Assembly: GCF_021568905.1 (NCBI RefSeq) | Contig: NZ_JAKGSB010000004.1 | Coordinates: forward strand, 1-64,000 | Length of the DNA stretch: 64,000 bases | Direction: 5' to 3' | Origin: Zavarzinia marina | Lineage (GTDB): Bacteria; Pseudomonadota; Alphaproteobacteria; Zavarziniales; Zavarziniaceae | Part shown: in pieces, positions 1-64,000 of the stretch | Position numbering within the stretch: position 1 is the stretch's first letter | Layout of the letters: each line of letters starts with the position of its first letter | Position numbers and translations under genes: made by a program | The notes under the pieces: generated by a model | What the model saw: the letters and a program-made list of their open reading frames with translations, nothing else | The model's database searches: none | Told to the model about the DNA's origin: nothing

Positions 1-121
<121 letters not shown>

Positions 122-161
122 CGGCGCGCGGGGCGGGCACAGCAGAGTGGAGCGTAGCGCA

Positions 162-998
162 ATGACCATCGAGACCGTCGAAACCCACAAGGCCCATGGC
201 GGCATCCAGGGGGTCTATCGCCACCGCTCGGCGGCGACGGGCGGCACCATGACCTTCGCGGTGTTCATGCCGCCCCGGAGCGACGCGCCCGTTCCCTTCG
301 TCACCTATCTCTCGGGCCTGACCTGCAGCCATGCCAACGTCATGGACAAGGGGGAATACCGGAAGGCGGCGGCCGACCTCGGCATCGCCGTGATCTGCCC
401 CGACACCAGCCCGCGCGGCGAGGACGTCGCCAACGACGACGCCTATGACCTGGGTCAGGGTGCCGGCTTCTACGTCGACGCGACGGAAAGTCCCTGGGCG
501 CCGCATTTCCGCATGTGGACCTATGTGACCGAGGAACTCCCGGCCCTGATCGCCGAGCATTTCCCGGTCGATCCGTCGCGCCAGGGCATCATGGGCCATT
601 CCATGGGCGGGCACGGCGCGCTGACCGTGGCGCTGCGCCACCCCGGCCGTTTTCGCGCCGTCTCCGCCTTCGCGCCCATCGTCGCCCCCATGCAGGTGCC
701 GTGGGGCCGGAAGGCGTTCCCCGCCTATCTGGGACCCGATACGGCGAATTGGCGCCGCCACGACGCCGTGGCCCTGATCGAGGATGGTGCCCGCGTCGCC
801 GACATCCTGATCGACCAGGGCACGGCCGACAATTTCCTGGACGGCCAGTTGAAGCCCGAACTCCTGAAGTCGGCCTGCGACGCGGCGGGCATTCCGCTGA
901 CGCTGCGCCTGCAGGACGGCTACGATCATTCCTATCACTTCATCTCGACCTTCATGGCGGACCATCTGGCCTGGCACGCCATGCGCCTGAAGGCCTGA
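162..998 (+). CDS. fghA: S-formylglutathione hydrolase
   Basis: Cytosolic serine hydrolase of the esterase D family that splits S-formylglutathione into formate and glutathione, the second step of glutathione-dependent formaldehyde detoxification. The 278-residue product has family length and carries the nucleophile elbow GHSMGG with Ser at about residue 147, an early LSGLTC segment, and a C-terminal DHSYHF stretch containing the catalytic His. I chose ATG 162, which has GGAG about 10 bases upstream, over an in-frame GTG at 147. It probably forms an operon with the upstream dehydrogenase. The formate produced would feed the formate dehydrogenase encoded at 29-34 kb. Confidence 0.95.
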   Translation: MTIETVETHKAHGGIQGVYRHRSAATGGTMTFAVFMPPRSDAPVPFVTYLSGLTCSHANVMDKGEYRKAAADLGIAVICPDTSPRGEDVANDDAYDLGQGAGFYVDATESPWAPHFRMWTYVTEELPALIAEHFPVDPSRQGIMGHSMGGHGALTVALRHPGRFRAVSAFAPIVAPMQVPWGRKAFPAYLGPDTANWRRHDAVALIEDGARVADILIDQGTADNFLDGQLKPELLKSACDAAGIPLTLRLQDGYDHSYHFISTFMADHLAWHAMRLKA

Positions 999-1029
999 TC
1001 TGCGCGAAGGCCGCTGGACAGGGGTACGC

Positions 1030-1063
1030 CGCTACGGGAAAGATCCGCCTTTGTCCCGTAGCG
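1030..1063. other. Perfect 10-bp inverted repeat / hairpin
   Basis: CGCTACGGGA at 1030-1039 is exactly complementary to TCCCGTAGCG at 1054-1063, with a 14-base loop. It lies between the formylglutathione hydrolase stop and the start of the transporter gene, 13 bases before that ATG. There is no T-run after it, so it is not a classical intrinsic terminator; it could be a leader hairpin or a protein-binding site. Confidence 0.5.
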
Positions 1064-1076
1064 TGCGATCCCCTCC

Positions 1077-2060
1077 ATGAAGAAGACCCTGACCGATCCC
1101 TTCCTGCTCGCCCTCGTCGGCATGGTGGTGCTGGCCGTCGCCTGGCCCGAACCGGGGCGCAGCGGCGGCTTCCTGCATCTCGAGCAAGCCTCGACCTATG
1201 GCGTCGCCGTCGTCTTCTTCCTCTACGGCCTGACGCTGGCGCCCGAGAAGATGCGTGCCGGGCTGATCCACTGGCGCCTGCATCTGGTCGTCGTCTTCGG
1301 CACCTTCGTGCTCTTTCCCCTGATCATGCTGGCGACCGAGGCGGCGGCGCGCCCCCTGCTGCCGGCAACGGTCTGGACCGGCTTCTTCTATGTCGCCGCC
1401 CTGCCCTCCACCGTCTCGTCGTCGGTCGCCATGACCTCGCTCGCCAAGGGAAACGTGCCGGCGGCCCTGTTCAACGCCAGCCTGTCCAGCCTGATCGGCG
1501 TCTTCGCGACGCCGGCCCTGATGGCCTGGTACCTGAGCCAGACCGGCGCCGCCGCCCTGCCCCTCGGCGACGTCATATTGAAGATCGTGCTGCTGGTCAT
1601 GGTGCCGACCGCGCTCGGCCAGATCCTGCACCGGCCGCTGGCGCGCTGGTCCGCCCGCCACGCCCGCGCCATCAAGATCCTGGACCGGGTGATCATCCTC
1701 TCGATCGTCTACAACTCCTTCGCCAATTCGGTCGTCGAGGGCCTGTGGCAGCGCCACGAGCCGAGCCTCCTGGTCGAGATCGCGGTCATGTCGGTCGCGA
1801 TCTTCTTCGTCGTCTACGGACTCCTGATCATCCCCTGCCGCCTGCTCGGCTTCGACCGGGCTGACCGGGTGGCGGCCCTGTTCTGCGGTTCCAAGAAATC
1901 CCTGGCGACCGGAGTGCCGCTGGCCGGCATCATCTTCGGCACCGGACCCGAGGTGGGCCTGATCCTGGCGCCCATCATGCTCTATCATTTCCTGCAACTC
2001 GTGATCGTCGGCTTCATCGCCAATCGGCACGGCCAGACGGCGGAAGCCGCCGTAACCTGA
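1077..2060 (+). CDS. SBF-like (bile acid:sodium symporter superfamily) transporter
   Basis: A 327-residue integral membrane protein with about nine or ten hydrophobic segments spread over the whole length, including LLALVGMVVLAVAW near the N-terminus and LLVMVPTALGQIL in the middle. Sequence features (PSTVSSSVAMTSLAKGN around residue 110-125; GSKKSLATGVPLA around 275) match the SBF-like family typified by E. coli YfeH, a distant relative of sodium/bile acid symporters and ArsB-type carriers. The substrate is unknown. It is preceded by a perfect hairpin and has no obvious partner gene; a role in export or uptake of a small organic anion is possible but not shown. Confidence 0.85.
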   Translation: MKKTLTDPFLLALVGMVVLAVAWPEPGRSGGFLHLEQASTYGVAVVFFLYGLTLAPEKMRAGLIHWRLHLVVVFGTFVLFPLIMLATEAAARPLLPATVWTGFFYVAALPSTVSSSVAMTSLAKGNVPAALFNASLSSLIGVFATPALMAWYLSQTGAAALPLGDVILKIVLLVMVPTALGQILHRPLARWSARHARAIKILDRVIILSIVYNSFANSVVEGLWQRHEPSLLVEIAVMSVAIFFVVYGLLIIPCRLLGFDRADRVAALFCGSKKSLATGVPLAGIIFGTGPEVGLILAPIMLYHFLQLVIVGFIANRHGQTAEAAVT

Positions 2061-2154
2061 CGGGTTCACGGCCGCGACCACCGCCCTACACGCATTAGTG
2101 AAAAATTAAGCACGATTTCCATTTTTGACAGAAGACAAAAACGCCTCCAGCCGG

Positions 2155-2169
2155 CACGATGCGATCGTG
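2155..2169. other. Short palindrome CACGAT-GCG-ATCGTG
   Basis: A perfect 6+3+6 inverted repeat 43 bases upstream of the HD-GYP start codon, in a relatively AT-rich 152-base gap (2061-2212). A perfect -35-like TTGACA occurs at 2125-2130 but I find no good -10 at the right distance, so a promoter is not called. The palindrome may be a regulator site. Confidence 0.3.
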
Positions 2170-2212
2170 AAACGAGTTCGCAGGAAGCGCCACGGGCCGG
2201 CTAGGGGGCGTC

Positions 2213-5122
2213 ATGTTTCCGCGCATTCGACTGCGCTATTATATTTCGATCCTGTTCATCGTCGCGATCATCGCCTTTGCCGCGATCAACGTCGCGCAAT
2301 ACTATGTCCGGACGCAGTCGATGCTGTTGGCCGATGCCGAGGTTCTGTTCGACCACATCGGCCTCGAGATCGGCGAGACGATCGGCAACCGCTATGACGC
2401 GGCGGCGCGCACCGCCGACCTGCTGGCTGCCGCCCGGGTCACGACGGCGGAGACGATCGAGGAACGCCTGAGATCGCTGCCGCTGTTCACGCGCGCGATC
2501 GCCGATTCCTTCGGCGTCGCGGCGGCCTATGTCGGCTATGACGACGGCGATTTCCTGCTCGTCCGCCCCAACGACGATCATGTGCCCCGCAACATGGTCG
2601 TGCCGCCCTTCACCGCCTTCATCGTGCAGAGCATCGAAACCTGGAGCGGGGCCGGCCTGACCGGCGCCTTCCGCTTCTACGACAAGGATCTCAACCTCCT
2701 CGCCCTGACGGTCGAGCCCGAATACAGATTCGATCCCCGGCGCCGCAACTGGTATTCGGAGGCGATCACGACGGCGGGCGTGTCGGCCGTCGCCCCCTAT
2801 GTCTTCTTCACCACCCGGGAAGTCGGCACCACGCTGGCCAGCCGCGCGCCGAACGGCGGCGCGGTCGCCGGCGTCGACCTGACGCTGACCTCCCTGTCGG
2901 AAGCCCTGGCGGACGCGCGCCCCACGGCCTCGGCCGACATCTTCGTCTTCGACGAGTTCCGCCGCGTCATCGTCGACACCCGGGGCGAGCCCCTGCTGGC
3001 GCCGGGGCGCGCGGGCCACAACATCAATCTGCCGCATGTCAACACGCCGCTGCGGATCGCGCTGGCCGACCTGGCGGCGACCGGCGAGAGCCGCGGGCGG
3101 GTGGAAATCGACGGCGTCACATGGATGATGGCGGTCCAGCGGGTGAATGTCGCCGGCTATGCGCTCTTCACCGGCATCGCCGCGCCGCGCGCCGAGCTGG
3201 TCGCGGTTTCGGAGAGCCTGCGCGACAGCAGCCTGATCATCGCGCTGATCACCCTGGGGCTCACCATTCCGGCGATCCTCCTGCTGTCGCGCTGGGCCTC
3301 GCGCCCGGTCGAGCAATTGACCCGTCTCGCCAACGAGGTCCGGGCCCTGCGCTTCTCGACCCCGATCGACGTCTCGACGCCGCTGTCCGAGGTGGACGAT
3401 CTCGCCAAGGCGATGTCGGGGGTCACGGCGACGGTCCGGCAACTGCTGTCGATCACCGCCGCCCTGACCGGCGAGGAGGACTTCGAGAGCCTGCTGATCC
3501 GCGTCCTCGAAGAGACCGGCCGCATCGCCGAGGCGCGCGGCGGCATCATCTATCTGGCGGAGCCGGACGGCAGCCTGGTGCCGGCCGAGGCACGCTGGGC
3601 GGGCCACGACCTCGGCACGCGGATGCCGACCCTGCTGCGCTCGCGCGATCTCGATCATCCCGTGATCGCGACCCTGACGGACCGCCATGCCATCCACGGC
3701 CTGACCCGGGACGAGGTGGAACGCCATTTCCCCGGCATCCACTACCACGAAAGCCTGTTCGCCCTGACCGTGCCGCTGCGCAACCGCGACGCCGAAATCA
3801 TCGGCGCCCTCCTGCTGCTGATCGAGGGCGAGGGCGGCGCGCATTTGGTGACGCCGGAGATGATCGGCTTCGTCGAGGCGGTCTCGGGCACGGCGGCGGT
3901 CAGCATCGAGGCGCGGCGCCTGATCCTCGAACAGCGCAATCTGTTCAACGGCGTGATCACCCTGCTGGCCGGCGCGATCGACACCAAGAGCCCCTATACC
4001 GGCGGCCATTGCCAGCGCGTGCCGATCCTGATGGAGATGCTGGCGGATGCCGCCGACCGGGCGGAGGACGGCGTCTTCGGCGATTTCCGCCTGACCGAGG
4101 CGCAATGGGAGGAATTGCGCGTCGCGAGCTGGCTGCACGACTGCGGCAAGATCACCTCGCCCGAATATGTGATCGACAAGGCGACCAAGCTGGAAACCAT
4201 CTACGACCGCCTGCACGAGGTGCGCATGCGCTTCGAGGTGATCAAGCGCGAGGCCGAGGCGGCATGCTGGCGCGCCGTTGCCGACGGCGCCGGGCGCGAC
4301 GCCGAACTGGCCCGCCTGGCCGATATCTGGCGCCGGCTGGACGACGACTTCGCCTTCGTCGCCACCTGCAACGAGGGCGGCGAATTCATGGCCCCCGACC
4401 GGATCGAGCGCCTGCGGCGGATCGCCGAGCGGCGCTGGACGCGCACCCTGGACGACCGTATCGGCCTGTCGTGGGAGGAAAGAAAGCGGCGCGACCGCAC
4501 CCCGGCGCCCGTGCTGCCGGTCTCGGAACCGCTCCTCGCCGATCGCCCGGACCACGTCATCGACCGGCCGGAAGGCGAACGCCTGGCGCCCGACAACCGC
4601 TGGGGCTTCAAGGTCGACGTGCCGGAACATCTCTACAACAGGGGCGAGATCTACAATCTCTCCGTCGCCCGGGGCACGCTGACGGCGGAGGAACGCTACA
4701 AGATCAACGAGCACATGATCGCGACGATCCGCATGCTCACCGATCTGCCCCTGCCCTCCTATCTGCGCAACGTGCCGGAGATAGCCGGCGGCCATCACGA
4801 GAAGATGGACGGCACCGGCTATCCGAAACGCCTGACGCGCGACGAGATGAGCTGGCCCGCGCGCATGATGGCCGTCGCCGACATCTTCGAGGCCCTGACC
4901 GCCGGCGACCGGCCCTACAAGAAGGCGAAGCCCCTGTCGGCCGCGATCCAGATCATGGCGCGCATGCGCGACGAGGATCACATCGACCCCGACGTCTTCG
5001 ACCTCTTCCTGCGCGCCGGCATCCACGAAAGCTATGCCCGCGCCTTCCTCGAGCCGGACCAGATCGACGCGGTCGACATCACCGCCTTCCTGCGCCCGCG
5101 GCCCGAAGCGGCGACGGCCTGA
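2213..5122 (+). CDS. Membrane sensor with HAMP, GAF and HD-GYP phosphodiesterase domains
   Basis: A 969-residue signalling protein. Order: N-terminal transmembrane helix (about residues 8-28), a periplasmic sensor region of Cache type (about 30-335), a second transmembrane helix (about 341-361), HAMP linker, a GAF-like domain (about 410-570) and a C-terminal HD-GYP domain. Metal and catalytic signatures are present: TGGHCQR, then HD in LHDCGK (His642-Asp643) and HHEKMDGTGYP with GYP at about 869-871. HD-GYP proteins hydrolyse cyclic di-GMP, lowering its level. The HD and GYP motifs are about 225 residues apart, whereas roughly 60-65 is usual, so there is a large insertion between them. AGGGGG precedes the ATG. 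It is transcribed alone. Confidence 0.92.
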   Translation: MFPRIRLRYYISILFIVAIIAFAAINVAQYYVRTQSMLLADAEVLFDHIGLEIGETIGNRYDAAARTADLLAAARVTTAETIEERLRSLPLFTRAIADSFGVAAAYVGYDDGDFLLVRPNDDHVPRNMVVPPFTAFIVQSIETWSGAGLTGAFRFYDKDLNLLALTVEPEYRFDPRRRNWYSEAITTAGVSAVAPYVFFTTREVGTTLASRAPNGGAVAGVDLTLTSLSEALADARPTASADIFVFDEFRRVIVDTRGEPLLAPGRAGHNINLPHVNTPLRIALADLAATGESRGRVEIDGVTWMMAVQRVNVAGYALFTGIAAPRAELVAVSESLRDSSLIIALITLGLTIPAILLLSRWASRPVEQLTRLANEVRALRFSTPIDVSTPLSEVDDLAKAMSGVTATVRQLLSITAALTGEEDFESLLIRVLEETGRIAEARGGIIYLAEPDGSLVPAEARWAGHDLGTRMPTLLRSRDLDHPVIATLTDRHAIHGLTRDEVERHFPGIHYHESLFALTVPLRNRDAEIIGALLLLIEGEGGAHLVTPEMIGFVEAVSGTAAVSIEARRLILEQRNLFNGVITLLAGAIDTKSPYTGGHCQRVPILMEMLADAADRAEDGVFGDFRLTEAQWEELRVASWLHDCGKITSPEYVIDKATKLETIYDRLHEVRMRFEVIKREAEAACWRAVADGAGRDAELARLADIWRRLDDDFAFVATCNEGGEFMAPDRIERLRRIAERRWTRTLDDRIGLSWEERKRRDRTPAPVLPVSEPLLADRPDHVIDRPEGERLAPDNRWGFKVDVPEHLYNRGEIYNLSVARGTLTAEERYKINEHMIATIRMLTDLPLPSYLRNVPEIAGGHHEKMDGTGYPKRLTRDEMSWPARMMAVADIFEALTAGDRPYKKAKPLSAAIQIMARMRDEDHIDPDVFDLFLRAGIHESYARAFLEPDQIDAVDITAFLRPRPEAATA

Positions 5123-5196
5123 TCGCGCCGCCAACGAAGGCTTGAGCCGGACGATCCGCTTGGCCACAATCGGCGCAACCCGAATGGAATGCGTCA

Positions 5197-6309
5197 ATGT
5201 CCGACAAAACCTTTCCGCGCAGCGAACTGCTGGATCGCCTGCGCCTGATCCGCACGGATTCCGTCGGGCCGGTCGCCTTCGATCATCTGCTCGGCCTCTA
5301 CGGCAGCGCCGGCGCTGCCCTCGACGCCATGCCCGGCCTCGCCCGGAAGGGCGGCGCCCGCACCCTGCGCATCCCGACGCGGGCCGACGCCGAACGCGAA
5401 CTCGCGGCGATCGAACGGGCGGGGGCGCGCCTGCTGGCCAGGGGCATGGCGGACTACCCCCGCCTGCTCGCCGCGACCGAGGGGGCGCCGCCCCTGATCA
5501 CGGTGAAGGGCCACCCGCTTCTCGCCGCGCGCCCGACGGTGGCGCTGGTCGGCGCGCGCAACGCCTCGGCCGCCGGCCAGCGCCTGGCGCGGGAGATTGC
5601 CGGCGACCTCGGCCGGGTGGGCTTTACCGTCGTCTCCGGCCTGGCGCGCGGCATCGACGGCGTCGCCCATCAGGCGGCGCTCTCGACCGGCACCATCGCC
5701 GTGGTCGCCGGCGGCATCGATATCGTCTACCCGCCCGAACACGAGGCGTTGCAGGCGCGGATCGCGGCGGAGGGCCTGCTGGTCGCCGAAATGCCCGTCG
5801 GCACCCAGCCCCAGGCGCGCCATTTCCCGCGGCGCAACCGCCTGATCTCCGGCCTGTCGCTGGGCGTCGTCGTCGTCGAGGCGGCGCTGAAGTCCGGCAG
5901 CCTGATCACGGCGCGCTTCGCCCTCGAACAGGGGCGCGAGGTGATGGCGGCGCCGGGCAGCCCGCTGGATCCCCGCGCCAGGGGCGGCAACGACCTGATT
6001 CGCCAGGGCGCGCGGCTGATCGAATCCGGGGCGGAGGTGGCGGAGATCCTTCGCCCCATGGCCGAGGGGCCGCTGGCGGAACCGGAAAGCCGCGATTACC
6101 GCCCCCCTGCCCTGACCCTGCCCGACGAAGGGGAAATCGCCGCGAATCGGGCCCTCGTGTTCGAACTGCTGTCGCCGGTGCCCGTCGCGGTCGACGAACT
6201 GCTCAGGCAAGCCGAATTGACTCCACCCGTGGTTTTTACCATTTTGCTCGAACTGGAATTGGCTGGACGCCTGCAACGCCATGCCGGCGGGCGGGTTTCA
6301 CTGATCTGA
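5197..6309 (+). CDS. dprA: DNA-processing protein DprA
   Basis: A 370-residue cytosolic protein that loads RecA on incoming single-stranded DNA during natural transformation. The Rossmann-like DprA/Smf fold is shown by VGARNAS at about residue 118-124, SGLARGIDGVAH, AGGIDIVYPPEH, FPRRNRLISGLS and EAALKSGSLITARFALEQGREVMA. A C-terminal winged-helix (DML1-like) domain follows, around 315-370. It sits 166 bases upstream of topA on the same strand, a neighbourhood (dprA-topA) common in many bacteria. Presence of dprA alone does not show competence; it is nearly universal. Confidence 0.96.
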   Translation: MSDKTFPRSELLDRLRLIRTDSVGPVAFDHLLGLYGSAGAALDAMPGLARKGGARTLRIPTRADAERELAAIERAGARLLARGMADYPRLLAATEGAPPLITVKGHPLLAARPTVALVGARNASAAGQRLAREIAGDLGRVGFTVVSGLARGIDGVAHQAALSTGTIAVVAGGIDIVYPPEHEALQARIAAEGLLVAEMPVGTQPQARHFPRRNRLISGLSLGVVVVEAALKSGSLITARFALEQGREVMAAPGSPLDPRARGGNDLIRQGARLIESGAEVAEILRPMAEGPLAEPESRDYRPPALTLPDEGEIAANRALVFELLSPVPVAVDELLRQAELTPPVVFTILLELELAGRLQRHAGGRVSLI

Positions 6310-6360
6310 AGCACGCCGGTGCCGGCACGCGGAACGATCGGGTGGAGCCGGCCCTTACGC

Positions 6361-6366
6361 TAGAAT
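6361..6366 (+). promoter_or_regulatory. Possible topA -10 element TAGAAT
   Basis: TAGAAT matches the -10 consensus at five of six positions and lies 110 bases before the topA start, just upstream of the tandem repeats. No convincing -35 is seen 17 bases upstream. If it is used, the repeats would be at the very 5' end of the topA leader RNA. Confidence 0.35.
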
Positions 6367-6375
6367 GTCAACGCA

Positions 6376-6460
6376 TTGCCCAAGTGATCTGGGCCCAAGT
6401 GACGCTTTGCCCAAGTGACCTGGGCCCAAGTGATCGGGGCCCAAGTGATCGGGGCCCAGA
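6376..6460. repeat. 15-bp tandem repeat in the topA leader
   Basis: The core GCCCAAGTGA occurs five times, starting at 6378, 6393, 6409, 6424 and 6439 (spacing 15, 16, 15, 15), and a sixth, degenerate unit GGGGCCCAG begins at 6451. The best units read (T/G)GGGCCCAAGTGATC and each contains the palindrome GGGCCC. The array ends 16 bases before the topA ATG. I saw no other copy in the window. Confidence 0.9.
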
Positions 6461-6475
6461 AAGAACCGAGACCTT

Positions 6476-9163
6476 ATGAACGTCGTCATCGTCGAGTCGC
6501 CGGCGAAGGCCAAGACCATCAACAAGTATCTCGGATCCGACTACACGGTTCTGGCGAGCTTCGGTCATGTGCGCGACCTGCCCCCCAAGGATGGTTCCGT
6601 CCGCCCGGACGAGGATTTCGCCATGGACTGGGAAGTCGACGCCGATGCCAAGAAACGCATCGCCGACATCGCCAAGGCGCTGAAGGGCGCGCATCGCCTC
6701 TATCTCGCCACCGACCCGGACCGCGAGGGCGAGGCGATTTCCTGGCACGTGCTGCAGATCCTGAACGACCGCAAGGCCCTGAAGGGGGTCGAGGTCGGCC
6801 GCATCACCTTCAACGAGATCACCAAATCGGCGGTGACCGGCGCGATCAAGGCGCCGCGCATGCTGGACCAGGAGCTGATCGACGCCTATCTGGCGCGCCG
6901 CGCCCTCGACTATCTGGTCGGCTTCACCCTGAGCCCCGTGCTGTGGCGGAAACTGCCCGGCGCGCGTTCGGCCGGGCGCGTGCAGTCGGTCGCCTTGCGC
7001 CTGATCTGCGAGCGCGAGCTCGAGATCGAGCGCTTCAAGTCGCAGGAATATTGGTCCGTTCTCGGCCATTTCATCGCCGGCGACGGCATGGGCTTCGACG
7101 CCCGCCTGACCCATCTCGACGGCAGGAAGCTCGACAAGTTCGACATCAATTCCGCCGAGAAGGCGGAAGCGGCCAAGGCCGCGATCGAGCGCCGCGAATT
7201 CCATGTCGACTCCGTCGAATCGAAGCCCGGCACGCGCAACCCGGCGCCGCCCTTCACCACCTCGACCCTGCAGCAGGAAGCGGCCCGAAAGCTCGGCTTC
7301 TCGGCCCAGCGCACCATGCAGCTCGCCCAGCGGCTCTACGAGGGTATCGACGTCGACGGCGAGACCGTCGGCCTGATCACCTATATGCGGACCGACGGTG
7401 TCTCCATGGCCTCGGAGGCGATCCAGGGAGCGCGCAACCTGATCGGCAATCAGTTCGGCGGCGCCTATCTGCCGGACAGCCCGCGCATCTACAAGACCAA
7501 GGCGAAGAACGCCCAGGAAGCCCACGAGGCGATCCGCCCGACCGATTTCGCCCGCACGCCCGAGCGCCTGCACCGCCTGGATCCGGACCAGCGCCGGCTC
7601 TACGATCTCATCTGGAAGCGGGCGCTGGCCTCCCAGATGAACCCGGCGCGGCTGGAGCGCACCACGGTCGACGTCGCCGCCAAGGACCGCCAGGTGATCC
7701 TGCGCGCCACCGGCTCGGTCGTGTTGTTCGACGGTTTCCTCGCGCTCTATCAGGAAGGCGTCGACGACCGTTCGAAGGACGACGAGGACGGCGGCCGCCT
7801 GCCGCGCATGATGAAGGACGAGGGCCTGCGCCGCGGCCCGGTCACCATCGCCCAGCATTTCACCGAACCGCCGCCGCGCTATTCGGAGGCGAGCCTCGTC
7901 AAGAAGCTGGAGGAACTGGGCATCGGCCGGCCGTCGACCTATGCCTCGATCCTGTCGACCCTGCGCGACCGCGCCTATGTCACCATGGACCGCAACCGCT
8001 TCCTGCCCGAGGACAAGGGCCGGCTGGTCACCGCCTTCCTGGAAAGCTTCTTCGCGCGCTATGTCGAATACGGCTTCACCGCCGGGCTCGAGGAACTGCT
8101 GGACGACGTCTCCGCCGGCAAGATCGGCTGGAAGGAAGTGCTGCGCGACTTCTGGCGCGATTTCGCGGCGGCGATCGAGGGCACCAAGGATCTCAAGATC
8201 TCGGACGTCATCGAGCAGCTCGACCAATTGCTCGGCCCCCATCTGTTCCCCGAGGGCGAGCCGGACGAGAACGGCGAGCGCAAGGATCCGCGCGTCTGCC
8301 CGTCCTGCGGCAACGGCCGCCTGTCGCTGAAGCTCGGCAAGTTCGGCGCCTTCATCGGCTGTTCCAACTATCCCGAATGCCGCTTCACCCGGCAGTTCGG
8401 CGTCGCCAACGACAATGGCCAGGGCACCGCCATCGGCGAGGACGGCATCAAGATCCTGGGCGAGGATCCCGAGAGCGGCGAGAAGGTCTCGCTGCGCTCC
8501 GGCCGTTTCGGCCCCTATGTTCAACTGGGCGAGGCGGAGAAGCCGAAGCGCGCCAGCCTGCCGAAGGACATGCCGCCCGACACCATCGACCTCGAAAAGG
8601 CCCTGGCCCTGCTGTCGCTCCCGCGCGAGGTGGGCCTGCACCCCGAGACCTCGACGCCGATCCAGGCCGGCATCGGGCGCTATGGCCCCTATATCGTCCA
8701 CGACAAGCGCTATGTGAACCTGCCGACCTCGGACGAAGTCTTCACCATCGGCCTGAACCGCGCCGTCGCCCTGCTGGCGGAACCGCCGAAACGCGGCCGC
8801 CGCGCCGCGCAGGAGCCGCTGAAGGCGTTCGGCGAGCATCCCGAGGACGGCAAGCCGGTCAACGTCATGAACGGGCGCTTCGGACCCTATGTCTCGTGGA
8901 ACGGCGTCTTCGCGACGATCCCCAAGGGTACCGATCCCCAGAGCCTGACCCAGGACGAAGCCCTGGCCCTGCTGGCGGCCAAGGTCGCCAAGGGCGGCGG
9001 GCCGAAGAAGAAGGCCCCGCGCAAGACGGCGAAAGCGGCCGAGGCCGAGACGGCCGAGAAGAAGAAGGCCGCGCCCAAGAAGAAGGCCCCGGCGAAGAAG
9101 CCCGCTGCAAAGAAAACCGCGGCGAAGAAGACGGCGGCCAAATCCGCCGGCGCGTCGGACTGA
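6476..9163 (+). CDS. topA: DNA topoisomerase I
   Basis: An 895-residue type IA topoisomerase that relaxes negative supercoils. The N-terminal Toprim domain begins VVIVESPAKAKTINKYLG; the acidic DPDREGEAISWH motif follows; the catalytic tyrosine is Tyr303 in TYMRTDG. One C4 zinc finger (CPSC...CSNYPEC, about 608-637) is followed by three topoisomerase C-terminal repeats, recognised by SGRFGPYVQLGE, GIGRYGPYIVHD and NGRFGPYVSWNG. The last 50 or so residues are a Lys/Ala-rich basic tail typical of high-GC alphaproteobacterial TopA. The start codon lies 16 bases after a 15-bp tandem repeat, with only a weak Shine-Dalgarno. rnr follows after five bases. Confidence 0.97.
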   Translation: MNVVIVESPAKAKTINKYLGSDYTVLASFGHVRDLPPKDGSVRPDEDFAMDWEVDADAKKRIADIAKALKGAHRLYLATDPDREGEAISWHVLQILNDRKALKGVEVGRITFNEITKSAVTGAIKAPRMLDQELIDAYLARRALDYLVGFTLSPVLWRKLPGARSAGRVQSVALRLICERELEIERFKSQEYWSVLGHFIAGDGMGFDARLTHLDGRKLDKFDINSAEKAEAAKAAIERREFHVDSVESKPGTRNPAPPFTTSTLQQEAARKLGFSAQRTMQLAQRLYEGIDVDGETVGLITYMRTDGVSMASEAIQGARNLIGNQFGGAYLPDSPRIYKTKAKNAQEAHEAIRPTDFARTPERLHRLDPDQRRLYDLIWKRALASQMNPARLERTTVDVAAKDRQVILRATGSVVLFDGFLALYQEGVDDRSKDDEDGGRLPRMMKDEGLRRGPVTIAQHFTEPPPRYSEASLVKKLEELGIGRPSTYASILSTLRDRAYVTMDRNRFLPEDKGRLVTAFLESFFARYVEYGFTAGLEELLDDVSAGKIGWKEVLRDFWRDFAAAIEGTKDLKISDVIEQLDQLLGPHLFPEGEPDENGERKDPRVCPSCGNGRLSLKLGKFGAFIGCSNYPECRFTRQFGVANDNGQGTAIGEDGIKILGEDPESGEKVSLRSGRFGPYVQLGEAEKPKRASLPKDMPPDTIDLEKALALLSLPREVGLHPETSTPIQAGIGRYGPYIVHDKRYVNLPTSDEVFTIGLNRAVALLAEPPKRGRRAAQEPLKAFGEHPEDGKPVNVMNGRFGPYVSWNGVFATIPKGTDPQSLTQDEALALLAAKVAKGGGPKKKAPRKTAKAAEAETAEKKKAAPKKKAPAKKPAAKKTAAKKTAAKSAGASD

Positions 9164-9168
9164 CGGGC

Positions 9169-11460
9169 GTGGCAAAGCGCCCCTCGAAACCGTCGGGCGC
9201 CCAACTGCCCACGAAGGAAGAGATTGCCCGTTTCCTCGCCGAACATCCCGGCAAGGCCGGCAAGCGCGAGATCGCGCGGGCCTTCGGCGTGACCGGCGAT
9301 GCCCGCATCGAGTTGAAGCGCCTGCTGGCCGAGATGAAGACCGAGGGTACCATCGGCCGCGAACGGCGGAAGGGCCTGGTCGCCGCCGGCGCCCTGCCCT
9401 CCGTCGCCGTGCTCGAAGTGATCGCGGTGCCCGACGACGGCGAGATGCAGGCCCGCCCGGTGCAATGGCCGGACGGCCTGCAGGCGCCCGGGATCGACGT
9501 CATGCCCGGCCGCCATGCCGGCCCCGCCCCGACCGTCGGCGACCGCATCCTCGCCCGGATCGAGCGGGTGGAGGACAACGACGGCCAGGCCCGCTATCAG
9601 GCCAAGGTGATCCGCGCCCTCAGCCGCCAGGCCGATCGCGTGCTCGGCCTCGTCCGCTTCGAGAAATCGGGCGAGGCGCGGCTGGTGCCGACCGACCGCC
9701 GCGCCAAGGGCGATTTCCGGATCGAGGCGGCGGATCTGAACGGCGCCAGGGATGGCGAACTGGTCTGGACCGAGACCCTGCCGGGCCGCCCCATGGGCCT
9801 GCCCAAGGTCCGCGTGCGCGAACGCCTGGGCGATCTGGGCGACGCCAAGTCGATCAGCCTGATCGCCATCCACGGCCACGGCATTCCCGTCGCCTTCCCG
9901 CCCGAGGCGGTGCGCGAGGCGAAGAAGGCGAAGCCCGTGGCGCTGGGCAAGCGGGAGGACCTGCGCCCCCTGCCCCTGATCACCATCGACCCGGCCGATG
10001 CCCGCGACCATGACGACGCGGTCTTCGCCGAACCGGACCCCGATCCGAAGAACCCGGGCGGCCATCACGTCATCGTCGCCATCGCCGATGTCGCCCATTA
10101 CGTCCGCCCCGGCTCCGCCCTCGACAGGGCGGCGAAGGAACGCGGCAATTCGGCCTATTTCCCCGACCGCGTGGTGCCCATGCTGCCGGAGGAGCTGTCG
10201 ACCGACCTCTGTTCCCTGATCGAGGGCCACGACCGGGCGGCACTGGCGGTGCACATGTGGCTGGACGCCAAGGGCAACAAGATCCGCCACAAGTTCCGCC
10301 GCGCCCTGATCCGGATCGCCGCCGGGGTCCATTACACCCAGGCCCAGGACGCCATCGAGGGCCGGACGGACGAGATGACCGCCGGCCTCCTCGAACCCGT
10401 CCTGAAGCCGCTGTGGGCGGCCTGGAACGCCGTCATGGTGGCGCGGGCCAAGCGCGAGCCCCTGGAGATCGACGCGCCCGAGCGGGTGATCCGGCTGGGG
10501 CCGAGCGGCCATGTGGAATCGATCGTGCCGCGCCAGCGCCTGGACGCCCATCGCGTGATCGAGGAATTCATGATCCTCGCCAATGTCGCGGCGGCGGAGG
10601 AACTGGAAGCCAAGCGTCAGCCCTGCATGTACCGCGTCCACGATCAGCCGACGCGGACCAAGCTGGACGCCCTGGCGGAATTCCTGCGCACCATCGACAT
10701 CAGGCTGGCCAAGGGGCAGGTGCTGCGCCCGCGCCAGTTCAACGGCATCCTGGCGCGCACCGCCGACGGGCCGCATGCCCGCGCGGTTTCAGAAATCGTG
10801 CTGCGCAGCCAGGCCCAGGCGGTCTACAGCCCGGAGAACATCGGCCACTTCGGCCTGGCACTGACGCGCTACGCCCATTTCACCTCGCCCATCCGGCGCT
10901 ATGCCGACATCCTGGTGCACCGCGCCCTGATCCGGGGCGGCAAGCTCGGCACCGGGGGCCTGTCGGACGATGAAGTGCCCCTGTTCGAGGAAACGGCGGA
11001 ACATATCTCGACGACCGAGCGCCGGGCCATGGCGGCTGAACGGGAATCGACCGACCGCTATCTCGCCGCATACATGCAGGATCACGTCGGCGCGCGCTTC
11101 GGCGCCCGCGTGAACGGCGTCACCCGCTTCGGCCTGTTCATCACCCTGGACGAGACCGGCGCCAGCGGCCTGATCCCCATATCTTCCCTGGGCAACGATT
11201 ATTTCCGCCACGACGAGGCGGCCCACGCCCTGGTCGGCCGCAACCCGAAGAACCGCTATACGCTTGGCGACGCGGTGACCGTGGTGCTGCGCGAGGCGAC
11301 GCCGATCACCGGCGGCCTGGTGTTCGCGCTGGCGCGCGGCGGCGAGGATGAGGACGATGATTTCGAGGCCGCCATGAGCCGGCCCGGCCCCCGCTTCCGG
11401 CGCGGCGGTGGCGCGGCACGGGGTCGCGCTCCCTTGAAGAAGTCCAGGAAGCGTTTTTAA
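9169..11460 (+). CDS. rnr: Ribonuclease R
   Basis: A 763-residue 3'-5' exoribonuclease that degrades structured RNA. It starts at GTG 9169, five bases after the topA stop; the reading frame stays open far upstream into topA, but family length and the conserved N-terminal winged-helix (PTKEEIARFLAEHPGKAGKREIAR split over residues 14-38) fix the start here. The RNB catalytic acidic motif DPADARDHDD is at residues 274-283, followed by the NSAYFPDRVVPMLPEELS and TSPIRRYADILVHR family signatures. A C-terminal S1 domain spans about 635-720 and the end is Arg/Gly/Lys rich. Co-transcription with topA is likely from the spacing. Confidence 0.96.
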   Translation: MAKRPSKPSGAQLPTKEEIARFLAEHPGKAGKREIARAFGVTGDARIELKRLLAEMKTEGTIGRERRKGLVAAGALPSVAVLEVIAVPDDGEMQARPVQWPDGLQAPGIDVMPGRHAGPAPTVGDRILARIERVEDNDGQARYQAKVIRALSRQADRVLGLVRFEKSGEARLVPTDRRAKGDFRIEAADLNGARDGELVWTETLPGRPMGLPKVRVRERLGDLGDAKSISLIAIHGHGIPVAFPPEAVREAKKAKPVALGKREDLRPLPLITIDPADARDHDDAVFAEPDPDPKNPGGHHVIVAIADVAHYVRPGSALDRAAKERGNSAYFPDRVVPMLPEELSTDLCSLIEGHDRAALAVHMWLDAKGNKIRHKFRRALIRIAAGVHYTQAQDAIEGRTDEMTAGLLEPVLKPLWAAWNAVMVARAKREPLEIDAPERVIRLGPSGHVESIVPRQRLDAHRVIEEFMILANVAAAEELEAKRQPCMYRVHDQPTRTKLDALAEFLRTIDIRLAKGQVLRPRQFNGILARTADGPHARAVSEIVLRSQAQAVYSPENIGHFGLALTRYAHFTSPIRRYADILVHRALIRGGKLGTGGLSDDEVPLFEETAEHISTTERRAMAAERESTDRYLAAYMQDHVGARFGARVNGVTRFGLFITLDETGASGLIPISSLGNDYFRHDEAAHALVGRNPKNRYTLGDAVTVVLREATPITGGLVFALARGGEDEDDDFEAAMSRPGPRFRRGGGAARGRAPLKKSRKRF

Positions 11461-11486
11461 TACACTCCCGAAACGGGAGATCAGCA

Positions 11487-11945
11487 ATGCCAATCGAAAT
11501 CAAGGCCGGCGGCGCAGCGGGCAACGGCGAGCCGGAACCGCGACCCTGGCAGCCGGCGGTGAAGCGCGGTGCCCTGCTGCGCTGCCCCCATTGCGGCGAG
11601 GGCCGCATGTTCAACGCCTTCCTCAAGGTCAATCACGCCTGCCCGTCCTGCGGCGAGGTGCTGGACCTCCACAAGGCGGACGATGCGCCGCCCTATTTCA
11701 CCATCACCATCGTCGCCCATATCGTGGTGCCGGCGCTGCTGATCGTGGAACAGGTCTATTCGCCGGCGGAATGGATCCATGCGGTCATCTGGCTGCCCCT
11801 GTGCCTGATCCTGTCCCTGATCCTGCTGCCCCGCGTGAAGGGCGCCCTGATCGGCCTGCAATGGGCGCTGCGCATGCATGGCTTCGGCGTCGTCGCCGAC
11901 GAGCCCATGCCCGATCCCGCCGCCAAGATCGCCGACGCGTCCTGA
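11487..11945 (+). CDS. DUF983 family membrane protein
   Basis: A 152-residue protein with a zinc-ribbon-like pair of CxxC motifs (CPHCGEGRMF and CPSCGEVLDL) near residues 33-57 and two transmembrane helices (about 75-95 and 100-118). This arrangement and the PPYFTI motif after the second CxxC define DUF983, a family of unknown function widespread in alphaproteobacteria and often found near cytochrome oxidase or rnr genes. It is 26 bases downstream of rnr, on the same strand, with the sequence GGGAGA as ribosome-binding site, so it probably ends the topA-rnr operon. Confidence 0.9.
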   Translation: MPIEIKAGGAAGNGEPEPRPWQPAVKRGALLRCPHCGEGRMFNAFLKVNHACPSCGEVLDLHKADDAPPYFTITIVAHIVVPALLIVEQVYSPAEWIHAVIWLPLCLILSLILLPRVKGALIGLQWALRMHGFGVVADEPMPDPAAKIADAS

Positions 11946-11956
11946 GCCGGACCGAG

Positions 11957-12018
11957 CGCACGAAACACCGCACACACGAGACACCGCGCACACGAGACAG
12001 CGACCGCGCGAGACGACG
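11957..12018. repeat. Imperfect 16-bp tandem repeat
   Basis: Four degenerate units lie end to end after the DUF983 stop, starting at 11957, 11971, 11987 and 12003. The two middle ones read GC(A/G)CACACGAGACA(C/G)C; the outer ones share the GAAACA or GAGAC core. They abut the terminator at 12022. No function is evident. Confidence 0.5.
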
Positions 12019-12021
12019 AGA

Positions 12022-12051
12022 AACCCCGCCGCGTCACCGCGCGGCGGGGTT
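12022..12051. terminator. Bidirectional intrinsic terminator
   Basis: AACCCCGCCGCG at 12022-12033 pairs perfectly with CGCGGCGGGGTT at 12040-12051 around a six-base loop. It is placed between two convergent genes (DUF983 on plus, cupin on minus). Flanking T/A bases are few, but the 12-bp GC stem is strong. Confidence 0.75.
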
Positions 12052-12107
12052 GCTCATTCCTTGGAGCGCCGCCGGGTCCCCCCCGGATCCAGCGGCGGCC
12101 GGCCGCC

Positions 12108-12518
12108 TCAGCGGCCGTAGTCGTCAGTCAGGCGGACGATGTCCGTCTCGTCCAGCACGGCGCCGCGCTGGATCTCGACGAAGGTCAGGGCCGCGGTGCC
12201 CGTATTGGCGATACGATGGGTCGCCAGCGCCGGGATATGGACGTGGCTGCCCGCCGAGACGGGGATCGCGACACCGTCGATCTCCACCACGCCGCTGCCC
12301 GAAATCACGGTCCAATCCTCGGCCCGGTGATGATGGAACTGCAGCGACAGGCGGTGGCCGCCGGACACGCGGATCCGCTTCACGACATAGCCGGCGCCGA
12401 CATCGAGAACCGCCCAATCCCCCCACGGGCGGGTGTCGCTGTCACCGACCGAATACTGAACGACATCCCCATCGGCTACAGCGCCTTGGGTTGTGCTCAA
12501 CTTCAGATTGGTAGCCAT
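12108..12518 (-). CDS. Cupin protein, mannose-6-phosphate isomerase type II-like domain
   Basis: A 136-residue single-domain beta-barrel. The sequence PWGDWAVLDVG, KRIRVSGGHRLSLQFHHHRAEDW and the HIPALATHRIANTG segment match the phosphomannose isomerase half of bifunctional ManC/AlgA-type enzymes, including the metal-binding QFHHHRAE cluster. Such a domain interconverts fructose-6-phosphate and mannose-6-phosphate. The guanylyltransferase half is absent, so this is a stand-alone cupin. I chose ATG 12518, preceded by GGGGGA at suitable spacing, over an upstream in-frame start at 12572. It is the last gene of the minus-strand sugar-nucleotide cluster, 92 bases after the phosphomannomutase gene, which would use its product. 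Confidence 0.82.
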   Translation of the reverse strand: MATNLKLSTTQGAVADGDVVQYSVGDSDTRPWGDWAVLDVGAGYVVKRIRVSGGHRLSLQFHHHRAEDWTVISGSGVVEIDGVAIPVSAGSHVHIPALATHRIANTGTAALTFVEIQRGAVLDETDIVRLTDDYGR

Positions 12519-12610
12519 ACTAAAGTCCCCCACTCGAATTTCAGGCCGCATTGCACCGCACAATGCAGTCATCTGTCAATCCATACGGACGCTAAAAAAC
12601 GTGATCGCCA

Positions 12611-13999
12611 TCACAAGGAGGGAGGGCTGACGCCGGCCGCGACGAGCGCCTTGGTCAGGGAAGCCTTCAAACGTTCGAGAGCCGCCGAATCGTGCCCTTC
12701 TGCCCTGGCCACCAGCACCGCCTGGGTGTTGGAGGCACGCAAAAGCCACCATCCATCCGCCGTCTTGACGCGGACGCCATCCGTATCGTTCACCTCCGCG
12801 CCTTCCGCCGCAAGAGCGGATTTGACCCTGTCGACGATTCCGAACTTCTCCTCCTCCACAACCGGAAAGCGAAGCTCCGGCGTATTGACCGTGTCGGGGA
12901 GCCGGTCGCGCAGTTCGGTCAGGGAAACACCGGCCCGGACCACGGCGGTGATCAGGCGCAGCCCGGCGTAGAGGGCGTCGTCGAAACCGTAGTAGCGGTC
13001 GGCGAAGAAGATGTGGCCCGACATCTCGCCGGCGAGGGGGGCGCCGGTCTCGAGCATCTTGGTCTTGATCAGGGAATGGCCCGTCTTCCACATCAGCGGC
13101 TTGCCGCCCATGCGGGCGATCTCGTCGAACAGCACCTGGCTCGCCTTCACGTCGGCGATGATGGTGGCGCCCGGGCGCTCCGCCAGCAGGTCCTGAGCGA
13201 GAATGGCGAGGAGCTGGTCGCCCCAGATGATCCGGCCCTTGGCGTCGATGGCGCCGATGCGGTCGCCGTCGCCGTCGAAGGCGATGCCGATGTCGAGCTT
13301 GTTCTCGGCCACAAGGTGCTGGAGCTGTTCGAGGTTCTCGGGCTCGGTCGGATCGGGGTGATGGTTCGGGAAGGTGCCGTCCACCGCCTCGTTGATGATC
13401 ATGTGACGGCCCTTGAGCCCGGCGACGACGCGGCCCAGCACGGCACCGGCGGCGCCATTGCCCGGATCCCAGCCGACGGCGACGTCATTGTCGACCGCTT
13501 CCTCGAGAAGACGGGCGACGTAGCGCTCGGAGATATCCTCTTCCCGCGCCGAACCGCTGCCCACGGCGATGTCGCCGGCGGCGGAGATGCGGCCGACCTC
13601 CTGGATCTGCGGGCCGAAGAAGGACTTCTTGCCCAGCATCATCTTGAAGCCGTTGTGATGCGGCGGGTTATGGCTGCCGGTCACCTGGATGCCGCCGTCG
13701 GTGCCGAGCACCGTGGCCGCGAAATAGAGCATGGGGGTCGGGCCGGTGCCGATGCGGATCACCTCCGCGCCCGTCGAGACCATGCCGTCGACCAGCGCCG
13801 CCTCCATCATGGGCGAGGAGACGCGGCCGTCGCGGCCGACCACGATCACCGGCGCCGCCTTGCCCGACGAGCGGGCGACGATGGTGGCGAAGGCGCGACC
13901 GAGCGCGCGGGCATCCGCCTCGTGCAGGGTTTCGCCCACGATGCCGCGAATGTCGTATTCGCGCAGGATCGACGGATGGAACGAATGGGCCAGGCTCAC
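12611..13999 (-). CDS. algC: Phosphomannomutase/phosphoglucomutase
   Basis: A 462-residue alpha-D-phosphohexomutase that interconverts mannose-6-P and mannose-1-P (and usually glucose-6-P and glucose-1-P). The phosphoserine loop TGSHNPP is present with Ser at about residue 109, the Mg2+ loop is DGDGDR, and the sugar-binding GEMSGH loop is in the third domain; the length matches AlgC/PMM-PGM enzymes. The start codon is GTG 13999 with a GGGGGGAT ribosome-binding site. It follows ugd by 19 bases on the same strand. Glucose-1-P from this enzyme would feed GalU, and mannose-1-P a GDP-mannose pathway whose guanylyltransferase is not in the window. Confidence 0.93.
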
Positions 14000-14018
14000 G
14001 ATGAAATCCCCCCTTTTT

Positions 14019-15338
14019 TCAAAAGGAAACGACCGGCGCGCGGCCGACCGAGTAATAGTTGAAACCCGCCTCCGCCATTTCCTCGGGACGGTAGATGTTA
14101 CGCATGTCGACCACGACCGGCCGCTTCATCGCCCCCGCGATGCGGCCGAGATCGAGGGCACGGAACTCGTTCCATTCCGTGATGATGACGAGGACGTCCG
14201 CCTCGGGCATGGTGTCATAGGCGCCCGCCACCCATTCGATGCCGTCGACCAGCCCGGCCGCCGCCTTCATGCCTTCCGGATCATAGGCCCTGACCCGGGC
14301 GCCGGCCGCGACCAGGCGCGGCAGGATCTCGAGCGAGGGCGCGTCGCGCATGTCGTCGGTATTGGGCTTGAAGGTGACGCCCAGGACGGCGACGGTCTTG
14401 CCCGCGAGATCGCCGCCGGCGGCCGCGACCACGCGCGCCGCCATGCCTTCCTTTCTGGCGTCGTTGACCGCCACCACCGCCTCGACGATCCGGGACGGTG
14501 CCTCATAGTCGCGCGCGGTCCGAACCAGGGCCAGGGTGTCCTTCGGGAAGCAGGAGCCGCCGAAGCCGGGCCCGGCATGGAGGAACTTCCGCCCGATGCG
14601 GCCGTCGAGGCCGATGCCGCGCGCCACGTCCTGCACGTCGGCGCCCACCTTCTCGCACAGATCCGCCATCTCGTTGATGAAGGTGATCTTGGTCGCGAGG
14701 AAGGCGTTGGCCGCGTATTTGATCAGTTCCGAGGTTTCCCGCGCGGTGAACACGAAGGGCGTTTCGGCCAGGAACAGCGGGCGGTAGAGCTGGCGCATGA
14801 CGGCACGGGCGCGATCGCTCTCGGCGCCGACGACGACACGGTCGGGCCGGCGGAAATCCTCGATCGCCGAACCTTCGCGCAGGAACTCGGGATTGGAGGC
14901 GACGTCGAAGTCGAGATCGGGGCGGACCGCGCGGATGCGGCGCTCCACCTCGGCGCCGGTGCCGACCGGCACCGTCGACTTGGTGACGATCACGGCATAA
15001 TCGGTCAGCGCCGCCGCGATCTCCTCCGCCGCGGCATAGACATAGGACAGGTCGGCGTGGCCGTCGCCGCGCCGGCTGGGGGTGCCGACGGCGATGAAGA
15101 TGGCATCCGCCCCGACCACCGCCTCGGCGAGATCGGTGGTGAAGCTGAGGCGGCCGGCGGCGGCATTCTCCGCCACCAGCTTGTCGAGCCCCGGCTCGAA
15201 GATCGGGATCTCGCCCCGACGCAGGGCCTCGACCTTGCGCGCGTCCTTGTCGACGCAGGTGACCGTATGGCCGAATTCGGAAAAACAGGCGCCGGAGACC
15301 AGGCCGACATAGCCGGTACCCACCATCGTGACGCGCAT
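14019..15338 (-). CDS. ugd: UDP-glucose 6-dehydrogenase
   Basis: A 439-residue NAD-dependent enzyme that oxidises UDP-glucose twice to UDP-glucuronate. The N-terminal nucleotide-binding motif is [10 protein letters not shown]; the catalytic cysteine is Cys263 in [10 protein letters not shown]; further family motifs are [24 protein letters not shown] and [16 protein letters not shown]. It lies between galU (37 bases upstream) and the phosphomannomutase gene (19 bases downstream), forming a minus-strand run that makes UDP-glucose, UDP-glucuronate and mannose-1-phosphate. These are precursors of acidic exopolysaccharide or lipopolysaccharide; no glycosyltransferases are seen here. Confidence 0.97.
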
Positions 15339-15375
15339 GACTACCTCTCAGTGACGGATCGGAGCCCGGGCCCGA

Positions 15376-16254
15376 TCAGAGTTTGGCCGCCGTCTCGGCC
15401 AGGAAGGGCGCAAGCTTCGGCCCGATGTCCGGCCGGGCCAGCGCGAAGGCGACATTGGCCTGCAGGAAGCCGACCTTGTCACCGCAGTCGAAGCGCGTGC
15501 CGTCGAAGGTGAAACCGTGGAAGGGCACTTCGCCGATCATCTTGGCCATGGCGTCGGTGAGCTGGATCTCGCCGCCGGCGCCGCGCTCCTGCGTCTCGAG
15601 ATGGCCGAAGATCGCGGATTCGAGGATATAGCGCCCGATCACCGACAGGGTGGAGGGGGCGACCTCGGGCTTCGGCTTCTCGACCAGGCCCTTAACCTCG
15701 GTCAGGGCGCCTTCCGCCTTGCCCGGGGTCAGCACGCCGTAGCGCTGGGTGTGTTCGCGCGGCACGTCCATGACCGCGACCAGATTGCCGCCGACGCCGG
15801 CATGGGCATCGACCATCTGGGCGAGGCAGGGCTTCTCGGCCAGCACCAGATCGTCGGGCAGGATGACGGCGAAGGGCTCGTCCCCCACCAGATGCTTGGC
15901 GCAGAGCACCGCGTGACCGAGGCCGAGAGCCTCGGGCTGGCGGACGTAGGACACTTCGCCCATCGCCGGCTGCCAGCCGAGCAGGGCCTCGAGCTCCGCC
16001 GTCTTGCCCCGGCGCGACAAGGTTTCCTCCAGTTCGAAATGACGATCGAAATGATCTTCGAGGGCGCCTTTGCCACGAGACGTCACGAAGATGAAATGTT
16101 CGACGCCCGCCGCGCGCGCTTCTTCCATGGCGTAATGGATCAGCGGCTTGTCGACGACCGGCAGCATTTCCTTCGGCATGGCCTTGGTCGCGGGAAGAAA
16201 GCGCGTTCCCAGTCCACCGACGGGGAACACGGCCTTGCGTATCTTTTTCGTCAT
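15376..16254 (-). CDS. galU: UTP-glucose-1-phosphate uridylyltransferase
   Basis: A 292-residue nucleotidyltransferase that makes UDP-glucose from UTP and glucose-1-phosphate. The signature GGLGTRFLPATKAMPKEMLPVVDKPLI occupies about residues 13-39 (quoted in parts: GLGTRFLPATKAMPKEML), with the acidic VILPDDLVL and GLVEKPKPE motifs further on; length is typical. It is the first gene of the minus-strand sugar-nucleotide run galU-ugd-algC-cupin and probably shares their transcript. A short GC hairpin (TCCGGC/GCCGGA at 16283-16298) lies between it and the upstream mipZ gene, so the two may be separate units. Confidence 0.96.
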   Translation of the reverse strand: MTKKIRKAVFPVGGLGTRFLPATKAMPKEMLPVVDKPLIHYAMEEARAAGVEHFIFVTSRGKGALEDHFDRHFELEETLSRRGKTAELEALLGWQPAMGEVSYVRQPEALGLGHAVLCAKHLVGDEPFAVILPDDLVLAEKPCLAQMVDAHAGVGGNLVAVMDVPREHTQRYGVLTPGKAEGALTEVKGLVEKPKPEVAPSTLSVIGRYILESAIFGHLETQERGAGGEIQLTDAMAKMIGEVPFHGFTFDGTRFDCGDKVGFLQANVAFALARPDIGPKLAPFLAETAAKL

Positions 16255-16362
16255 TATGAAAAAACTCTGTCTGACTTGAGATCCGGCGTTTGCCGGACGT
16301 TCATGCCACGACAGCCGTGACCGTTACAATGGCCCAATGGCCGGGTAGTTCCGAAACGGCCC

Positions 16363-17202
16363 CTATTCGGCGGCGGAAACCAGGGGGGCGGCGCTGCGGC
16401 CGACCGGGGGCAGGTCGAGGGAGGCGACCAGGGTACGCACCTCCTGGCGGGCCGCGACCTCGGACATGGTCAGCGACGAGCCGGTGCGCCCGAGATCGAG
16501 CATGGTCAGGCCCTGGAGGAAGAGTTCGCGATAGGTGACGCGCTCGGAAAGACCGGCGACGACGCGAAAGCCGATTCGCTTGGCGAGACGGGCCAGAACC
16601 TCGGACACGCGGCGCTTGTTGCGGGCATCGAGATGGCCGACCCGGTTGCGCATGACCAGCCAGTCGACCGTGCCGCCGGTCAGGGCCCGGCGCTTTCGCA
16701 TTTCCCACACCAGTTCGGCATAGAGACTGGGGCCGAGGATCGAATGATCGTCGGGATCGACCCGGGCGATCAGGTCGAGGTCGATGAAACTGTCGTTCAT
16801 CGGCGTCAGCAGCGTATCGGCGCAGCCATGGGCGAGCCGCGACAGGAAACTGTCGGAGCCCGGACAGTCGATGATCACCACATCGTGGCGGCCGACGTAA
16901 TCCTCCAGCACCGAGAGGAAGCGCTGGCGCTCGTCCGCCTGGGCGCCGTGGAAATCGGCGATCTCGCTGCGGGTGACGACGGCGTAGGAGGGCAGCAGCA
17001 GATTGGCCCCCTCCGCCGCCGCGCGGGCCCGGTTCTCCAGATAGCGGGTCAGGGTGCGCTGGCGGCCGTCGAGGTCGATGGTGGCGACCCTTCGGCCCTG
17101 TTCCAGCAGGGCGACGACGAGATGCATGGCGCTGGTCGATTTGCCCGACCCGCCCTTCTCGTTGCCGAGGACGATGATATGTGCCCGCCGTCCGTCGTTC
17201 AT
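16363..17202 (-). CDS. mipZ: Division-plane positioning ATPase MipZ
   Basis: A 279-residue ParA/MinD-superfamily ATPase. The deviant Walker A motif GNEKGGSGKST is at residues 13-23; the rest matches alphaproteobacterial MipZ closely, including the DLDGRQRTLTRYLENR, LTPMNDSFIDLDLI and ITYRELF-like (VTYRELFLQGLTMLDL) segments. In Caulobacter, MipZ binds the ParB-parS complex at the poles and blocks FtsZ assembly, restricting division to mid-cell. The start at ATG 17202 is preceded by GGTGGGG; an in-frame GTG at 17223 is less likely. It diverges from nothing obvious upstream and is the best lineage marker in the window. Confidence 0.94.
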   Translation of the reverse strand: MNDGRRAHIIVLGNEKGGSGKSTSAMHLVVALLEQGRRVATIDLDGRQRTLTRYLENRARAAAEGANLLLPSYAVVTRSEIADFHGAQADERQRFLSVLEDYVGRHDVVIIDCPGSDSFLSRLAHGCADTLLTPMNDSFIDLDLIARVDPDDHSILGPSLYAELVWEMRKRRALTGGTVDWLVMRNRVGHLDARNKRRVSEVLARLAKRIGFRVVAGLSERVTYRELFLQGLTMLDLGRTGSSLTMSEVAARQEVRTLVASLDLPPVGRSAAPLVSAAE

Positions 17203-17263
17203 GCCCCACCTGCCCAAATACACGTCCCGATGGCTTCCATGGTCGAGCCGTCCCGGGCCTTCG

Positions 17264-18325
17264 TCAATGATTCGGACTCGTCAGACCCGCCTCGAACAGC
17301 ATTTCGGCCACAACATCTGCTAGTGGTACCGCTTTGGCACGACTATATCCTGTGCCGCACCAGAGCGCGAGCCGGTCCGGGTCGCCCACCGCGCGCCCCT
17401 TTCCGCGCAGCGCCTGGGTGATCGCGTTCTGCACCGGAAAGGGCGGTACCGCGAGGCCGGCATCCTCGACGGCACGCGTGAAGCGATTGGGAAGGCCGCG
17501 CGCCGCCCGCCCGGACCATTCGCGGATCAGTGCGGTCGTGGCCCCGGCACCGGCGCCCAGCGCATCTCGATGCGCCGCCGGCAGGCCGCATTCCGGGGTG
17601 CGCAGCAGGGCGGTGCCGATCTGCACCATGGCGGCGCCGGCATCGAGGGCGGCGCGCACGTCGACCCCGTCCATCAGGCCGCCGGCGGCGATCACCGGAA
17701 TGTCGAGCCGCCCGGCGATCCGGGCGACGAGATCGAGGGTCGGCACCTGGCCCGCCTCGAAGCTGCCGATGAAGGTGGCGCGATGGCCCCCCGCCTCCGC
17801 CCCCTGGGCGACCACGGCGTCGACGCCCGCGGCGGCCACCGCCTCGGCCTCCGCCAGATGGGTGGCGGCGCCGACCACGATGATCCCCTCGGCCTTCAGG
17901 GCCGCGACCAGACCGGCGTCGGGACAGCCGAAGACGAAACTGGCCATTTCGGGCCGCGCGGCCCGCAGCGCCTCCATCTGTCCGGCGAAATCAGGATGGG
18001 GCGGATCGGGGACATGGGGCGGCGCGAGGCCGGCTTCGGCGTGCAGCGGCGCCATGAAGTCGAGCATGGCCTCGACCACGCCGGGCGCGGGCGGCACCGC
18101 GCAGGGCAGGAACAGGTTGATGTTCAGGGGGCCGGACGCCCGCGCCCGGATTTCCGCCGCCTGGGCCGCGATCGTGTCCGGCTTCATATAGGCGGCGCCG
18201 AGGGAGCCGAGCAGGCCGAGGCGCAGGCATTCGGCGATGAAGGCGGGCGGCGTCGCCCCGCCCGCCATGGGCGCCTGGACGACAGGCACCGAAAGCCCGA
18301 GACGCGACAGCAGATCTTCGGACAT
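17264..18325 (-). CDS. Nitronate monooxygenase family protein (FMN-dependent)
   Basis: A 353-residue TIM-barrel flavoprotein. Motifs typical of the 2-nitropropane dioxygenase/nitronate monooxygenase family are PVVQAPMAGG near the N-terminus, VVAQGAEAGGHR around 190, PVIAAGGLMDGVDVRAALDAGA and VQIGTALLRTPE. These enzymes oxidise alkyl nitronates; some relatives have other roles, so the physiological substrate is uncertain. ATG 18325 has a strong GGGAGGTGG ribosome-binding site; the frame remains open upstream but that part is unrelated sequence. A divergent SRPBCC gene begins 126 bases away. A second, different family member is at 52.4-53.5 kb. Confidence 0.87.
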   Translation of the reverse strand: MSEDLLSRLGLSVPVVQAPMAGGATPPAFIAECLRLGLLGSLGAAYMKPDTIAAQAAEIRARASGPLNINLFLPCAVPPAPGVVEAMLDFMAPLHAEAGLAPPHVPDPPHPDFAGQMEALRAARPEMASFVFGCPDAGLVAALKAEGIIVVGAATHLAEAEAVAAAGVDAVVAQGAEAGGHRATFIGSFEAGQVPTLDLVARIAGRLDIPVIAAGGLMDGVDVRAALDAGAAMVQIGTALLRTPECGLPAAHRDALGAGAGATTALIREWSGRAARGLPNRFTRAVEDAGLAVPPFPVQNAITQALRGKGRAVGDPDRLALWCGTGYSRAKAVPLADVVAEMLFEAGLTSPNH

Positions 18326-18451
18326 GACCACCTCCCCTGTTGTTTCGACCAGGCCCTTTTGTGCGATCAGGGAATGCGAGCGCCGCCGGCACTGCAAGCC
18401 CGCAGGACCGCATGGCATGATGCGCGGATTGCAGGGCCGCGAGAGGGCGCG

Positions 18452-18928
18452 ATGCCAGCCGAGCTTACCGTCGTCACCGTCTCTTCCGTCGTCGCGGCGC
18501 CGCGTGCCGCGGTCTGGGCCCATGTCTCGACCTTCGAAGGCGTGAACGACGAACTCGGCCCCCTGGTCCGCATGAGCCATCCGGCGACGACGGCGGTACT
18601 GGACGAGAGCCTGCCCCTGGACCGGCCGCTGTTCCGGAGCTGGCTGCTGCTCTTCGGCGTGCTGCCCGTCGACTACGACCATATCGGCTTTGCCCATATC
18701 GCCGCCGGCTCGGGCTTCGCCGAACGCTCCACCATGGGCAGCCTGAAGGTCTGGCACCACGACCGCCGGCTGGAGGATGTGCCGGGCGGCACGCGGGTGA
18801 CCGACCGCCTGGCGTTCGCGCCGCGCCTGCCGGGCACGGCGGGGGTCGCGCGCAGGATCGTCGGTGCCTTGTTCCGCCACCGGCACCGGCGCCTTGCCCG
18901 GCGTTTCGGGGCGATCGCGGCCCCGTAA
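18452..18928 (+). CDS. SRPBCC (START/Bet v1-like) family protein
   Basis: A 158-residue protein with the pattern of SRPBCC lipid-binding-fold proteins: an N-terminal beta strand followed by APRAAVWAHVSTFEGVNDELGP, and a C-terminal amphipathic basic helix (GVARRIVGALFRHRHRRLARRF). No catalytic residues can be assigned. It is divergent from the nitronate monooxygenase gene and 92 bases upstream of panC, on the same strand as panC. Close relatives are annotated only as hypothetical. The ribosome-binding site is GAGAGGG. Function unknown; ligand binding or cyclase-like activity is only suggested by the fold. Confidence 0.78.
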   Translation: MPAELTVVTVSSVVAAPRAAVWAHVSTFEGVNDELGPLVRMSHPATTAVLDESLPLDRPLFRSWLLLFGVLPVDYDHIGFAHIAAGSGFAERSTMGSLKVWHHDRRLEDVPGGTRVTDRLAFAPRLPGTAGVARRIVGALFRHRHRRLARRFGAIAAP

Positions 18929-19020
18929 AGCCCGTAAAGATTGACTCGCAAGGCCGAGTGCCCTACTCGCGGGGCGAAATCCGACGCGATCGGATGAAGC
19001 CTATCGAGGAACGCCGCCCC

Positions 19021-19881
19021 ATGCCCGAGACCGCCACCCTGCCGCTGCCCGTGGCCCGTTCCGTCGCGGATCTGCGCCGGACCGTCCAGGCCTGGCGCGC
19101 GGCCGGCCTTCGCATCGGTTTCGTGCCCACCATGGGGGCGCTTCATGCCGGGCATCTGTCGCTGGTGGAAATGGCGGGCGCCCGCGCCGACCGCGTGGTG
19201 GTGTCGATCTTCGTGAACCCGACCCAGTTCGGCCCGAACGAGGATTTCACCAAATACCCCCGCCAGGAATCGTCCGACGCCGCCCGCCTCGCCGCCTTCG
19301 GCGTCGACCTGCTCTATGCGCCGCAGGTCGAGGAAATGTATCCGGCGGGCGCCTCGACCGTCGTTTCCGTCGGCAAGGTGACCGATCGCCTTGAAGGGGT
19401 CTATCGCCCCGGCCATTTCGACGGCGTCGCCACCGTCGTCGCCAAGCTTCTGAACCAGGTGCAGCCCCATGTCGCCGTCTTCGGCGAGAAGGATTACCAG
19501 CAACTGCTGGTGGTGCGCCGCCTCGTCGCCGATCTCGACATCGACACCGACATCGTGCCCGGCCCGACGGTGCGCGAGGCCGACGGCCTCGCCATGTCGT
19601 CGCGGAACGCCTATCTCTCGGACGACGACCGGGCCGTGGCCGCGTCCCTGCCCTCGGTGCTCAATTTCGTCGCCACCCAGCTTCGCACCGGGGCGGAAGC
19701 GGGCCCCCTGCTGGAGGCCGGGCGCAACCGTCTCCTGAAGGCGGGCTTCGCCGAGGTCCAGTACCTCGACCTCGCCGATGCCACGACGCTGGCCCCGATC
19801 GAAAAGGCGGACCGCCCGGCCCGCCTTCTCGTCGCCGCCAGACTCGGCAACACCCGCCTGATCGACAACGTCGCGGTCTGA
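19021..19881 (+). CDS. panC: Pantoate-beta-alanine ligase
   Basis: A 286-residue cytosolic enzyme that condenses pantoate and beta-alanine with ATP to give pantothenate, the vitamin B5 step of coenzyme A synthesis. The ATP-binding HIGH-type region TMGALHAGH is at residues 37-45; FVNPTQFGPNEDF, GHFDGVATVVAKL, FGEKDYQQL and the KMSKS-like MSSRNAYLS motifs are all present. ATG 19021 has GAGGAA about ten bases upstream; an in-frame ATG at 18994 lacks one. The gene converges with an enoyl-CoA hydratase gene 16 bases away. panB and panD are not in the window. Confidence 0.96.
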   Translation: MPETATLPLPVARSVADLRRTVQAWRAAGLRIGFVPTMGALHAGHLSLVEMAGARADRVVVSIFVNPTQFGPNEDFTKYPRQESSDAARLAAFGVDLLYAPQVEEMYPAGASTVVSVGKVTDRLEGVYRPGHFDGVATVVAKLLNQVQPHVAVFGEKDYQQLLVVRRLVADLDIDTDIVPGPTVREADGLAMSSRNAYLSDDDRAVAASLPSVLNFVATQLRTGAEAGPLLEAGRNRLLKAGFAEVQYLDLADATTLAPIEKADRPARLLVAARLGNTRLIDNVAV

Positions 19882-19897
19882 TCGGCCCTGCCCGGAA

Positions 19898-20734
19898 TCA
19901 GCCCTGCCAGGAGGGGCGGCGCTTTTCGAGGAAGGCGGAGAGGCCTTCCTTGGCTTCCTCGGTCGCGCGGCGCTTGGCGATCGCGGTCGCGGTCAGATCG
20001 TTGATGTCGTCGTCGATGGGCAGGAATTCCAGTTCGGCGACCAGGCTCTTGGCGCGGGCGACGGCACCGGGCGCATTCAGGAAGATCGCCTCGATCAGCT
20101 TGTCGGCGCGATGTTCGAGGGCGATCTCGTCCGGCAGGATTTCCGACACCAGGCCCATGCGCAGCGCCTCCGCCGCGTCGAAACGCTCCCCGGTCTGGAA
20201 ATAGCGGCGCGCGTTGCGGGCCCCGATGGCGCGCATGACATAGGGCGCGATGGTCGCCGGCATCAGGCCGATCTTCACCTCGGAGAGCGAGAAGGCCGCC
20301 TTGGGCGTCGCCAGCGCGATGTCGCAGCAGGCGACGAGGCCGACGCCGCCGCCATAGGCCGGTCCGTCGACCATGGCGATGGTCGGGATCGGCAGGCGGT
20401 CGAGACGGGCGAAGAGCGTGGCCAGCGCCTTGGCGTCGGTCAGATTCTCGTCATAGACCTGCACCGCCTGGCGGCGCATCCAGGAGAGGTCGCCGCCGGC
20501 CGAGAAGCTCTTGCCCTGGGCGCGGATGATCAGGGCGCGCACGCCTTCCTGGTTCGCCAGGTCGGCGAAGATGGTCGACAGGCGGTCGATGGTCAGTTCG
20601 TCGAAGCAATTGTGCTTCTCCGGCTTGGCCAGGGTGACGACGGCGAGGCCGGAGGGCGAGAAGCTGAGGTGCACGCCCGCCTCGAGTTCGGGCAGCGCCA
20701 TGCCGGGGGCGACGTCGGAAGGTTCGGTACTCAT
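19898..20734 (-). CDS. Enoyl-CoA hydratase/isomerase, methylglutaconyl-CoA hydratase-like
   Basis: A 278-residue crotonase-fold protein. Oxyanion-hole segments are FSAGGDLSWMRR and GPAYGGGVGLVACCDIA, and the active-site region is FSLSEVKIGLMPATIAPYV. The SWM and LMPATIAPYV signatures resemble LiuC-type methylglutaconyl-CoA hydratases of leucine/isovalerate breakdown. None of the usual partner genes (liuA, B, D) are next to it, so the exact substrate is open. It is followed, in the transcription direction, by panC in convergent orientation and is 50 bases downstream of the GFA gene. Confidence 0.82.
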   Translation of the reverse strand: MSTEPSDVAPGMALPELEAGVHLSFSPSGLAVVTLAKPEKHNCFDELTIDRLSTIFADLANQEGVRALIIRAQGKSFSAGGDLSWMRRQAVQVYDENLTDAKALATLFARLDRLPIPTIAMVDGPAYGGGVGLVACCDIALATPKAAFSLSEVKIGLMPATIAPYVMRAIGARNARRYFQTGERFDAAEALRMGLVSEILPDEIALEHRADKLIEAIFLNAPGAVARAKSLVAELEFLPIDDDINDLTATAIAKRRATEEAKEGLSAFLEKRRPSWQG

Positions 20735-20784
20735 GCTGGTTCCTCGTTGAGAGCGGCGGGGTTGGCCCCGTCATCTTGCTGTCG

Positions 20785-21204
20785 TCATTTCGCCGTTGGG
20801 ACATTGCCGTCCGGCCATTGGGGCAGGCCGTCGGCGATGTCGTAACTGTCGCCCTTGTCGGCTACGAAAATATGGTGCTGCTGGCGAAGCCCGGTCGGCA
20901 TGTCGAGGACGCCGATGGCGATGCCGACGTAATTGCCGCCCACTTCATCGAAGAACAGGGAGGCGCCGCATTCGCGGCAGAAGCCGCGCTTCGCCCTCGC
21001 GCTGGAGCGATACCAGGCGAGACCGCCCTGGTTCAGGAAGGTCAGGCGGTCGCGCCGGACCGAGGTATAGGGCCCCGGCGCGCCGTGCCAGCGCCGGCAC
21101 TGGGAGCAGTGGCAGACGGAAACCGGACCGAAGCGCCCTTGCGCGCGGAAACGCACGGCCCCGCACAGGCAGGCGCCGTGAAGGATCTTGTCCCGTTCGT
21201 CCAT
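20785..21204 (-). CDS. GFA family zinc protein (glutathione-dependent formaldehyde-activating fold)
   Basis: A 139-residue zinc protein. Conserved metal-binding cysteines are CLC (12, 14), CHCSQC (31-36) and CRECG around residue 90, the pattern of the Mss4-like GFA fold. The family is named for formaldehyde-glutathione adduct formation in Paracoccus, but most members are uncharacterised and that role is disputed. ATG 21204 follows GAGAGG; an in-frame upstream ATG at 21237 is less convincing. It is near, but not adjacent to, the copper cluster, and far from the formaldehyde genes at the left edge. Confidence 0.86.
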   Translation of the reverse strand: MDERDKILHGACLCGAVRFRAQGRFGPVSVCHCSQCRRWHGAPGPYTSVRRDRLTFLNQGGLAWYRSSARAKRGFCRECGASLFFDEVGGNYVGIAIGVLDMPTGLRQQHHIFVADKGDSYDIADGLPQWPDGNVPTAK

Positions 21205-21321
21205 ATGCCTCTCTCCCACCGGTGCCATGTTCGCCATGACGGCACGGAATGCAAATTGAATCTAATTCGATTTGCATTCCGGCAATTTGCATTCGGGCGA
21301 CTTGATGTCCGCGCCGCCGAC

Positions 21322-21726
21322 TCAGCCGTGACAATGATGCCCGCCCGCGAGGTCGTCGAGAATGGGACAATCCGGCCGATCGTCGCCATGGCAGGCTTCG
21401 GCCAGATGGCGGAGCGTACGGACCATGGACTGCAATTCGGCGATCTTCGCCTCCAGGGTCTCGACATGGGAGAGCGCCAGCGCCTTCACCTCGCCCGAGG
21501 CGCGGCTGCGATCGCGCCAGAGATCCAGCAACTCGCCGATGGCATCGAGGGAGAAGCCGAGGTCACGCGCACGGCGCACGAAGCGCAGCGTATCGACATC
21601 GGAAGCGCCATAGCGCCGATAGCCGGCGTCGGAGCGGCTGGCGGGCGCCAGCAGGCCGATCTGTTCGTAATGGCGGATCATCTTGGCCGAAACGCCGGAA
21701 GCTTCGGCCGCCTGTCCGATGTTCAT
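21322..21726 (-). CDS. cueR: Copper-responsive MerR-family regulator CueR
   Basis: A 134-residue transcription activator. The MerR winged-helix DNA-binding domain (MNIGQAAEASGVSAKMIRHYEQIGLL...YRRY) is followed by a coiled-coil dimerisation helix and a metal loop with Cys112 and Cys120 (CHGDDRPDC), the same numbering as the Cu(I) ligands of E. coli CueR. A short His/Cys-rich end (GGHHCHG) may add metal affinity. MerR-type activators of this class bind an inverted repeat between widely spaced -35 and -10 elements and distort DNA when Cu(I) or Ag(I) is bound. The gene is 15 bases after copA on the same strand, so it is probably autoregulated through the copA promoter. Confidence 0.95.
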   Translation of the reverse strand: MNIGQAAEASGVSAKMIRHYEQIGLLAPASRSDAGYRRYGASDVDTLRFVRRARDLGFSLDAIGELLDLWRDRSRASGEVKALALSHVETLEAKIAELQSMVRTLRHLAEACHGDDRPDCPILDDLAGGHHCHG

Positions 21727-21741
21727 CGTTACCTCCGCTTC

Positions 21742-23874
21742 TCAAGCCTTGCGCGCCGGATGCCAGCGCCGCAGCAGAAGGGCATTGCCGAGCACGCTGA
21801 CGCTGCTCGCCGCCATGGCGACCCCTGCCACCACCGGCGACAGCAGGCCGAAGGCGGCCAGCGGGATGCCCACCACATTATAGGCGAAGGCCCAGAACAG
21901 GTTGGAGCGGATCTTCGCGGCGACCGCCGCCGCGAGATCGAGGGCGGCGGGCACCAGCAGCGGATCGGGGCGCATCAGGGTGATGCCGGCGCTGGCCATG
22001 GCGACATCGACGCCGCCCGCCATGGCGATGCCGAGATCGGCGGCCGCCAGCGCCGGCGCATCGTTCAGCCCGTCGCCGACCATGGCGACACGGTGGCCGG
22101 CCTTCCGCTTTTCGCCGATCACCGCCGCCTTGTCGCCGGGCAGCACTTCCGCCGTGACGTCCGCGATGTTCAGGCGCGCGGCGATGGTCCGCGCCGCCGC
22201 CGCCCGGTCGCCGGACAGCATGGCACTGTCGATCTTGCGCGCGGCGAGTTCCACCACCGCCTCGGCGGCGCCGGGCCGGTCACTGTCCTCGAAGGCGAAA
22301 CGCGCGATCAGGCGATTGCCCGCCAGCAGCAGGCTTTCGGTGGCGCCGGGGGCGAGATCGTCCTCGGGCTCGGCGATCCCCGCCTCCCCCGCCGCGCGGG
22401 CGGAGCCGAGCAGATAGTCCGTCTCCCCCACCTTGCCGGCGACGCCGCGCCCGGCGATGTTGCGGCCTTCCGCCACCGCCGGCAGGGCGAGGCCGCGATC
22501 CGACGCCGCCTGACGCAGCGCCAGGCCGAGGGGATGGTCGCTCGATCCCTGAAGCGCGGCGGCGACGGCCAGCGCCGCGTCCTCCGAACCCTCCAGCGCC
22601 TTCATGGCGACGAGGCGGGGCTTGCCTTCGGTCAATGTGCCGGTCTTGTCGAAGATCACGAGGTCGATGCGCCGCGCCTCCTCGAGGGCGGCGGGATCGC
22701 GGATCAGGATGCCGTGTTTCGCCGCCAGCCCGGTGCCGACCATGATCGCCGCCGGCGTCGCGAGACCCAGCGCGCAGGGACAGGCGATGACGAGGACGGC
22801 GACGCCGTGGATGATCGCCGTCTCCGCCGGCACGCCGGCGATGAACCAGCCGGCCATGGTGATCACGGCGATGGCCACCACCACGGGCACGAAGATCGCC
22901 GCGATCCGGTCGACCAGTCGCTGGATCGGCGGCTTGGCGGCCTGGGCATCCGCCACCATGCGCATGACGGAGCCGAGGAAGGAGCCTTCCCCCATCACCG
23001 TCACGCGGACGATCAGCCGGCCCTCGCCGTTCACCGAACCGCCCACCACCGGATCGCCGGCCTGCTTCTGGACCGGCAGGCTCTCGCCCGTCAGCAGAGA
23101 TTCGTCGAGGGCGGAGGCGCCGTCCTCGATCTCGCCGTCGGCCGGCAGCCGGGCCCCGGCGCGGACGACGATGCGGTCCCCCGGTTTCAGGCTGTCGGCC
23201 GGAACCTCGGTCTCGCGCCCGTCGGCATCGAGGCGGATGGCGCGGTCGGGCCGCAATCTGGCCAGGGCCCGCAGCGCCGCCCCGGTCTCGCGCTTCGCCC
23301 GCGCCTCCATGTATTTGCCGAGCAGCACCAGCGCGATCACCGAGGCCGAGGCTTCGAAATAGAGGTGTCCGCCGCCATGGGCGACCATCAGATAGAGGCT
23401 GAGGCCATAGGCGGCCGAGGTGCCGAGCGCGACCAGCACGTCCATATTGCCGGCCCCGGCCCGAAGCGCCTTGAACCCATGCCAGTAGAAGCGCCAGCCC
23501 AGCCCGGCCTGGACGACGCTGGCGATGGCAAGCTGGACATAGGCCGGCAGCATGGCGCCCGGCACCAGCATGAGCAGGACCAGCGGTGCCGCCAGCACGA
23601 GGCCCGCCACGACTTCCCAGAGCCGGGGACCGCCGTGTTCGGGCCCGGGGGCGAATTCATCCGTCGCCGGGGTGGCGTCATAGCCGGCATCCTCCACCGC
23701 CTCGATCAGGGCGGCGGTGGGGGCGTCGCCCGCCACGCGGGCGATTTCGGTCGCGAGATTGACGGTGGCGTCGGCGACGCCGGGCACCGCCTTCAGGGCT
23801 TTCTCGACCCGCGCGACGCAGGAGGCGCAGGTCATGCCCTCGATTCTGAGGGTGGCGGTTCTGGATGTGGTCAT
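21742..23874 (-). CDS. copA: Copper-exporting P1B-type ATPase CopA
   Basis: A 710-residue inner-membrane pump that exports Cu(I) with ATP. One N-terminal heavy-metal-associated domain carries GMTCASC (Cys16, Cys19); the transmembrane metal site CPC is at 365-367; TGES (262-265) and the phosphorylation motif DKTGT (Asp409) are intact, followed by SDHPLGLAL and GDGLNDAPALAAADLGIA. Eight membrane helices are expected. Expression is likely driven by the CueR-type promoter at 23898-23928. Downstream cueR is co-directional and copZ divergent, giving a compact copper-tolerance regulon. copA homologues usually need only glutathione- or CopZ-bound copper as substrate. Confidence 0.97.
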   Translation of the reverse strand: MTTSRTATLRIEGMTCASCVARVEKALKAVPGVADATVNLATEIARVAGDAPTAALIEAVEDAGYDATPATDEFAPGPEHGGPRLWEVVAGLVLAAPLVLLMLVPGAMLPAYVQLAIASVVQAGLGWRFYWHGFKALRAGAGNMDVLVALGTSAAYGLSLYLMVAHGGGHLYFEASASVIALVLLGKYMEARAKRETGAALRALARLRPDRAIRLDADGRETEVPADSLKPGDRIVVRAGARLPADGEIEDGASALDESLLTGESLPVQKQAGDPVVGGSVNGEGRLIVRVTVMGEGSFLGSVMRMVADAQAAKPPIQRLVDRIAAIFVPVVVAIAVITMAGWFIAGVPAETAIIHGVAVLVIACPCALGLATPAAIMVGTGLAAKHGILIRDPAALEEARRIDLVIFDKTGTLTEGKPRLVAMKALEGSEDAALAVAAALQGSSDHPLGLALRQAASDRGLALPAVAEGRNIAGRGVAGKVGETDYLLGSARAAGEAGIAEPEDDLAPGATESLLLAGNRLIARFAFEDSDRPGAAEAVVELAARKIDSAMLSGDRAAAARTIAARLNIADVTAEVLPGDKAAVIGEKRKAGHRVAMVGDGLNDAPALAAADLGIAMAGGVDVAMASAGITLMRPDPLLVPAALDLAAAVAAKIRSNLFWAFAYNVVGIPLAAFGLLSPVVAGVAMAASSVSVLGNALLLRRWHPARKA

Positions 23875-23897
23875 GGTTCTTCACCTTTCATGACCAC

Positions 23898-23928
23898 AGC
23901 CAACACCTTCCCATCGTTGGAAGGTCAA
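23898..23928 (-). promoter_or_regulatory. CueR-type copA promoter/operator
   Basis: On the minus strand a -35 TTGACC (23928-23923) overlaps the perfect inverted repeat ACCTTCC-N7-GGAAGGT (23905-23925), and a weak -10 TTGGCT begins 19 bases after the -35. The repeat sequence and the extended 19-bp spacer match CueR-controlled promoters. copA starts 24 bases downstream of the -10. Confidence 0.88.
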
Positions 23929-23954
23929 GCGGCAAAATGCAGCATCGAGCACCC

Positions 23955-23985
23955 TTGACCTTCCCACTGTGGGAAGCCCCACATA
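23955..23985 (+). promoter_or_regulatory. CueR-type copZ promoter/operator
   Basis: TTGACC at 23955-23960, followed 19 bases later by CACATA (23980-23985), encloses ACCTTCC-N7-GGAAGCC (23958-23978), a copy of the copA operator with two changes in the right half-site. It is oriented toward copZ, whose ATG is at 24014 behind AGGAGAA. Confidence 0.83.
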
Positions 23986-24013
23986 GGGAGCGTGTCGAGA
24001 CAGGAGAACGACC

Positions 24014-24214
24014 ATGCAAGTGTTGAACGTGACCGGCATGACCTGCGGTGGCTGCGTCAAATCGGTCGAGAAGGCGGTGGCAAAGGCGGCGCCGGACCTC
24101 GCCATCACCGTGGATCTGGCCGAAGGCAAGGTAAGCTTCGCCGACGGTGTCGATCCGGCGCCCGTGATCGCCGCGATCGAGCGCGCGGGCTTCGAGGCGA
24201 AGCCCGCGGCCTGA
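24014..24214 (+). CDS. copZ: Copper chaperone CopZ
   Basis: A 66-residue heavy-metal-associated domain protein with the Cu(I)-binding motif GMTCGGC (Cys11, Cys14) and the ferredoxin-like beta-alpha-beta-beta-alpha-beta pattern. It would shuttle cytosolic Cu(I) to CopA. It is divergent from copA and has its own CueR-like operator 36 bases upstream of the start, so it should be induced together with the pump. AGGAGAA precedes the ATG. Confidence 0.94.
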   Translation: MQVLNVTGMTCGGCVKSVEKAVAKAAPDLAITVDLAEGKVSFADGVDPAPVIAAIERAGFEAKPAA

Positions 24215-24236
24215 TCGGCGACCTGACTGACCGCGA

Positions 24237-24929
24237 TCAGCGGCGGTCGAGCCAGCGGTGGACGATGCCGGCGATCACCGCGCCGGCGATGGGGGCGACC
24301 CAGAACAGCCAGAGTTGCGCCAGCGCCCAATCCCCGGCGAAGAGCGCCGGGCCGGTGCTGCGCGCCGGATTGACCGACGTATTGGTGACCGGGATGCTGA
24401 TCAGATGGATCAGGGTCAGGGCGAGGCCGATGGCGATCGGCGCGAAGCCCTTGGGCGCGCGGTCGCTGGTCGAGCCCAGGATGATCATCAGGAAGACGAA
24501 GGTCAGCACCACTTCGGTGACGGCGGCGGCCCCCAGGGAATAGCCGCCCGGCGAATGTTCGCCGTAGCCGTTGGAGGCGAAGCCAGCACCGACATCGAAG
24601 GCGGGAATGCCGGTCGCGATGGCATAGAGCACGGTACTGCCGACGATCGCGCCCAGCACCTGCGCGACGATATAGGGCGCGGCGCGGCCGGCCTCGAACT
24701 TGCCGCCGGCGACGAGGCCGAGGGTGACGGCCGGATTGAAATGGCCGCCCGAGATATGGCCGAAGGCGAAGGCGCCAGTCAGCACGGTCAGACCGAAGGC
24801 GAGCGAGACGCCGGCGAAGCCGATGCCGAGGTCGGGCACGCCGGCCGCGAGAACGGCACTGCCGGTACCGCCAAGCACCAGCCAGAAGGTGCCGATGAAT
24901 TCGGCCGCCAGGGGACGCGAAAGGGACAT
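24237..24929 (-). CDS. aqpZ: Aquaporin Z
   Basis: A 230-residue inner-membrane water channel with six helices. Both half-helix motifs are intact: NPAVTL at 65-70 and NPARST at 187-192, and [13 protein letters not shown] and [16 protein letters not shown] are typical of AqpZ rather than glycerol facilitators. The frame is open upstream for another 55 codons, but alignment with the family and the [18 protein letters not shown] beginning place the start at 24929, with GGAGAGAA upstream. Convergent with copZ (22 bases) and divergent from fdhD. No regulatory site is recognised, although CGGATTTCC occurs twice in the divergent gap (25004 and 25031). Confidence 0.94.
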
Positions 24930-25122
24930 GTGGGTTTCTCTCCTCGATGACGGATCGGCACGCATGAATTGTTGTTGCGCCGCCGCATGCAAGGCTTTAC
25001 GGCCGGATTTCCTACGAAATGGTAAATCGTCGGATTTCCATGCCGCGCCACCCGTCGGCGCGGCCTGTTGACGCTTCCGCGCCGCTAGGTCCACAACAGT
25101 CGGGACCGAGGAGAAGAGGCCG

Positions 25123-25950
25123 ATGCCCGACGAGACGTGCCCCCCGCCCCATCCGACGCTGTTGCGCCACCCGGGCCTGCGCCGCGACGACGACGGCGGG
25201 TGCTCGACGATCGACGACGTGCTGGCGAACGAAGTGCCGGTGGCCCTGGTCTACAACGGCATTTCCCATGCCGTGATGATGGCGAGCCCGGCCGATCTGG
25301 AGGATTTCGCCATCGGCTTCTCGCTGGCCGAGGGCATCGTCGAGCGCGCGGCCGAGATCCGCGACATCGAGCGTATCGACCACGATGCCGGCATCGAACT
25401 GACGATCGAAATCGCGCCCGCGCGCTTCGCCGGCCTGAAGGAACGACGCCGCAGCCTGACCGGGCGCACCGGCTGCGGCCTCTGCGGCATCGAGAGCCTG
25501 GAGGCCCTGGACCTGATCCGCCCCGGCACGGTGCCGGCCGGCCCGACCATCGGCGCCGATGTGATCGCCACCGCCATGGCGGGACTTGCCGCCGGCCAGG
25601 CCTTGAACCGGGAGAGCCACGCCGTCCATGCCGCCGGTTTCGCCGGGCCCGACGGTGCCGTGCGTCTGATCCGGGAGGACGTCGGGCGTCACAATGCGGT
25701 CGACAAGCTGACCGGTGCCATGGCCCGCGCCGGCCTCGATCCCGCCGCCGGCTTCATGGTGGTGACCAGCCGCTGTTCCTATGAAATCGTCCAGAAGGCG
25801 GCGCGCGCCGGCATTGCCGTGGTCTGCGCCGTTTCCGCCCCGACGGCGCTGGCGGTCCGACTGGCGGAGGGACTCGGCATGACCCTGGTCGCCTTCGCGC
25901 GCGGGCCGCGCCATACGATCTTCAGCCATGCCGAACGGATCCGTCCATGA
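25123..25950 (+). CDS. fdhD: Formate dehydrogenase accessory sulfurtransferase FdhD
   Basis: A 275-residue protein that transfers sulfur from a cysteine desulfurase to the bis-MGD cofactor before its insertion into formate dehydrogenase; without it the enzyme is inactive. The essential CxxC is CGLCG at Cys118 and Cys121; [14 protein letters not shown] and [19 protein letters not shown] are family signatures. It starts the run fdhD-mobB-moeA-mobA-lysR-fdsGBAD, whose genes overlap by ATGA, and its stop overlaps the mobB start. GAGGAGAAGAGG provides a strong ribosome-binding site. The context fits its specific job, maturing the FdsA subunit encoded 5 kb downstream. Confidence 0.96.
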
Positions 25951-26444
25951 CCAAGCTGATCGGCTTCGCCGGCTGGAGCGGCAGCGGCAAGACCACCCTG
26001 GTCACACGCCTGATCCCCGCCCTGATCGAAAGCGGGCGCCGCGTCTCCACCGTCAAGCACGCCCATCACGATTTCGACGTCGACCAGCCGGGCAAGGACA
26101 GCCACGACCACCGGATGGCCGGCGCCCATGAAGTCCTCGTCGCCTCGTCGCGGCGCTTCGCCCTGATGCATGAATATCGCGGCGAGCCCGAACTGACGCT
26201 CGACGCCCTGATCGCGAAACTGGCGCCGGTCGACGTTGTGATCGTCGAAGGTTTCAAGCGCGACCCGATCCCCAAGATCGAGGTCCATCGGCCCGAGGTG
26301 GGAAAGCCCCTGCTGCAGCCGGACGATCCCCATATCGTCGCGGTGGCGAGCCCGGCGCCGCTCGCCGGCGTGCCGGTGCCCCATCTGCCGCTCGACGATC
26401 TGGACGCCGTTCTCGCCTTTCTGATCGAAAGGGATCTGGTTTGA
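25947..26444 (+). CDS. mobB: Molybdopterin-guanine dinucleotide biosynthesis protein MobB
   Basis: A 165-residue P-loop GTP-binding protein that assists MobA in making the guanine dinucleotide form of the molybdenum cofactor. The Walker A motif is GWSGSGKTT at residues 9-17; TVKHAHHDFDVDQPGKDSHDHR and VEGFKRDPIPKIEVHR are characteristic of MobB. Its ATG overlaps the fdhD stop (ATGA) and its own stop overlaps the TTG proposed as the moeA start, indicating translational coupling. Confidence 0.95.
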   Translation: MTKLIGFAGWSGSGKTTLVTRLIPALIESGRRVSTVKHAHHDFDVDQPGKDSHDHRMAGAHEVLVASSRRFALMHEYRGEPELTLDALIAKLAPVDVVIVEGFKRDPIPKIEVHRPEVGKPLLQPDDPHIVAVASPAPLAGVPVPHLPLDDLDAVLAFLIERDLV

Positions 26445-27640
26445 GCCGTCGCCTGCCCATGATCACCCTGGACGATGCGCTGGCGCTGATCGCCGCCCGC
26501 TTCGGCCCCGCGACCGCCTCCGTCGAGGTCGACAGCGCGAGCGCCCCGGGCCGCGTGCTGGCCGCCGAAGTCACGGCGACGGCGCCCCTGCCGGCGGCGG
26601 ACAATTCGGCCGTGGACGGTTATGCCCTCGGCCCCGGCGACGGGCCGTTCCGGATCGTGGGACGTTCCGCCGCCGGCCATCCCCTGGCCGGGCCCCTCGG
26701 TGAAGGCGAAGCCGCGCGCATCTTCACCGGCGCCGTCGTGCCCGAAGGCACCCTTCGCGTCGCGATGCAGGAATGCTGCCGGCTGGACGGGGCCCTGGTG
26801 GTGCCCGAGCCGCCACCGCCGCCCGGCGCCAACATCCGCCGGGCGGGCGAAGTGCTGAAACCCGGGGATGTGGTGCTGCCCGCCGGCCTCAGGATCGGCG
26901 CCCTGCATCTCGGGCTGCTGGCCGACATCGGCTGCACGCACCTCGCCGTCCGGGCGCCGCTCAGGGTGGCGCTGCTGTCCAGCGGCGACGAATTGCGCCC
27001 GGCGGGCAGCCCGGTCGCCCCCCATCAGGTCATCGACAGCAACCGGCCCCTGATGCGCGGTCTCCTGACGCGGCTCGGCTGCGACCTCAGGGAATGGCCG
27101 ATCCTGCCGGACGACCGGGCGGCCATCGCCGACGCCTTGACCATGGCCGCCGCCGAGAACGACCTTGTGATCACCACCGCCGGCATGTCGGTGGGGGAGG
27201 AGGATCACATCCCCGCCGTCATCCGCGCCGCCGGCACCATGCTGTTCCACCGCGTCGCCCTGAAGCCGGGGCGGCCGGTCGGCCTCGGCCTGATCGGGGG
27301 AACACCCGTGCTCGGCCTGCCGGGCAATCCCGGCGCGGTCGCCGTCACCTTCGCCCTGATCGGGCAATGTCTGGTCCGCCTGCTGGCGGGGGAAATGCCG
27401 CGTCCCCTGCCCCGGCTGACCCTGCCCGCCGATTTTTCCTACGAGAAGCCGGCGGGCGACCGCGCCCTGCTGCCCGGCCGCCTCGGCCCGCGGGGTATCG
27501 AGCGGGTCGCGCGCAATGCCGCCGGCAATCTGGCCTGGACCGTGGGCGCCGACGGTTTCATCGAGATCGCGGAGGCCACGCAACGCATCGCCCCCGGCGA
27601 TCCCGTCGCCTTCCTGCCCTTTTCGGGAGTCCTGCCATGA
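26441..27640 (+). CDS. moeA: Molybdopterin molybdenumtransferase MoeA
   Basis: A 399-residue protein that inserts molybdate into adenylylated molybdopterin. Family motifs include PLPAADNSAVDGYAL near residue 48-62, RIFTGAVVPEG, ANIRRAGEVLKPGD and the TTAGMSVGEEDHIP and GLPGNPGAVAVTF segments of the MoCF-binding domain. The start is ambiguous: TTG 26441 overlaps the mobB stop and has AAAGGGAT upstream, while ATG 26459 is a normal codon without a clear ribosome-binding site; I list the TTG. Its stop overlaps the mobA start. Confidence 0.94.
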   Translation: MSRRLPMITLDDALALIAARFGPATASVEVDSASAPGRVLAAEVTATAPLPAADNSAVDGYALGPGDGPFRIVGRSAAGHPLAGPLGEGEAARIFTGAVVPEGTLRVAMQECCRLDGALVVPEPPPPPGANIRRAGEVLKPGDVVLPAGLRIGALHLGLLADIGCTHLAVRAPLRVALLSSGDELRPAGSPVAPHQVIDSNRPLMRGLLTRLGCDLREWPILPDDRAAIADALTMAAAENDLVITTAGMSVGEEDHIPAVIRAAGTMLFHRVALKPGRPVGLGLIGGTPVLGLPGNPGAVAVTFALIGQCLVRLLAGEMPRPLPRLTLPADFSYEKPAGDRALLPGRLGPRGIERVARNAAGNLAWTVGADGFIEIAEATQRIAPGDPVAFLPFSGVLP

Positions 27641-28230
27641 TCCCTGGTGGTCTGATCCTGGCCGGCGGCCGGTCGCTGCGCTTCGGCGGCGGCCACAAGG
27701 GCCTCGCCCCCCTCGCCGGCCGGCCCCTCCTCACCCATGTGATCGAGCGGGTGGCGCCGCAATGCGGCCCCCTGGCCCTCAACCTGAACGGCGACGCCGG
27801 TGACTTTACCGGCTTCGGCCTGCCCGTGGTGCCCGATACGGTCGCCGGCTATCCGGGGCCGCTGGCGGGCGTGCTGGCGGGACTGCGCTGGCTGGCGCGG
27901 GAAGCGCCGAACCGCCCCCTGCTGACGGTGACGGTGGACGAGCCCTTCGTGCCGCGCGATCTGGCGCCGCGCCTGACGGCGGCTCATGACGTCATCGCCT
28001 TCGCCCGCTCGGGCGGGCGCAGCCATTGGCTGGCGGCACTGTGGTCGCCGCCGATCGTCGAGGATCTGGAACGCGCGCTGCGCGTCGACGGCATCACCCG
28101 CATCCGCGATTTCGTCGCCCGCCATTCCGCCTGCGGCGTCGATTTCCACGAGGGCCCGCCCGATCCCTTCTTCAACGTGAACACGCCCGAGGATCTGGCC
28201 CGGGCGGAGAGCTTCATGGGCGCGCCATGA
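27637..28230 (+). CDS. mobA: Molybdenum cofactor guanylyltransferase MobA
   Basis: A 197-residue nucleotidyltransferase that adds GMP to molybdopterin, giving MGD; two MGDs form the bis-MGD cofactor of formate dehydrogenase. The N-terminal GTP-binding signature GLILAGGRSLRFGGGHKGLAPLAG and the NVNTPEDLARAE end are typical. The usual LAGGxSxRMG motif reads LAGGRSLRFG, a tolerated variant. The start codon overlaps the moeA stop (ATGA), and its stop overlaps the next start in the same way. Confidence 0.95.
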   Translation: MIPGGLILAGGRSLRFGGGHKGLAPLAGRPLLTHVIERVAPQCGPLALNLNGDAGDFTGFGLPVVPDTVAGYPGPLAGVLAGLRWLAREAPNRPLLTVTVDEPFVPRDLAPRLTAAHDVIAFARSGGRSHWLAALWSPPIVEDLERALRVDGITRIRDFVARHSACGVDFHEGPPDPFFNVNTPEDLARAESFMGAP

Positions 28231-29126
28231 TCAACAAGCTCGGCTTCCTGCTGGCGCTCGCGCGCGAGAAACATTTCGGCCGCGCGGCGGAAGCCTGCGA
28301 CGTGACGCAGCCCACGCTTTCCGCCGGCATCAAGCAGCTCGAGGCGGAACTGGGGGTGCGCCTGGTGCAGCGCGGCTCCCGCTTTCAGGGCCTGACGCCG
28401 GAGGGCGAGCGCGTGCTGACCTGGGCCCGGCGCATCGTCGCCGACGACCGGGGGCTGCGCCAGGATGTCGACGCCATGCGCCGGGGCCTGGTCGGACACC
28501 TGCGCATCGCCGCGATCCCGACCGCGCTGCCCATGGTGCAGAGCCTGACCACACCCTATCGCGCCCAGCATCCGGGCGTGCATTTCACCATTCAATCGAT
28601 GTCGTCGATCGAGATGCTGCGCCATTTCGAGACTCTCGATGTCGATGCCGGCCTCACCTATATCGACAACGAACCGCTGGGCCGGGTCACCGTGGTCCCG
28701 CTCTATCGCGAACGCTATCGCCTGCTGACGGCGCCCGACGCCCCCCTGGGCCATCGCCGCAGCGTCACCTGGGCCGAGGTCGGCAAGGTGCCGCTGTGCC
28801 TGCTGACCCCCGACATGCAGAACCGCCGCATCATCGACCGCCTGCTCCAGGGCGCCGGCGTGAAGGTCAGCCCGACCCTCGAATCCAATTCGATGATCGC
28901 CCTCTTCGCCCATGTCCGGACCGGCAAATGGGCGAGCGTGATGCCCGCCAAACTGGCCGCCACCCTGGGCCTGCCCGAAACCGTCCGCTCGATCCCGATC
29001 CAGGAGCCCGACGCCGCCCACACCATCGGCCTCGTCGTCCCCCACCACGGCCCCATGACCCCCCTGACCGCCGCCCTGGTCAAAACCGCCGAGTCCGTCG
29101 CCCCGGCAATTGCGGCCGATGAGTGA
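28227..29126 (+). CDS. LysR-family regulator of the formate dehydrogenase operon (FdsR-like)
   Basis: A 299-residue LysR-type regulator with an N-terminal winged helix (FLLALAREKHFGRAAEACDVTQPTLSAGIKQLEAELG in residues 7-43) and a periplasmic-binding-like effector domain. It is translationally coupled to mobA and lies directly upstream of fdsG in the same direction, the position occupied by formate-responsive LysR regulators in other fds clusters. A perfect inverted repeat AATAGA-N5-TCTATT six bases after its stop codon is a good candidate for its binding site, controlling the fds genes. The effector, presumably formate, is inferred only from context. Confidence 0.88.
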   Translation: MINKLGFLLALAREKHFGRAAEACDVTQPTLSAGIKQLEAELGVRLVQRGSRFQGLTPEGERVLTWARRIVADDRGLRQDVDAMRRGLVGHLRIAAIPTALPMVQSLTTPYRAQHPGVHFTIQSMSSIEMLRHFETLDVDAGLTYIDNEPLGRVTVVPLYRERYRLLTAPDAPLGHRRSVTWAEVGKVPLCLLTPDMQNRRIIDRLLQGAGVKVSPTLESNSMIALFAHVRTGKWASVMPAKLAATLGLPETVRSIPIQEPDAAHTIGLVVPHHGPMTPLTAALVKTAESVAPAIAADE

Positions 29127-29131
29127 TTTTT

Positions 29132-29148
29132 AATAGATTTTGTCTATT
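29132..29148. promoter_or_regulatory. Candidate LysR box upstream of fdsG
   Basis: AATAGA-TTTTG-TCTATT is a perfect inverted repeat containing ATAG-N7-CTAT, a form common in LysR-family sites (T-N11-A geometry). It sits between the lysR stop and the fdsG start, about 86 bases upstream of the latter, in the only sizeable gap of the run (107 bases), so a separate fds promoter here is likely. Confidence 0.65.
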
Positions 29149-29233
29149 GCAGCATGGGGACCACCCCCTTGATCACCATCGGCGATCGGCGGAGGCTGCG
29201 ATTGGAAAGCCTCTAACGAAGGGTGGAGACGCG

Positions 29234-29707
29234 GTGACGGCAAGGGATTCCATCGATCTGGAGCGCCTGGGGGCGATCATCGCCGCGCATGGCCACATGC
29301 CGGGCCCGACCCTGCCGACCCTGCACGCCATTCAGGAGGCGTTCGGTTTCATCCCCGAGGCCGCGATCCAGATGATCGCCGATGCCGAGAACCGCTCCCG
29401 CGCCGAGATCCACGGCGTCGTCACCTTCTATCACGATTTCCGCCAGGCCCCGGCCGGCCGCCATGTGGTGAAGGTGTGCCGGGCCGAGGCGTGCCAGGCC
29501 ATGGGCGGCGAGGCGGTGGCGAAACGGATTTCCAGCCGCCTCGGCCTCGATTTCGGCGAGACGGCGGCGGATGGCGGCGTGACCCTGGAGAACGTCTACT
29601 GCCTGGGGTTGTGCGCCACCGCGCCCTCGGCCATGGTCGACGAGCGCCTGTGCGGCCGCCTGACGCCCGACAAGGCGGAGCGCATCGTGGCGGAGACCCT
29701 GTCATGA
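29234..29707 (+). CDS. fdsG: NAD-dependent formate dehydrogenase, gamma subunit
   Basis: A 157-residue thioredoxin-fold [2Fe-2S] protein related to NuoE of complex I. The four cluster cysteines are in CRAEACQAMGG and CLGLCATAPS, and FGFIPEAAIQMIA and VVTFYHDFRQAPAG are conserved. It passes electrons with FdsB toward NAD+. I chose GTG 29234, which has GGTGGAG eight bases upstream; the frame is open further upstream but that part is not family-like. Its stop overlaps the fdsB start (ATGA). Confidence 0.94.
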   Translation: MTARDSIDLERLGAIIAAHGHMPGPTLPTLHAIQEAFGFIPEAAIQMIADAENRSRAEIHGVVTFYHDFRQAPAGRHVVKVCRAEACQAMGGEAVAKRISSRLGLDFGETAADGGVTLENVYCLGLCATAPSAMVDERLCGRLTPDKAERIVAETLS

Positions 29708-31251
29708 GCGTCACCTTCCATGTCCCCCAGGATGCGGCCGCACTTGCGGTCGGCGCCGACGCCGTCGCCGAGGCGATCCGGATCGAGGCGGGCAAGCGCG
29801 GCATCGCCGCCCGCATCATCCGCAACGGCTCGCGCGGGATGCTGTGGCTGGAACCCCTGGTCGAAGTGGCGACGCCCGAGGGGCGCATGGCCTTCGGCCC
29901 GGTCGAGGCGGAAGACGTGCCCGCCCTCTTCGATGCCGGCATGGCGGAGGGGCGCGGCGGCCTGGGCCCGACCGAGGAGATTCCCTTCCTGAAGGCGCAG
30001 ACCCGTTTCACCTTCGCGCGCTGCGGCGTGATCGCGCCGCTGTCCCTGAGCGACTACGCGGCCATGGACGGCTGGAAGGGGCTGGCCCGCGCCATCACCC
30101 TGCCCCCCGCCGAAATCGTCGACGAGGTGACCAGATCGGGCCTGCGCGGGCGCGGCGGCGCCGGCTTTCCGACCGGCATCAAGTGGAAGACGGTGCTGGA
30201 GGCGAAGGCGGACCGGAAATACATCGTCGCCAATGCCGATGAGGGCGACAGCGGCACCTTCGCCGACCGCATGCTGATGGAGGGCGATCCCTTCCACCTG
30301 ATCGAGGGCATGGCGATCGCCGGCATGGCGGTCGGCGCCACCCATGGCTACCTCTACACCCGCTCCGAATATCCCCATGCCATCGCGGTGATGGAGGCGG
30401 CGATCGGCCTGGCGCGGGATGCCGGCTTCCTCGGGCCGTCGGTCATGGGCTCGGGCCGCGCCTTCGACATGGAGATCAGGACCGGCGCCGGCGCCTATGT
30501 CTGCGGCGAGGAGACGGCACTCCTCGAAAGCATCGAGGGCAAGCGCGGCCAGGTCCGGGCCAAGCCGCCGCTGCCGGCCCACGAGGGCCTGTTCGGCCGC
30601 CCGACCGTGATCAACAACATCCTGTCCCTGACCGCCGTGCCCTTCATCCTGGACAAGGGCGCCGCGGCCTATGCCGAGGTCGGCTTCGGGCGGTCGCGCG
30701 GGACCATGCCGATCCAGCTGGCCGGCAATCTGCGCCATGGCGGCTTGTTCGAAGTCGGTTTCGGCATCACGCTTGGCGAATTGGTGAATGAGATCGGCGG
30801 CGGCACCATGACCGGCCGGCCGGTGAAGGCGGTGCAGGTGGGCGGCCCCCTGGGCGCCTATTTCCCGCCGGCCCTGTTCGACACGCCCTTCGATTATGAA
30901 GCCTTCACCAAGGCCGGCGGCCTGATCGGCCATGGCGGCGTGGTGGTCTTCGACGATACCGTGGACATGGTGCAACAGGCCCGTTTCGCCATGGATTTCT
31001 GCGCCGTCGAGAGTTGCGGCAAATGCACGCCGTGCCGGATCGGCTCCACCCGTGGCGTCGAGACCATCGACAAGATCGCGGCGGGGCGCGACGTCGCCGC
31101 CAACCTGCAACTGGTCGAGGATCTGTGCGAGACGATGAAATTCGGCTCGCTCTGCGCGCTCGGCGGTTTCACGCCCTATCCCGTGCTCAGCGCCCTGCAC
31201 CATTTCCCGGACGACTTCGTGGCGCGCCAGACGGCGCAGGCCGCGGAATAG
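29704..31251 (+). CDS. fdsB: NAD-dependent formate dehydrogenase, beta subunit
   Basis: A 515-residue NuoF-like flavoprotein that carries FMN and one [4Fe-4S] cluster and reduces NAD+. A short thioredoxin-like N-terminal domain precedes the FMN/NADH region with GLRGRGGAGFPTG (NADH loop) and ANADEGDSGTFADR; the cluster ligands are in ESCGKCTPCRIGSTR with a distal Cys in GSLCALGGFTP. Length and domain order match FdsB of Rhodobacter and Cupriavidus type soluble formate dehydrogenases. It overlaps fdsG by four bases and is followed after ten bases by fdsA. Confidence 0.96.
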   Translation: MSVTFHVPQDAAALAVGADAVAEAIRIEAGKRGIAARIIRNGSRGMLWLEPLVEVATPEGRMAFGPVEAEDVPALFDAGMAEGRGGLGPTEEIPFLKAQTRFTFARCGVIAPLSLSDYAAMDGWKGLARAITLPPAEIVDEVTRSGLRGRGGAGFPTGIKWKTVLEAKADRKYIVANADEGDSGTFADRMLMEGDPFHLIEGMAIAGMAVGATHGYLYTRSEYPHAIAVMEAAIGLARDAGFLGPSVMGSGRAFDMEIRTGAGAYVCGEETALLESIEGKRGQVRAKPPLPAHEGLFGRPTVINNILSLTAVPFILDKGAAAYAEVGFGRSRGTMPIQLAGNLRHGGLFEVGFGITLGELVNEIGGGTMTGRPVKAVQVGGPLGAYFPPALFDTPFDYEAFTKAGGLIGHGGVVVFDDTVDMVQQARFAMDFCAVESCGKCTPCRIGSTRGVETIDKIAAGRDVAANLQLVEDLCETMKFGSLCALGGFTPYPVLSALHHFPDDFVARQTAQAAE

Positions 31252-31261
31252 GAGACGCCTG

Positions 31262-34108
31262 ATGTCCCTCGTCGAAGAAAACGACTACGGCACCCCGGCG
31301 GTGAAATCCGCCACCACCGTCACCCTGACCATCGACGGCGAGGCCGTCACCGTGCCCGCCGGCACCTCGATCATGCGCGCGGCGGCCGAGATGGGCACGA
31401 AGGTGCCGAAGCTCTGCGCCACCGACAGCGTGAAGGCCTTCGGCTCGTGCCGCATGTGCCTCGTGGAGGTCGAGGGCCGGCCGGGCACGCCCGCCTCCTG
31501 CACCACCCCGGTCGCGGACGGCATGCAGGTACGGACCCAGACCGAACGCCTGAAGCGCCTGCGCCGGGGCATGATGGAACTCTATATCTCCGACCATCCG
31601 CTCGACTGCCTGACCTGCGGCGCCAATGGCGACTGCGAGCTTCAGGACATGGCGGGCGCCGTGGGCCTCCGCGAAGTCCGCTATGGTTACGAGGGCGAGA
31701 ACCACACCCATATGGAGAAGGACCGGTCGAACCCCTATTTCGACTATGATCCTTCGAAATGCATCGTCTGTTCGCGCTGTGTCCGCGCCTGCGAGGAGAC
31801 CCAGGGCACCTTCGCCCTGACGATCGAGGGGCGCGGTTTCGACAGCCGGGTCTCCCCCGGCGCCCATGAAGACTTTCTCTCGTCGGAATGCGTGTCCTGC
31901 GGCGCCTGTGTCCAGGCCTGCCCGACCGCGACCCTGATCGAGAAGTCGATCGTCGAGATCGGCCAGCCCGAACATTCGGTCGTCACCACCTGCGCCTATT
32001 GCGGCGTCGGCTGTTCCTTCAAGGCGGAAATGCGCGGCGACGAACTGGTGCGCATGGTCCCCTTCAAGGACGGCAAGGCAAACCGGGGTCATTCCTGCGT
32101 GAAGGGCCGTTTCGCCTGGGGTTACGCCACCCACAAGGACCGGATCCTGAAACCCATGGTGCGGGCCAGGATCACCGACCCTTGGCAGGAGGTGAGCTGG
32201 GAGGAAGCCTTCGCCCATGTCGCCAAGGAATTCCGCCGCATCCAGGGCCAATACGGCAAGGAGGCGGTGGGCGGCATCACCTCGTCGCGCTGCACCAATG
32301 AAGAGACCTATCTGGTTCAGAAGATGATCCGCGCCGGTTTCGGCAACAACAATGTCGACACCTGCGCCCGGGTCTGCCATTCGCCCACCGGCTATGGCCT
32401 GAAGACCGCCTTCGGCACCTCGGCCGGAACCCAGGACTTCGACTCGGTCGAGGAGACCGACGTCGTCATCGTCATCGGCGCCAATCCGACCGACGGCCAT
32501 CCCGTCTTCGCCTCGCGCCTCAAGAAACGCCTGCGCCAGGGCGCGCGGCTGATCGTCATCGACCCCCGGCGCATCGATCTGGTGAAGAGCGCCCATGTGG
32601 AGGCCGATTATCACCTTCCCTTACGCCCCGGCACCAATGTCGCCGTGGTCACCGCCCTTGCCCATGTCGTGGTGACCGAAGGCCTGGTGGACGAGCAATT
32701 CGTCCGCGACTTCTGCGACTGGTCGGAATTCGAGGATTGGGCCGCTTTCGTCTCGGATCCGCGCCACGCGCCCGAGGCGGTGGAGAAGCTGACCGGCGTG
32801 CCCGCCGCCTCGATCCGGGGCGCGGCGCGCCTGTTCGCGACCGGCGGCAATGGCGCGATCTACTACGGTCTCGGCGTCACCGAGCACAGCCAGGGCACGA
32901 CGACGGTGATGGCGATCGCCAATCTGGCGCTGGCCACCGGCAACCTGGGACGGCCCGGCGTCGGCGTGAATCCCCTGCGCGGGCAGAACAATGTCCAGGG
33001 GTCCTGCGACATGGGCTCCTTCCCCCATGAATTCCCCGGCTATCGCCATGTCTCGGACGATGCGACGCGGGAGATTTTCGAGAAGCTGTGGGGCGTGCCG
33101 CTGTCGAACGAGCCCGGCCTGCGCATCCCCAATATGTTCGACGCCGCGCTGGACGGTTCCTTCAAGGGCCTCTACGTGCAGGGCGAGGACATCGTGCAGT
33201 CGGACCCCGACACGAAACATGTCACCGCCGGCCTCTCGGCCATGGAATGCGTGGTGGTCCACGACCTGTTCCTGAACGAGACGGCGAATTACGCCCATGT
33301 CTTCCTGCCCGGCTCCACCTTCCTCGAGAAGGACGGCACCTTCACCAATGCCGAACGCCGCATCAACCGGGTGCGCAAGGTGATGGCGCCGAAGAACGGC
33401 TATGCGGATTGGGAAGTGACCCAGAAGCTGGCCCAGGCGATGGGCATGGCCATGACCTACGGCCATCCCAGCGAGATCATGGACGAGATCGCGGCAACGA
33501 CGCCGAGCTTCGCCGGCGTTTCCTATGAAAAACTGGAGGAGGCCGGCTCGGTCCAATGGCCGTGCAACGAGAAGGCGCCGGACGGTACGCCGGTGATGCA
33601 TATCGGCGGCTTCGCGCGCGGCAAGGGCAAATTCGTCATCACCGAATATGTCCCGACCGACGAGAAGACCGGCCCGCGCTTCCCGCTACTGCTGACCACC
33701 GGCCGGATTCTGAGCCAATACAACGTCGGCGCCCAGACGCGGCGGACGGCGAATACCGCCTGGCACCCCGAGGATCTCCTGGAGATGCACCCCCATGACG
33801 CCGAGAACCGGGGCCTGAAGGAGGGCGATTGGGCGCGCCTGCAAAGCCGGGCGGGCGAGACCACGCTGCGGGTCAAGGTGACCGACCGGGTGGCGCCGGG
33901 TGTCGTCTACACCACCTTCCATCACCCGCTGACCCAGGCCAACGTCATCACCACCGATTATTCGGACTGGGCGACCAATTGCCCCGAATACAAGGTGACG
34001 GCGGTCCAGGTCGCCCCCTCCAACGGGCCGAGCGACTGGCAGGAACACTATCGCGAGCACACGGAACTGAGCCGGCGCATCGCCGTCCCCGAACAGGCGG
34101 CGGAGTAA
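31262..34108 (+). CDS. fdsA: NAD-dependent formate dehydrogenase, catalytic alpha subunit
   Basis: A 948-residue bis-MGD molybdoenzyme that oxidises formate to CO2. The N-terminal part resembles NuoG: a [2Fe-2S] site (CATDSVKAFGSCRMC), a His/Cys3 [4Fe-4S] site (HPLDCLTCGANGDC) and two ferredoxin clusters (CIVCSRCVRACEE, CVSCGACVQACP). The molybdenum domain begins with its own [4Fe-4S] motif CAYCGVGC; the putative active-site Cys372-His373 are in ARVCHSPTGYG, corresponding to the Cys-His pair of the R. capsulatus enzyme. A non-selenium (Cys) enzyme, as no in-frame UGA is seen. The fdsD gene follows only after a 134-base gap holding a REP-like element. Confidence 0.97.
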   Translation: MSLVEENDYGTPAVKSATTVTLTIDGEAVTVPAGTSIMRAAAEMGTKVPKLCATDSVKAFGSCRMCLVEVEGRPGTPASCTTPVADGMQVRTQTERLKRLRRGMMELYISDHPLDCLTCGANGDCELQDMAGAVGLREVRYGYEGENHTHMEKDRSNPYFDYDPSKCIVCSRCVRACEETQGTFALTIEGRGFDSRVSPGAHEDFLSSECVSCGACVQACPTATLIEKSIVEIGQPEHSVVTTCAYCGVGCSFKAEMRGDELVRMVPFKDGKANRGHSCVKGRFAWGYATHKDRILKPMVRARITDPWQEVSWEEAFAHVAKEFRRIQGQYGKEAVGGITSSRCTNEETYLVQKMIRAGFGNNNVDTCARVCHSPTGYGLKTAFGTSAGTQDFDSVEETDVVIVIGANPTDGHPVFASRLKKRLRQGARLIVIDPRRIDLVKSAHVEADYHLPLRPGTNVAVVTALAHVVVTEGLVDEQFVRDFCDWSEFEDWAAFVSDPRHAPEAVEKLTGVPAASIRGAARLFATGGNGAIYYGLGVTEHSQGTTTVMAIANLALATGNLGRPGVGVNPLRGQNNVQGSCDMGSFPHEFPGYRHVSDDATREIFEKLWGVPLSNEPGLRIPNMFDAALDGSFKGLYVQGEDIVQSDPDTKHVTAGLSAMECVVVHDLFLNETANYAHVFLPGSTFLEKDGTFTNAERRINRVRKVMAPKNGYADWEVTQKLAQAMGMAMTYGHPSEIMDEIAATTPSFAGVSYEKLEEAGSVQWPCNEKAPDGTPVMHIGGFARGKGKFVITEYVPTDEKTGPRFPLLLTTGRILSQYNVGAQTRRTANTAWHPEDLLEMHPHDAENRGLKEGDWARLQSRAGETTLRVKVTDRVAPGVVYTTFHHPLTQANVITTDYSDWATNCPEYKVTAVQVAPSNGPSDWQEHYREHTELSRRIAVPEQAAE

Positions 34109-34134
34109 GCGATGAACGCCCTTCGTACCAATCC

Positions 34135-34219
34135 CGTCGTCCCGGCGCAGGCCGGGACCTTTCGACGGAAGGGCACCGTGCCCTACGCCCGAGAGATACC
34201 GGCCTTCGCCGGGATGACG
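34135..34219. repeat. REP-like palindromic element inside the fds operon
   Basis: A left arm (34135-34169, beginning CGTCGTCCCGGCG) and an inverted right arm (34199-34219, ending CGCCGGGATGACG) flank a short middle. The left arm is nearly identical, two changes in 35 bases, to 51474-51508. It fills most of the space between fdsA and fdsD and could form a stable RNA hairpin. Confidence 0.82.
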
Positions 34220-34242
34220 CTCATGGTGGCGGGAGTTATCTG

Positions 34243-34458
34243 ATGCAGCCCGACAAGCTGGTGCGCATGGCCAATCAGATCGCCGACTTCTTCAAGGCGC
34301 AGGGCCAGACCTCGGCCCCGGCGGAGATCGCCGATCATCTGGTGAAGTTCTGGGATCCGCGGATGCGCCGCGACATCCTTGCCTATGTCGATCAGGGCGG
34401 CGCGGGTCTCGATCCGCTCGCCCGTCAAGCCATGGAGTTGCTACCGCGTAAGAGCTGA
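34243..34458 (+). CDS. fdsD: NAD-dependent formate dehydrogenase, delta subunit
   Basis: A 71-residue small protein matching FdsD: MQPDKLVRMANQIADFF at the start, HLVKFWDPRMRRDIL in the middle. In Rhodobacter capsulatus FdsD is required with FdsC for assembly or cofactor insertion and is not catalytic. The frame is open for 138 codons upstream in fdsA-overlapping sequence, but family length sets the start at ATG 34243. It is separated from fdsA by the REP-like element. A separate fdsC gene is absent here; fdhD at 25.1 kb is its homologue and may serve that role. Confidence 0.9.
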   Translation: MQPDKLVRMANQIADFFKAQGQTSAPAEIADHLVKFWDPRMRRDILAYVDQGGAGLDPLARQAMELLPRKS

Positions 34459-34611
34459 CGAAAACCAATCGAAGGAAAAGCGCGCCTGTCGCGCGGCCCC
34501 GGGCGGAAACGATCCCGGCCGCGAGGGGAGAGCCGTGCCTGATCGGCACCGCGACATCCCCGACGATCAATCCCCTTAAGGCACAACAGAGAATGACCAC
34601 GGGAGGGTACA

Positions 34612-36381
34612 ATGGGCATCACAGCGTCGCTTCACAAGAGGCACATCGTCGCACATGACGATTTCAACCGGTGGAAGGTTCCGCCGGCCTCGATCGCCAT
34701 CCATCTCTGCATCGGTTCGGTCTATGCGTGGAGTATCTTCAATCCGCCGCTGACCCGCCAGTTGGGCGTCGTCGCCGGCGCGCCGGAGGATTGGTCGCTC
34801 GGCTCCGTCGTCTGGATCTTCTCCGTCGCCATCGTCTTCCTCGGCCTTTCCGCCGCCTTCGCCGGCAAATGGCTGGAGGAAGTCGGCCCGCGCATGGTGG
34901 GTGTAACCGCGGCCGCCCTCTGGGGCGGCGGCTTCCTGGTCTCCGCCGTCGGCATCTCGACCCATCAGCTGTGGCTGATCTATCTGGGTTACGGCGTGCT
35001 CGGCGGCTGCGGCCTCGGGCTCGGCTATGTCTCGCCGGTCTCGACCCTGATCCGATGGTTCCCGGACCGGCGCGGCATGGCGACCGGCATGGCCATCATG
35101 GGCTTCGGCGGCGGCGCCATGATCGGCGCGCCATTGAAGGAATGGCTGCTCAAGATGTTCTACGTCGCGCCCCAATATCTCGGCACGACGGATGCGGTGA
35201 GCATGGTCACCGAGGGCGGCCGCCGGCTGGCGGAAGTCGGCGGCGCCATGCATGAGGTCGTCGTCATCGGTGCCGCCGAGGCGGCGCGCATGGCGGTGCC
35301 GGGGCCCGAGGGCGTCTATGTCGTCGGCACCGGATCGACCGGCGCCCTCGAGACCTTCATCGCGCTGGGCATCGGCTATTTCGTCGTCATGATGATTGCC
35401 GCCTTCTCCTATCGCGTGCCGCGCGAAGGCTGGCTGCCCAAGGGCTGGACCCCGCCGGCGGAGGATGCCGCGTCGAAGAAGATGATCACGCGGAAGCACG
35501 TCCACATCGACCAGGCCCTGAAGACGCCGCAGTTCTATCTGCTGTGGATCGTGCTGTGCACCAATGTGACCGCCGGCATCGGCGTGATCGGTGTCGCCAA
35601 GACCATGATGACGGAAATCTTCGGCACCACACTGCCGCTGATCGTGAACGGTGCCTTCGCCGCGACCTACGTGCTGATGATCAGCGTCTTCAACATGTGC
35701 GGACGCTTCATCTGGGCGAGCGCGTCGGATTACATCGGGCGCAAGAACACCTATTACTGCTTCTTCGTCCTCGGGATCGCGCTCTATCTCTCGATCCCCT
35801 ATTCCGCCCAGGCGGTCAGCGCCGATCCGGTGGTGACCTGGCTGATCATGTTCTATGCCGCGACCATGATCATCTTCACCATGTATGGCGGCGGCTTCGC
35901 CACCATCCCCGCCTATCTGGCCGACGTCTTCGGCACGAAATACGTGGGCGGCATCCACGGCCGCCTGCTGACGGCGTGGAGCACGGCGGGCGTCCTCGGC
36001 CCGCTGGCGATCACCAGCCTGCGCGAAAGCTCGCTGGCGTCGGCGCTGCGCGACCTTTCGGCCAAGGTCGATCCGGCCCGCTTCCAGGCGGCCTTCGGTG
36101 CCGGCGTCGACAAGCTGGACGAACTGGTGGCGGCGAAGACGGTGACGGTGGCCAAGCTGATGGCGATCGCGCCCGAGGGCACGGTGGATCCGACGCCGAA
36201 CCTCTACAACACCACCATGTACGCCATGGCAGGGCTGCTGGTGATCGGCCTGATCGCCAATGCGCTGGTCAGCCCGGTGAAGGCCCATCACCACATGAAG
36301 GACGAGGAACCGGCACCGAGCCCGAGCCCCGTCCGGCCCGCCGGCGCCACGCCCGCGGGCCATCCGGCGGCGGGGGAATGA
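34612..36381 (+). CDS. OFA-family MFS transporter (oxalate/formate antiporter-like)
   Basis: A 589-residue major facilitator superfamily protein with about 12 helices. The first helix region (IAIHLCIGSVYAWSIFNPPLTRQLG) and GLGLGYVSPVSTLIRWFPDRRGMATGMAIMGFGGGAMIG match the OFA subfamily, which includes OxlT. Two long loops, about 195-245 and 470-545, make it longer than OxlT (about 420) as in other proteobacterial OFA members. It is 153 bases after fdsD in the same direction, with GGGAGGG as ribosome-binding site. Context suggests formate or another small carboxylate as substrate, but OFA proteins also carry other acids, so this is inference. Confidence 0.88.
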   Translation: MGITASLHKRHIVAHDDFNRWKVPPASIAIHLCIGSVYAWSIFNPPLTRQLGVVAGAPEDWSLGSVVWIFSVAIVFLGLSAAFAGKWLEEVGPRMVGVTAAALWGGGFLVSAVGISTHQLWLIYLGYGVLGGCGLGLGYVSPVSTLIRWFPDRRGMATGMAIMGFGGGAMIGAPLKEWLLKMFYVAPQYLGTTDAVSMVTEGGRRLAEVGGAMHEVVVIGAAEAARMAVPGPEGVYVVGTGSTGALETFIALGIGYFVVMMIAAFSYRVPREGWLPKGWTPPAEDAASKKMITRKHVHIDQALKTPQFYLLWIVLCTNVTAGIGVIGVAKTMMTEIFGTTLPLIVNGAFAATYVLMISVFNMCGRFIWASASDYIGRKNTYYCFFVLGIALYLSIPYSAQAVSADPVVTWLIMFYAATMIIFTMYGGGFATIPAYLADVFGTKYVGGIHGRLLTAWSTAGVLGPLAITSLRESSLASALRDLSAKVDPARFQAAFGAGVDKLDELVAAKTVTVAKLMAIAPEGTVDPTPNLYNTTMYAMAGLLVIGLIANALVSPVKAHHHMKDEEPAPSPSPVRPAGATPAGHPAAGE

Positions 36382-36397
36382 TCCCCGCGCCCGGCTT

Positions 36398-36868
36398 CTA
36401 GGTCCCGAGCCCGGGCGGGCGTTCCGCCCGGGCATCGATCCGCATCAGGGTCTGCTGGCCGAGGGCGACGAGATTGCGCTCGCCCCCGGTCACGCCGAAG
36501 ACCTCGAGCTGGCAGATGGTGAGGGTGCGGCCGCTGCGCACCACGCGGCCCTCCGCTTCCAGCCATTCGCCTTTGGCGGGTGCCACCAGATTGACCTTGA
36601 ATTCGACCGTCAGCACCGAGGACCCCTCGGGAAACAGGCTGAGCCCGGCATAGCCCCCGGCGGAATCGGCGATGGCCGTGGTCGCGCCGGCGTGAAAGAA
36701 GCCGTGCTGCTGGGTCAGGTGGTCGCCGTAAGGCAGGCGGATGCGGACGAAGCCCGGCTCCACCACGTCGAGTACGGCCCCCAGGTGATGCATCAGGCCC
36801 TGGCGATCGAAACTGTCGTGGACCATGCGCGTATCTTCCAAGGCATCCTCCTTCCTGCTTTCGGTCAT
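36398..36868 (-). CDS. PaaI-family hotdog-fold thioesterase
   Basis: A 156-residue acyl-CoA thioesterase-like protein. The hotdog signature is QQHGFFHAGATTAIADSAGGYAGLSLFP, with the HGFFHAG stretch holding the likely catalytic Asp-adjacent region, followed by VLTVEFKVNLVAPA. The end converges with the OFA transporter gene 16 bases away. Start ATG 36868 has AAGGGCAG upstream; ATG 36826 is an alternative. Substrate unknown; relatives hydrolyse phenylacetyl-CoA or short/medium acyl-CoAs. Confidence 0.85.
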   Translation of the reverse strand: MTESRKEDALEDTRMVHDSFDRQGLMHHLGAVLDVVEPGFVRIRLPYGDHLTQQHGFFHAGATTAIADSAGGYAGLSLFPEGSSVLTVEFKVNLVAPAKGEWLEAEGRVVRSGRTLTICQLEVFGVTGGERNLVALGQQTLMRIDARAERPPGLGT

Positions 36869-36895
36869 TCTGCCCTTGCCCGGCGGGCGGCGCGA

Positions 36896-36910
36896 TTGAG
36901 ATCGGCTCAA
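36896..36910. other. Palindrome TTGAG-ATCGG-CTCAA
   Basis: A perfect 5+5+5 inverted repeat in the 115-base divergent gap between the thioesterase and cupin genes, placed about 74 bases upstream of the cupin start. Short enough to be chance, but in the right place for an operator. Confidence 0.3.
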
Positions 36911-36983
36911 GCCCCATGACGGAAACTCAATTGCCGTTCATGGCGCGGCGCGCTTCCATGGCCCCGAACAATGGAGGCGCGCC

Positions 36984-37484
36984 ATGGACAGGAATCCCGT
37001 CGTCCACCTCGACGATCTGACGCTCGAAACCCTGCACGACGGGCCGGTCTTCGCCGCCCGCGCGGCGCCGGTGCTGGCGCCCCTGGGCGCAAGGCACCTG
37101 GGCGGGCGGCTGGTGGAGATTCCGGCCGGGCGGCGCGCCTGGCCGCTGCACAATCACCATGCCAACGACGAAGTCTTCGTCATCCTGGCCGGCAGCGGCG
37201 TGCTGCGCCTCGGCGCGGCGGAGCACCCGATCAGGGCCGGCGATGTCGTCGTCTGCCCGGCCGGCGGGATGGAGGGCGCGCATCAGCTGCGCGCCGGGGC
37301 CGAGGGACCGCTGCGCTTCCTGGCGCTGTCGTCGATGCGCGAGCCGGACGTCCTGGAATATCCGGACTCGGGCAAATTCATGGTCGTCGCCGGCAGCGCT
37401 CCGGGCGGCGATCTGGCGGCGCGCAGCTTCAACCATGTCGGGCGGCTGGCCGACGGGACGTTCTATTGGGATGGCGAAGCATGA
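36984..37484 (+). CDS. Cupin-domain protein
   Basis: A 166-residue single cupin. The conserved barrel shows as LVEIPAGRRAWPLHNHHANDEVFVILAGSGVLRLG (metal-binding HNHHANDE) and the second motif AGDVVVCPAGGMEGAHQL. The His/Glu set HxHxxxxE suggests a bound metal. The function of this subgroup is not known; similarity to dioxygenases or sugar isomerases is too general. It overlaps the following isomerase gene by four bases (ATGA), so the two are translationally coupled. Confidence 0.85.
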   Translation: MDRNPVVHLDDLTLETLHDGPVFAARAAPVLAPLGARHLGGRLVEIPAGRRAWPLHNHHANDEVFVILAGSGVLRLGAAEHPIRAGDVVVCPAGGMEGAHQLRAGAEGPLRFLALSSMREPDVLEYPDSGKFMVVAGSAPGGDLAARSFNHVGRLADGTFYWDGEA

Positions 37485-38083
37485 GCGCGGCGATCGAATT
37501 CTGGTTCGACTTCTCGTCGGCCTATGCCTATTTCGCGGCGCGCGAGATCGACGCGCTCGCCGCCCGGACCAACCGCGCCGTGCGGTGGCGGCCCTTCATG
37601 CTGGGCACCGCCTTCAAGGTGACGGGGGCGCGCGGCCTGTCGTCCACCCCCCTGAAGAAGGATTACGCAAACCGCGACTGGGCCCGCCTCGCCCGCCTCG
37701 GCGCCATTCCCTTCCGCCTGCCCGACGGCCATCCGCGGATCGCCCTGGCCGCCACCCGCGCCTTCTATTGGATCGAGGACAAGGCGCCGGCAAGCGCGCC
37801 CGCCTTCGCCCGCGCCGTCTTCAACGCCTATTACACCGTCGGCCTCGACACCGCCGATGCGGGGGCCGTCGCCAACCTCGGCGCCCATCTGGGGCTCGAC
37901 GCGGCGGCATTGGCCGAGGGCTGCGCCGATCCGGCCGTGAAGGCCCGGGCCACGGCGGCGGGCGAGGAAGCGGTGGCGCGCGGCGTCTTCGGCTCCCCCT
38001 GGTTCTTCGTCGACGGCGAGCCGTTCTGGGGCCACGACCGCATGGCCATGATGGAGGAATGGATCAACCGGGGCGGCTGGTAG
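37481..38083 (+). CDS. 2-Hydroxychromene-2-carboxylate isomerase family (DsbA fold)
   Basis: A 200-residue thioredoxin-fold protein. The N-terminal IEFWFDFSSAYAYFAAREIDALA replaces the CxxC of DsbA with SSAY, the glutathione-binding serine site of HCCA isomerases and kappa-class GSTs; GVFGSPWFFVDGEPFWGHDR is the conserved end. Named members isomerise 2-hydroxychromene-2-carboxylate in naphthalene breakdown, but no aromatic-degradation genes are nearby, so the substrate is unknown. Coupled to the preceding cupin gene and overlapping the convergent LysR gene by 20 bases. Confidence 0.88.
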   Translation: MSAAIEFWFDFSSAYAYFAAREIDALAARTNRAVRWRPFMLGTAFKVTGARGLSSTPLKKDYANRDWARLARLGAIPFRLPDGHPRIALAATRAFYWIEDKAPASAPAFARAVFNAYYTVGLDTADAGAVANLGAHLGLDAAALAEGCADPAVKARATAAGEEAVARGVFGSPWFFVDGEPFWGHDRMAMMEEWINRGGW

Positions 38084-38951
38084 CGGCTTCGGCCAGCAGC
38101 CAGCGCCGGACGTTGGCGAGGCGCCGGTCGCCCTTCAGCCGGTCGGGATAGACCAGCCAATAGCCGCCGCCGGCCGCGATCGGGCGATGGCAGAGACTGC
38201 GCAGGCGCCCGGCGGCGACATCCGCCGCCGCCATCTCGACCCCGGCGAAGGCGATGCCGGCGCCGTCCGCCGCCGCCCTGAGCGCGAGCCCGGTGGATTC
38301 GACCGTGGTCACCGATGCCGGCCGCAGCGGCCCGCCCGGCAGGGTGGCGTTCCAGGCGGCGAAGAGGTCGCGGCGGTGCTGCGACAGGAACAGATTGGCC
38401 CCCTCGACCGCGACCGGCGCCGGCCCGGCGAAGAGATCCGCCGTCTCCTCGAACAGGAGATCGGCGCGCAGCCCCGGCCAGGCCCCGGCGCCATGGCGAA
38501 TGGCGGCGTCCGCTTCGCCCCCGCCCAGATCGACCGTGGCCTGGGTGGTGGAGATCAGCAGTTCGAAGCCCTGGCGCTCGAAGGGATAGCGGATCAGGCG
38601 CGGCGACAGCCAATGGACGGCGAAGGTCGGCAGCATGGAGAGGCGGAGCGGCCCCTTGCCCCGCCCGGCGCCGAGGGCACCGACCGCCTGCGCGATGCGG
38701 CCGAAACCGTCCGCCAGTTCGGGCGCGAGACGGGCGCCGGCGTCGGTCAGTTCCAGGCGATTGCCGGCCCGGCGCAGGAGATCCATGCCCAGCGCCTCCT
38801 CCAGCCCGCGCAACTGGTGGCTGACGGCTGAGGGCGTGACCGCCAGTTCCGCCGCCGCGTCCCGGATGGAGAGATGACGCGCGACCGCCTCGAAGGCGCG
38901 AAGCGCGTTGAGAGGAACGGGAATGCGGCTGGCGGGAAGAGGGCTCGACAA
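38064..38951 (-). CDS. LysR-family transcriptional regulator (GcvA-like)
   Basis: A 295-residue regulator. The helix-turn-helix spans about residues 14-45 (LRAFEAVARHLSIRDAAAELAVTPSAVSHQLRGLEEALG), and the phrase DAAIRHGAGAWPGL and substrate-binding-like domain resemble the GcvA branch. The proposed start is TTG 38951, with GAGG upstream; there is no in-frame ATG near. Its 3' end overlaps the convergent isomerase gene by 20 bases, a possible source of antisense interference. Targets are not evident; the convergent cupin-isomerase pair is a candidate. Confidence 0.86.
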   Translation of the reverse strand: MSSPLPASRIPVPLNALRAFEAVARHLSIRDAAAELAVTPSAVSHQLRGLEEALGMDLLRRAGNRLELTDAGARLAPELADGFGRIAQAVGALGAGRGKGPLRLSMLPTFAVHWLSPRLIRYPFERQGFELLISTTQATVDLGGGEADAAIRHGAGAWPGLRADLLFEETADLFAGPAPVAVEGANLFLSQHRRDLFAAWNATLPGGPLRPASVTTVESTGLALRAAADGAGIAFAGVEMAAADVAAGRLRSLCHRPIAAGGGYWLVYPDRLKGDRRLANVRRWLLAEAATSRPG

Positions 38952-38968
38952 GGGAACCTCGAACGAAG

Positions 38969-39017
38969 ACGGGGCGGCAGCTTAAGCCACAAGAAAACGG
39001 GACGGCAGCTTAAAGCC
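38969..39017. repeat. Direct repeat next to the BI-1 terminator
   Basis: A 20-base sequence at 38969-38988 (ACGGGGCGGCAGCTTAAGCC) recurs at 38997-39017 with one substitution and one inserted A. The second copy forms the left arm of the terminator, so a local duplication of terminator sequence seems likely. Confidence 0.6.
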
Positions 39018-39027
39018 GCCGTCCCGT
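38990..39027 (-). terminator. Intrinsic terminator of the BI-1 gene
   Basis: ACGGGACGGC (38997-39006) pairs with GCCGTCCCGT (39018-39027); read on the minus strand the stem is followed by GTTTTCTTG. It is 45 bases after the BI-1 stop codon, in the right orientation. Confidence 0.85.
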
Positions 39028-39071
39028 CCTGTGCGAGCCCTTGTGACTTAACGTCTTGTCGTGTTCGCGCC

Positions 39072-39791
39072 TTACTCGCGCTCGCCCGTCAGGGAGAGCA
39101 GGAGCTGGAACATGTTGATGAAGTTCAGATAGAGCGACAGGGCGCCGAACACCGCCAGCTTCTGGCGGGTCTCGCCGTCATGGTATTCGGCGTATTGTTC
39201 CTTGATCGCCTGGGTGTCATAGGCGGTCAGGCCGACGAAGATCAGCACGCCGACGACCGAAATGATGAACTGCATCATGGTCGAGGCGAGGAACATGTTC
39301 ACCACCATCGCGATGATCAGGCCGATCAGGCCCATGACCAGGAACGAGCCGAATTTCGACAGGTCCCGCTTGGTGGTATAGCCGTAGAGGCTGGTGGCGC
39401 CGAACATGCCGGCGGCGATGAAGAAGGTGCGCGCGATCGAGGTCCCGGTGAAGACCAGGAAGATCGAGGCCATGGACAGGCCCATCACGCCGCAGAAGAG
39501 CCAGAACACGGTCTGCGCCGTCGACGCCGACATGGACTGGAGCTTGAACGAGAAGAACATCACGAAGGCGAGCGGCGCCAGCATCACCACCCACTTCAGG
39601 GGCGTGGTGAAGATCGGGATGTAGATCGCCGGCGTCGAAGCCACCACGGCGGCGACGAGGCCCGTGAGCACGAGGCCGAGGCCCATGTAGTTGTAGACCC
39701 GCAGCATGTGCTGCCGCAGGCCCAGGTCGAACTGAGCGGTCCGGGTCTGGGCCCCGGTCTGCTGCCAGCCATAGAGATTCGGGTTGTTCAC
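39072..39791 (-). CDS. BI-1/YccA family inner-membrane protein
   Basis: A 239-residue protein with seven predicted transmembrane helices, starting at a GTG with a strong GGAGGAG site. The sequence ends TAYDTQAIKEQYAEYHDGETRQKLAVFGALSLYLNFINMF contain the family signature (split here: AYDTQAIKEQY; ALSLYLNFINMF). Relatives are Bax inhibitor-1, a calcium-leak channel, and E. coli YccA/YbhL, which modulate the FtsH protease. Its own terminator follows. The upstream neighbours are an anti-sigma/sigma pair, 47 bases away on the same strand, so partial co-transcription is possible. Confidence 0.92.
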   Translation of the reverse strand: MNNPNLYGWQQTGAQTRTAQFDLGLRQHMLRVYNYMGLGLVLTGLVAAVVASTPAIYIPIFTTPLKWVVMLAPLAFVMFFSFKLQSMSASTAQTVFWLFCGVMGLSMASIFLVFTGTSIARTFFIAAGMFGATSLYGYTTKRDLSKFGSFLVMGLIGLIIAMVVNMFLASTMMQFIISVVGVLIFVGLTAYDTQAIKEQYAEYHDGETRQKLAVFGALSLYLNFINMFQLLLSLTGERE

Positions 39792-39838
39792 GGCATACTC
39801 CTCCTGAAGATGACGTCGGTACTTGGTGACAGGCGTCG

Positions 39839-40627
39839 TTAGAACAGGCTTTCCGACAGGCCGCGGGCGGCCTGGTTCAGGGCTTCACCGTCGGCCCCGC
39901 CGACGAGGGCATAGGCGACCTCGCCGAGTTGCCAATAGGCCGCCGGCGTTTCCGCCGCCGTCGCCGGCGCGGCGCTGACCGGCGTCACGGCGAAATCGCC
40001 GGGGCGCACGGCAAAGAGCGACAGCGTGCCGAATTCGGCGGCATCGAGGGTCATCTCGACGCTCGGACCATAGGTCGAGGGGAAGATCTGCAGGTCGTGG
40101 ACCCGCCAGTCGTCCGGCAGGCGCGGCAGGGTGATCGCCGTCGCCGCGCGAATGTCCTCGGGCCGCCAGGTCCCGTCCGGCGCGGCATGGGCGCCGGCCC
40201 GCAGCACCGCCGTCTGATGGGCGCGCATGGCATCGCCGACGAAGGCGGGCGCCGGCACCGAGGCGACACTGTCCGAAATCGCCAGCGGCCCGAGCGCGCC
40301 ATGCAGGCCCCAGCCGAGGGCACCGACCATGAAGACGGCGGCGATGCGGCGCAGACGCCCGCCCCGAGCCCGCCGGCTCAGCTTGTGCGAAAGAATGTCG
40401 GCCGCGTCGACCATGTCGAGAGGGACCATGTCGACGGAGAGATGGGCGTCCGGCCCCCGGAATGCAAGGCGCAGCGCGTCACGCTGGGCGATATCGGCCA
40501 TGACCGCCGCCGCCGTCCGGGGATCTTTCGCCAGATGGGCCGCGACTTCCACGCGCCGCTGGGGCGGCAATTGACCGTCGACATAGGCGGCGAGATCGAA
40601 ATCGGTGATCGGATCAGTCGGTGCCAT
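39839..40627 (-). CDS. Anti-sigma factor, membrane-anchored
   Basis: A 262-residue protein with an N-terminal cytosolic anti-sigma-like segment (DFDLAAYVDGQLPPQRRVEVAAHLAKDPRTA), one transmembrane helix (about 94-113) and a periplasmic domain of about 150 residues. The N-terminal domain lacks the His/Cys zinc ligands of ZAS-type anti-sigma factors, so it is a zinc-free version. It overlaps the ECF sigma gene by 14 bases, the usual arrangement for a sigma/anti-sigma pair in which the membrane protein sequesters the sigma factor until a signal arrives. Confidence 0.86.
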   Translation of the reverse strand: MAPTDPITDFDLAAYVDGQLPPQRRVEVAAHLAKDPRTAAAVMADIAQRDALRLAFRGPDAHLSVDMVPLDMVDAADILSHKLSRRARGGRLRRIAAVFMVGALGWGLHGALGPLAISDSVASVPAPAFVGDAMRAHQTAVLRAGAHAAPDGTWRPEDIRAATAITLPRLPDDWRVHDLQIFPSTYGPSVEMTLDAAEFGTLSLFAVRPGDFAVTPVSAAPATAAETPAAYWQLGEVAYALVGGADGEALNQAARGLSESLF

Positions 40628-41147
40628 CGCTTCCCCCTCTCACCAGGCGGAGCCGGCGGGCGCCGTCCCCCGCATCCTCCATCGCGCGGAGCGCCGCCCG
40701 GGCGCGGCCGAGGCGCGACATCAAGGTGCCGAGCGGCACATCCAACACCGCCGCCGCCTCGGCATAGGCGAGGCCCTCGACGGTGACCAGATGAAGCGCC
40801 GCGCGCTGTTCGTCCGGCAGGGCCATGAAGGCTTCCGCCACCTGGCCGAGACGCACCGCATGTTCCTGCGACGGCGCGACCGTGCCGTCGGTCGCCAGGG
40901 CGTCGCGGCGGCGGCTTTCGGCCCGGTCCGCGCGCAGGGCGTCGACGAAGCAATTGTGGACGATCGCCAGCAGCCACGGCCGCAGCGGCGCGCCCTTGCG
41001 CACGCCGTCGGCGGCCTGGATGGCGCGCAGCAGCGCCTCCTGCACCAGATCGTCGGCAAGCGCCGCATCCCGCGTCAGGGCACGGGCATAGCGGCGCATG
41101 GGGCCGATTTCGTCGGCGACGTTCAAGCCTGTTCTCTCGCGCGTCAT
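40614..41147 (-). CDS. ECF-family RNA polymerase sigma factor
   Basis: A 177-residue group 4 sigma factor with only regions 2 and 4: region 2 (MRRYARALTRDAALADDLVQEALLRA...RPWLLAIVHN) and region 4 with HTH (LAYAEAAAVLDVPLGTLMSRLGRARAAL). It is followed by an overlapping membrane anti-sigma gene. Upstream, 350 bases without a gene precede it; no ECF promoter can be assigned with confidence, though autoregulation is common in this group. Its regulon is not evident. Confidence 0.92.
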   Translation of the reverse strand: MTRERTGLNVADEIGPMRRYARALTRDAALADDLVQEALLRAIQAADGVRKGAPLRPWLLAIVHNCFVDALRADRAESRRRDALATDGTVAPSQEHAVRLGQVAEAFMALPDEQRAALHLVTVEGLAYAEAAAVLDVPLGTLMSRLGRARAALRAMEDAGDGARRLRLVRGGSDGTD

Positions 41148-41497
41148 ATCCTGTATACGGCGCGGTCCCCGGTTTTAATCCGGGCCCGCGAAAAAATTTC
41201 CGGCTTGCCCCGCAAGGGACCGAAAGCGCAAAATTTCGACCGTGCCGCTGCGACCGATTGTCCACCAGGGACGGGAATTGATCCATCGCAGCGCAGCCGG
41301 CAGCCGACCGACACCAAATATAAACCATGGCTGCAACGGTACCGGCCCCGCCACGGTTTCAACCCGCCACGGTTTCACCCTGTCACGGTTTCACCAGGAT
41401 CGGCGGTCAACGTTTCGAGAGTATGTGCCGTTTCCCGCCATGTGTCCGTCGCGCCGGCGCCGTTGCCGTGCATTCGTCACCAGGAAAGGAGATTGCC
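41148..41497. other. 350-base gene-free divergent region
   Basis: No credible coding sequence is seen here. It lies between the divergent sigma factor and a small hypothetical gene, so it must hold both promoters. Landmarks are an A/T-rich patch around 41190-41200, TATAAA at 41319-41324, and the three-copy 16-bp repeat at 41349-41396. I could not assign -35/-10 pairs. Confidence 0.6.
41349..41396. repeat. Three-copy 16-bp tandem repeat
   Basis: Units start at 41349, 41365 and 41381: CGCCACGGTTTCAACC, CGCCACGGTTTCACCC, TGTCACGGTTTCACCA. The core CACGGTTTCA is invariant. The array ends 101 bases upstream of the small gene at 41498 and about 200 bases upstream of the sigma factor gene. Confidence 0.9.
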
Positions 41498-41737
41498 ATG
41501 CCCGCCACTCTTCGCGATGCCGAAAAGGCCATCAAGACCGCCATCATGGACGTCCAGGCCCTCGGTGAACTGCCCTATCGCCCAGTGATCATCGACGCCG
41601 CGGTGAAGAGCCTGACCATGTACGAAGGCGACGAACATCACGCCCGCGACCTCGTTGCCCGCGCCCTCGCGGACCTGCGTCAGCGGGGCGTCCTGCATTC
41701 CCACGACGGGGCCTGGAACATCTGGACCCTGAACTGA
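41498..41737 (+). CDS. Small hypothetical protein (79 aa)
   Basis: I do not recognise this protein. It is 79 residues, has no signal peptide or membrane helix, and reads as mixed helix with a possible winged-helix-like end (ARDLVARALADLRQRGVLHSHDGAWNIW). The strong AGGAAAGGAG ribosome-binding site seven bases from the ATG and coding-like third-position GC argue that it is real. A GC hairpin (41757-41778) follows the stop. It is divergent from the ECF sigma operon and shares the repeat-bearing upstream region, so it could be a target of that sigma factor. Confidence 0.7.
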   Translation: MPATLRDAEKAIKTAIMDVQALGELPYRPVIIDAAVKSLTMYEGDEHHARDLVARALADLRQRGVLHSHDGAWNIWTLN

Positions 41738-41756
41738 CGGGTCCCGCGCGACATGC

Positions 41757-41778
41757 CCAGCCCGGATCCCCGGGCTGG
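41757..41778 (+). terminator. GC hairpin after the small gene
   Basis: CCAGCCCGG pairs perfectly with CCGGGCTGG around the tetraloop ATCC, 19 bases after the stop at 41737. No T-run follows, so it is a likely but not classical terminator. Confidence 0.5.
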
Positions 41779-41869
41779 ATGATCCACACCCGTGATCCAG
41801 CGACGAAAGGCGCGTTGATCCCTTGCCCGCGCGGCCTCATGCTTCGGCCGCGATCAGGGAGGGGACGGC

Positions 41870-42439
41870 GTGGCAGGCAGACCTGAAGTCGATGGATCCG
41901 GTGCGGCGTTCGTGGCCGCCGTTGCGGTCAGCGTGCGTCATGGCTTCAGCAAGCAGCGACAGGCCGCCATCCGCCTGATGGCCGGCTTCGGCGTGGTCGG
42001 CGATGCCCATGCCGGCGTCAACGTGCAGCACCGTTCCCGCGTGGCGCGGGACCGGGGCCAGCCCAACCTGCGCCAGGTCCATCTCATCCACGGCGAACTG
42101 CACGACGAGTTGCGCGCCAAGGGCTTCGCCGTCGGCCCGGCCGACATGGGCGAGAACATCACCACGCGCGGCATCGCCCTGCTCGATCTCTCCGAAGGCA
42201 CGCGGCTGCGCTTTCCCTCGGGCGCCGAGATCGTGATCACGGGCCTGCGCAACCCCTGCGCCCAGCTCGACGCCTTCCTGCCCGGCCTGACCCAGGCGGT
42301 GCTGGGGCGCGACGCCGACGGCGGCCTGATCCGCAAGGCCGGCGTAATGGCGGTGGTCACGGCCGACGGCACGGTCGCGCCGGGCGACCGGCTGGCGATT
42401 CTGGCGCCGGCGGCCCATGTGCCGCTGCGCCCGGTTTGA
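41870..42439 (+). CDS. MOSC-domain protein
   Basis: A 189-residue MOSC domain, related to the C-terminal part of molybdenum cofactor sulfurases. The conserved cysteine is in TGLRNPCAQLDAF, and GDAHAG and VGPADMGENIT are family motifs. The start is GTG 41870 behind AGGGAGGGGA. MOSC proteins of this size (YiiM-like) can act as molybdopterin-dependent reductases of N-hydroxylated compounds or carry sulfur; either may apply. It is near, but not in, the formate dehydrogenase cluster, which is 8 kb away. It converges with the haemoglobin gene. Confidence 0.87.
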   Translation: MAGRPEVDGSGAAFVAAVAVSVRHGFSKQRQAAIRLMAGFGVVGDAHAGVNVQHRSRVARDRGQPNLRQVHLIHGELHDELRAKGFAVGPADMGENITTRGIALLDLSEGTRLRFPSGAEIVITGLRNPCAQLDAFLPGLTQAVLGRDADGGLIRKAGVMAVVTADGTVAPGDRLAILAPAAHVPLRPV

Positions 42440-42469
42440 CGTTCCCGATCTGGCGCTCGCGAAATCCGA

Positions 42470-42931
42470 TCAGCGGCCCGAATGCGCCCCGTGGCAGGCG
42501 CCATGGCCATGGCCGTCCCCGCCGTGGCCGCAGCCGGCGTCGGCCTGCCGGCCGTCGGTGTTCTGCATGTGATGGGCGAGTTCGACCACCTTGCGCATGA
42601 CGAAATCGCGCGCCGGCGCCTTGGCCGCGACCTCGGCCCAGGCGGTGGCGAAACAAAGAAGCCAACCCTCGCGTTCCTCGGGCCCGATCGGCGCGTGAAG
42701 ATGGCGCCGGCGCAGCATGGGATGGCCGTATTTGCTGGTATAGAGCGGCGGCCCGCCCAGCCAGCCGGTCATGTATTCGAAGAATTTCTCTTCCGCGCGG
42801 CTCATGTCCGGCGGGTGAATGGCGCGGCAGGCGGCGGCCTGGGGCAGGATGTCCATGGCTTCGTACATGCGCCGCGCCAGAAGGCGCACGCCGGCCTCGC
42901 CGCCGATCTGTTCATAGGGCGTCTGCTGCAT
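42470..42931 (-). CDS. Group II truncated haemoglobin with His/Cys-rich tail
   Basis: A 153-residue 2/2 globin. Group II features are the GWLGGPPLYTSKYGHPMLRRRHLHAPIG block with the proximal His in RRRH, and a Trp (EREGW) in helix G. Such globins bind O2/NO in stress responses. The last 25 or so residues (GCGHGGDGHGHGACHGAHSGR) are unusually His/Gly/Cys rich and probably bind metal; typical group II members lack this tail. Start ATG 42931 is preceded by GGGAGA; an upstream in-frame ATG at 43000 is less likely. Confidence 0.88.
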   Translation of the reverse strand: MQQTPYEQIGGEAGVRLLARRMYEAMDILPQAAACRAIHPPDMSRAEEKFFEYMTGWLGGPPLYTSKYGHPMLRRRHLHAPIGPEEREGWLLCFATAWAEVAAKAPARDFVMRKVVELAHHMQNTDGRQADAGCGHGGDGHGHGACHGAHSGR

Positions 42932-43115
42932 CGCGGGTCTCCCGGACGGCGGTTCATCCTGCCGACTGCTTAGCAGATCGCGGCGCCCGGCGAAGCGCAC
43001 TTTTCGTCACAGGGTGGCACCGCCGGTTCCGAAATCCCCGCGGCACGGGTTTTCCTGTCACCCGACACACAATAGGGCGCTTTGGAACATGACAAACGCA
43101 TGTAATATGCAGTCC

Positions 43116-43137
43116 CGGTGAATGAAATGATTCACCG
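43116..43137. promoter_or_regulatory. 22-bp palindrome in the HU-like gene leader
   Basis: CGGTGAAT-GAAATG-ATTCACCG is a perfect 8+6+8 inverted repeat that ends 28 bases before the TTG start of the HU-like gene. TAATAT at 43103-43108 could be the -10 of its promoter with TTGGAA (43082-43087) as a -35 at short 15-base spacing. The palindrome could be an operator or an RNA hairpin. Confidence 0.55.
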
Positions 43138-43165
43138 AGTCGCGTCTCTGGGAGGAGATGGTCAA

Positions 43166-43705
43166 TTGGCGACATTCAAAGACATCATCAACGACTACGC
43201 CGCCCACACCGGGCTCGAGCCCAAGGTGGCGGACAAGGCGCTGCGCGGCGTGATCGAATACGTCGCGACCCGGACCTCGAAGGGCGAGAAGATCCGCCTG
43301 CCGGGCCTCGGCACCTTCGAGGTGAAGAAGCGCCCCGCGCGCAAGGGCCGCAACCCGCAGACCGGCGAAGCGATCAAGATCAAGGCCAGTTCGCGCCTGA
43401 CCTTCCGCCCGGCCGCCACGCTGGCCGTCGCGGCACCGGCGCCCAAGAAGGCGAAGACGGCACCGGCCGCCAAGCCCGCGCCCGCCGCGAAGAAACCCGC
43501 GCCGAAGGCGCCGGCCAAGCCGAAGGCCGCGGCTGCGCCGAAGCCGAAAGCCGCGGCTGCGCCCAAGCCGAAGGTGGCCGCCGCGCCCAAGCCGAAGGCG
43601 GCCCCTGCCCCCAAGCCGAAGGCCGCCGCCGCGAAGGCCGCGCCCCCCAAGGCCAAGGCGGCCGAGCCCAAGGCGAAGAAGCCCGCCGCCAAGAAGAAGA
43701 AGTGA
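43166..43705 (+). CDS. HU-family DNA-binding protein with histone H1-like tail
   Basis: A 179-residue nucleoid protein in two parts. Residues 1-90 are an HU/IHF fold with the DNA-binding arm KGRNPQTGEAIKIKASSRLTFRP; residues 90-179 are a low-complexity Ala/Pro/Lys tail with repeated KPKAAAAP-type units, like eukaryotic histone H1. The best start is TTG 43166 with a perfect GGAGGAGA site; an in-frame GTG at 43118 would add 16 residues overlapping the leader palindrome. HU alone is about 90 residues, so the tail doubles the length. Likely chromosome compaction. Confidence 0.88.
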   Translation: MATFKDIINDYAAHTGLEPKVADKALRGVIEYVATRTSKGEKIRLPGLGTFEVKKRPARKGRNPQTGEAIKIKASSRLTFRPAATLAVAAPAPKKAKTAPAAKPAPAAKKPAPKAPAKPKAAAAPKPKAAAAPKPKVAAAPKPKAAPAPKPKAAAAKAAPPKAKAAEPKAKKPAAKKKK

Positions 43706-43721
43706 CGTCCGGCGGCTGGTT

Positions 43722-45014
43722 TCAGCCGCCGCGCGCCATCGCCGCCATCGCGTCCTCGATCAGCCACAGGCGATCCTGACCCCAGGTGGCGACATCGTCG
43801 TACCTGAGGGACGGCACCCCCCAGAGCCCCGCGCCCACCATGGCGCGGCGGTTGTCCTCGGCTGTGATGCGCCACGTCTCGTCGGCGATCGCGGCCTTCG
43901 TCATCGCGGGATCGAGCCCGGCGCGCGCGATCAGCCGTGTCAGGCCGTCGTCGGTGCCGGCATCCACCCCTTCCGCGAAGACACCCGACAGGAAGGAGAG
44001 GGCGAAGCGCCGCGCCTTGCCCTCGTCGAGACCGATCGCCCCGGCGAGGACCGCGAGGCCGCGTTCGACCGGCCGGCCCAGCGGATCGGCGATACGCCCG
44101 AACGGCATGCCTTCCGAAACCGCCTCGCGCTTGGTGTCGCGCACGATGTAGAGCCGTTTCGCCGCCGGTACAGGCAGACCCCGCGTCACCATGGGCAGCA
44201 CGAAGCGAAGCCGCAGCCGCGCGCCGTAGTGATCGGCGAGCGCGAAGGCCCGGGGCAGCACGATGTAGCTGTAGGGCGAGCGGAAGGAAAAGAAGAGCTC
44301 GAGATCGGGCCCGCGCCCGGCGAGACGGCCCGCGCAATCCGCCGGCAGGGTCGGGCGATGGCGCGGAAAATGCGGTGACGGCGCGCCGCCGACGGCCCCC
44401 AGGTCGTCGAGCCGGCTTTCGAGATAATGCAGCCGGTCGAGCCCCCAATACCATTCCCCGGCATAGAAGAAGGTGGCGCCCAGATAATGACCCAGGCGCT
44501 CGCGCAGCGCATCGCCCGCCGCCAGCGCCGCCGCGACGCCGTCGGCCCGGTCCTCGGCGATTTCGCCCCGCCACGCACCGGCGGTGATCGCCGCCGCCCG
44601 CTCGATGAAGTCGCCGCGCGCCAGGGCCGCCGCCAAACGCCCGAGCGCCGCCTGTACCGCCCTCGGTTCCAGGGCCTCGGCGAAAGAGGGCACCTCGAGG
44701 CCGAGACGGGCCGCCAGCGCCGCCGCGTCGCGCCTGGAATAATCGTCCAGCAGGCGGCGTTCCGGGGCCGCCCAGTCGGGGGGCGGCGACACCAGATGGG
44801 TCTCGATCGCAACCCCCGCGCGGTCGGCCAGGTCCGGCAGGACCAAGGCCGTCAGCAGGGAATAGGGATCGGTGACGTCGTGGAAGTAGTGGACGACATG
44901 GGGGTGTCCCGACAGGCGCCGGCGCCATTCGCGCAGTTTGCGGCGGCGGCGCGCGCCCGTCTCGCTGGTGATCAGGCTGGACACGGCCGTGCCGATCCGG
45001 GCTTTCAGGGTCAT
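43722..45014 (-). CDS. Two-domain DsbA/HCCA-isomerase-fold protein
   Basis: A 430-residue protein made of two thioredoxin-fold DsbA-like halves. The first (about 40-215) begins VVHYFHDVTDPYSLL and the second (about 240-425) LELFFSFRSPYSYIVLP; both have DPYS/SPYS in place of a CxxC, as in 2-hydroxychromene-2-carboxylate isomerases and kappa GSTs. WYWGLDRLHYLESRL ends the first half. The N-terminal 35 residues are basic. I find no signal peptide. Tandem fusion of this family is uncommon; the role is unknown. It is eight bases downstream of the metallo-beta-lactamase gene, probably in one operon. Confidence 0.82.
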   Translation of the reverse strand: MTLKARIGTAVSSLITSETGARRRRKLREWRRRLSGHPHVVHYFHDVTDPYSLLTALVLPDLADRAGVAIETHLVSPPPDWAAPERRLLDDYSRRDAAALAARLGLEVPSFAEALEPRAVQAALGRLAAALARGDFIERAAAITAGAWRGEIAEDRADGVAAALAAGDALRERLGHYLGATFFYAGEWYWGLDRLHYLESRLDDLGAVGGAPSPHFPRHRPTLPADCAGRLAGRGPDLELFFSFRSPYSYIVLPRAFALADHYGARLRLRFVLPMVTRGLPVPAAKRLYIVRDTKREAVSEGMPFGRIADPLGRPVERGLAVLAGAIGLDEGKARRFALSFLSGVFAEGVDAGTDDGLTRLIARAGLDPAMTKAAIADETWRITAEDNRRAMVGAGLWGVPSLRYDDVATWGQDRLWLIEDAMAAMARGG

Positions 45015-45022
45015 CGCCGCAC

Positions 45023-46126
45023 CTAGAGCAAGTGCCGGGACAGGATCTCGTCGCTGCCTGCCGGCAGGGAGAGGAGAAGCCCGTCGCGGGCGATGTCGAC
45101 CGGTCCGTCGAAGATATCCGCCACGCCGTCGAGGAAGACGCCGTGAAGCAGCGCATTCGGCAGCGGCGGCGTGACATGGACGAAAACCAGCCGGCGCACC
45201 CCGGCGCGGGCGGCGATCGCCGCCGCGTCGGTCGGGGCCGTGTGGTAACCCGGAATGTCTTCCATGACATGGACCAGATTGCCGCGCCCCGCCGCTCCCG
45301 CTGCCTCGCCCAGCATGGCGACGAGGCGGGGCGACAGGGCTTCGTGAACCAGCAGGTCCGCGCCCTCGGCGAAGGCTTCGAGATTGGCGCTGGGCGCCGT
45401 ATCGCCGCTGAGCACCAGGCTGCGCCCGCCATAGTCGAAGCGATAGCCGACCGCCGGCGCCGCCGGCGCGTGGTCGACGGCGAAGGCGGTGACCTTCACG
45501 CCGTCCGCTTCATAGACCGTCGTGCCCTCGCCCGGTCCGGGCATGACGAAGGCATGGGCGATGCCGCCGGCGCCGCCGGGCGGCACCACGTCCGGGCCGT
45601 GATGGGCGGTCCGATATTGGGCATCGAGGGCATAGGCGGCATCGAAGCCCTCGACCACGCGTTCCACCCCCGGCGGGCCATAGACCGGCACCGGCACCTT
45701 GGCCGGGCCGCCGGTCCAGCGCAGCATCATGGCCTCGCCCAGCCCGTCGATATGATCGGAATGGAAATGGGTCAGCAAGATCGCGGTCAGACCGCCGGGG
45801 CGGATGCCCATGCGCACCATATTGCGCGCGCCCATGGAACCGGCATCGACCATGAAGACGGAACGCCCGGCGATGACCAATTGGCACGGACCGGAACGCA
45901 GCGGATCGGGCATCGGCCCGCCCGCGCCGCAGACGGCGAGGTGCAGCCCGTCGGGCAATTCGGCGGCCCGGTCGGCCGCCATGTTCTGCGCCGCCATGCG
46001 CCCGGCGAGCGCCAGCACGACGCGATCGCCCGCGACGAGCCAGACCGCCGCCGCCAGGACCGCCAAACCGACCACCAGCGACATGACGACCCTGAACGTC
46101 CTGCCGACGTAAACCCCGCGCGCCAT
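45023..46126 (-). CDS. Membrane-anchored metallo-beta-lactamase-fold hydrolase
   Basis: A 367-residue protein with an N-terminal transmembrane helix (about 11-33) and a metallo-beta-lactamase domain with the metal site THFHSDH (His120, His122, Asp124, His125), SGDT and VHEALSP. It is similar to arylsulfatase AtsA/RNase Z-type MBL proteins. I chose ATG 46126, which follows GGAGGAAGCG closely; ATG 46159 is an alternative without a site. The gene is followed by the two-domain DsbA-fold protein and divergent from a TetR regulator, with palindromes in between, so it is a likely target of that regulator. Confidence 0.85.
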   Translation of the reverse strand: MARGVYVGRTFRVVMSLVVGLAVLAAAVWLVAGDRVVLALAGRMAAQNMAADRAAELPDGLHLAVCGAGGPMPDPLRSGPCQLVIAGRSVFMVDAGSMGARNMVRMGIRPGGLTAILLTHFHSDHIDGLGEAMMLRWTGGPAKVPVPVYGPPGVERVVEGFDAAYALDAQYRTAHHGPDVVPPGGAGGIAHAFVMPGPGEGTTVYEADGVKVTAFAVDHAPAAPAVGYRFDYGGRSLVLSGDTAPSANLEAFAEGADLLVHEALSPRLVAMLGEAAGAAGRGNLVHVMEDIPGYHTAPTDAAAIAARAGVRRLVFVHVTPPLPNALLHGVFLDGVADIFDGPVDIARDGLLLSLPAGSDEILSRHLL

Positions 46127-46224
46127 CGCTTCCTCCATGTCCTTATTAATCGAAGACATTAAATGACGTGTCCGGCGCTGGCAAGCGCTACAATGGCCGA
46201 CGGCATCCTAAACGCTTGCGCATC

Positions 46225-46241
46225 ATAATGGTGTCCATTAT
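46225..46241. promoter_or_regulatory. 17-bp palindrome, candidate TetR operator
   Basis: ATAATGG-TGT-CCATTAT is a perfect 7+3+7 inverted repeat 33 bases upstream of the TetR start. A second, imperfect one, ATTAATC-GAAGA-CATTAAA, lies at 46145-46163 on the other side of the divergent gap, just over the start of the MBL gene. Both are A/T rich in a GC-rich setting. Confidence 0.6.
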
Positions 46242-46273
46242 TCCTGATGGGGAGGAGGACGGGACGCAGAGCC

Positions 46274-46984
46274 ATGGACGGCGCCACCGACAGCAGGGAC
46301 AAGGTCGCGCGGCCACGGCGCGGCGCCCGGAAGCCGAAGACTCCCGCCGCCGAGCGGGACGCGGCGGGCGCGCGAAAATCCGCCTCGGGGCGCGAGGCGA
46401 TCATGGCCTGCGCGCTGCAACTCTTCGGCGATCGCGGCTTCGAGGGTGTCAGCACCGCCGAGATCCTGGAAGCCGCCGGCCAGCGCAACCAGACGGCGCT
46501 CCAATACCACTTCGGCTCGCGCGAGGGGCTCTACAAGGCGCTGCTCGAAAGCTATCTGCGGCCCATAGACGAGAGGCGCCTCGCCATCCTTTCGGCGACG
46601 GCGCGGCCGAGCTTCGTCACCTGCCTGCGCGCCCTGATCGAGCCCCTGATCGACGAGGTCGGCGACGGGCCCGAGGGATTGGCCTATCTGCGCTTCCTGC
46701 GCCAGTTCACGTCGCGGCCCGGTTTCGACATTCTCGAAGTCTCGCGCACGCTGGACTATCCCGGCATGAAGCGCCTGATCGTCGAGGCGGAACGCCATCT
46801 GGGCGATGTCGCGCCGGCACGGCGCGGCTTCGCCATCGGCGTGATGCTGCAGATCACGGTGACCCTGCTTTCGGCGTGGCGGGGTGAAGGCGTGGAGGCC
46901 TTCGATCGCGAAGGCTTCATCGCCGCCGCCGTCGCCGCCTGCCGCGCCCTGCACCGAAGCCTGGCGGCGACGGCGCCGCCCTGA
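46274..46984 (+). CDS. TetR-family transcriptional regulator
   Basis: A 236-residue regulator with a basic, Lys/Arg-rich N-terminus of about 35 residues before the helix-turn-helix (EAIMACALQLFGDRGFEGVSTAEILEAAGQRNQTALQYHFGSREGLYKALLESYL, about 40-92 in parts). The C-terminal ligand domain is not family-specific. ATG 46274 is chosen over ATG 46247, which has no visible ribosome-binding site and overlaps the palindrome region. It is divergent from the MBL gene and upstream of two GST genes, making a glutathione-linked stress regulator plausible. Confidence 0.88.
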   Translation: MDGATDSRDKVARPRRGARKPKTPAAERDAAGARKSASGREAIMACALQLFGDRGFEGVSTAEILEAAGQRNQTALQYHFGSREGLYKALLESYLRPIDERRLAILSATARPSFVTCLRALIEPLIDEVGDGPEGLAYLRFLRQFTSRPGFDILEVSRTLDYPGMKRLIVEAERHLGDVAPARRGFAIGVMLQITVTLLSAWRGEGVEAFDREGFIAAAVAACRALHRSLAATAPP

Positions 46985-47047
46985 TCACCAGAAGGCCGTG
47001 CAACCGGCAAAGACCGGGCGGCGAAGGAAACGCATAGGGGGAGAGAC

Positions 47048-48043
47048 ATGCTGAAACTCTATGGGGCGCTGGCGTCGCCCTATTCGATGAAGGTGCGGGC
47101 GGCGCTGCGCTGGCTGCGGGTGCCCCACGGCTGGGTCCAGATGGGGCTCGAACACGGCGAGGTGCTGACCAGGATCAAGCCCGCCGTGATCCCCATCGTG
47201 GAGTTCCCGGACGGCAGCCTGGCCAATGATTCGACACCGCTGCTGATCCGTTTCAGCGCCGAGGCGCCGGCCGGCCGCGCCCTTCTGCCGGAGGAGCCGG
47301 TCGCCCGCTTCCTCTGCCTGCTGATCGAGGATTTCGCCGACGAATGGATGACCAAGGTCATGTTCCACTACCGCTGGACGGCGGAGATCGACCAGCGGGT
47401 GATGAGCGAGGCCATCGTCTACGACCGGGTGCGGGGCCACGGCCGCGCCGCCGTCGAGGCCGGCGCCGCCCAGTTCCGCGAACGCCAGGTCGGGCGCATG
47501 CATCTGGTCGGCTGCGGCGCCGAACAGGCGCCGCAACTAGCGACCACCTACGGCAGGGTGATGGAGATCATGGAGGCCATGGTGCCCGATCGCGGCTTCC
47601 TCTTCGGCTCGCGCCCCTCGCTCGCGGATTTCGGCCTGTTCGGGCAATTGTCGCAGCTCGGCATCGACCCGACGCCGGCCGCGCGCATGCGCCACGAGGC
47701 GCCCCTGCTGTGGCGCTGGCTGATGATCGTCGACGATACCTCGGGCCTCGACGGTGACTGGATGGCGACCCCGGCCGACGAGGATCCGGCCGTCACCGCC
47801 CTCGCCCGGCTGGTGGCCGAAGTCTATCTGCCCTTCCTCGCCGCCAATGCGCGCGCGATCGCGGCGGGGGAAGAGGACCTGTCGGTTCACATTCTCGGCA
47901 GCGAGCATCGCCAGCCGGTGTTCAAATATCAGGTGAAATGCCTCGCCGCGCTGCGCGGGGCCTTCGCCGCCCTCGACACCGCATCCCGCAACCGCCTCGC
48001 CCGTGTGCTGGGCGAAGGCGCCATCGCCATTCTCGCCGACTGA
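47048..48043 (+). CDS. Glutathione S-transferase family protein (331 aa)
   Basis: A 331-residue protein with an N-terminal thioredoxin-like GST domain ([20 protein letters not shown]) and a long helical C-terminal domain ([20 protein letters not shown] is the GST signature). It is about 100 residues longer than most GSTs; the additional C-terminal part contains [19 protein letters not shown]. The active-site Ser/Tyr is probably in SPYS near the N-terminus. It is 17 bases upstream of a second GST gene and follows the TetR gene, so the three form a likely operon. Confidence 0.84.
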
Positions 48044-48060
48044 CGGCCTGGGAGGACAAG

Positions 48061-48756
48061 ATGATCGATCTCTACACCGCCCCCACCCCCAATGGCTGGA
48101 AAGCCTCGGTCACGCTGGAGGAACTGAGCCTGCCCTATGAGGTGCATCCGATCAACATCATGACCGGGGAGCAGAAGACGCCGGACTATCTGGCGATCAA
48201 TCCCAACGGCCGGATCCCCGCCATCGTCGATCGCGACGAAGGCGATTTCGCCGTCTTCGAATCCGGTGCCCTGATGATCTATCTGGCGGAAAAGACCGGG
48301 CGCCTGATGCCGACGGACGCCAAGGGCCGCTCGACCGTCATCCAGTGGCTGATGTTCCAGATGGCCGGCGTCGGCCCCATGATGGGCCAGGCCAATGTCT
48401 TCTATCGTTACATGCCCGAGAAGATCCAGGTCGCGATCGACCGCTATCAGCAGGAATCGAAGCGCCTGCTGACCGTGCTCGACACACGCCTCGCCGATCG
48501 TGAATTCCTGGCCGGCGACTATTCGATCGCCGACATCGCCAATTTCTGCTGGGCCCGCATCCACGCCTGGTCGGGCGTGCCGGTCGACGACCTGCCCCAT
48601 CTGCAACGCTGGCTGGCGGCGATCGAGGAGCGTCCGGCGGTCGACCGCGGCGTCAAGGTCCCGGTCGATATCTCGGCCCTGTTCCGGGGCGGCCAGGAGG
48701 CGGAGGACTTCGCCACCGCCGCCCGCAGCATCGTCACCGGAAGCGACAAGACATAG
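48061..48756 (+). CDS. Glutathione S-transferase (Nu/YfcG-like)
   Basis: A 231-residue canonical-length GST. The N-terminal domain begins [22 protein letters not shown] with [10 protein letters not shown] and [13 protein letters not shown] for glutathione binding, and the C-terminal part has [20 protein letters not shown]. The TPNGxK motif places it with the YfcG/Ure2p-like group, enzymes with disulfide-bond reductase activity. ATG 48061 follows GGGAGGACAAG. Second gene of the putative TetR-GST-GST operon. Confidence 0.92.
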
Positions 48757-48790
48757 CCGGCGCCGACGGGCCGTCACGGCCGCCAGCGCG

Positions 48791-49255
48791 TCAAAGTCCG
48801 GCGGCCAGCACCTCGAGCTGGCTGGCGCAAAGGCCCCAGCCTTCGTGAAAGCCCATGTCCTCGTGGGCCTTGCGGTCTTCCGCCGTCCAATGCGCGGCAC
48901 GCGCGACGTAACGCGTGGACGCGCCCTCGTCGTCGAGGGTGATGGTCACGGCCATGAAGGCCTTGGCCGAAGGCTCCCAGGCGCTGGTGAAGGCATCGGT
49001 GAAGACCAGCTTCTGATCACGGACCACTTCGAGATAGGTGAAATGGAGCGGCATCTCCTCGCCCCCTTCCAGCTTCATGACGATGAAGGCGGCCCCGCCC
49101 GGAGCGACGTCCAGTTCCGCCCGCGTTATGGTGTGCGGATGCGGCGCGAACCACCGGCTGAGCAGCGCCGGCTCGGTCAGGCAGCGGAAGATCGCGGCGC
49201 GCGGCGCGCGCAGCAGCCGGTCGAGGACGAGGCTGCGTTCGCCGGTCGCGGTCAT
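48791..49255 (-). CDS. AHSA1/SRPBCC-family protein
   Basis: A 154-residue SRPBCC-fold protein of the Aha1-like (PF08327-type) family. Signatures are the early LDRLLRAPRAAIFRCLTEPALLSRWFAP and RYVARAAHWTAEDRKAHEDMGFHEGWG at the end. The start overlaps the VOC gene stop (ATGA, 49252-49255). The frame is open for 2.3 kb upstream, but that sequence belongs to other genes. In the ECF42 operon this is the last gene; proteins of this fold are recurrent partners of ECF41/42-type sigma factors. Activity unknown. Confidence 0.87.
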   Translation of the reverse strand: MTATGERSLVLDRLLRAPRAAIFRCLTEPALLSRWFAPHPHTITRAELDVAPGGAAFIVMKLEGGEEMPLHFTYLEVVRDQKLVFTDAFTSAWEPSAKAFMAVTITLDDEGASTRYVARAAHWTAEDRKAHEDMGFHEGWGLCASQLEVLAAGL

Positions 49256-49686
49256 CGCCTGTCTCCCCCGCCCTCGATCGGCTGGTTCATGGACCAGCTG
49301 ACGCCGAAGGGATCGCGCAGCCGGCCGTAGCGCGCGCCCCAGAACATGGTCTGCACCGGCATCAGCACCGTCGCGCCGGCGGCGACGGCGCGGTCCCACC
49401 AGGGATCGATGTCGTCGACCTGGATCGTCAGTTCGAAGGCCTGCGGCATCTCGAGGGGCGCGCCGTGCTCGGGATAGGCGTCGGCCAGCATCAGGGAACT
49501 GCCGTTGAGATAGAGGTGGACATGCATGGTCCGCCCCTTCTCGTCGGGGGGAATGCTGGCGACGATCTCGGCGCCGAAGGCGCGTACGTAGAAATCCGCC
49601 GCCTTCAGGGCACCGTCGATCATCAGATAGGGAACGAAGCCGCCCTTCACTTCGGGCTGCGGCATGGTCGTTGCTGTCTCGGACAT
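49252..49686 (-). CDS. VOC-superfamily protein (glyoxalase/PhnB-like)
   Basis: A 144-residue vicinal-oxygen-chelate protein, PhnB-like: GFVPYLMIDGALKAADFYVRAFGAEI at the start and GRLRDPFGVSWSMNQP at the end are typical. Functions in this family range from glyoxalase to antibiotic binding and cannot be assigned. ATG 49686 is 24 bases after a candidate ECF42 promoter, separating it transcriptionally from the sigma gene 69 bases upstream. It overlaps the AHSA1 gene. Confidence 0.9.
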   Translation of the reverse strand: MSETATTMPQPEVKGGFVPYLMIDGALKAADFYVRAFGAEIVASIPPDEKGRTMHVHLYLNGSSLMLADAYPEHGAPLEMPQAFELTIQVDDIDPWWDRAVAAGATVLMPVQTMFWGARYGRLRDPFGVSWSMNQPIEGGGDRR

Positions 49687-49709
49687 GGCGTTTCCTTTCG
49701 CTTGCCGCT

Positions 49710-49741
49710 CCTAGGACGGATGAGGGGCGCGCGATCCGACA
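49710..49741 (-). promoter_or_regulatory. Candidate ECF42 promoter upstream of the VOC gene
   Basis: On the minus strand: TGTCGG (49741-49736), a 16-base spacer, then CCGTCCTAGG (49719-49710). The element upstream of the YCII gene (51443-51412) has the same two motifs and the same spacing. The -35 TGTCGG and -10 CGTC agree with what I recall of ECF42 target promoters in actinobacteria. Confidence 0.75.
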
Positions 49742-49755
49742 CGGCGCGGAAAAAA

Positions 49756-51018
49756 TCAGCCGGTCTCCCCCGCCGCCTCGGCTTCCGCCTTCAGACGGTC
49801 GAGATGGGCGCGGATATGACTCGCCTCCGCCGCCGTGTTGGCCAGCGCCATCGCCTTGCCGAAGGCGGCGCGCGCCTGGAGCCGGCGGCCGAGCTGCCAG
49901 AGCAGGCCGCCGCGCACGCCGTGGAAATGAAAATAGCCGGCCAGGCTGTCGCCCAGCCCTTCCACCATCGCGAGGGCGGCTTCGGGCCCGCGCGACTTGG
50001 AGACGGCGACGGCCCGGTTCAGGGTCACCACGGGCGAGGGTTGCAGGCGTTCGAGAACGCCGTAGAGCAGGTCGATCTGGCCCCAGTCGGTATCCGCCGG
50101 CGTCGCCGCCTTGTCGTGCAGGGCGGCAATGGCGGCCTGGATCTGATAGGGTCCGGGGGCGCGGTGGCGCAGCGCCTTTTCGGTCAGGGCCAGGCCTTCC
50201 GCGATCAGCTTGCGGTTCCAGCGCCCCCGGTCCTGATCCTCGAGCAGGATGATCTCGCCCGCGTCGTCGAAACGCGCGGCGTGGCGCGCGTGCTGAAGCA
50301 GCATGAGGGCGGTCAGGCCCATCACTTCCGGCTCGGCCGGGAACAGGCGCTGCAGCAGCCGGCCGAGGCGGATGGCATCGTCGCAGAGGCGCGCGCGATA
50401 GGCGCCGTCGGCGGCGGAATAGCCTTCGTTGAAGACCAGATAGATCATCGCCGCGACGGCGGCGAGACGCTCCGCGCGGGCCGTATCGTCCGGCGTCTCG
50501 AAGGGAATGCCCATCACCGCGATCTGGCGCTTGGCCCTGGTGATGCGCTGTTCCATGGCCGTTTCCGAGACCAGGAAGGCACGGGCGATCTGAGCGACCG
50601 TCAGGCCCGCGACGACGCGGAGCGCCAGCACCACCTGTTGCACCGCCATGAGTTCCGGCCGGCAGCAGGTGAACATGAGACGCAGCACGTCGTCCTGAAA
50701 CCGGGACTCGTCGAGGCGTTCGGCCAGCGGCGTTTCCACGTCGTCGAGATCGGAGATCGCCGCCTCGTCCGGCAGGGCGACGTCGCGCGACTTGCGGCGC
50801 AGCACGTCCAGGGCGGCGTTCCGCCCGACCATGATCAGCCAGGCGGCGGGATCGCGCGGCGGCCCCTTCTCGGGCCAGAGACGAAGGGCGCGCAGGCAGG
50901 CTTCCTGAAACGCTTCCTCGGCGAGGTCGAGATCGCGGAAATAACGCAGAAGCGCGCCGACCGCCCGGGGTCGCGCCCCGACGATGGCATTCTCGATCCA
51001 GGCGGGATCGGTGGTCAC
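49756..51018 (-). CDS. ECF42-type RNA polymerase sigma factor with C-terminal TPR-like extension
   Basis: A 420-residue sigma factor with the usual regions 2 (FRDLDLAEEAFQEACLRALRLWP and PAAWLIMVGRNAALDVLRR) and 4 (VVAGLTVAQIARAFLVSETAMEQRITRAKRQI), followed by about 230 residues of helical repeats (TPR-like; e.g. PVVTLNRAVAVSKSRGPEAALAMVEGLGD). Such long C-terminal extensions and an adjacent YCII/DGPF gene define the ECF42 group, which has no dedicated anti-sigma factor. The start overlaps the YCII stop (ATGA). How it is controlled is unknown; the extension is thought to be needed for activity. Confidence 0.93.
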   Translation of the reverse strand: MTTDPAWIENAIVGARPRAVGALLRYFRDLDLAEEAFQEACLRALRLWPEKGPPRDPAAWLIMVGRNAALDVLRRKSRDVALPDEAAISDLDDVETPLAERLDESRFQDDVLRLMFTCCRPELMAVQQVVLALRVVAGLTVAQIARAFLVSETAMEQRITRAKRQIAVMGIPFETPDDTARAERLAAVAAMIYLVFNEGYSAADGAYRARLCDDAIRLGRLLQRLFPAEPEVMGLTALMLLQHARHAARFDDAGEIILLEDQDRGRWNRKLIAEGLALTEKALRHRAPGPYQIQAAIAALHDKAATPADTDWGQIDLLYGVLERLQPSPVVTLNRAVAVSKSRGPEAALAMVEGLGDSLAGYFHFHGVRGGLLWQLGRRLQARAAFGKAMALANTAAEASHIRAHLDRLKAEAEAAGETG

Positions 51019-51395
51019 GGCGCGGGATCCGCCCTGGCGTCGGCATTGTAGAGGGCAACCGGCCGCAGCTCATAGGCGCCGCCGGGATTGGCGCCCGCCA
51101 ATTGGCGGGCGATCGCCAGCGCCTCCTCCAGATCCGCGACGTCGACGACGTAGAAGCCGAGCAATTGTTCCTTGGTCTCGGCGAAGGGGCCGTCGATCAC
51201 CAGGGGCGCATCCTTGGTCTTGCGCAGCGTCGTCGCCGTCGTCGTCGGCAAAAGGCGGAGCGACGGCCCCATCTTGCCGGACGCGATCAAGGGCGCCTGC
51301 ACCTCCGCCAGCCGCGCCATGACCGCCGCCTCCTGTTCCTCGGACCAGGACCAGACGACGTCTTCCTCGTGATAGCAGAGAATGGTGTAGAGCAT
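51015..51395 (-). CDS. YCII-related (DGPF-domain) protein
   Basis: A 126-residue protein. The name-giving motif DGPF is in VIDGPFAETKEQLLGFYVVD; MLYTILCYHEEDVVW begins it. These small proteins are obligate neighbours of ECF42 sigma factors. Start ATG 51395 follows GGGGGAAAG; the open frame upstream to 51479 includes REP-like sequence and is not credible. It is the first gene of the ECF42 operon, 17 bases after the candidate ECF42 promoter -10, so positive autoregulation is likely. Biochemical role unknown. Confidence 0.91.
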   Translation of the reverse strand: MLYTILCYHEEDVVWSWSEEQEAAVMARLAEVQAPLIASGKMGPSLRLLPTTTATTLRKTKDAPLVIDGPFAETKEQLLGFYVVDVADLEEALAIARQLAGANPGGAYELRPVALYNADARADPAP

Positions 51396-51411
51396 CGCTT
51401 TCCCCCTTGAT

Positions 51412-51443
51412 CCGAGGACGGTTCGGCCGGCCGGAAACCGACA
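51412..51443 (-). promoter_or_regulatory. Candidate ECF42 promoter upstream of the YCII gene
   Basis: On the minus strand: TGTCGG (51443-51438), a 16-base spacer (51437-51422), then CCGTCCTCGG (51421-51412). Matches the element at 49741-49710 in both boxes and spacing while the spacer sequences are unrelated, which points to selection on the boxes. Confidence 0.75.
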
Positions 51444-51473
51444 CCGGCCCTGAGATTTTTTCGCCCCCCTAAT

Positions 51474-51553
51474 CGTCATCCCGGCGCAGGCCGGGATCTT
51501 TCGACGGACGGCCGCCTTCTGGTCACGAGGCCCCGGCCTTCGCCGGGGCGACG
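51474..51553. repeat. REP-like palindromic element
   Basis: Left arm 51474-51508 (beginning CGTCATCCCGGCG) and inverted right arm 51531-51553 (CCCCGGCCTTCGCCGGGGCG...). The left arm is nearly identical to the element between fdsA and fdsD (34135-34169). It lies between the YCII gene and the enoyl-CoA hydratase gene. Confidence 0.82.
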
Positions 51554-51566
51554 AGCCAAGGGAGGC

Positions 51567-52376
51567 TCACTGCCCCGTGAACACGGGCTTTCGCTTCTCC
51601 AGCATGGCGGCGACGGCTTCCTTGTGATCGGCCGTGGCGTGAGCCGACGCCTGCATGGCGGCCGAGGTGTCGAGCACGGTGCCGAGGTCGCTGCGCCAGG
51701 CGAGCCGCAACAGGCGCTTGGTCATGCGCACCACATGGGGCGGATTGGCGGCGATGCGGCGCGCCAGGCTGTGGGCCGCGATCATCAGTTCGTCGTCCGG
51801 CACGACCCGGGAAACGAGGCCGATCGCCAGGGCCTCGGCGGCATCGACGGCGTCGCCGGTCAGGGCCATTTCGGCGGCCCGGGCGAACCCCACGATCCGG
51901 GGCAGCAGCCAGGCGCCGCCATCGCCGGGGATCAGGCCGACCTTCACGAAACTCTCGGCGAAACGCGCGCTCTCGCCGGCGATACGCAGGTCGCACATGC
52001 AGGTCAGGTCGCAGCCGGCGCCGATGGCGGGGCCGTTGACGGCGGCGATCACCGGCACCTCGAGGGCCTCGAAGGCGAGCGGGAGTTGCTGGATGCCGTG
52101 GCGGTAGTTGCGCCGCGTCTGGGCCGGCAGGGGATCGTTCAGGCCGCCCGCCTCCCCCATGGCCTTCAGATTGCCGCCGGAGGAAAAGGCACTGCCCGCG
52201 CCGGTCAGGATGGCGACCCGGACGGTCATGTCCCGTTCGATCCGGTCGAGCACGCCGAGCAGGGCCTCGATCACGTCCGGATCGGAAATCGGGTTCCGGA
52301 CCGCCGGCCGGTTCAGGGTGATGGTGGCGATGCCTTCGGCATCGAGATCGAACAGAACGGCGGCTTCCTCGGACAC
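51567..52376 (-). CDS. Enoyl-CoA hydratase/isomerase family protein
   Basis: A 269-residue crotonase-fold protein. Oxyanion-hole segments are FSSGGNLKAMGE and GPAIGAGCDLTCMCDLRIA; the active-site region is FAESFVKVGLIPGDGGAWLLPRIVG, with Glu in FAES but Asp/Gly in the usual second catalytic position, so hydratase or isomerase activity is uncertain. The start codon is GTG 52376 with GAGGGGGAA upstream. It is 64 bases downstream of a nitronate monooxygenase gene on the same strand, probably co-transcribed. Confidence 0.86.
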   Translation of the reverse strand: MSEEAAVLFDLDAEGIATITLNRPAVRNPISDPDVIEALLGVLDRIERDMTVRVAILTGAGSAFSSGGNLKAMGEAGGLNDPLPAQTRRNYRHGIQQLPLAFEALEVPVIAAVNGPAIGAGCDLTCMCDLRIAGESARFAESFVKVGLIPGDGGAWLLPRIVGFARAAEMALTGDAVDAAEALAIGLVSRVVPDDELMIAAHSLARRIAANPPHVVRMTKRLLRLAWRSDLGTVLDTSAAMQASAHATADHKEAVAAMLEKRKPVFTGQ

Positions 52377-52440
52377 GTCTTCCCCCTCGCGCTCTCGTCG
52401 GCGAGGGGGAAGGATGGCACGCGGCGCCGCGAGGTCAATA

Positions 52441-53451
52441 TCAGGCCGCGCGGGCGCGCTTCACGGCGGCGAGACCGTTCAGGCGATCAAGGGCGGCGTC
52501 ATATTCGCGGCGCAGGCGCGCGACCAACTCGCCCGCCGGCAGCACGGCGTCGACGGCGCCGATGCCCTGGCCGCAACCCCAGATGTCGCGCCACGCCTTG
52601 GCGCCGGTATTGCCGCCCGAGCCGAAGTTCATCTTGCTGGGATCGGATTCCGGCAGATTTTCCGGATCCAGACCCGCATTGACGATGGAGGGACGCAGGT
52701 AGTTGCCGTGCACGCCGGTGAAGAGATTGGTGTAGACGATGTCCTCGCCCCCGCAATCGACCACCGCCTGCTTGTAGGCTACGGCGGCATTGGCCTCCCT
52801 GGTCGCGATGAAGGCGGAGCCGATATAGCCGAAATCGGCGCCCATGGCCTGGGCCGCCAGCACGGCATCGCCCCGCGCGATGCAGCCCGACAGGGCCAGC
52901 GGACCGTCGAACCAGGCGCGGATCTCCTGGATCAGGGCGAAGGGCGAGAGCTGGCTGGCATGGCCGCCGGCACCGGCGGCGACCGCGATCAGGCCGTCCG
53001 CGCCCTTCTCGATCGCCTTCCTGGCGAAGGTCTGGTTGATGATGTCGTGCATGACGACGCCGCCATAGGAATGGATGGCGGCGTTCACGTCCTCCCGCGC
53101 GCCCAGCGAGGTGATGATCAGCGGCACCTTGTATTTCACGCACATCTCGACGTCGTGCTGCAGCCGGTCGTTGGAGCGGTGCACGATCTGGTTGACGGCG
53201 AAGGGCGCCGAGGGCGTGTCCGGATGATCGCGGTCGAAGGCCGCCAGTTCCTCGGTGATGCGGTGCAGCCATTCGTCGAGCTGGGCCGCCGGCCGCGCGT
53301 TCAGCGCCGGAAACGAGCCGACGATACCGGCCTTGCACTGGGCGATCACCAGATCCGGGTTGGAGACGATGAACAGCGGGGCGGCGATCGCGGGCAGGCT
53401 GAGACGGCGGCGCAGGCCATTGGCAATGCCGTCGGTACGGTCGATGATCAT
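52441..53451 (-). CDS. Nitronate monooxygenase family protein
   Basis: A 336-residue FMN-dependent TIM barrel of the 2-nitropropane dioxygenase family: PAIAAPLFIVSNPDLV near the N-terminus, GADGLIAVAAGAGGHA for FMN phosphate/active-site His, and the GADFGYIGSAFIATREA motif. It differs clearly from the family member at 17.3-18.3 kb. It heads a likely two-gene operon with the enoyl-CoA hydratase, and diverges from a TetR gene across a gap with two palindromic operators. This grouping recurs in acyl-CoA catabolism loci; the true substrate is not known. Confidence 0.89.
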   Translation of the reverse strand: MIIDRTDGIANGLRRRLSLPAIAAPLFIVSNPDLVIAQCKAGIVGSFPALNARPAAQLDEWLHRITEELAAFDRDHPDTPSAPFAVNQIVHRSNDRLQHDVEMCVKYKVPLIITSLGAREDVNAAIHSYGGVVMHDIINQTFARKAIEKGADGLIAVAAGAGGHASQLSPFALIQEIRAWFDGPLALSGCIARGDAVLAAQAMGADFGYIGSAFIATREANAAVAYKQAVVDCGGEDIVYTNLFTGVHGNYLRPSIVNAGLDPENLPESDPSKMNFGSGGNTGAKAWRDIWGCGQGIGAVDAVLPAGELVARLRREYDAALDRLNGLAAVKRARAA

Positions 53452-53499
53452 GCTTCCTCTCCGTGGATCCGTAGGTCCGATTTGGTTTTGCGTGACTAT

Positions 53500-53532
53500 G
53501 GAAACACTGTTACCATGAGAAACATCGTTTCC
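53500..53532. promoter_or_regulatory. Paired imperfect palindromes, candidate TetR operators
   Basis: GGAAACA-C-TGTTACC at 53500-53514 and GAGAAACATCGTTTCC at 53517-53532 are related near-palindromes; the outer arms TGGAAAC (53499-53505) and GTTTCCA (53527-53533) are perfectly complementary. They sit between the divergent nitronate monooxygenase and TetR genes, 38 bases from the TetR start. Confidence 0.65.
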
Positions 53533-53570
53533 ACAAGTCCCACGGACATCATCGAATCGGGAATGCGAGC

Positions 53571-54218
53571 TTGACCACGGCGAGTTTCGACGCGCGCCAG
53601 CAAAGGGCCGACATGCGGGAGGATCTGCGCGCCGCGCTTCTGGCGGCCGCCGCCCGGATCCTGTCGGAGGACGGCCTCGGCGCGCTGACGCTGCGCCGTC
53701 TGGCGGAGCGGGTGAACGTCTCGACCAAGGCGGTCTATACCCTGTTCGGCGGCAAGGAAGGGTTGCTCGAGGCGCTCTATCTCGATGCCTTCGACGGGCT
53801 CGAGGTGTTCGCGCCCGAAAGCGCCGCGATCGGCGCCCCGCCGGAACGCCTGCTGGCCATGGCGCGCGGCTATCGCGCCTATGCGCTGGCCCGGCCCGAT
53901 CGCTATGCCGTCATGTTCGGGGATGCCGCCACCGGCTTCTCGCCCTCGGCCGAGAGCCGGCGCCACGCCTGGAACACCACGCGACCCATGCGCCACACCC
54001 TGATGGAATGCAAGCCCGGCATGACGGCCGAGGAGGCCGATTTCGTCATGCGCGCGATCTGGGCCACCATGCACGGCATCGTCAGCCTCGAGCTGCGCCA
54101 GTTGATCGGGGGCCGCGAGATGGCGGACCGCCTGTTCGACGAGACGCTGATCGCGGTCCTGAACCATTTCGCCGTGCCCCTGCCCCCGGGGCTGCGCAAG
54201 ACCGCCGCGACGACCTGA
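53571..54218 (+). CDS. TetR-family transcriptional regulator
   Basis: A 215-residue regulator with HTH at about 20-66 (LLAAAARILSEDGLGALTLRRLAERVNVSTKAVYTLFGGKEGLLEALY, in parts) and a TetR_C-type ligand domain (WHG-like; ARPDRYAVMFG, MHGIVSLELRQL). The start may be TTG 53571 or ATG 53613. It is divergent from the nitronate monooxygenase operon, and the paired palindromes between them make it the probable repressor of both. The ligand is unknown; acyl-CoA esters are common for such contexts. Confidence 0.88.
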   Translation: MTTASFDARQQRADMREDLRAALLAAAARILSEDGLGALTLRRLAERVNVSTKAVYTLFGGKEGLLEALYLDAFDGLEVFAPESAAIGAPPERLLAMARGYRAYALARPDRYAVMFGDAATGFSPSAESRRHAWNTTRPMRHTLMECKPGMTAEEADFVMRAIWATMHGIVSLELRQLIGGREMADRLFDETLIAVLNHFAVPLPPGLRKTAATT

Positions 54219-54248
54219 AATCCGCGCCGCCCGAGGCGCCACTTGCCT

Positions 54249-54277
54249 TTGGCTTTGGTGCGGGGCCCGTGTATGGT
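54249..54277 (+). promoter_or_regulatory. Candidate promoter for the LOG gene
   Basis: TTGGCT, a 17-base spacer, then TATGGT. Each hexamer matches consensus at four positions and the spacing is ideal. It lies 94 bases upstream of the LOG start. Confidence 0.45.
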
Positions 54278-54370
54278 CAGGCGGAATACCGTCGCGCGTC
54301 CGGCGCCGGCGGCACGAACCCGTCACGCCGGCGTCGCCCGATCGACGACGCCGGCCAATCTGAGAGAATC

Positions 54371-54958
54371 ATGCCCGTCATCAACAGTCTCTGCGTCTTC
54401 TGCGGTGCCTCCACCCCGCCCGACAGCCGTTTCCTCGATGCCGCCGAACTGCTCGGCAGGAAGCTCGCGGCGGACGGCATCGAACTGGTCTACGGCGGCG
54501 GCGCCCTCGGCCTCATGGGCACGGTCGCCCGCGCCGCCCGCGACAACGGCGGCAAGGTCACCGGCATCATTCCCCATTTCCTGACCAAGATCGAAGCCAA
54601 GCTGGAAGGCATTTCCGAGACCATCGAGGTCGAGACCATGCATCAGCGAAAGCGTCTGATGTTCGAACGCTCGGACGCCTTCGCGGTGCTGCCCGGCGGC
54701 ATGGGCACCCTGGACGAGACGGTGGAGATGATCACCTGGGCCCAGCTCCAGCTTCACAAGAAGCCGATCCTGCTGGTCGACGTGCTCGGCTACTGGCAAC
54801 CCTTCGCCAGCCTGATCGAACATGTGATCACCAATGGTTTCGCCCGCCCCAACACCCGCGATTTCGTGACCGTGGTCCCCGGCGTCGACGACATCCTGCC
54901 GACCCTGTCGCAGATGCGGATCAGCGCCGAGCCGGTCTCCATGCCGGTCGCCGAGTGA
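54371..54958 (+). CDS. LOG-family protein (nucleotide 5'-monophosphate phosphoribohydrolase)
   Basis: A 195-residue Rossmann-like enzyme of the LOG/TIGR00730 family. The motif PGGMGTLDE is present together with LVYGGGALGLMGTVA and MHQRKRLMFERSDAF. These enzymes cleave the ribose-phosphate from adenine-type nucleotides; plant LOG activates cytokinins, while bacterial members such as PpnN hydrolyse AMP/GMP. No isopentenyltransferase is adjacent, so a general nucleotide role is more likely. A terminator follows (54991-55010). Confidence 0.93.
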   Translation: MPVINSLCVFCGASTPPDSRFLDAAELLGRKLAADGIELVYGGGALGLMGTVARAARDNGGKVTGIIPHFLTKIEAKLEGISETIEVETMHQRKRLMFERSDAFAVLPGGMGTLDETVEMITWAQLQLHKKPILLVDVLGYWQPFASLIEHVITNGFARPNTRDFVTVVPGVDDILPTLSQMRISAEPVSMPVAE

Positions 54959-54990
54959 GTATCGCGGAAGAGTTGAAGACTTCGACGATT

Positions 54991-55010
54991 AGGGGGCTGA
55001 ACAGCCCCCT
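54991..55010 (+). terminator. Intrinsic terminator of the LOG gene
   Basis: AGGGGGCT pairs with AGCCCCCT around the loop GAAC, followed by TCCCTTGTG. It begins 33 bases after the stop at 54958 and ends 57 bases before the icd start, so the icd promoter must overlap or follow it. Confidence 0.78.
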
Positions 55011-55067
55011 TCCCTTGTGTATTGTGCGGCGCATAACAACAGCGCCTCAATGGAAGGAATGGGTTGC

Positions 55068-56282
55068 ATGGTAGCCAAGATCAAGGTCGCCAATCCGGTC
55101 GTGGAACTCGACGGCGACGAGATGACCCGGATCATCTGGACCTTCATCAAGAACAAGCTGATCCTGCCCTACCTCGACCTCCCCATTCAGTATTTCGATC
55201 TGGGGATCGAGTATCGCGACCAGACCGACGATCAGGTGACCGTCGATGCCGCCAACGCCATCAAGGCGGTCGGCGTCGGCATCAAATGCGCGACCATCAC
55301 CCCCGACGAGGCCCGTGTCGAGGAATTCAAGCTGAAGAAGATGTGGCGCTCGCCGAACGGCACCATCCGCAACATCCTCGGCGGCGTGATCTTCCGCGAG
55401 CCGATCATCTGCCAGAACGTGCCGCGCCTGGTGCCGGGCTGGACCAAGCCGATCGTCGTCGGCCGTCACGCCTTCGGCGACCAGTATCGCGCCACCGACT
55501 TCAAGGTGCCGGGCAAGGGCAAGATGACGATCAAGTTCGTCGGCGACGACGGCACCGTGATCGAGCACGACGTCTACGACTTCCCGGGCGCCGGCGTCGC
55601 CATGGCGATGTACAACCTCGACGACTCGATCCGCGATTTCGCCCGCGCCTCGATGAACTACGGCCTCATCCGCAAGTGGCCGGTCTATCTCTCGACCAAG
55701 AACACGATTCTCAAGGCCTATGACGGCCGCTTCAAGGACCTGTTCCAGGAAGTCTACGAGAACGAGTTCAAGGCCAAGTTCGACGAAGCCGGCATCATCT
55801 ACGAGCACCGCCTGATCGACGACATGGTCGCCTCGGCCCTGAAGTGGGAAGGCGGCTATGTCTGGGCCTGCAAGAACTACGACGGCGACGTGCAGTCCGA
55901 CACCGTGGCCCAGGGCTTCGGCTCGCTCGGCCTCATGACCTCGGTCCTGATGACGCCGGACGGCCAGGTGGTCGAGGCGGAAGCGGCGCACGGCACCGTC
56001 ACCCGCCACTACCGCGAGCACCAGAAGGGCAAGGCGACCTCGACCAACCCGATCGCCTCCATCTTCGCCTGGACCGGCGGCCTGAAGCACCGCGCCAAGC
56101 TGGACGGCAACGACGATCTGGCCCATTTCGCCCAGAGCCTCGAGGAAGTCTGCGTCGAGACCGTCGAGGGCGGCCAGATGACCAAGGATCTCGCCATCCT
56201 GATCAGCAAGGATCAGCCCTGGCTGACCACCGAGGCCTTCCTCGAAGCCCTCGACACCAACCTGCAGAAGAAGCTGGCGTAA
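55068..56282 (+). CDS. icd: NADP-dependent isocitrate dehydrogenase
   Basis: A 404-residue cytosolic TCA-cycle enzyme that converts isocitrate to 2-oxoglutarate. The sequence is of the eukaryotic-like homodimeric type ([24 protein letters not shown] in residues 1-24; [63 protein letters not shown]), the form typical of alphaproteobacteria, not the E. coli type. ATG 55068 is chosen by alignment; GGAAGGAAT lies upstream. It is followed by a strong terminator and stands alone. Confidence 0.97.
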
Positions 56283-56305
56283 GCCGCTTCCCCTGTCCGA
56301 TGAGA

Positions 56306-56340
56306 CGCCCGCTCCCGCAAGGGGGCGGGCGTTTGCTTTG
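56306..56340 (+). terminator. Intrinsic terminator of icd
   Basis: A 12-bp stem (56306-56317 with 56322-56333) closed by the stable tetraloop GCAA and followed by TTGCTTT. It begins 24 bases after the icd stop. Confidence 0.9.
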
Positions 56341-56440
56341 GGCATGAGGGGGTAGACCCTCGACGCGATCCATGCCCCAATGCGTCCGTTGAAGCGGGAG
56401 TTTGCGCGCGACCGTCAGGCGCGACCCGGGGGAATGCCGC

Positions 56441-58189
56441 GTGACAGCACTGCACATCTATCTGGTCAAACCGACACGCTACGACGACGACGGCTATCCC
56501 GTGCAATGGTGGCGGTCCATCGTGCCGTCGAATTCCATGGCCTGTGTCGCCGGCATCGTGCAGGACGCGGTCGACCGACGGATTCTCGGGCCCGATGTCG
56601 AGATCCGCTACTTCTGGCTGGACGAGACCAACACCAAGGTCGACCCCCAGGCGATCATCGCGAAGACCCGGAAAGCGGGCGCCCGGCTGCTGGTCTTCAT
56701 GGTCGGCGTGCAGAGCAACATGTTCCCCCGCGCCGTCGACCTGTCGCGCGTCTTCCGCGCGGCGGGGGTTCCGGTCTGCGTCGGCGGCTTCCACGTCTCG
56801 GGCATCCTGTCGATGCTGGACGAAATGCCGGACGACATCGTCGAGGCCAAGGCGCTCGGCATATCCCTCTTCGCCGGCGAGGCGGAGGACGGACGGATCG
56901 ACCAGGTGATCCGCGACGGCTACGCCGGCACGCTTGCGCCCGTCTATGATTTCGTGAACGACCAGCCCAATCTGGCCGGCGCCCCCCTGCCGCTCGCCGA
57001 CAAGCGCGAGCTGCGGCGCATGATCTACGGCTATTCGACCGTGGACCTCGGCCGCGGCTGCCCGTTCGAATGCTCGTTCTGCACCATCATCAACGTTCAG
57101 GGCCGGAAGAGCCGTTTCCGCACGCCCGACGATCTCGAAGCCATCGTCCGGCGCAATGTCGCCGCCGGCATCACCGGCTTCTTCCTGACCGACGACAATT
57201 TCGCCCGCAACCGAAGCTGGGAAGCCCATCTCGACCGCCTGATCGCGCTGCGCGCCGAAGGCATCAAGGTCCATCTGGTCATCCAGATCGACACGCTGGC
57301 CCACAAGATCCCCAATTTCATCGAGAAATGCGTGGCCGCCGGCACCGATCAGGTCTTCGTCGGTCTCGAGAACATCAATGCCGACAGCCTGGAGGCGAGC
57401 AAGAAGCGCCAGAACCGGGTCGAGGATTACCGGGAGATGTTCCTGGCCTGGAAACGCCATCCGGTGCTCATCACCTGCGGCTATATCATCGGCTTTCCGA
57501 ACGACACCAAGGAGTCGATCCTGCGCGACATCGCGGTGATCAAGGCGCAATTGCCGATCGATTTCCTCTACATGAATTACCTGACGCCCCTGCCGGGCTG
57601 CGAGGATCACAAGAAGCTGCTGCAGGCCGGGGCCTGGATGGACCCGGACATGAGCAAATACGATCTCAACCACCGGGTCACCCACCACCCGCGCATGAGC
57701 GACGCCGAATGGGAAGAAGCCTTCCTGGCGGCGCATCGCAGCTTCTATGACTTCGAGCACCTGGGCCGGATCATGAAACGCATGGTGGCGCTGCGCATCC
57801 ACAAGCCGAACATGCTGGTGCACCGCCTGCTGGGCTATCGCGAGTCCGTGTTGTCGGAAGGCGTGGCCATGCTGGAATCCGGCATCATCCGCATCCGCCG
57901 TCGGCGCCAGCGCCGCCACGGCCTGCCGCTGGAAGGCCGGCTGACCTTCTATGGCCGCAATTGGGCCCGCTCACTGCGCGGCACGGCGCAGACCTGGCGC
58001 ACCTGGGCGCGCTTGAAGCTGATGATGCGCGCGGCCCGGCGCGACGCGGATCGCCTCGCCTATACGGATGCCGCGATCGCCCTGGGCGATGGCGCCGCCA
58101 ACGACCAGTTCCTGGCCGCGACCCGCACCACCGCCTATGCCGAACGCCGTGCCGCCCGCGCGGCGGGCGCCGATCGCGGGCCGGCCTGA
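56441..58189 (+). CDS. B12-binding-domain radical SAM protein
   Basis: A 582-residue enzyme. The N-terminal half resembles a cobalamin-binding domain (LVFMVGVQSN, VCVGGFHVSGIL, GEAEDG); the radical SAM cluster motif is CPFECSFC (Cys207, Cys211, Cys214), followed by FFLTDDNFARN and FVGLENINADSLEASKKRQNR, as in B12-dependent radical SAM proteins. The last 100 residues are strongly basic. The canonical DxHxxG B12 motif is not seen, so cobalamin may be bound base-off or not at all. The start GTG 56441 has a GGGGGAA site. No partner genes are evident, so the substrate is unknown; a methyltransferase role is possible. Confidence 0.87.
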   Translation: MTALHIYLVKPTRYDDDGYPVQWWRSIVPSNSMACVAGIVQDAVDRRILGPDVEIRYFWLDETNTKVDPQAIIAKTRKAGARLLVFMVGVQSNMFPRAVDLSRVFRAAGVPVCVGGFHVSGILSMLDEMPDDIVEAKALGISLFAGEAEDGRIDQVIRDGYAGTLAPVYDFVNDQPNLAGAPLPLADKRELRRMIYGYSTVDLGRGCPFECSFCTIINVQGRKSRFRTPDDLEAIVRRNVAAGITGFFLTDDNFARNRSWEAHLDRLIALRAEGIKVHLVIQIDTLAHKIPNFIEKCVAAGTDQVFVGLENINADSLEASKKRQNRVEDYREMFLAWKRHPVLITCGYIIGFPNDTKESILRDIAVIKAQLPIDFLYMNYLTPLPGCEDHKKLLQAGAWMDPDMSKYDLNHRVTHHPRMSDAEWEEAFLAAHRSFYDFEHLGRIMKRMVALRIHKPNMLVHRLLGYRESVLSEGVAMLESGIIRIRRRRQRRHGLPLEGRLTFYGRNWARSLRGTAQTWRTWARLKLMMRAARRDADRLAYTDAAIALGDGAANDQFLAATRTTAYAERRAARAAGADRGPA

Positions 58190-58265
58190 TCCTCCACCCT
58201 TAGGCGGATGGAGCCGCGCGCGCCGGCCCCCTAACCTCCTTCCCGCAGATCGGGAGAGAGGGACC

Positions 58266-59057
58266 ATGCTGACACCAATGACCGGCCGGAGCGTGATCGT
58301 CACCGGGGCGAGCAAGGGCATCGGGCGCGGCATCGCGCTCCGCTTCGGCGAGGTCGGCGCCAAGGTCCTCGTCGTCTCGCGCCGCCTCGAGGACGCGGCC
58401 AAGGTCGCGGACGAGATCACGGCCGCCGGCGGCATCGCCCTGCCCTTCGCCGCCGACGTCGGGCGGGAGGCGGACGCCAGGGCGATGGCCGACGCCGCCG
58501 TCGCGGCCCATGGCGGCATCGACGTTCTTTGCGCCAATGCCGGCATCTATCCGACCACGCCGCTGGCCGAGATGACCATGGACGACTACGGCCGGGTCAT
58601 GGACACCAATGTGAAGGGCACCTTCCTTTCGGTAATCGCCTGCCTGCCGGCCCTGAAGGCAAAGCGTAAGGGTCGCATCGTCCTCACCTCCTCCATCACC
58701 GGGCCGATAACCGGAGTTCCCTACATGACCCATTACGCGGCATCCAAATCGGCGCAATTGGGCTTCATGCGCGCCGCCGCCCTCGAACTGGCGCCCTGGC
58801 GCATCACCGTGAACGCGGTCCTGCCCGGTAACATCATGACCGAAGGGCTGGCCGGCCTCGGCGCGGATCACGTCGCGACCATGGAAGCCTCGGTGCCGCT
58901 GCGCCGGCTCGGCACCGTCTTCGACATCGCCAATGCCGTCCTCTACTTCGCCTCCGACGAAGCCGCCTATGTCACCGCCCAATCCCTCGTCGTCGACGGC
59001 GGCCAGATCCTGCCCGAGGGCGGCATGATGGCGCCGGAGGTGGAAGAAGCCGGCTAA
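58266..59057 (+). CDS. Short-chain dehydrogenase/reductase (FabG-like)
   Basis: A 263-residue classical SDR. The nucleotide-binding TGASKGIGRG (residues 14-23), NAGIYPTTPLAEM and the catalytic Ser-Tyr-Lys set (SSITG; YMTHYAASKSA) are present, and YVTAQSLVVDGGQ ends the fold. It resembles 3-oxoacyl-ACP reductases, but the true substrate is unknown; many paralogues exist. GGGAGAGAGGG precedes the ATG. The 3' end overlaps the convergent TetR gene by four bases, and the regulator may control it. Confidence 0.93.
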   Translation: MLTPMTGRSVIVTGASKGIGRGIALRFGEVGAKVLVVSRRLEDAAKVADEITAAGGIALPFAADVGREADARAMADAAVAAHGGIDVLCANAGIYPTTPLAEMTMDDYGRVMDTNVKGTFLSVIACLPALKAKRKGRIVLTSSITGPITGVPYMTHYAASKSAQLGFMRAAALELAPWRITVNAVLPGNIMTEGLAGLGADHVATMEASVPLRRLGTVFDIANAVLYFASDEAAYVTAQSLVVDGGQILPEGGMMAPEVEEAG

Positions 59058-59611
59058 ATCCGCCCGAAGCGTCGCCGCCAGCCGTCTAGGAGCATGGTGA
59101 AGACGTCCGGGCGGTCGAGGGCGCGGGCGAGCACGATGGCGCCCTGGATGGCGCCGACGGCTTCGGCGGCGGCTCCGGCCGCGGCTTCAGCGGGCCAGCC
59201 GAGGCGGCGCAGGGCCATGTCGAGGGCTTCGACCCAGGCGGCGAAATAGGTGGAGAGGGCGGCGGCGAAACGGTCGCGCGTGTCGCCCAGCGCGAAGGCG
59301 CCGACCAGACAGACGCGGCGGCCGCTGCGGAAATAGGCTTCGCTGGCATCGAACATATGGGCGATGGCGGCGGCGGCATCGGTGCCGTCGCGCAAGGGTG
59401 CATAGATCTCGCGTTCGAACCAGGCGTCGATCTCGGCCAGGACGGCGGTCGCCATCTCTTCCTTCCCACCGGGGAAGAAGTGATAGAGGCTGCCCTTGCC
59501 AAGGCCCGTCGCCGCCGTGATGCGGGCGAGGCTGGCGCCCTCGAAGCCGAATTCGCGAAACACTTCCGCCAGCAGCGGGATGACGTCCGCCCGTTCCGCG
59601 ACCCGCCTCAT
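59054..59611 (-). CDS. TetR-family transcriptional regulator
   Basis: A 185-residue regulator with HTH in residues 10-55 (LLAEVFREFGFEGASLARITAATGLGKGSLYHFFPGGKEEM, in parts) and an AcrR/YcdC-like ligand domain (RRVCLVGAFALGDTRDRF). It converges with the SDR gene and is 214 bases downstream of the NTF2-like gene on the same strand, separated by palindromic repeat sequence. It is the nearest regulator to the twin TGTAC operators at 60310-60344. Confidence 0.9.
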   Translation of the reverse strand: MRRVAERADVIPLLAEVFREFGFEGASLARITAATGLGKGSLYHFFPGGKEEMATAVLAEIDAWFEREIYAPLRDGTDAAAAIAHMFDASEAYFRSGRRVCLVGAFALGDTRDRFAAALSTYFAAWVEALDMALRRLGWPAEAAAGAAAEAVGAIQGAIVLARALDRPDVFTMLLDGWRRRFGRI

Positions 59612-59662
59612 GCCGATCCCCCCATGGTCGGCGGGAAGGGGCGGCGCGCGTCATCGATGCCC

Positions 59663-59754
59663 CCCTCACCCCGACCCTCTCCCCCCTCTCGGGGGGCGAG
59701 GGAGAACATAAAGCCCCGCACCCCGCTTGCGGAAAGAGGGGTTGGGGTGAGGGG
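59663..59754. repeat. Large imperfect palindrome, CCCTCACCCC type
   Basis: CCCCTCACCCCGACCCTC at 59663-59680 is matched by the inverted arm at 59736-59754 (GAGGGGTTGGGGTGAGGGG). A second, inner stem (CTCCCCCCTCTCGGGGGGCGAG-like, 59679-59702) lies between. It resembles dispersed intergenic REP elements of proteobacteria and lies between TetR and the NTF2-like gene. Confidence 0.8.
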
Positions 59755-59771
59755 CGACACACCGCCGCCAC

Positions 59772-59790
59772 CGTCCCGCGCCGGGATGAC
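59772..59790. repeat. Partial REP-like element
   Basis: CGTCCCGCGCCGGGATGAC is a truncated relative of the element at 34135-34219 and 51474-51553, consisting mainly of the right arm. It abuts the larger palindrome. Confidence 0.55.
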
Positions 59791-59825
59791 AGATGAAAAA
59801 GAGGGAGCGTCGGCAGGGACCATGC

Positions 59826-60293
59826 TCAAAGACCGAGATCGGACAGTCCCGGATGATCGTCCGGCCGCCGGCCGAGGGGCCAGTGGAATTTGCGCTCGGC
59901 TTCCGTGATCGGCAGATCGTTGATCGAGGCATGGCGCCGGCGCATCAGGCCGTTCTCGTCGAATTCCCAATTCTCGTTGCCGTAGGATCGGAACCAATGG
60001 CCGGAATCGTCGCGCCATTCATAGGCGAAGCGAACAGCGATGCGGTTGCCGCCATGGGTCCAGACTTCCTTGATCAGGCGATAGTCCAGCTCGCGCGCCC
60101 ATTTGCGCGTCAGGAAACCGACGATCGCGTCGCGCCCGGTGACGAATTCCGCGCGGTTGCGCCAGACGCTGTCGGGCGTATAGGCCAGCGATACCCGTTC
60201 GGGATCACGGCTGTTCCAGGCATCTTCCGCCATGCGCGCCTTCTGAGCGGCGGTTTCGGCGGTGAAGGGCGGCAGGGGTGGTTTCGCGGTCAT
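59826..60293 (-). CDS. NTF2-like protein of DUF1348 family
   Basis: A 155-residue SnoaL/NTF2-fold protein. The characteristic motif is [24 protein letters not shown] and [34 protein letters not shown], very well conserved in DUF1348, whose function is unknown. The start ATG 60293 follows GAGAGG; an in-frame start at 60353 would place coding sequence through the operator palindromes and is rejected. Two tandem operator-like palindromes lie 17-51 bases upstream, so expression is almost certainly controlled by a dedicated repressor. Confidence 0.92.
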
Positions 60294-60309
60294 GACGGCC
60301 TCTCGTTTC

Positions 60310-60344
60310 TGTACCAATAAGTACAATGTGTACCTATCAGTACA
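60310..60344. promoter_or_regulatory. Twin TGTAC-N6-GTACA operators
   Basis: Two perfect 16-bp palindromic sites, TGTACCAATAAGTACA at 60310-60325 and TGTACCTATCAGTACA at 60329-60344, separated by three bases (19 bp centre to centre). They lie immediately upstream of the NTF2-like gene, whose promoter they must overlap. The arms are identical while the centres differ, as expected for protein-binding sites. Confidence 0.88.
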
Positions 60345-60373
60345 GAAACGCAAGCATCAGGGCCCATCCCTCG

Positions 60374-60922
60374 TCAGCGGGCTGCCGAGCGTTGGCTGTC
60401 GATGATCGTGTAGACGTTGCGAGCATCCTCGATATCGAGAAACTGTGGGGATGGGTCCAACGCGGGCATCCATATGCCGTTGTTCAGCCGTCTGGAGTCC
60501 GTCGCGGAAAATCGCAGTGTGCCGCGCCTGTCCGGTCGCTCCTTGAGTTCCAGGGCCGGCAGCCGGTCGAGGTTGAGCGAGACGATACTGCCGAACGGAC
60601 CATGGCGGAAAATGACGATCCGCTGGTTCGTCACGGCATAATGGGTTCGGCCCCGCACGAACGCGTCGACCATAAATCTGCCGACCAGTATGAAAAGGCC
60701 GACAGCGAGCATGAGGGCCATTATGGCCTTGGGCATAAAGGCACCGTCGCGACCCAATACGTCAATGGCGCCCGCGACCACGGTGCCACACCAGACCAGA
60801 CTGAAGGGGATCAGGAAGAAGTCGCGGGCGCCCAAGACCAGCCCGCGCCGCGGCCGGCCTTGCCACAGCAGCCGCTCGCCCGGAAGGAAATCAAATTGCA
60901 CGGCAACACCCGGAAGTGGCAT
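60374..60922 (-). CDS. PH-domain membrane protein
   Basis: A 182-residue protein with two transmembrane helices (FFLIPFSLVWCGTVVAGAIDVL and AIMALMLAVGLFILVGRFMV) followed by a bacterial PH-like domain (HYAVTNQRIVIFRHGPFGSIVSLNLDRLPALELKERPDRRGTLRF in parts). Similar small proteins are annotated as PH-domain (bPH) proteins of unknown function. The start is uncertain: ATG 60922 gives the conserved beginning FLPGERLLWQGRP, but ATG 60976 is in frame upstream. No ribosome-binding site is convincing for either. It diverges from the efflux operon. Confidence 0.78.
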   Translation of the reverse strand: MPLPGVAVQFDFLPGERLLWQGRPRRGLVLGARDFFLIPFSLVWCGTVVAGAIDVLGRDGAFMPKAIMALMLAVGLFILVGRFMVDAFVRGRTHYAVTNQRIVIFRHGPFGSIVSLNLDRLPALELKERPDRRGTLRFSATDSRRLNNGIWMPALDPSPQFLDIEDARNVYTIIDSQRSAAR

Positions 60923-61111
60923 TCGAGGGCCCGACCATAACCGAATGGGCCATGCTCCGCCACGCGACATTTGCACGGTGAAAGAGTGCCGGTTCCTTCC
61001 CGGGTCGGCCTGCGGCGCATTGTATCAATTTGTAAATCAGCTTGTTCGATCGGCCATTCCGCCCCATCTCTGTTGGGCCTGCCGAAGGTAAAGAAGCGGA
61101 GCCTGTAGCCC

Positions 61112-62281
61112 ATGACCGATACGACGCCCCCCAGGCCCTTCTTTCGCAGGCGCTGGGTCTGGATCGCCGGCGGCCTGATCGTCCTCGCCATCATCGCCCT
61201 TCTCACCCTTGGCGGCGGCAGCAAGACCGCTTACAGGACCCAGGCGCTGACCGCCGGCACCCTGACAGTGACGGTGAGCGCGACCGGGAGCGTGCAGCCG
61301 GTCGACCAGGTCGACGTCGGCGCCGAGATCACCGGTCTCGTCGCCGAACTGGGGGCCGACTACAACGACCATGTGACCGAGGGCCAGGTTCTGGCCCGGC
61401 TGGATACGACCTCGCTGGCGGCGCGTGTGGCCCAGTCGGAAGCCAATCTGCTGTCGGCCCAGGCGGCGGTTTCGGAAGCCCAGGCGGCGCTTCGCCTCGC
61501 CGAGGTGACGGCCAAGCGCACCCAGGAGCTGGCGGACAACCGCTATGCCTCCGCCTCCGCCCGGGACCGCGATCTCGCCGAACTGGCGCGCGCCAGGGCC
61601 GCCCTGCAATCGGCCGAGGCCGGGGTGAAGGTGGCGGAAGCCGTGCTCTCCTCCGACCGTTCCAATCTCGACAAGGCGACCATCCGCTCCCCCGTCGACG
61701 GCGTCGTCATCGCCCGCTCGATCGAATTGGGCCAGACCATCGTCGCCAGCCTGCAGACCCCCGTGCTCTTCACCGTCGCCCGCGACCTGAAGGCGATGGA
61801 ACTGAACCTCGACGTCGACGAGGCGGACATCGGCCATGTCGCCGTCGGCCAGAAGGCGACGTTCACGGTCGATGCCTATCCCACGCGCGTCTTCGATGCC
61901 GAGGTCACCTCGGTCCGCCTCGCGCCGAAGAACGAACAGGGCGTCGTCACCTACGAGGTGCTGGCGCGGGTGGACAATCCCGATCTCGCGCTCCGCCCCG
62001 GCATGACCGCCACCGCCGACGTCGTCGCCGCCGTCCGCGACAATGTTCTGCTGGTGCCGAACGGCGCGCTCCGTTTCTCGCCGCCGGGCCGCGATACGGA
62101 CGATCTGCCCGCGCTGGCCCCGGACGAACGGCGCCTGTGGCTGGACGACGGCGGCACGCCGACGCCGCTGACGGTGAAGATCGGCCTCTCCGACGGCCGC
62201 ATGACCGAGGTCGACGCCCCCGGGCTCGCGGCCGGCGCCACCGTCATCACCGACATCGAGCGCCCCGTGAACGGCTTCTGA
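61112..62281 (+). CDS. Efflux RND/ABC periplasmic adaptor (MacA-like)
   Basis: A 389-residue HlyD/MacA-family membrane-fusion protein. One N-terminal transmembrane anchor (about 14-34) is followed by lipoyl halves (SVQPVDQVDVGAEITGLVAEL and IRSPVDGVVIARSIELGQTI), a helical coiled-coil hairpin (about 100-190) and a beta-barrel. In MacAB the adaptor connects the ABC transporter in the inner membrane to an outer-membrane channel. It is followed after five bases by the ATPase and then the permease. No outer-membrane factor gene is in the window. Likely cargo: macrolides, peptides or lipids. Confidence 0.9.
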   Translation: MTDTTPPRPFFRRRWVWIAGGLIVLAIIALLTLGGGSKTAYRTQALTAGTLTVTVSATGSVQPVDQVDVGAEITGLVAELGADYNDHVTEGQVLARLDTTSLAARVAQSEANLLSAQAAVSEAQAALRLAEVTAKRTQELADNRYASASARDRDLAELARARAALQSAEAGVKVAEAVLSSDRSNLDKATIRSPVDGVVIARSIELGQTIVASLQTPVLFTVARDLKAMELNLDVDEADIGHVAVGQKATFTVDAYPTRVFDAEVTSVRLAPKNEQGVVTYEVLARVDNPDLALRPGMTATADVVAAVRDNVLLVPNGALRFSPPGRDTDDLPALAPDERRLWLDDGGTPTPLTVKIGLSDGRMTEVDAPGLAAGATVITDIERPVNGF

Positions 62282-62286
62282 TCGCC

Positions 62287-62973
62287 ATGGCCCTGATCGA
62301 ACTGCAAGGCATCCGCAAGGTCTATGGCCAGGGCGAGGCCGAGGTGGTCGCGCTGGCCGGCATCGACCTTGCGATCGAGGCCGGCGATTTCGTCGCCGTC
62401 ATGGGGCCCAGCGGCTCCGGCAAGTCGACGACCATGAACATCATCGGCTGCCTGGACACGCCGACCGCCGGCACCTATCGCTTCCGCGATACCGAGGTGA
62501 CGACGCTGGACCGGAACGGCCGCGCGCTCCTGCGGCGCAACCACCTGGGTTTCGTGTTCCAGGGCTTCAACCTGCTGAAGCGGACCTCGGCGCTGGAGAA
62601 TGTCGAACTGCCCCTCGTCTATCGCGGCATGAAGGTGTCGGACCGGCGGGCCCAGGCGATGGATGCGCTCGCTCGCGTCGGCCTGGCGGGGCGCGAGAAT
62701 CACACCCAGGCGGAACTGTCGGGCGGCCAGCAGCAACGCGTCGCCATCGCGCGCGCCATCGTCACCCAGCCCGCCCTCCTCCTCGCGGACGAGCCGACCG
62801 GCAATCTGGACAGCGAGCGCAGCCGGGAGATCATGGAACTGCTGGTCGACCTGAACCAGGCCCACGGCATCACCGTCGTCATGGTCACCCACGAACCGGA
62901 CATGGCCGACTTCGCCCGCCGCCAGGTCCTGTTCAAGGATGGCCGCATCGTCCACGACGAGGTGCGGTCATGA
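62287..62973 (+). CDS. ABC transporter ATP-binding protein (MacB/LolD-like)
   Basis: A 228-residue ATPase: Walker A GPSGSGKST at about residues 40-48, Q-loop in GFVFQGFNLLKR, signature LSGGQQQRVAIARA, Walker B LLLADEP and switch His in VMVTHEPDMA. In canonical MacB the ATPase and permease are fused; here they are separate, as in many proteobacterial MacAB-type systems. Its stop overlaps the start of the permease gene (ATGA), so the two are translationally coupled. Confidence 0.95.
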   Translation: MALIELQGIRKVYGQGEAEVVALAGIDLAIEAGDFVAVMGPSGSGKSTTMNIIGCLDTPTAGTYRFRDTEVTTLDRNGRALLRRNHLGFVFQGFNLLKRTSALENVELPLVYRGMKVSDRRAQAMDALARVGLAGRENHTQAELSGGQQQRVAIARAIVTQPALLLADEPTGNLDSERSREIMELLVDLNQAHGITVVMVTHEPDMADFARRQVLFKDGRIVHDEVRS

Positions 62974-64000
62974 TGCCCTTCACCACCATCCTGGTGATGG
63001 CCTTCAACGAGCTGCGCCGCAACCTGATGCGCTCGATCCTGACCACGCTGGGCATCGTCATCGGCATCGCCGCCGTGATCGCCCTGGTCACGCTGGGCCA
63101 GGGCGCCACCGCCTCGATCACCGACCAGATCTCCAGCCTGGGGCGCAACCTGATCGTGGTGGCGCCGGGCAATGCCGGCAAGGGCGGCCCGCCCCAGGCC
63201 GCCGCCCCCTTCAAGCTGGCGGACGTCCGCGCCATCGAGCGCGAGGTGACGGGCCTGCGCGCCGTCGCCGCCGTCTCGACCGCCGCCGTTCCCGTCGTGC
63301 TCGGCAACAACAGCTGGGCGTCGACGGCGATCGGCGCCGACGCCAATTATTTCGCCGTCCGGGAATGGCCGCTCGCCTCCGGCCGCGCCTTCGACGAGGG
63401 CGAGATCCGATCGGGCCGCACGGTCTGCGTCATCGGCCAGCGCGTGGTGACGGAAATCTTCGGCGCCCAGGACCCGATCGGCGCGCCGCTTCGCGTCGGC
63501 GGCTTTCCCTGCAACGTCATCGGCACCCTGGCGGAAAAGGGCCGCTCGATCATCGGCAACGATCAGGACGATGTCGTCGTCATGCCGCTGAAGACCTTCC
63601 AGCGCCGCATCTCGGGCAATCAGGACGTCAGCCTGATCATGGTCTCCGCCTCGACCGCCGAAACGACGGCGACCGCCAAGGAAGACATCACCGCGATCCT
63701 GCGCGAGCGCCGCCACATCACCGCCAACAAGACCGACGATTTCCAGGTCAACGACGTTTCCGAGATCGCCAATATCGTCGGCGGCGTCACCGTGATCCTG
63801 ACCGCCTTCCTCGGCGCCATCGCCGCCATCTCCCTGGTGGTCGGCGGCATCGGCATCATGAACATCATGCTGGTGGCGGTGACGGAGCGGACGCGCGAAA
63901 TCGGCATCCGGCTGGCGATCGGCGCCCTGGAACGCGAGGTGCTGGCCCAATTCCTGATCGAGGCCGTGCTGCTCGCCCTGTTCGGCGGGATGATCGGCGT
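62970..64000 (+). CDS. ABC transporter permease (MacB-like), cut by the window end
   Basis: The first 343 codons are visible with no stop, so the gene continues past the right edge. The N-terminus has one transmembrane helix (LMRSILTTLGIVIGIAAVIALVTLGQG), followed by a periplasmic MacB_PCD domain (about 55-260), and the second helix cluster begins at about 270 with VTVILTAFLGAIAAISLVVGGIGIMNIMLVAVTERTREIGIRLAIGA, the conserved FtsX/MacB coupling motif. The family usually has about 400 residues. Second half of the topology is not visible. Confidence 0.93.
   Translation, partial: MMPFTTILVMAFNELRRNLMRSILTTLGIVIGIAAVIALVTLGQGATASITDQISSLGRNLIVVAPGNAGKGGPPQAAAPFKLADVRAIEREVTGLRAVAAVSTAAVPVVLGNNSWASTAIGADANYFAVREWPLASGRAFDEGEIRSGRTVCVIGQRVVTEIFGAQDPIGAPLRVGGFPCNVIGTLAEKGRSIIGNDQDDVVVMPLKTFQRRISGNQDVSLIMVSASTAETTATAKEDITAILRERRHITANKTDDFQVNDVSEIANIVGGVTVILTAFLGAIAAISLVVGGIGIMNIMLVAVTERTREIGIRLAIGALEREVLAQFLIEAVLLALFGGMIG

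Follow-up and report, generated by a model that had tools for sequence, protein, structure and literature searches.

A tandem array of short repeats upstream of topA in Zavarzinia marina is most probably a young, species-specific intergenic minisatellite

The spacer between dprA and topA, the gene for DNA topoisomerase I, in Zavarzinia marina carries a regular array of short repeats that ends just before the topA start codon, which raises the question of whether this array is a regulatory element of topA or the product of repeat expansion. The locus belongs to a window of 64,000 nucleotides (contig NZ_JAKGSB010000004.1, positions 1 to 64,000), which is the whole stretch of DNA analysed, and its features are listed in Table 1. 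A first-pass annotation had offered three options, namely a multi-site protein-binding array, a leader RNA structure modulating TopA translation, and simple repeat expansion. The last of these is the one supported by the present analysis, on the basis of nested blocks within the array, of its absence in relatives and of abundant unrelated duplications in the same genome. The array is most probably a young, species-specific intergenic minisatellite that arose by replication slippage and that likely has no selected regulatory role.

Table 1. Features of the dprA-topA region of Z. marina (positions in the window)
Feature	Coordinates	Strand	Basis
dprA, upstream gene, 370 aa ORF	5197..6309	+	name from the first-pass annotation and gene order
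Extra spacer DNA without alignable congener counterpart; holds TAGAAT	6310..6370	+	six-species alignment; promoter scan negative
31-bp block A: ACGCATT, copy 1 and most of copy 2	6371..6401	+	29/31 identical to block B
Tandem array, 5 x GCCCAAGTGA (15/16-bp units) and partial GCCCA	6378..6458	+	copy positions, TRF
31-bp block B: ACGCTTT, copy 3 and most of copy 4	6402..6432	+	block identity; TRF period 31, score 120
Exact 15-bp duplication, GGGCCCAAGTGATCG x2	6422..6451	+	spacer duplication scan
GAACCGAGACC, topA translation-initiation region	6463..6473	+	alignment
topA, DNA topoisomerase I, 895 aa	6476..9163	+	ORF

The array is composed of five exact copies of the 10-bp core GCCCAAGTGA, starting at 6378, 6393, 6409, 6424 and 6439 (spacings of 15, 16, 15 and 15 bp), and of a partial sixth copy, GCCCA (6454-6458), exactly as first described. 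Its location in the topA leader, before the start codon, was also borne out, with the correction that 17 bases rather than 16 separate its 3' end from the ATG (6476). The motif GGGCCC, previously attributed to each unit, spans three of the four unit junctions as well as that with the partial copy; immediately before copy 3 the sequence is CTTTGCCC. Differences between copies are confined to 5-6 spacer positions and the core is invariant. In TRF, a period of 31 (2.9 copies, score 120) outscores a period of 15 (5.3 copies, score 111). The array falls well outside what chance would produce, since dinucleotide shuffling of the 85 kb of sampled spacers yields 0-1 such tandem duplications; with head-to-tail units in the range of about 10-60 bp, it has the make-up of a minisatellite.

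The period of 31 corresponds to a nested structure. Indeed, the array and its 5' flank comprise two 31-bp blocks, block A being ACGCATT GCCCAAGTGATCTGG GCCCAAGTG and block B being ACGCTTT GCCCAAGTGACCTGG GCCCAAGTG, and the 7-base flank, which is not part of the unit, was copied as well (6/7 matches, chance ~0.002). The first bases of block B create the 16-bp step; since the flank was copied within blocks that are 29/31 identical, this step marks where one 31-bp block was joined to its duplicate. The 15/16-bp spacing, which had been considered meaningful for its closeness to 1.5 helical turns, thus reflects stepwise nested 15/31-bp duplication and not helical phasing, and nesting of this kind is the trace expected from slippage or unequal exchange that occurs repeatedly. 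We infer the following order of steps: (i) slipped-strand replication (or unequal exchange) would have doubled a stretch of about 15 bp at this site, (ii) the resulting pair of copies would have been duplicated in turn as a 31-bp block that included the 5' flank ACGCATT, and (iii) one more 15-bp duplication would have followed, the exact duplication of GGGCCCAAGTGATCG being probably the youngest step.

Comparison with relatives points to a recent gain. A close homologue of dprA adjoins topA in Zavarzinia aquatilis, and the N-terminal 200 aa of TopA share 90-95% identity in congeners. The dprA-topA gap measures 166 bp in Z. marina versus ~40-60 bp in five congeners, and in the six-species alignment the whole excess spacer, array included, is missing from all five. 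The array is also absent from one other genus of the family; two adjacent units, with two mismatches allowed, occur in no other genome of the family; and an exact scan for two units across 84,980 genomes of other species, from which records very near the source genome may be missing, gave no hit. The array is therefore species-specific among the genomes compared, a lineage-specific gain by duplication with the matching place in relatives devoid of it. Just 5' of the ATG, GAACCGAGACC is common to most congeners and was left intact by the array, which stands upstream of this conserved region and was probably not retained for regulation. The congeners have no DNA alignable to the extra spacer, so the ancestor of the unit is not seen, which counts against the minisatellite reading. 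A search for dispersed copies of this extra DNA elsewhere in the genome returned weak GC-rich matches only. Furthermore, 90 topA leaders, mostly alphaproteobacterial, were surveyed for tandem duplications within 300 bp, and three contained one: Z. marina with its array, congener G005, in which an unrelated 15-bp unit stands twice at the dprA stop codon, just before topA, and one distant genome, with a duplication ~300 bp upstream of topA.

These comparisons bear directly on a protein-binding array, in which a regulator would bind each GCCCAAGTGA and control topA in this species only. The first-pass annotation had itself proposed the dprA-topA alignment and named absence from close relatives as the outcome that would speak against a function; because the array is absent from all of them, a conserved function is unsupported. 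Neither the congener alignment nor the 90 topA leaders revealed sites conserved upstream of orthologous genes, as in an operator array. A binding array could draw on the invariance of the core in five copies, on the near-regular spacing and on the near-uniqueness of the unit, one further lone copy of which exists outside the array in the 3.95 Mb genome. This genome-wide search, also suggested earlier, found no second set of GCCCAAGTGA sites in the 3.95 Mb, the array being confined to one place, which argues against a binding array. Steps of 15/16 bp also place successive copies on alternating faces of the helix and are explained by block duplication, and the genome contains dozens of further arrays whose units are unrelated. 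An invariant core flanked by variable spacer positions is nonetheless what a binding site would be expected to show, and it counts against the minisatellite reading. As evidence for a binding site it is weak, as only ~3-5 mutational events are involved (P ~0.06-0.3, author's estimate), and most of the clustering of differences in the spacer positions follows from the block history. Taken together, a binding array that controls topA is very unlikely.

A leader RNA element, in which tandem small hairpins would modulate topA translation, is more improbable still. Hairpins of the form CCCA(7)TGGG are possible in some units, and a transcribed array would stand just upstream of the start codon. However, the leader folds no better than shuffled sequences (z = -0.83, with an unstructured centroid), a scan of it against Rfam gave no match, so that neither stability beyond shuffles nor a known family indicates a structured leader RNA or riboswitch, there is no conservation from which covariation could be read, and the array falls outside the translation-initiation region conserved in relatives. 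This second option of the first-pass annotation is thus unsupported as well. As for transcription, a -10-like TAGAAT is indeed located upstream of the array (6361-6366), as had been reported, but it is at most a candidate promoter element, the consensus scan giving no -35 partner; the scan for sigma-70 promoters and terminators found none.

The array is one of many. In a sample of the Z. marina genome (864 kb, with 410 spacers totalling 85 kb and gene calls from a simple codon model), the spacers contain 33 tandem duplications with a period of 12-40 bp, versus 0-1 in shuffles. All but one (32/33) have a period of 12-18 bp, and their units are almost all unrelated, two sharing GGCCTGAGT. Congener G003 has 14 tandem duplications in 35 kb of spacers, a density similar to that of Z. 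marina, and congener G002 has 5 in 54 kb. Across the few genomes compared, all as partial samples, two of the three Zavarzinia species reach a density of 0.39-0.40 per kb, versus 0-0.17 in four other alphaproteobacteria; exact duplications alone gave a similar order among the genomes. Two further intergenic arrays of the window (11959-11999 and 41346-41395) likewise have no counterpart at the corresponding positions in congeners. Given that many similar duplications are present genome-wide, the topA array needs no topA-specific explanation. We infer slippage as the mechanism and near-neutrality, with no selected function, as the present state of the array. A wider proposal, advanced tentatively and rather doubtful at present, is that some Zavarzinia have a distinct mutational process making 12-18-bp spacer duplications, the topA array among them, and that such arrays now and then alter the expression of the next gene. 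Ku-dependent end-joining was considered as a source of the duplications and is unlikely, no Ku being found in the four Zavarzinia genomes searched.

Several other repeat-bearing places were recorded. The array at 11959-11999 is tandem with a 16-bp period (CACGAGACACCGCACA) and directly precedes a GC-rich hairpin (CCCCGCCGCG...CGCGGCGGGG), the congeners being without the array, and that at 41346-41395 consists of three 16-bp units with the core CACGGTTTCA, within a species-specific spacer insertion of ~42 bp relative to congener G005. One spacer at G000:C9:189583-189848 (within L113) holds two different arrays, one of 16 bp x 6 and the other of 14 bp x 6, flanking a palindromic element, GTCATCCCGGCGAAGGCCGGGATCTCG..., and a similar element adjoins an 18-bp array at C9:74247; the edges of this dispersed palindromic element may be sites from which arrays expand. 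At 21246-21298 of the window, GAATGCAAAT/ATTTGCATTC occur as inverted and direct copies in a short span, in an operator-like arrangement.

Bacterial promoters can carry tandem repeats that tune expression (PMC3899988). In a further reading, the array would be a variable-number tandem repeat (VNTR) that was made by slippage and whose copy number has selectable effects on TopA, a reading in keeping with the recent exact duplication at 6422-6451 and with the similar promoter or leader repeats of other bacteria (PMC3899988). It is nevertheless unlikely, as the scan found no promoter and as the array has many equals at other genes, which suggests that it is not specially tied to topA. The position just before an essential gene is one at which an effect on expression would be likely, and it counts against the minisatellite reading; an incidental effect of the array on TopA level is possible. 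With bacterial intergenic minisatellites and VNTRs (PMC3899988), the array shares head-to-tail spacer units of 10-60 bp, recent exact copies beside diverged ones, and copies attributable to slippage or unequal exchange; it differs in that, in the one genome compared, copy-number polymorphism and an expression effect are at most putative. In Planctomycetota, intergenic tandem repeats with a high turnover have been attributed to polymerase slippage (PMC9426551). These are also located in spacers, although they belong to another phylum; the Zavarzinia periods are mostly 12-18 bp, in a comparison of one genome per species. Streptomyces topA (PMC5055605, PMC8120823) is an example of regulated topA promoters; the gene is the same, but the Z. 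marina array is not conserved, the promoter scan is negative and any supercoiling response would be hypothetical here. Literature searches returned nothing on point for topA promoters with tandem repeats, and little for short intergenic tandem duplications in bacteria.

In summary, a plausible-looking regulatory element of topA is struck off, and regular spacing beside a housekeeping gene can mislead. The remaining interest lies in the excess of 12-18-bp tandem duplications across the spacers of Zavarzinia genomes, a possible aid in studying the birth of short tandem arrays in bacteria.
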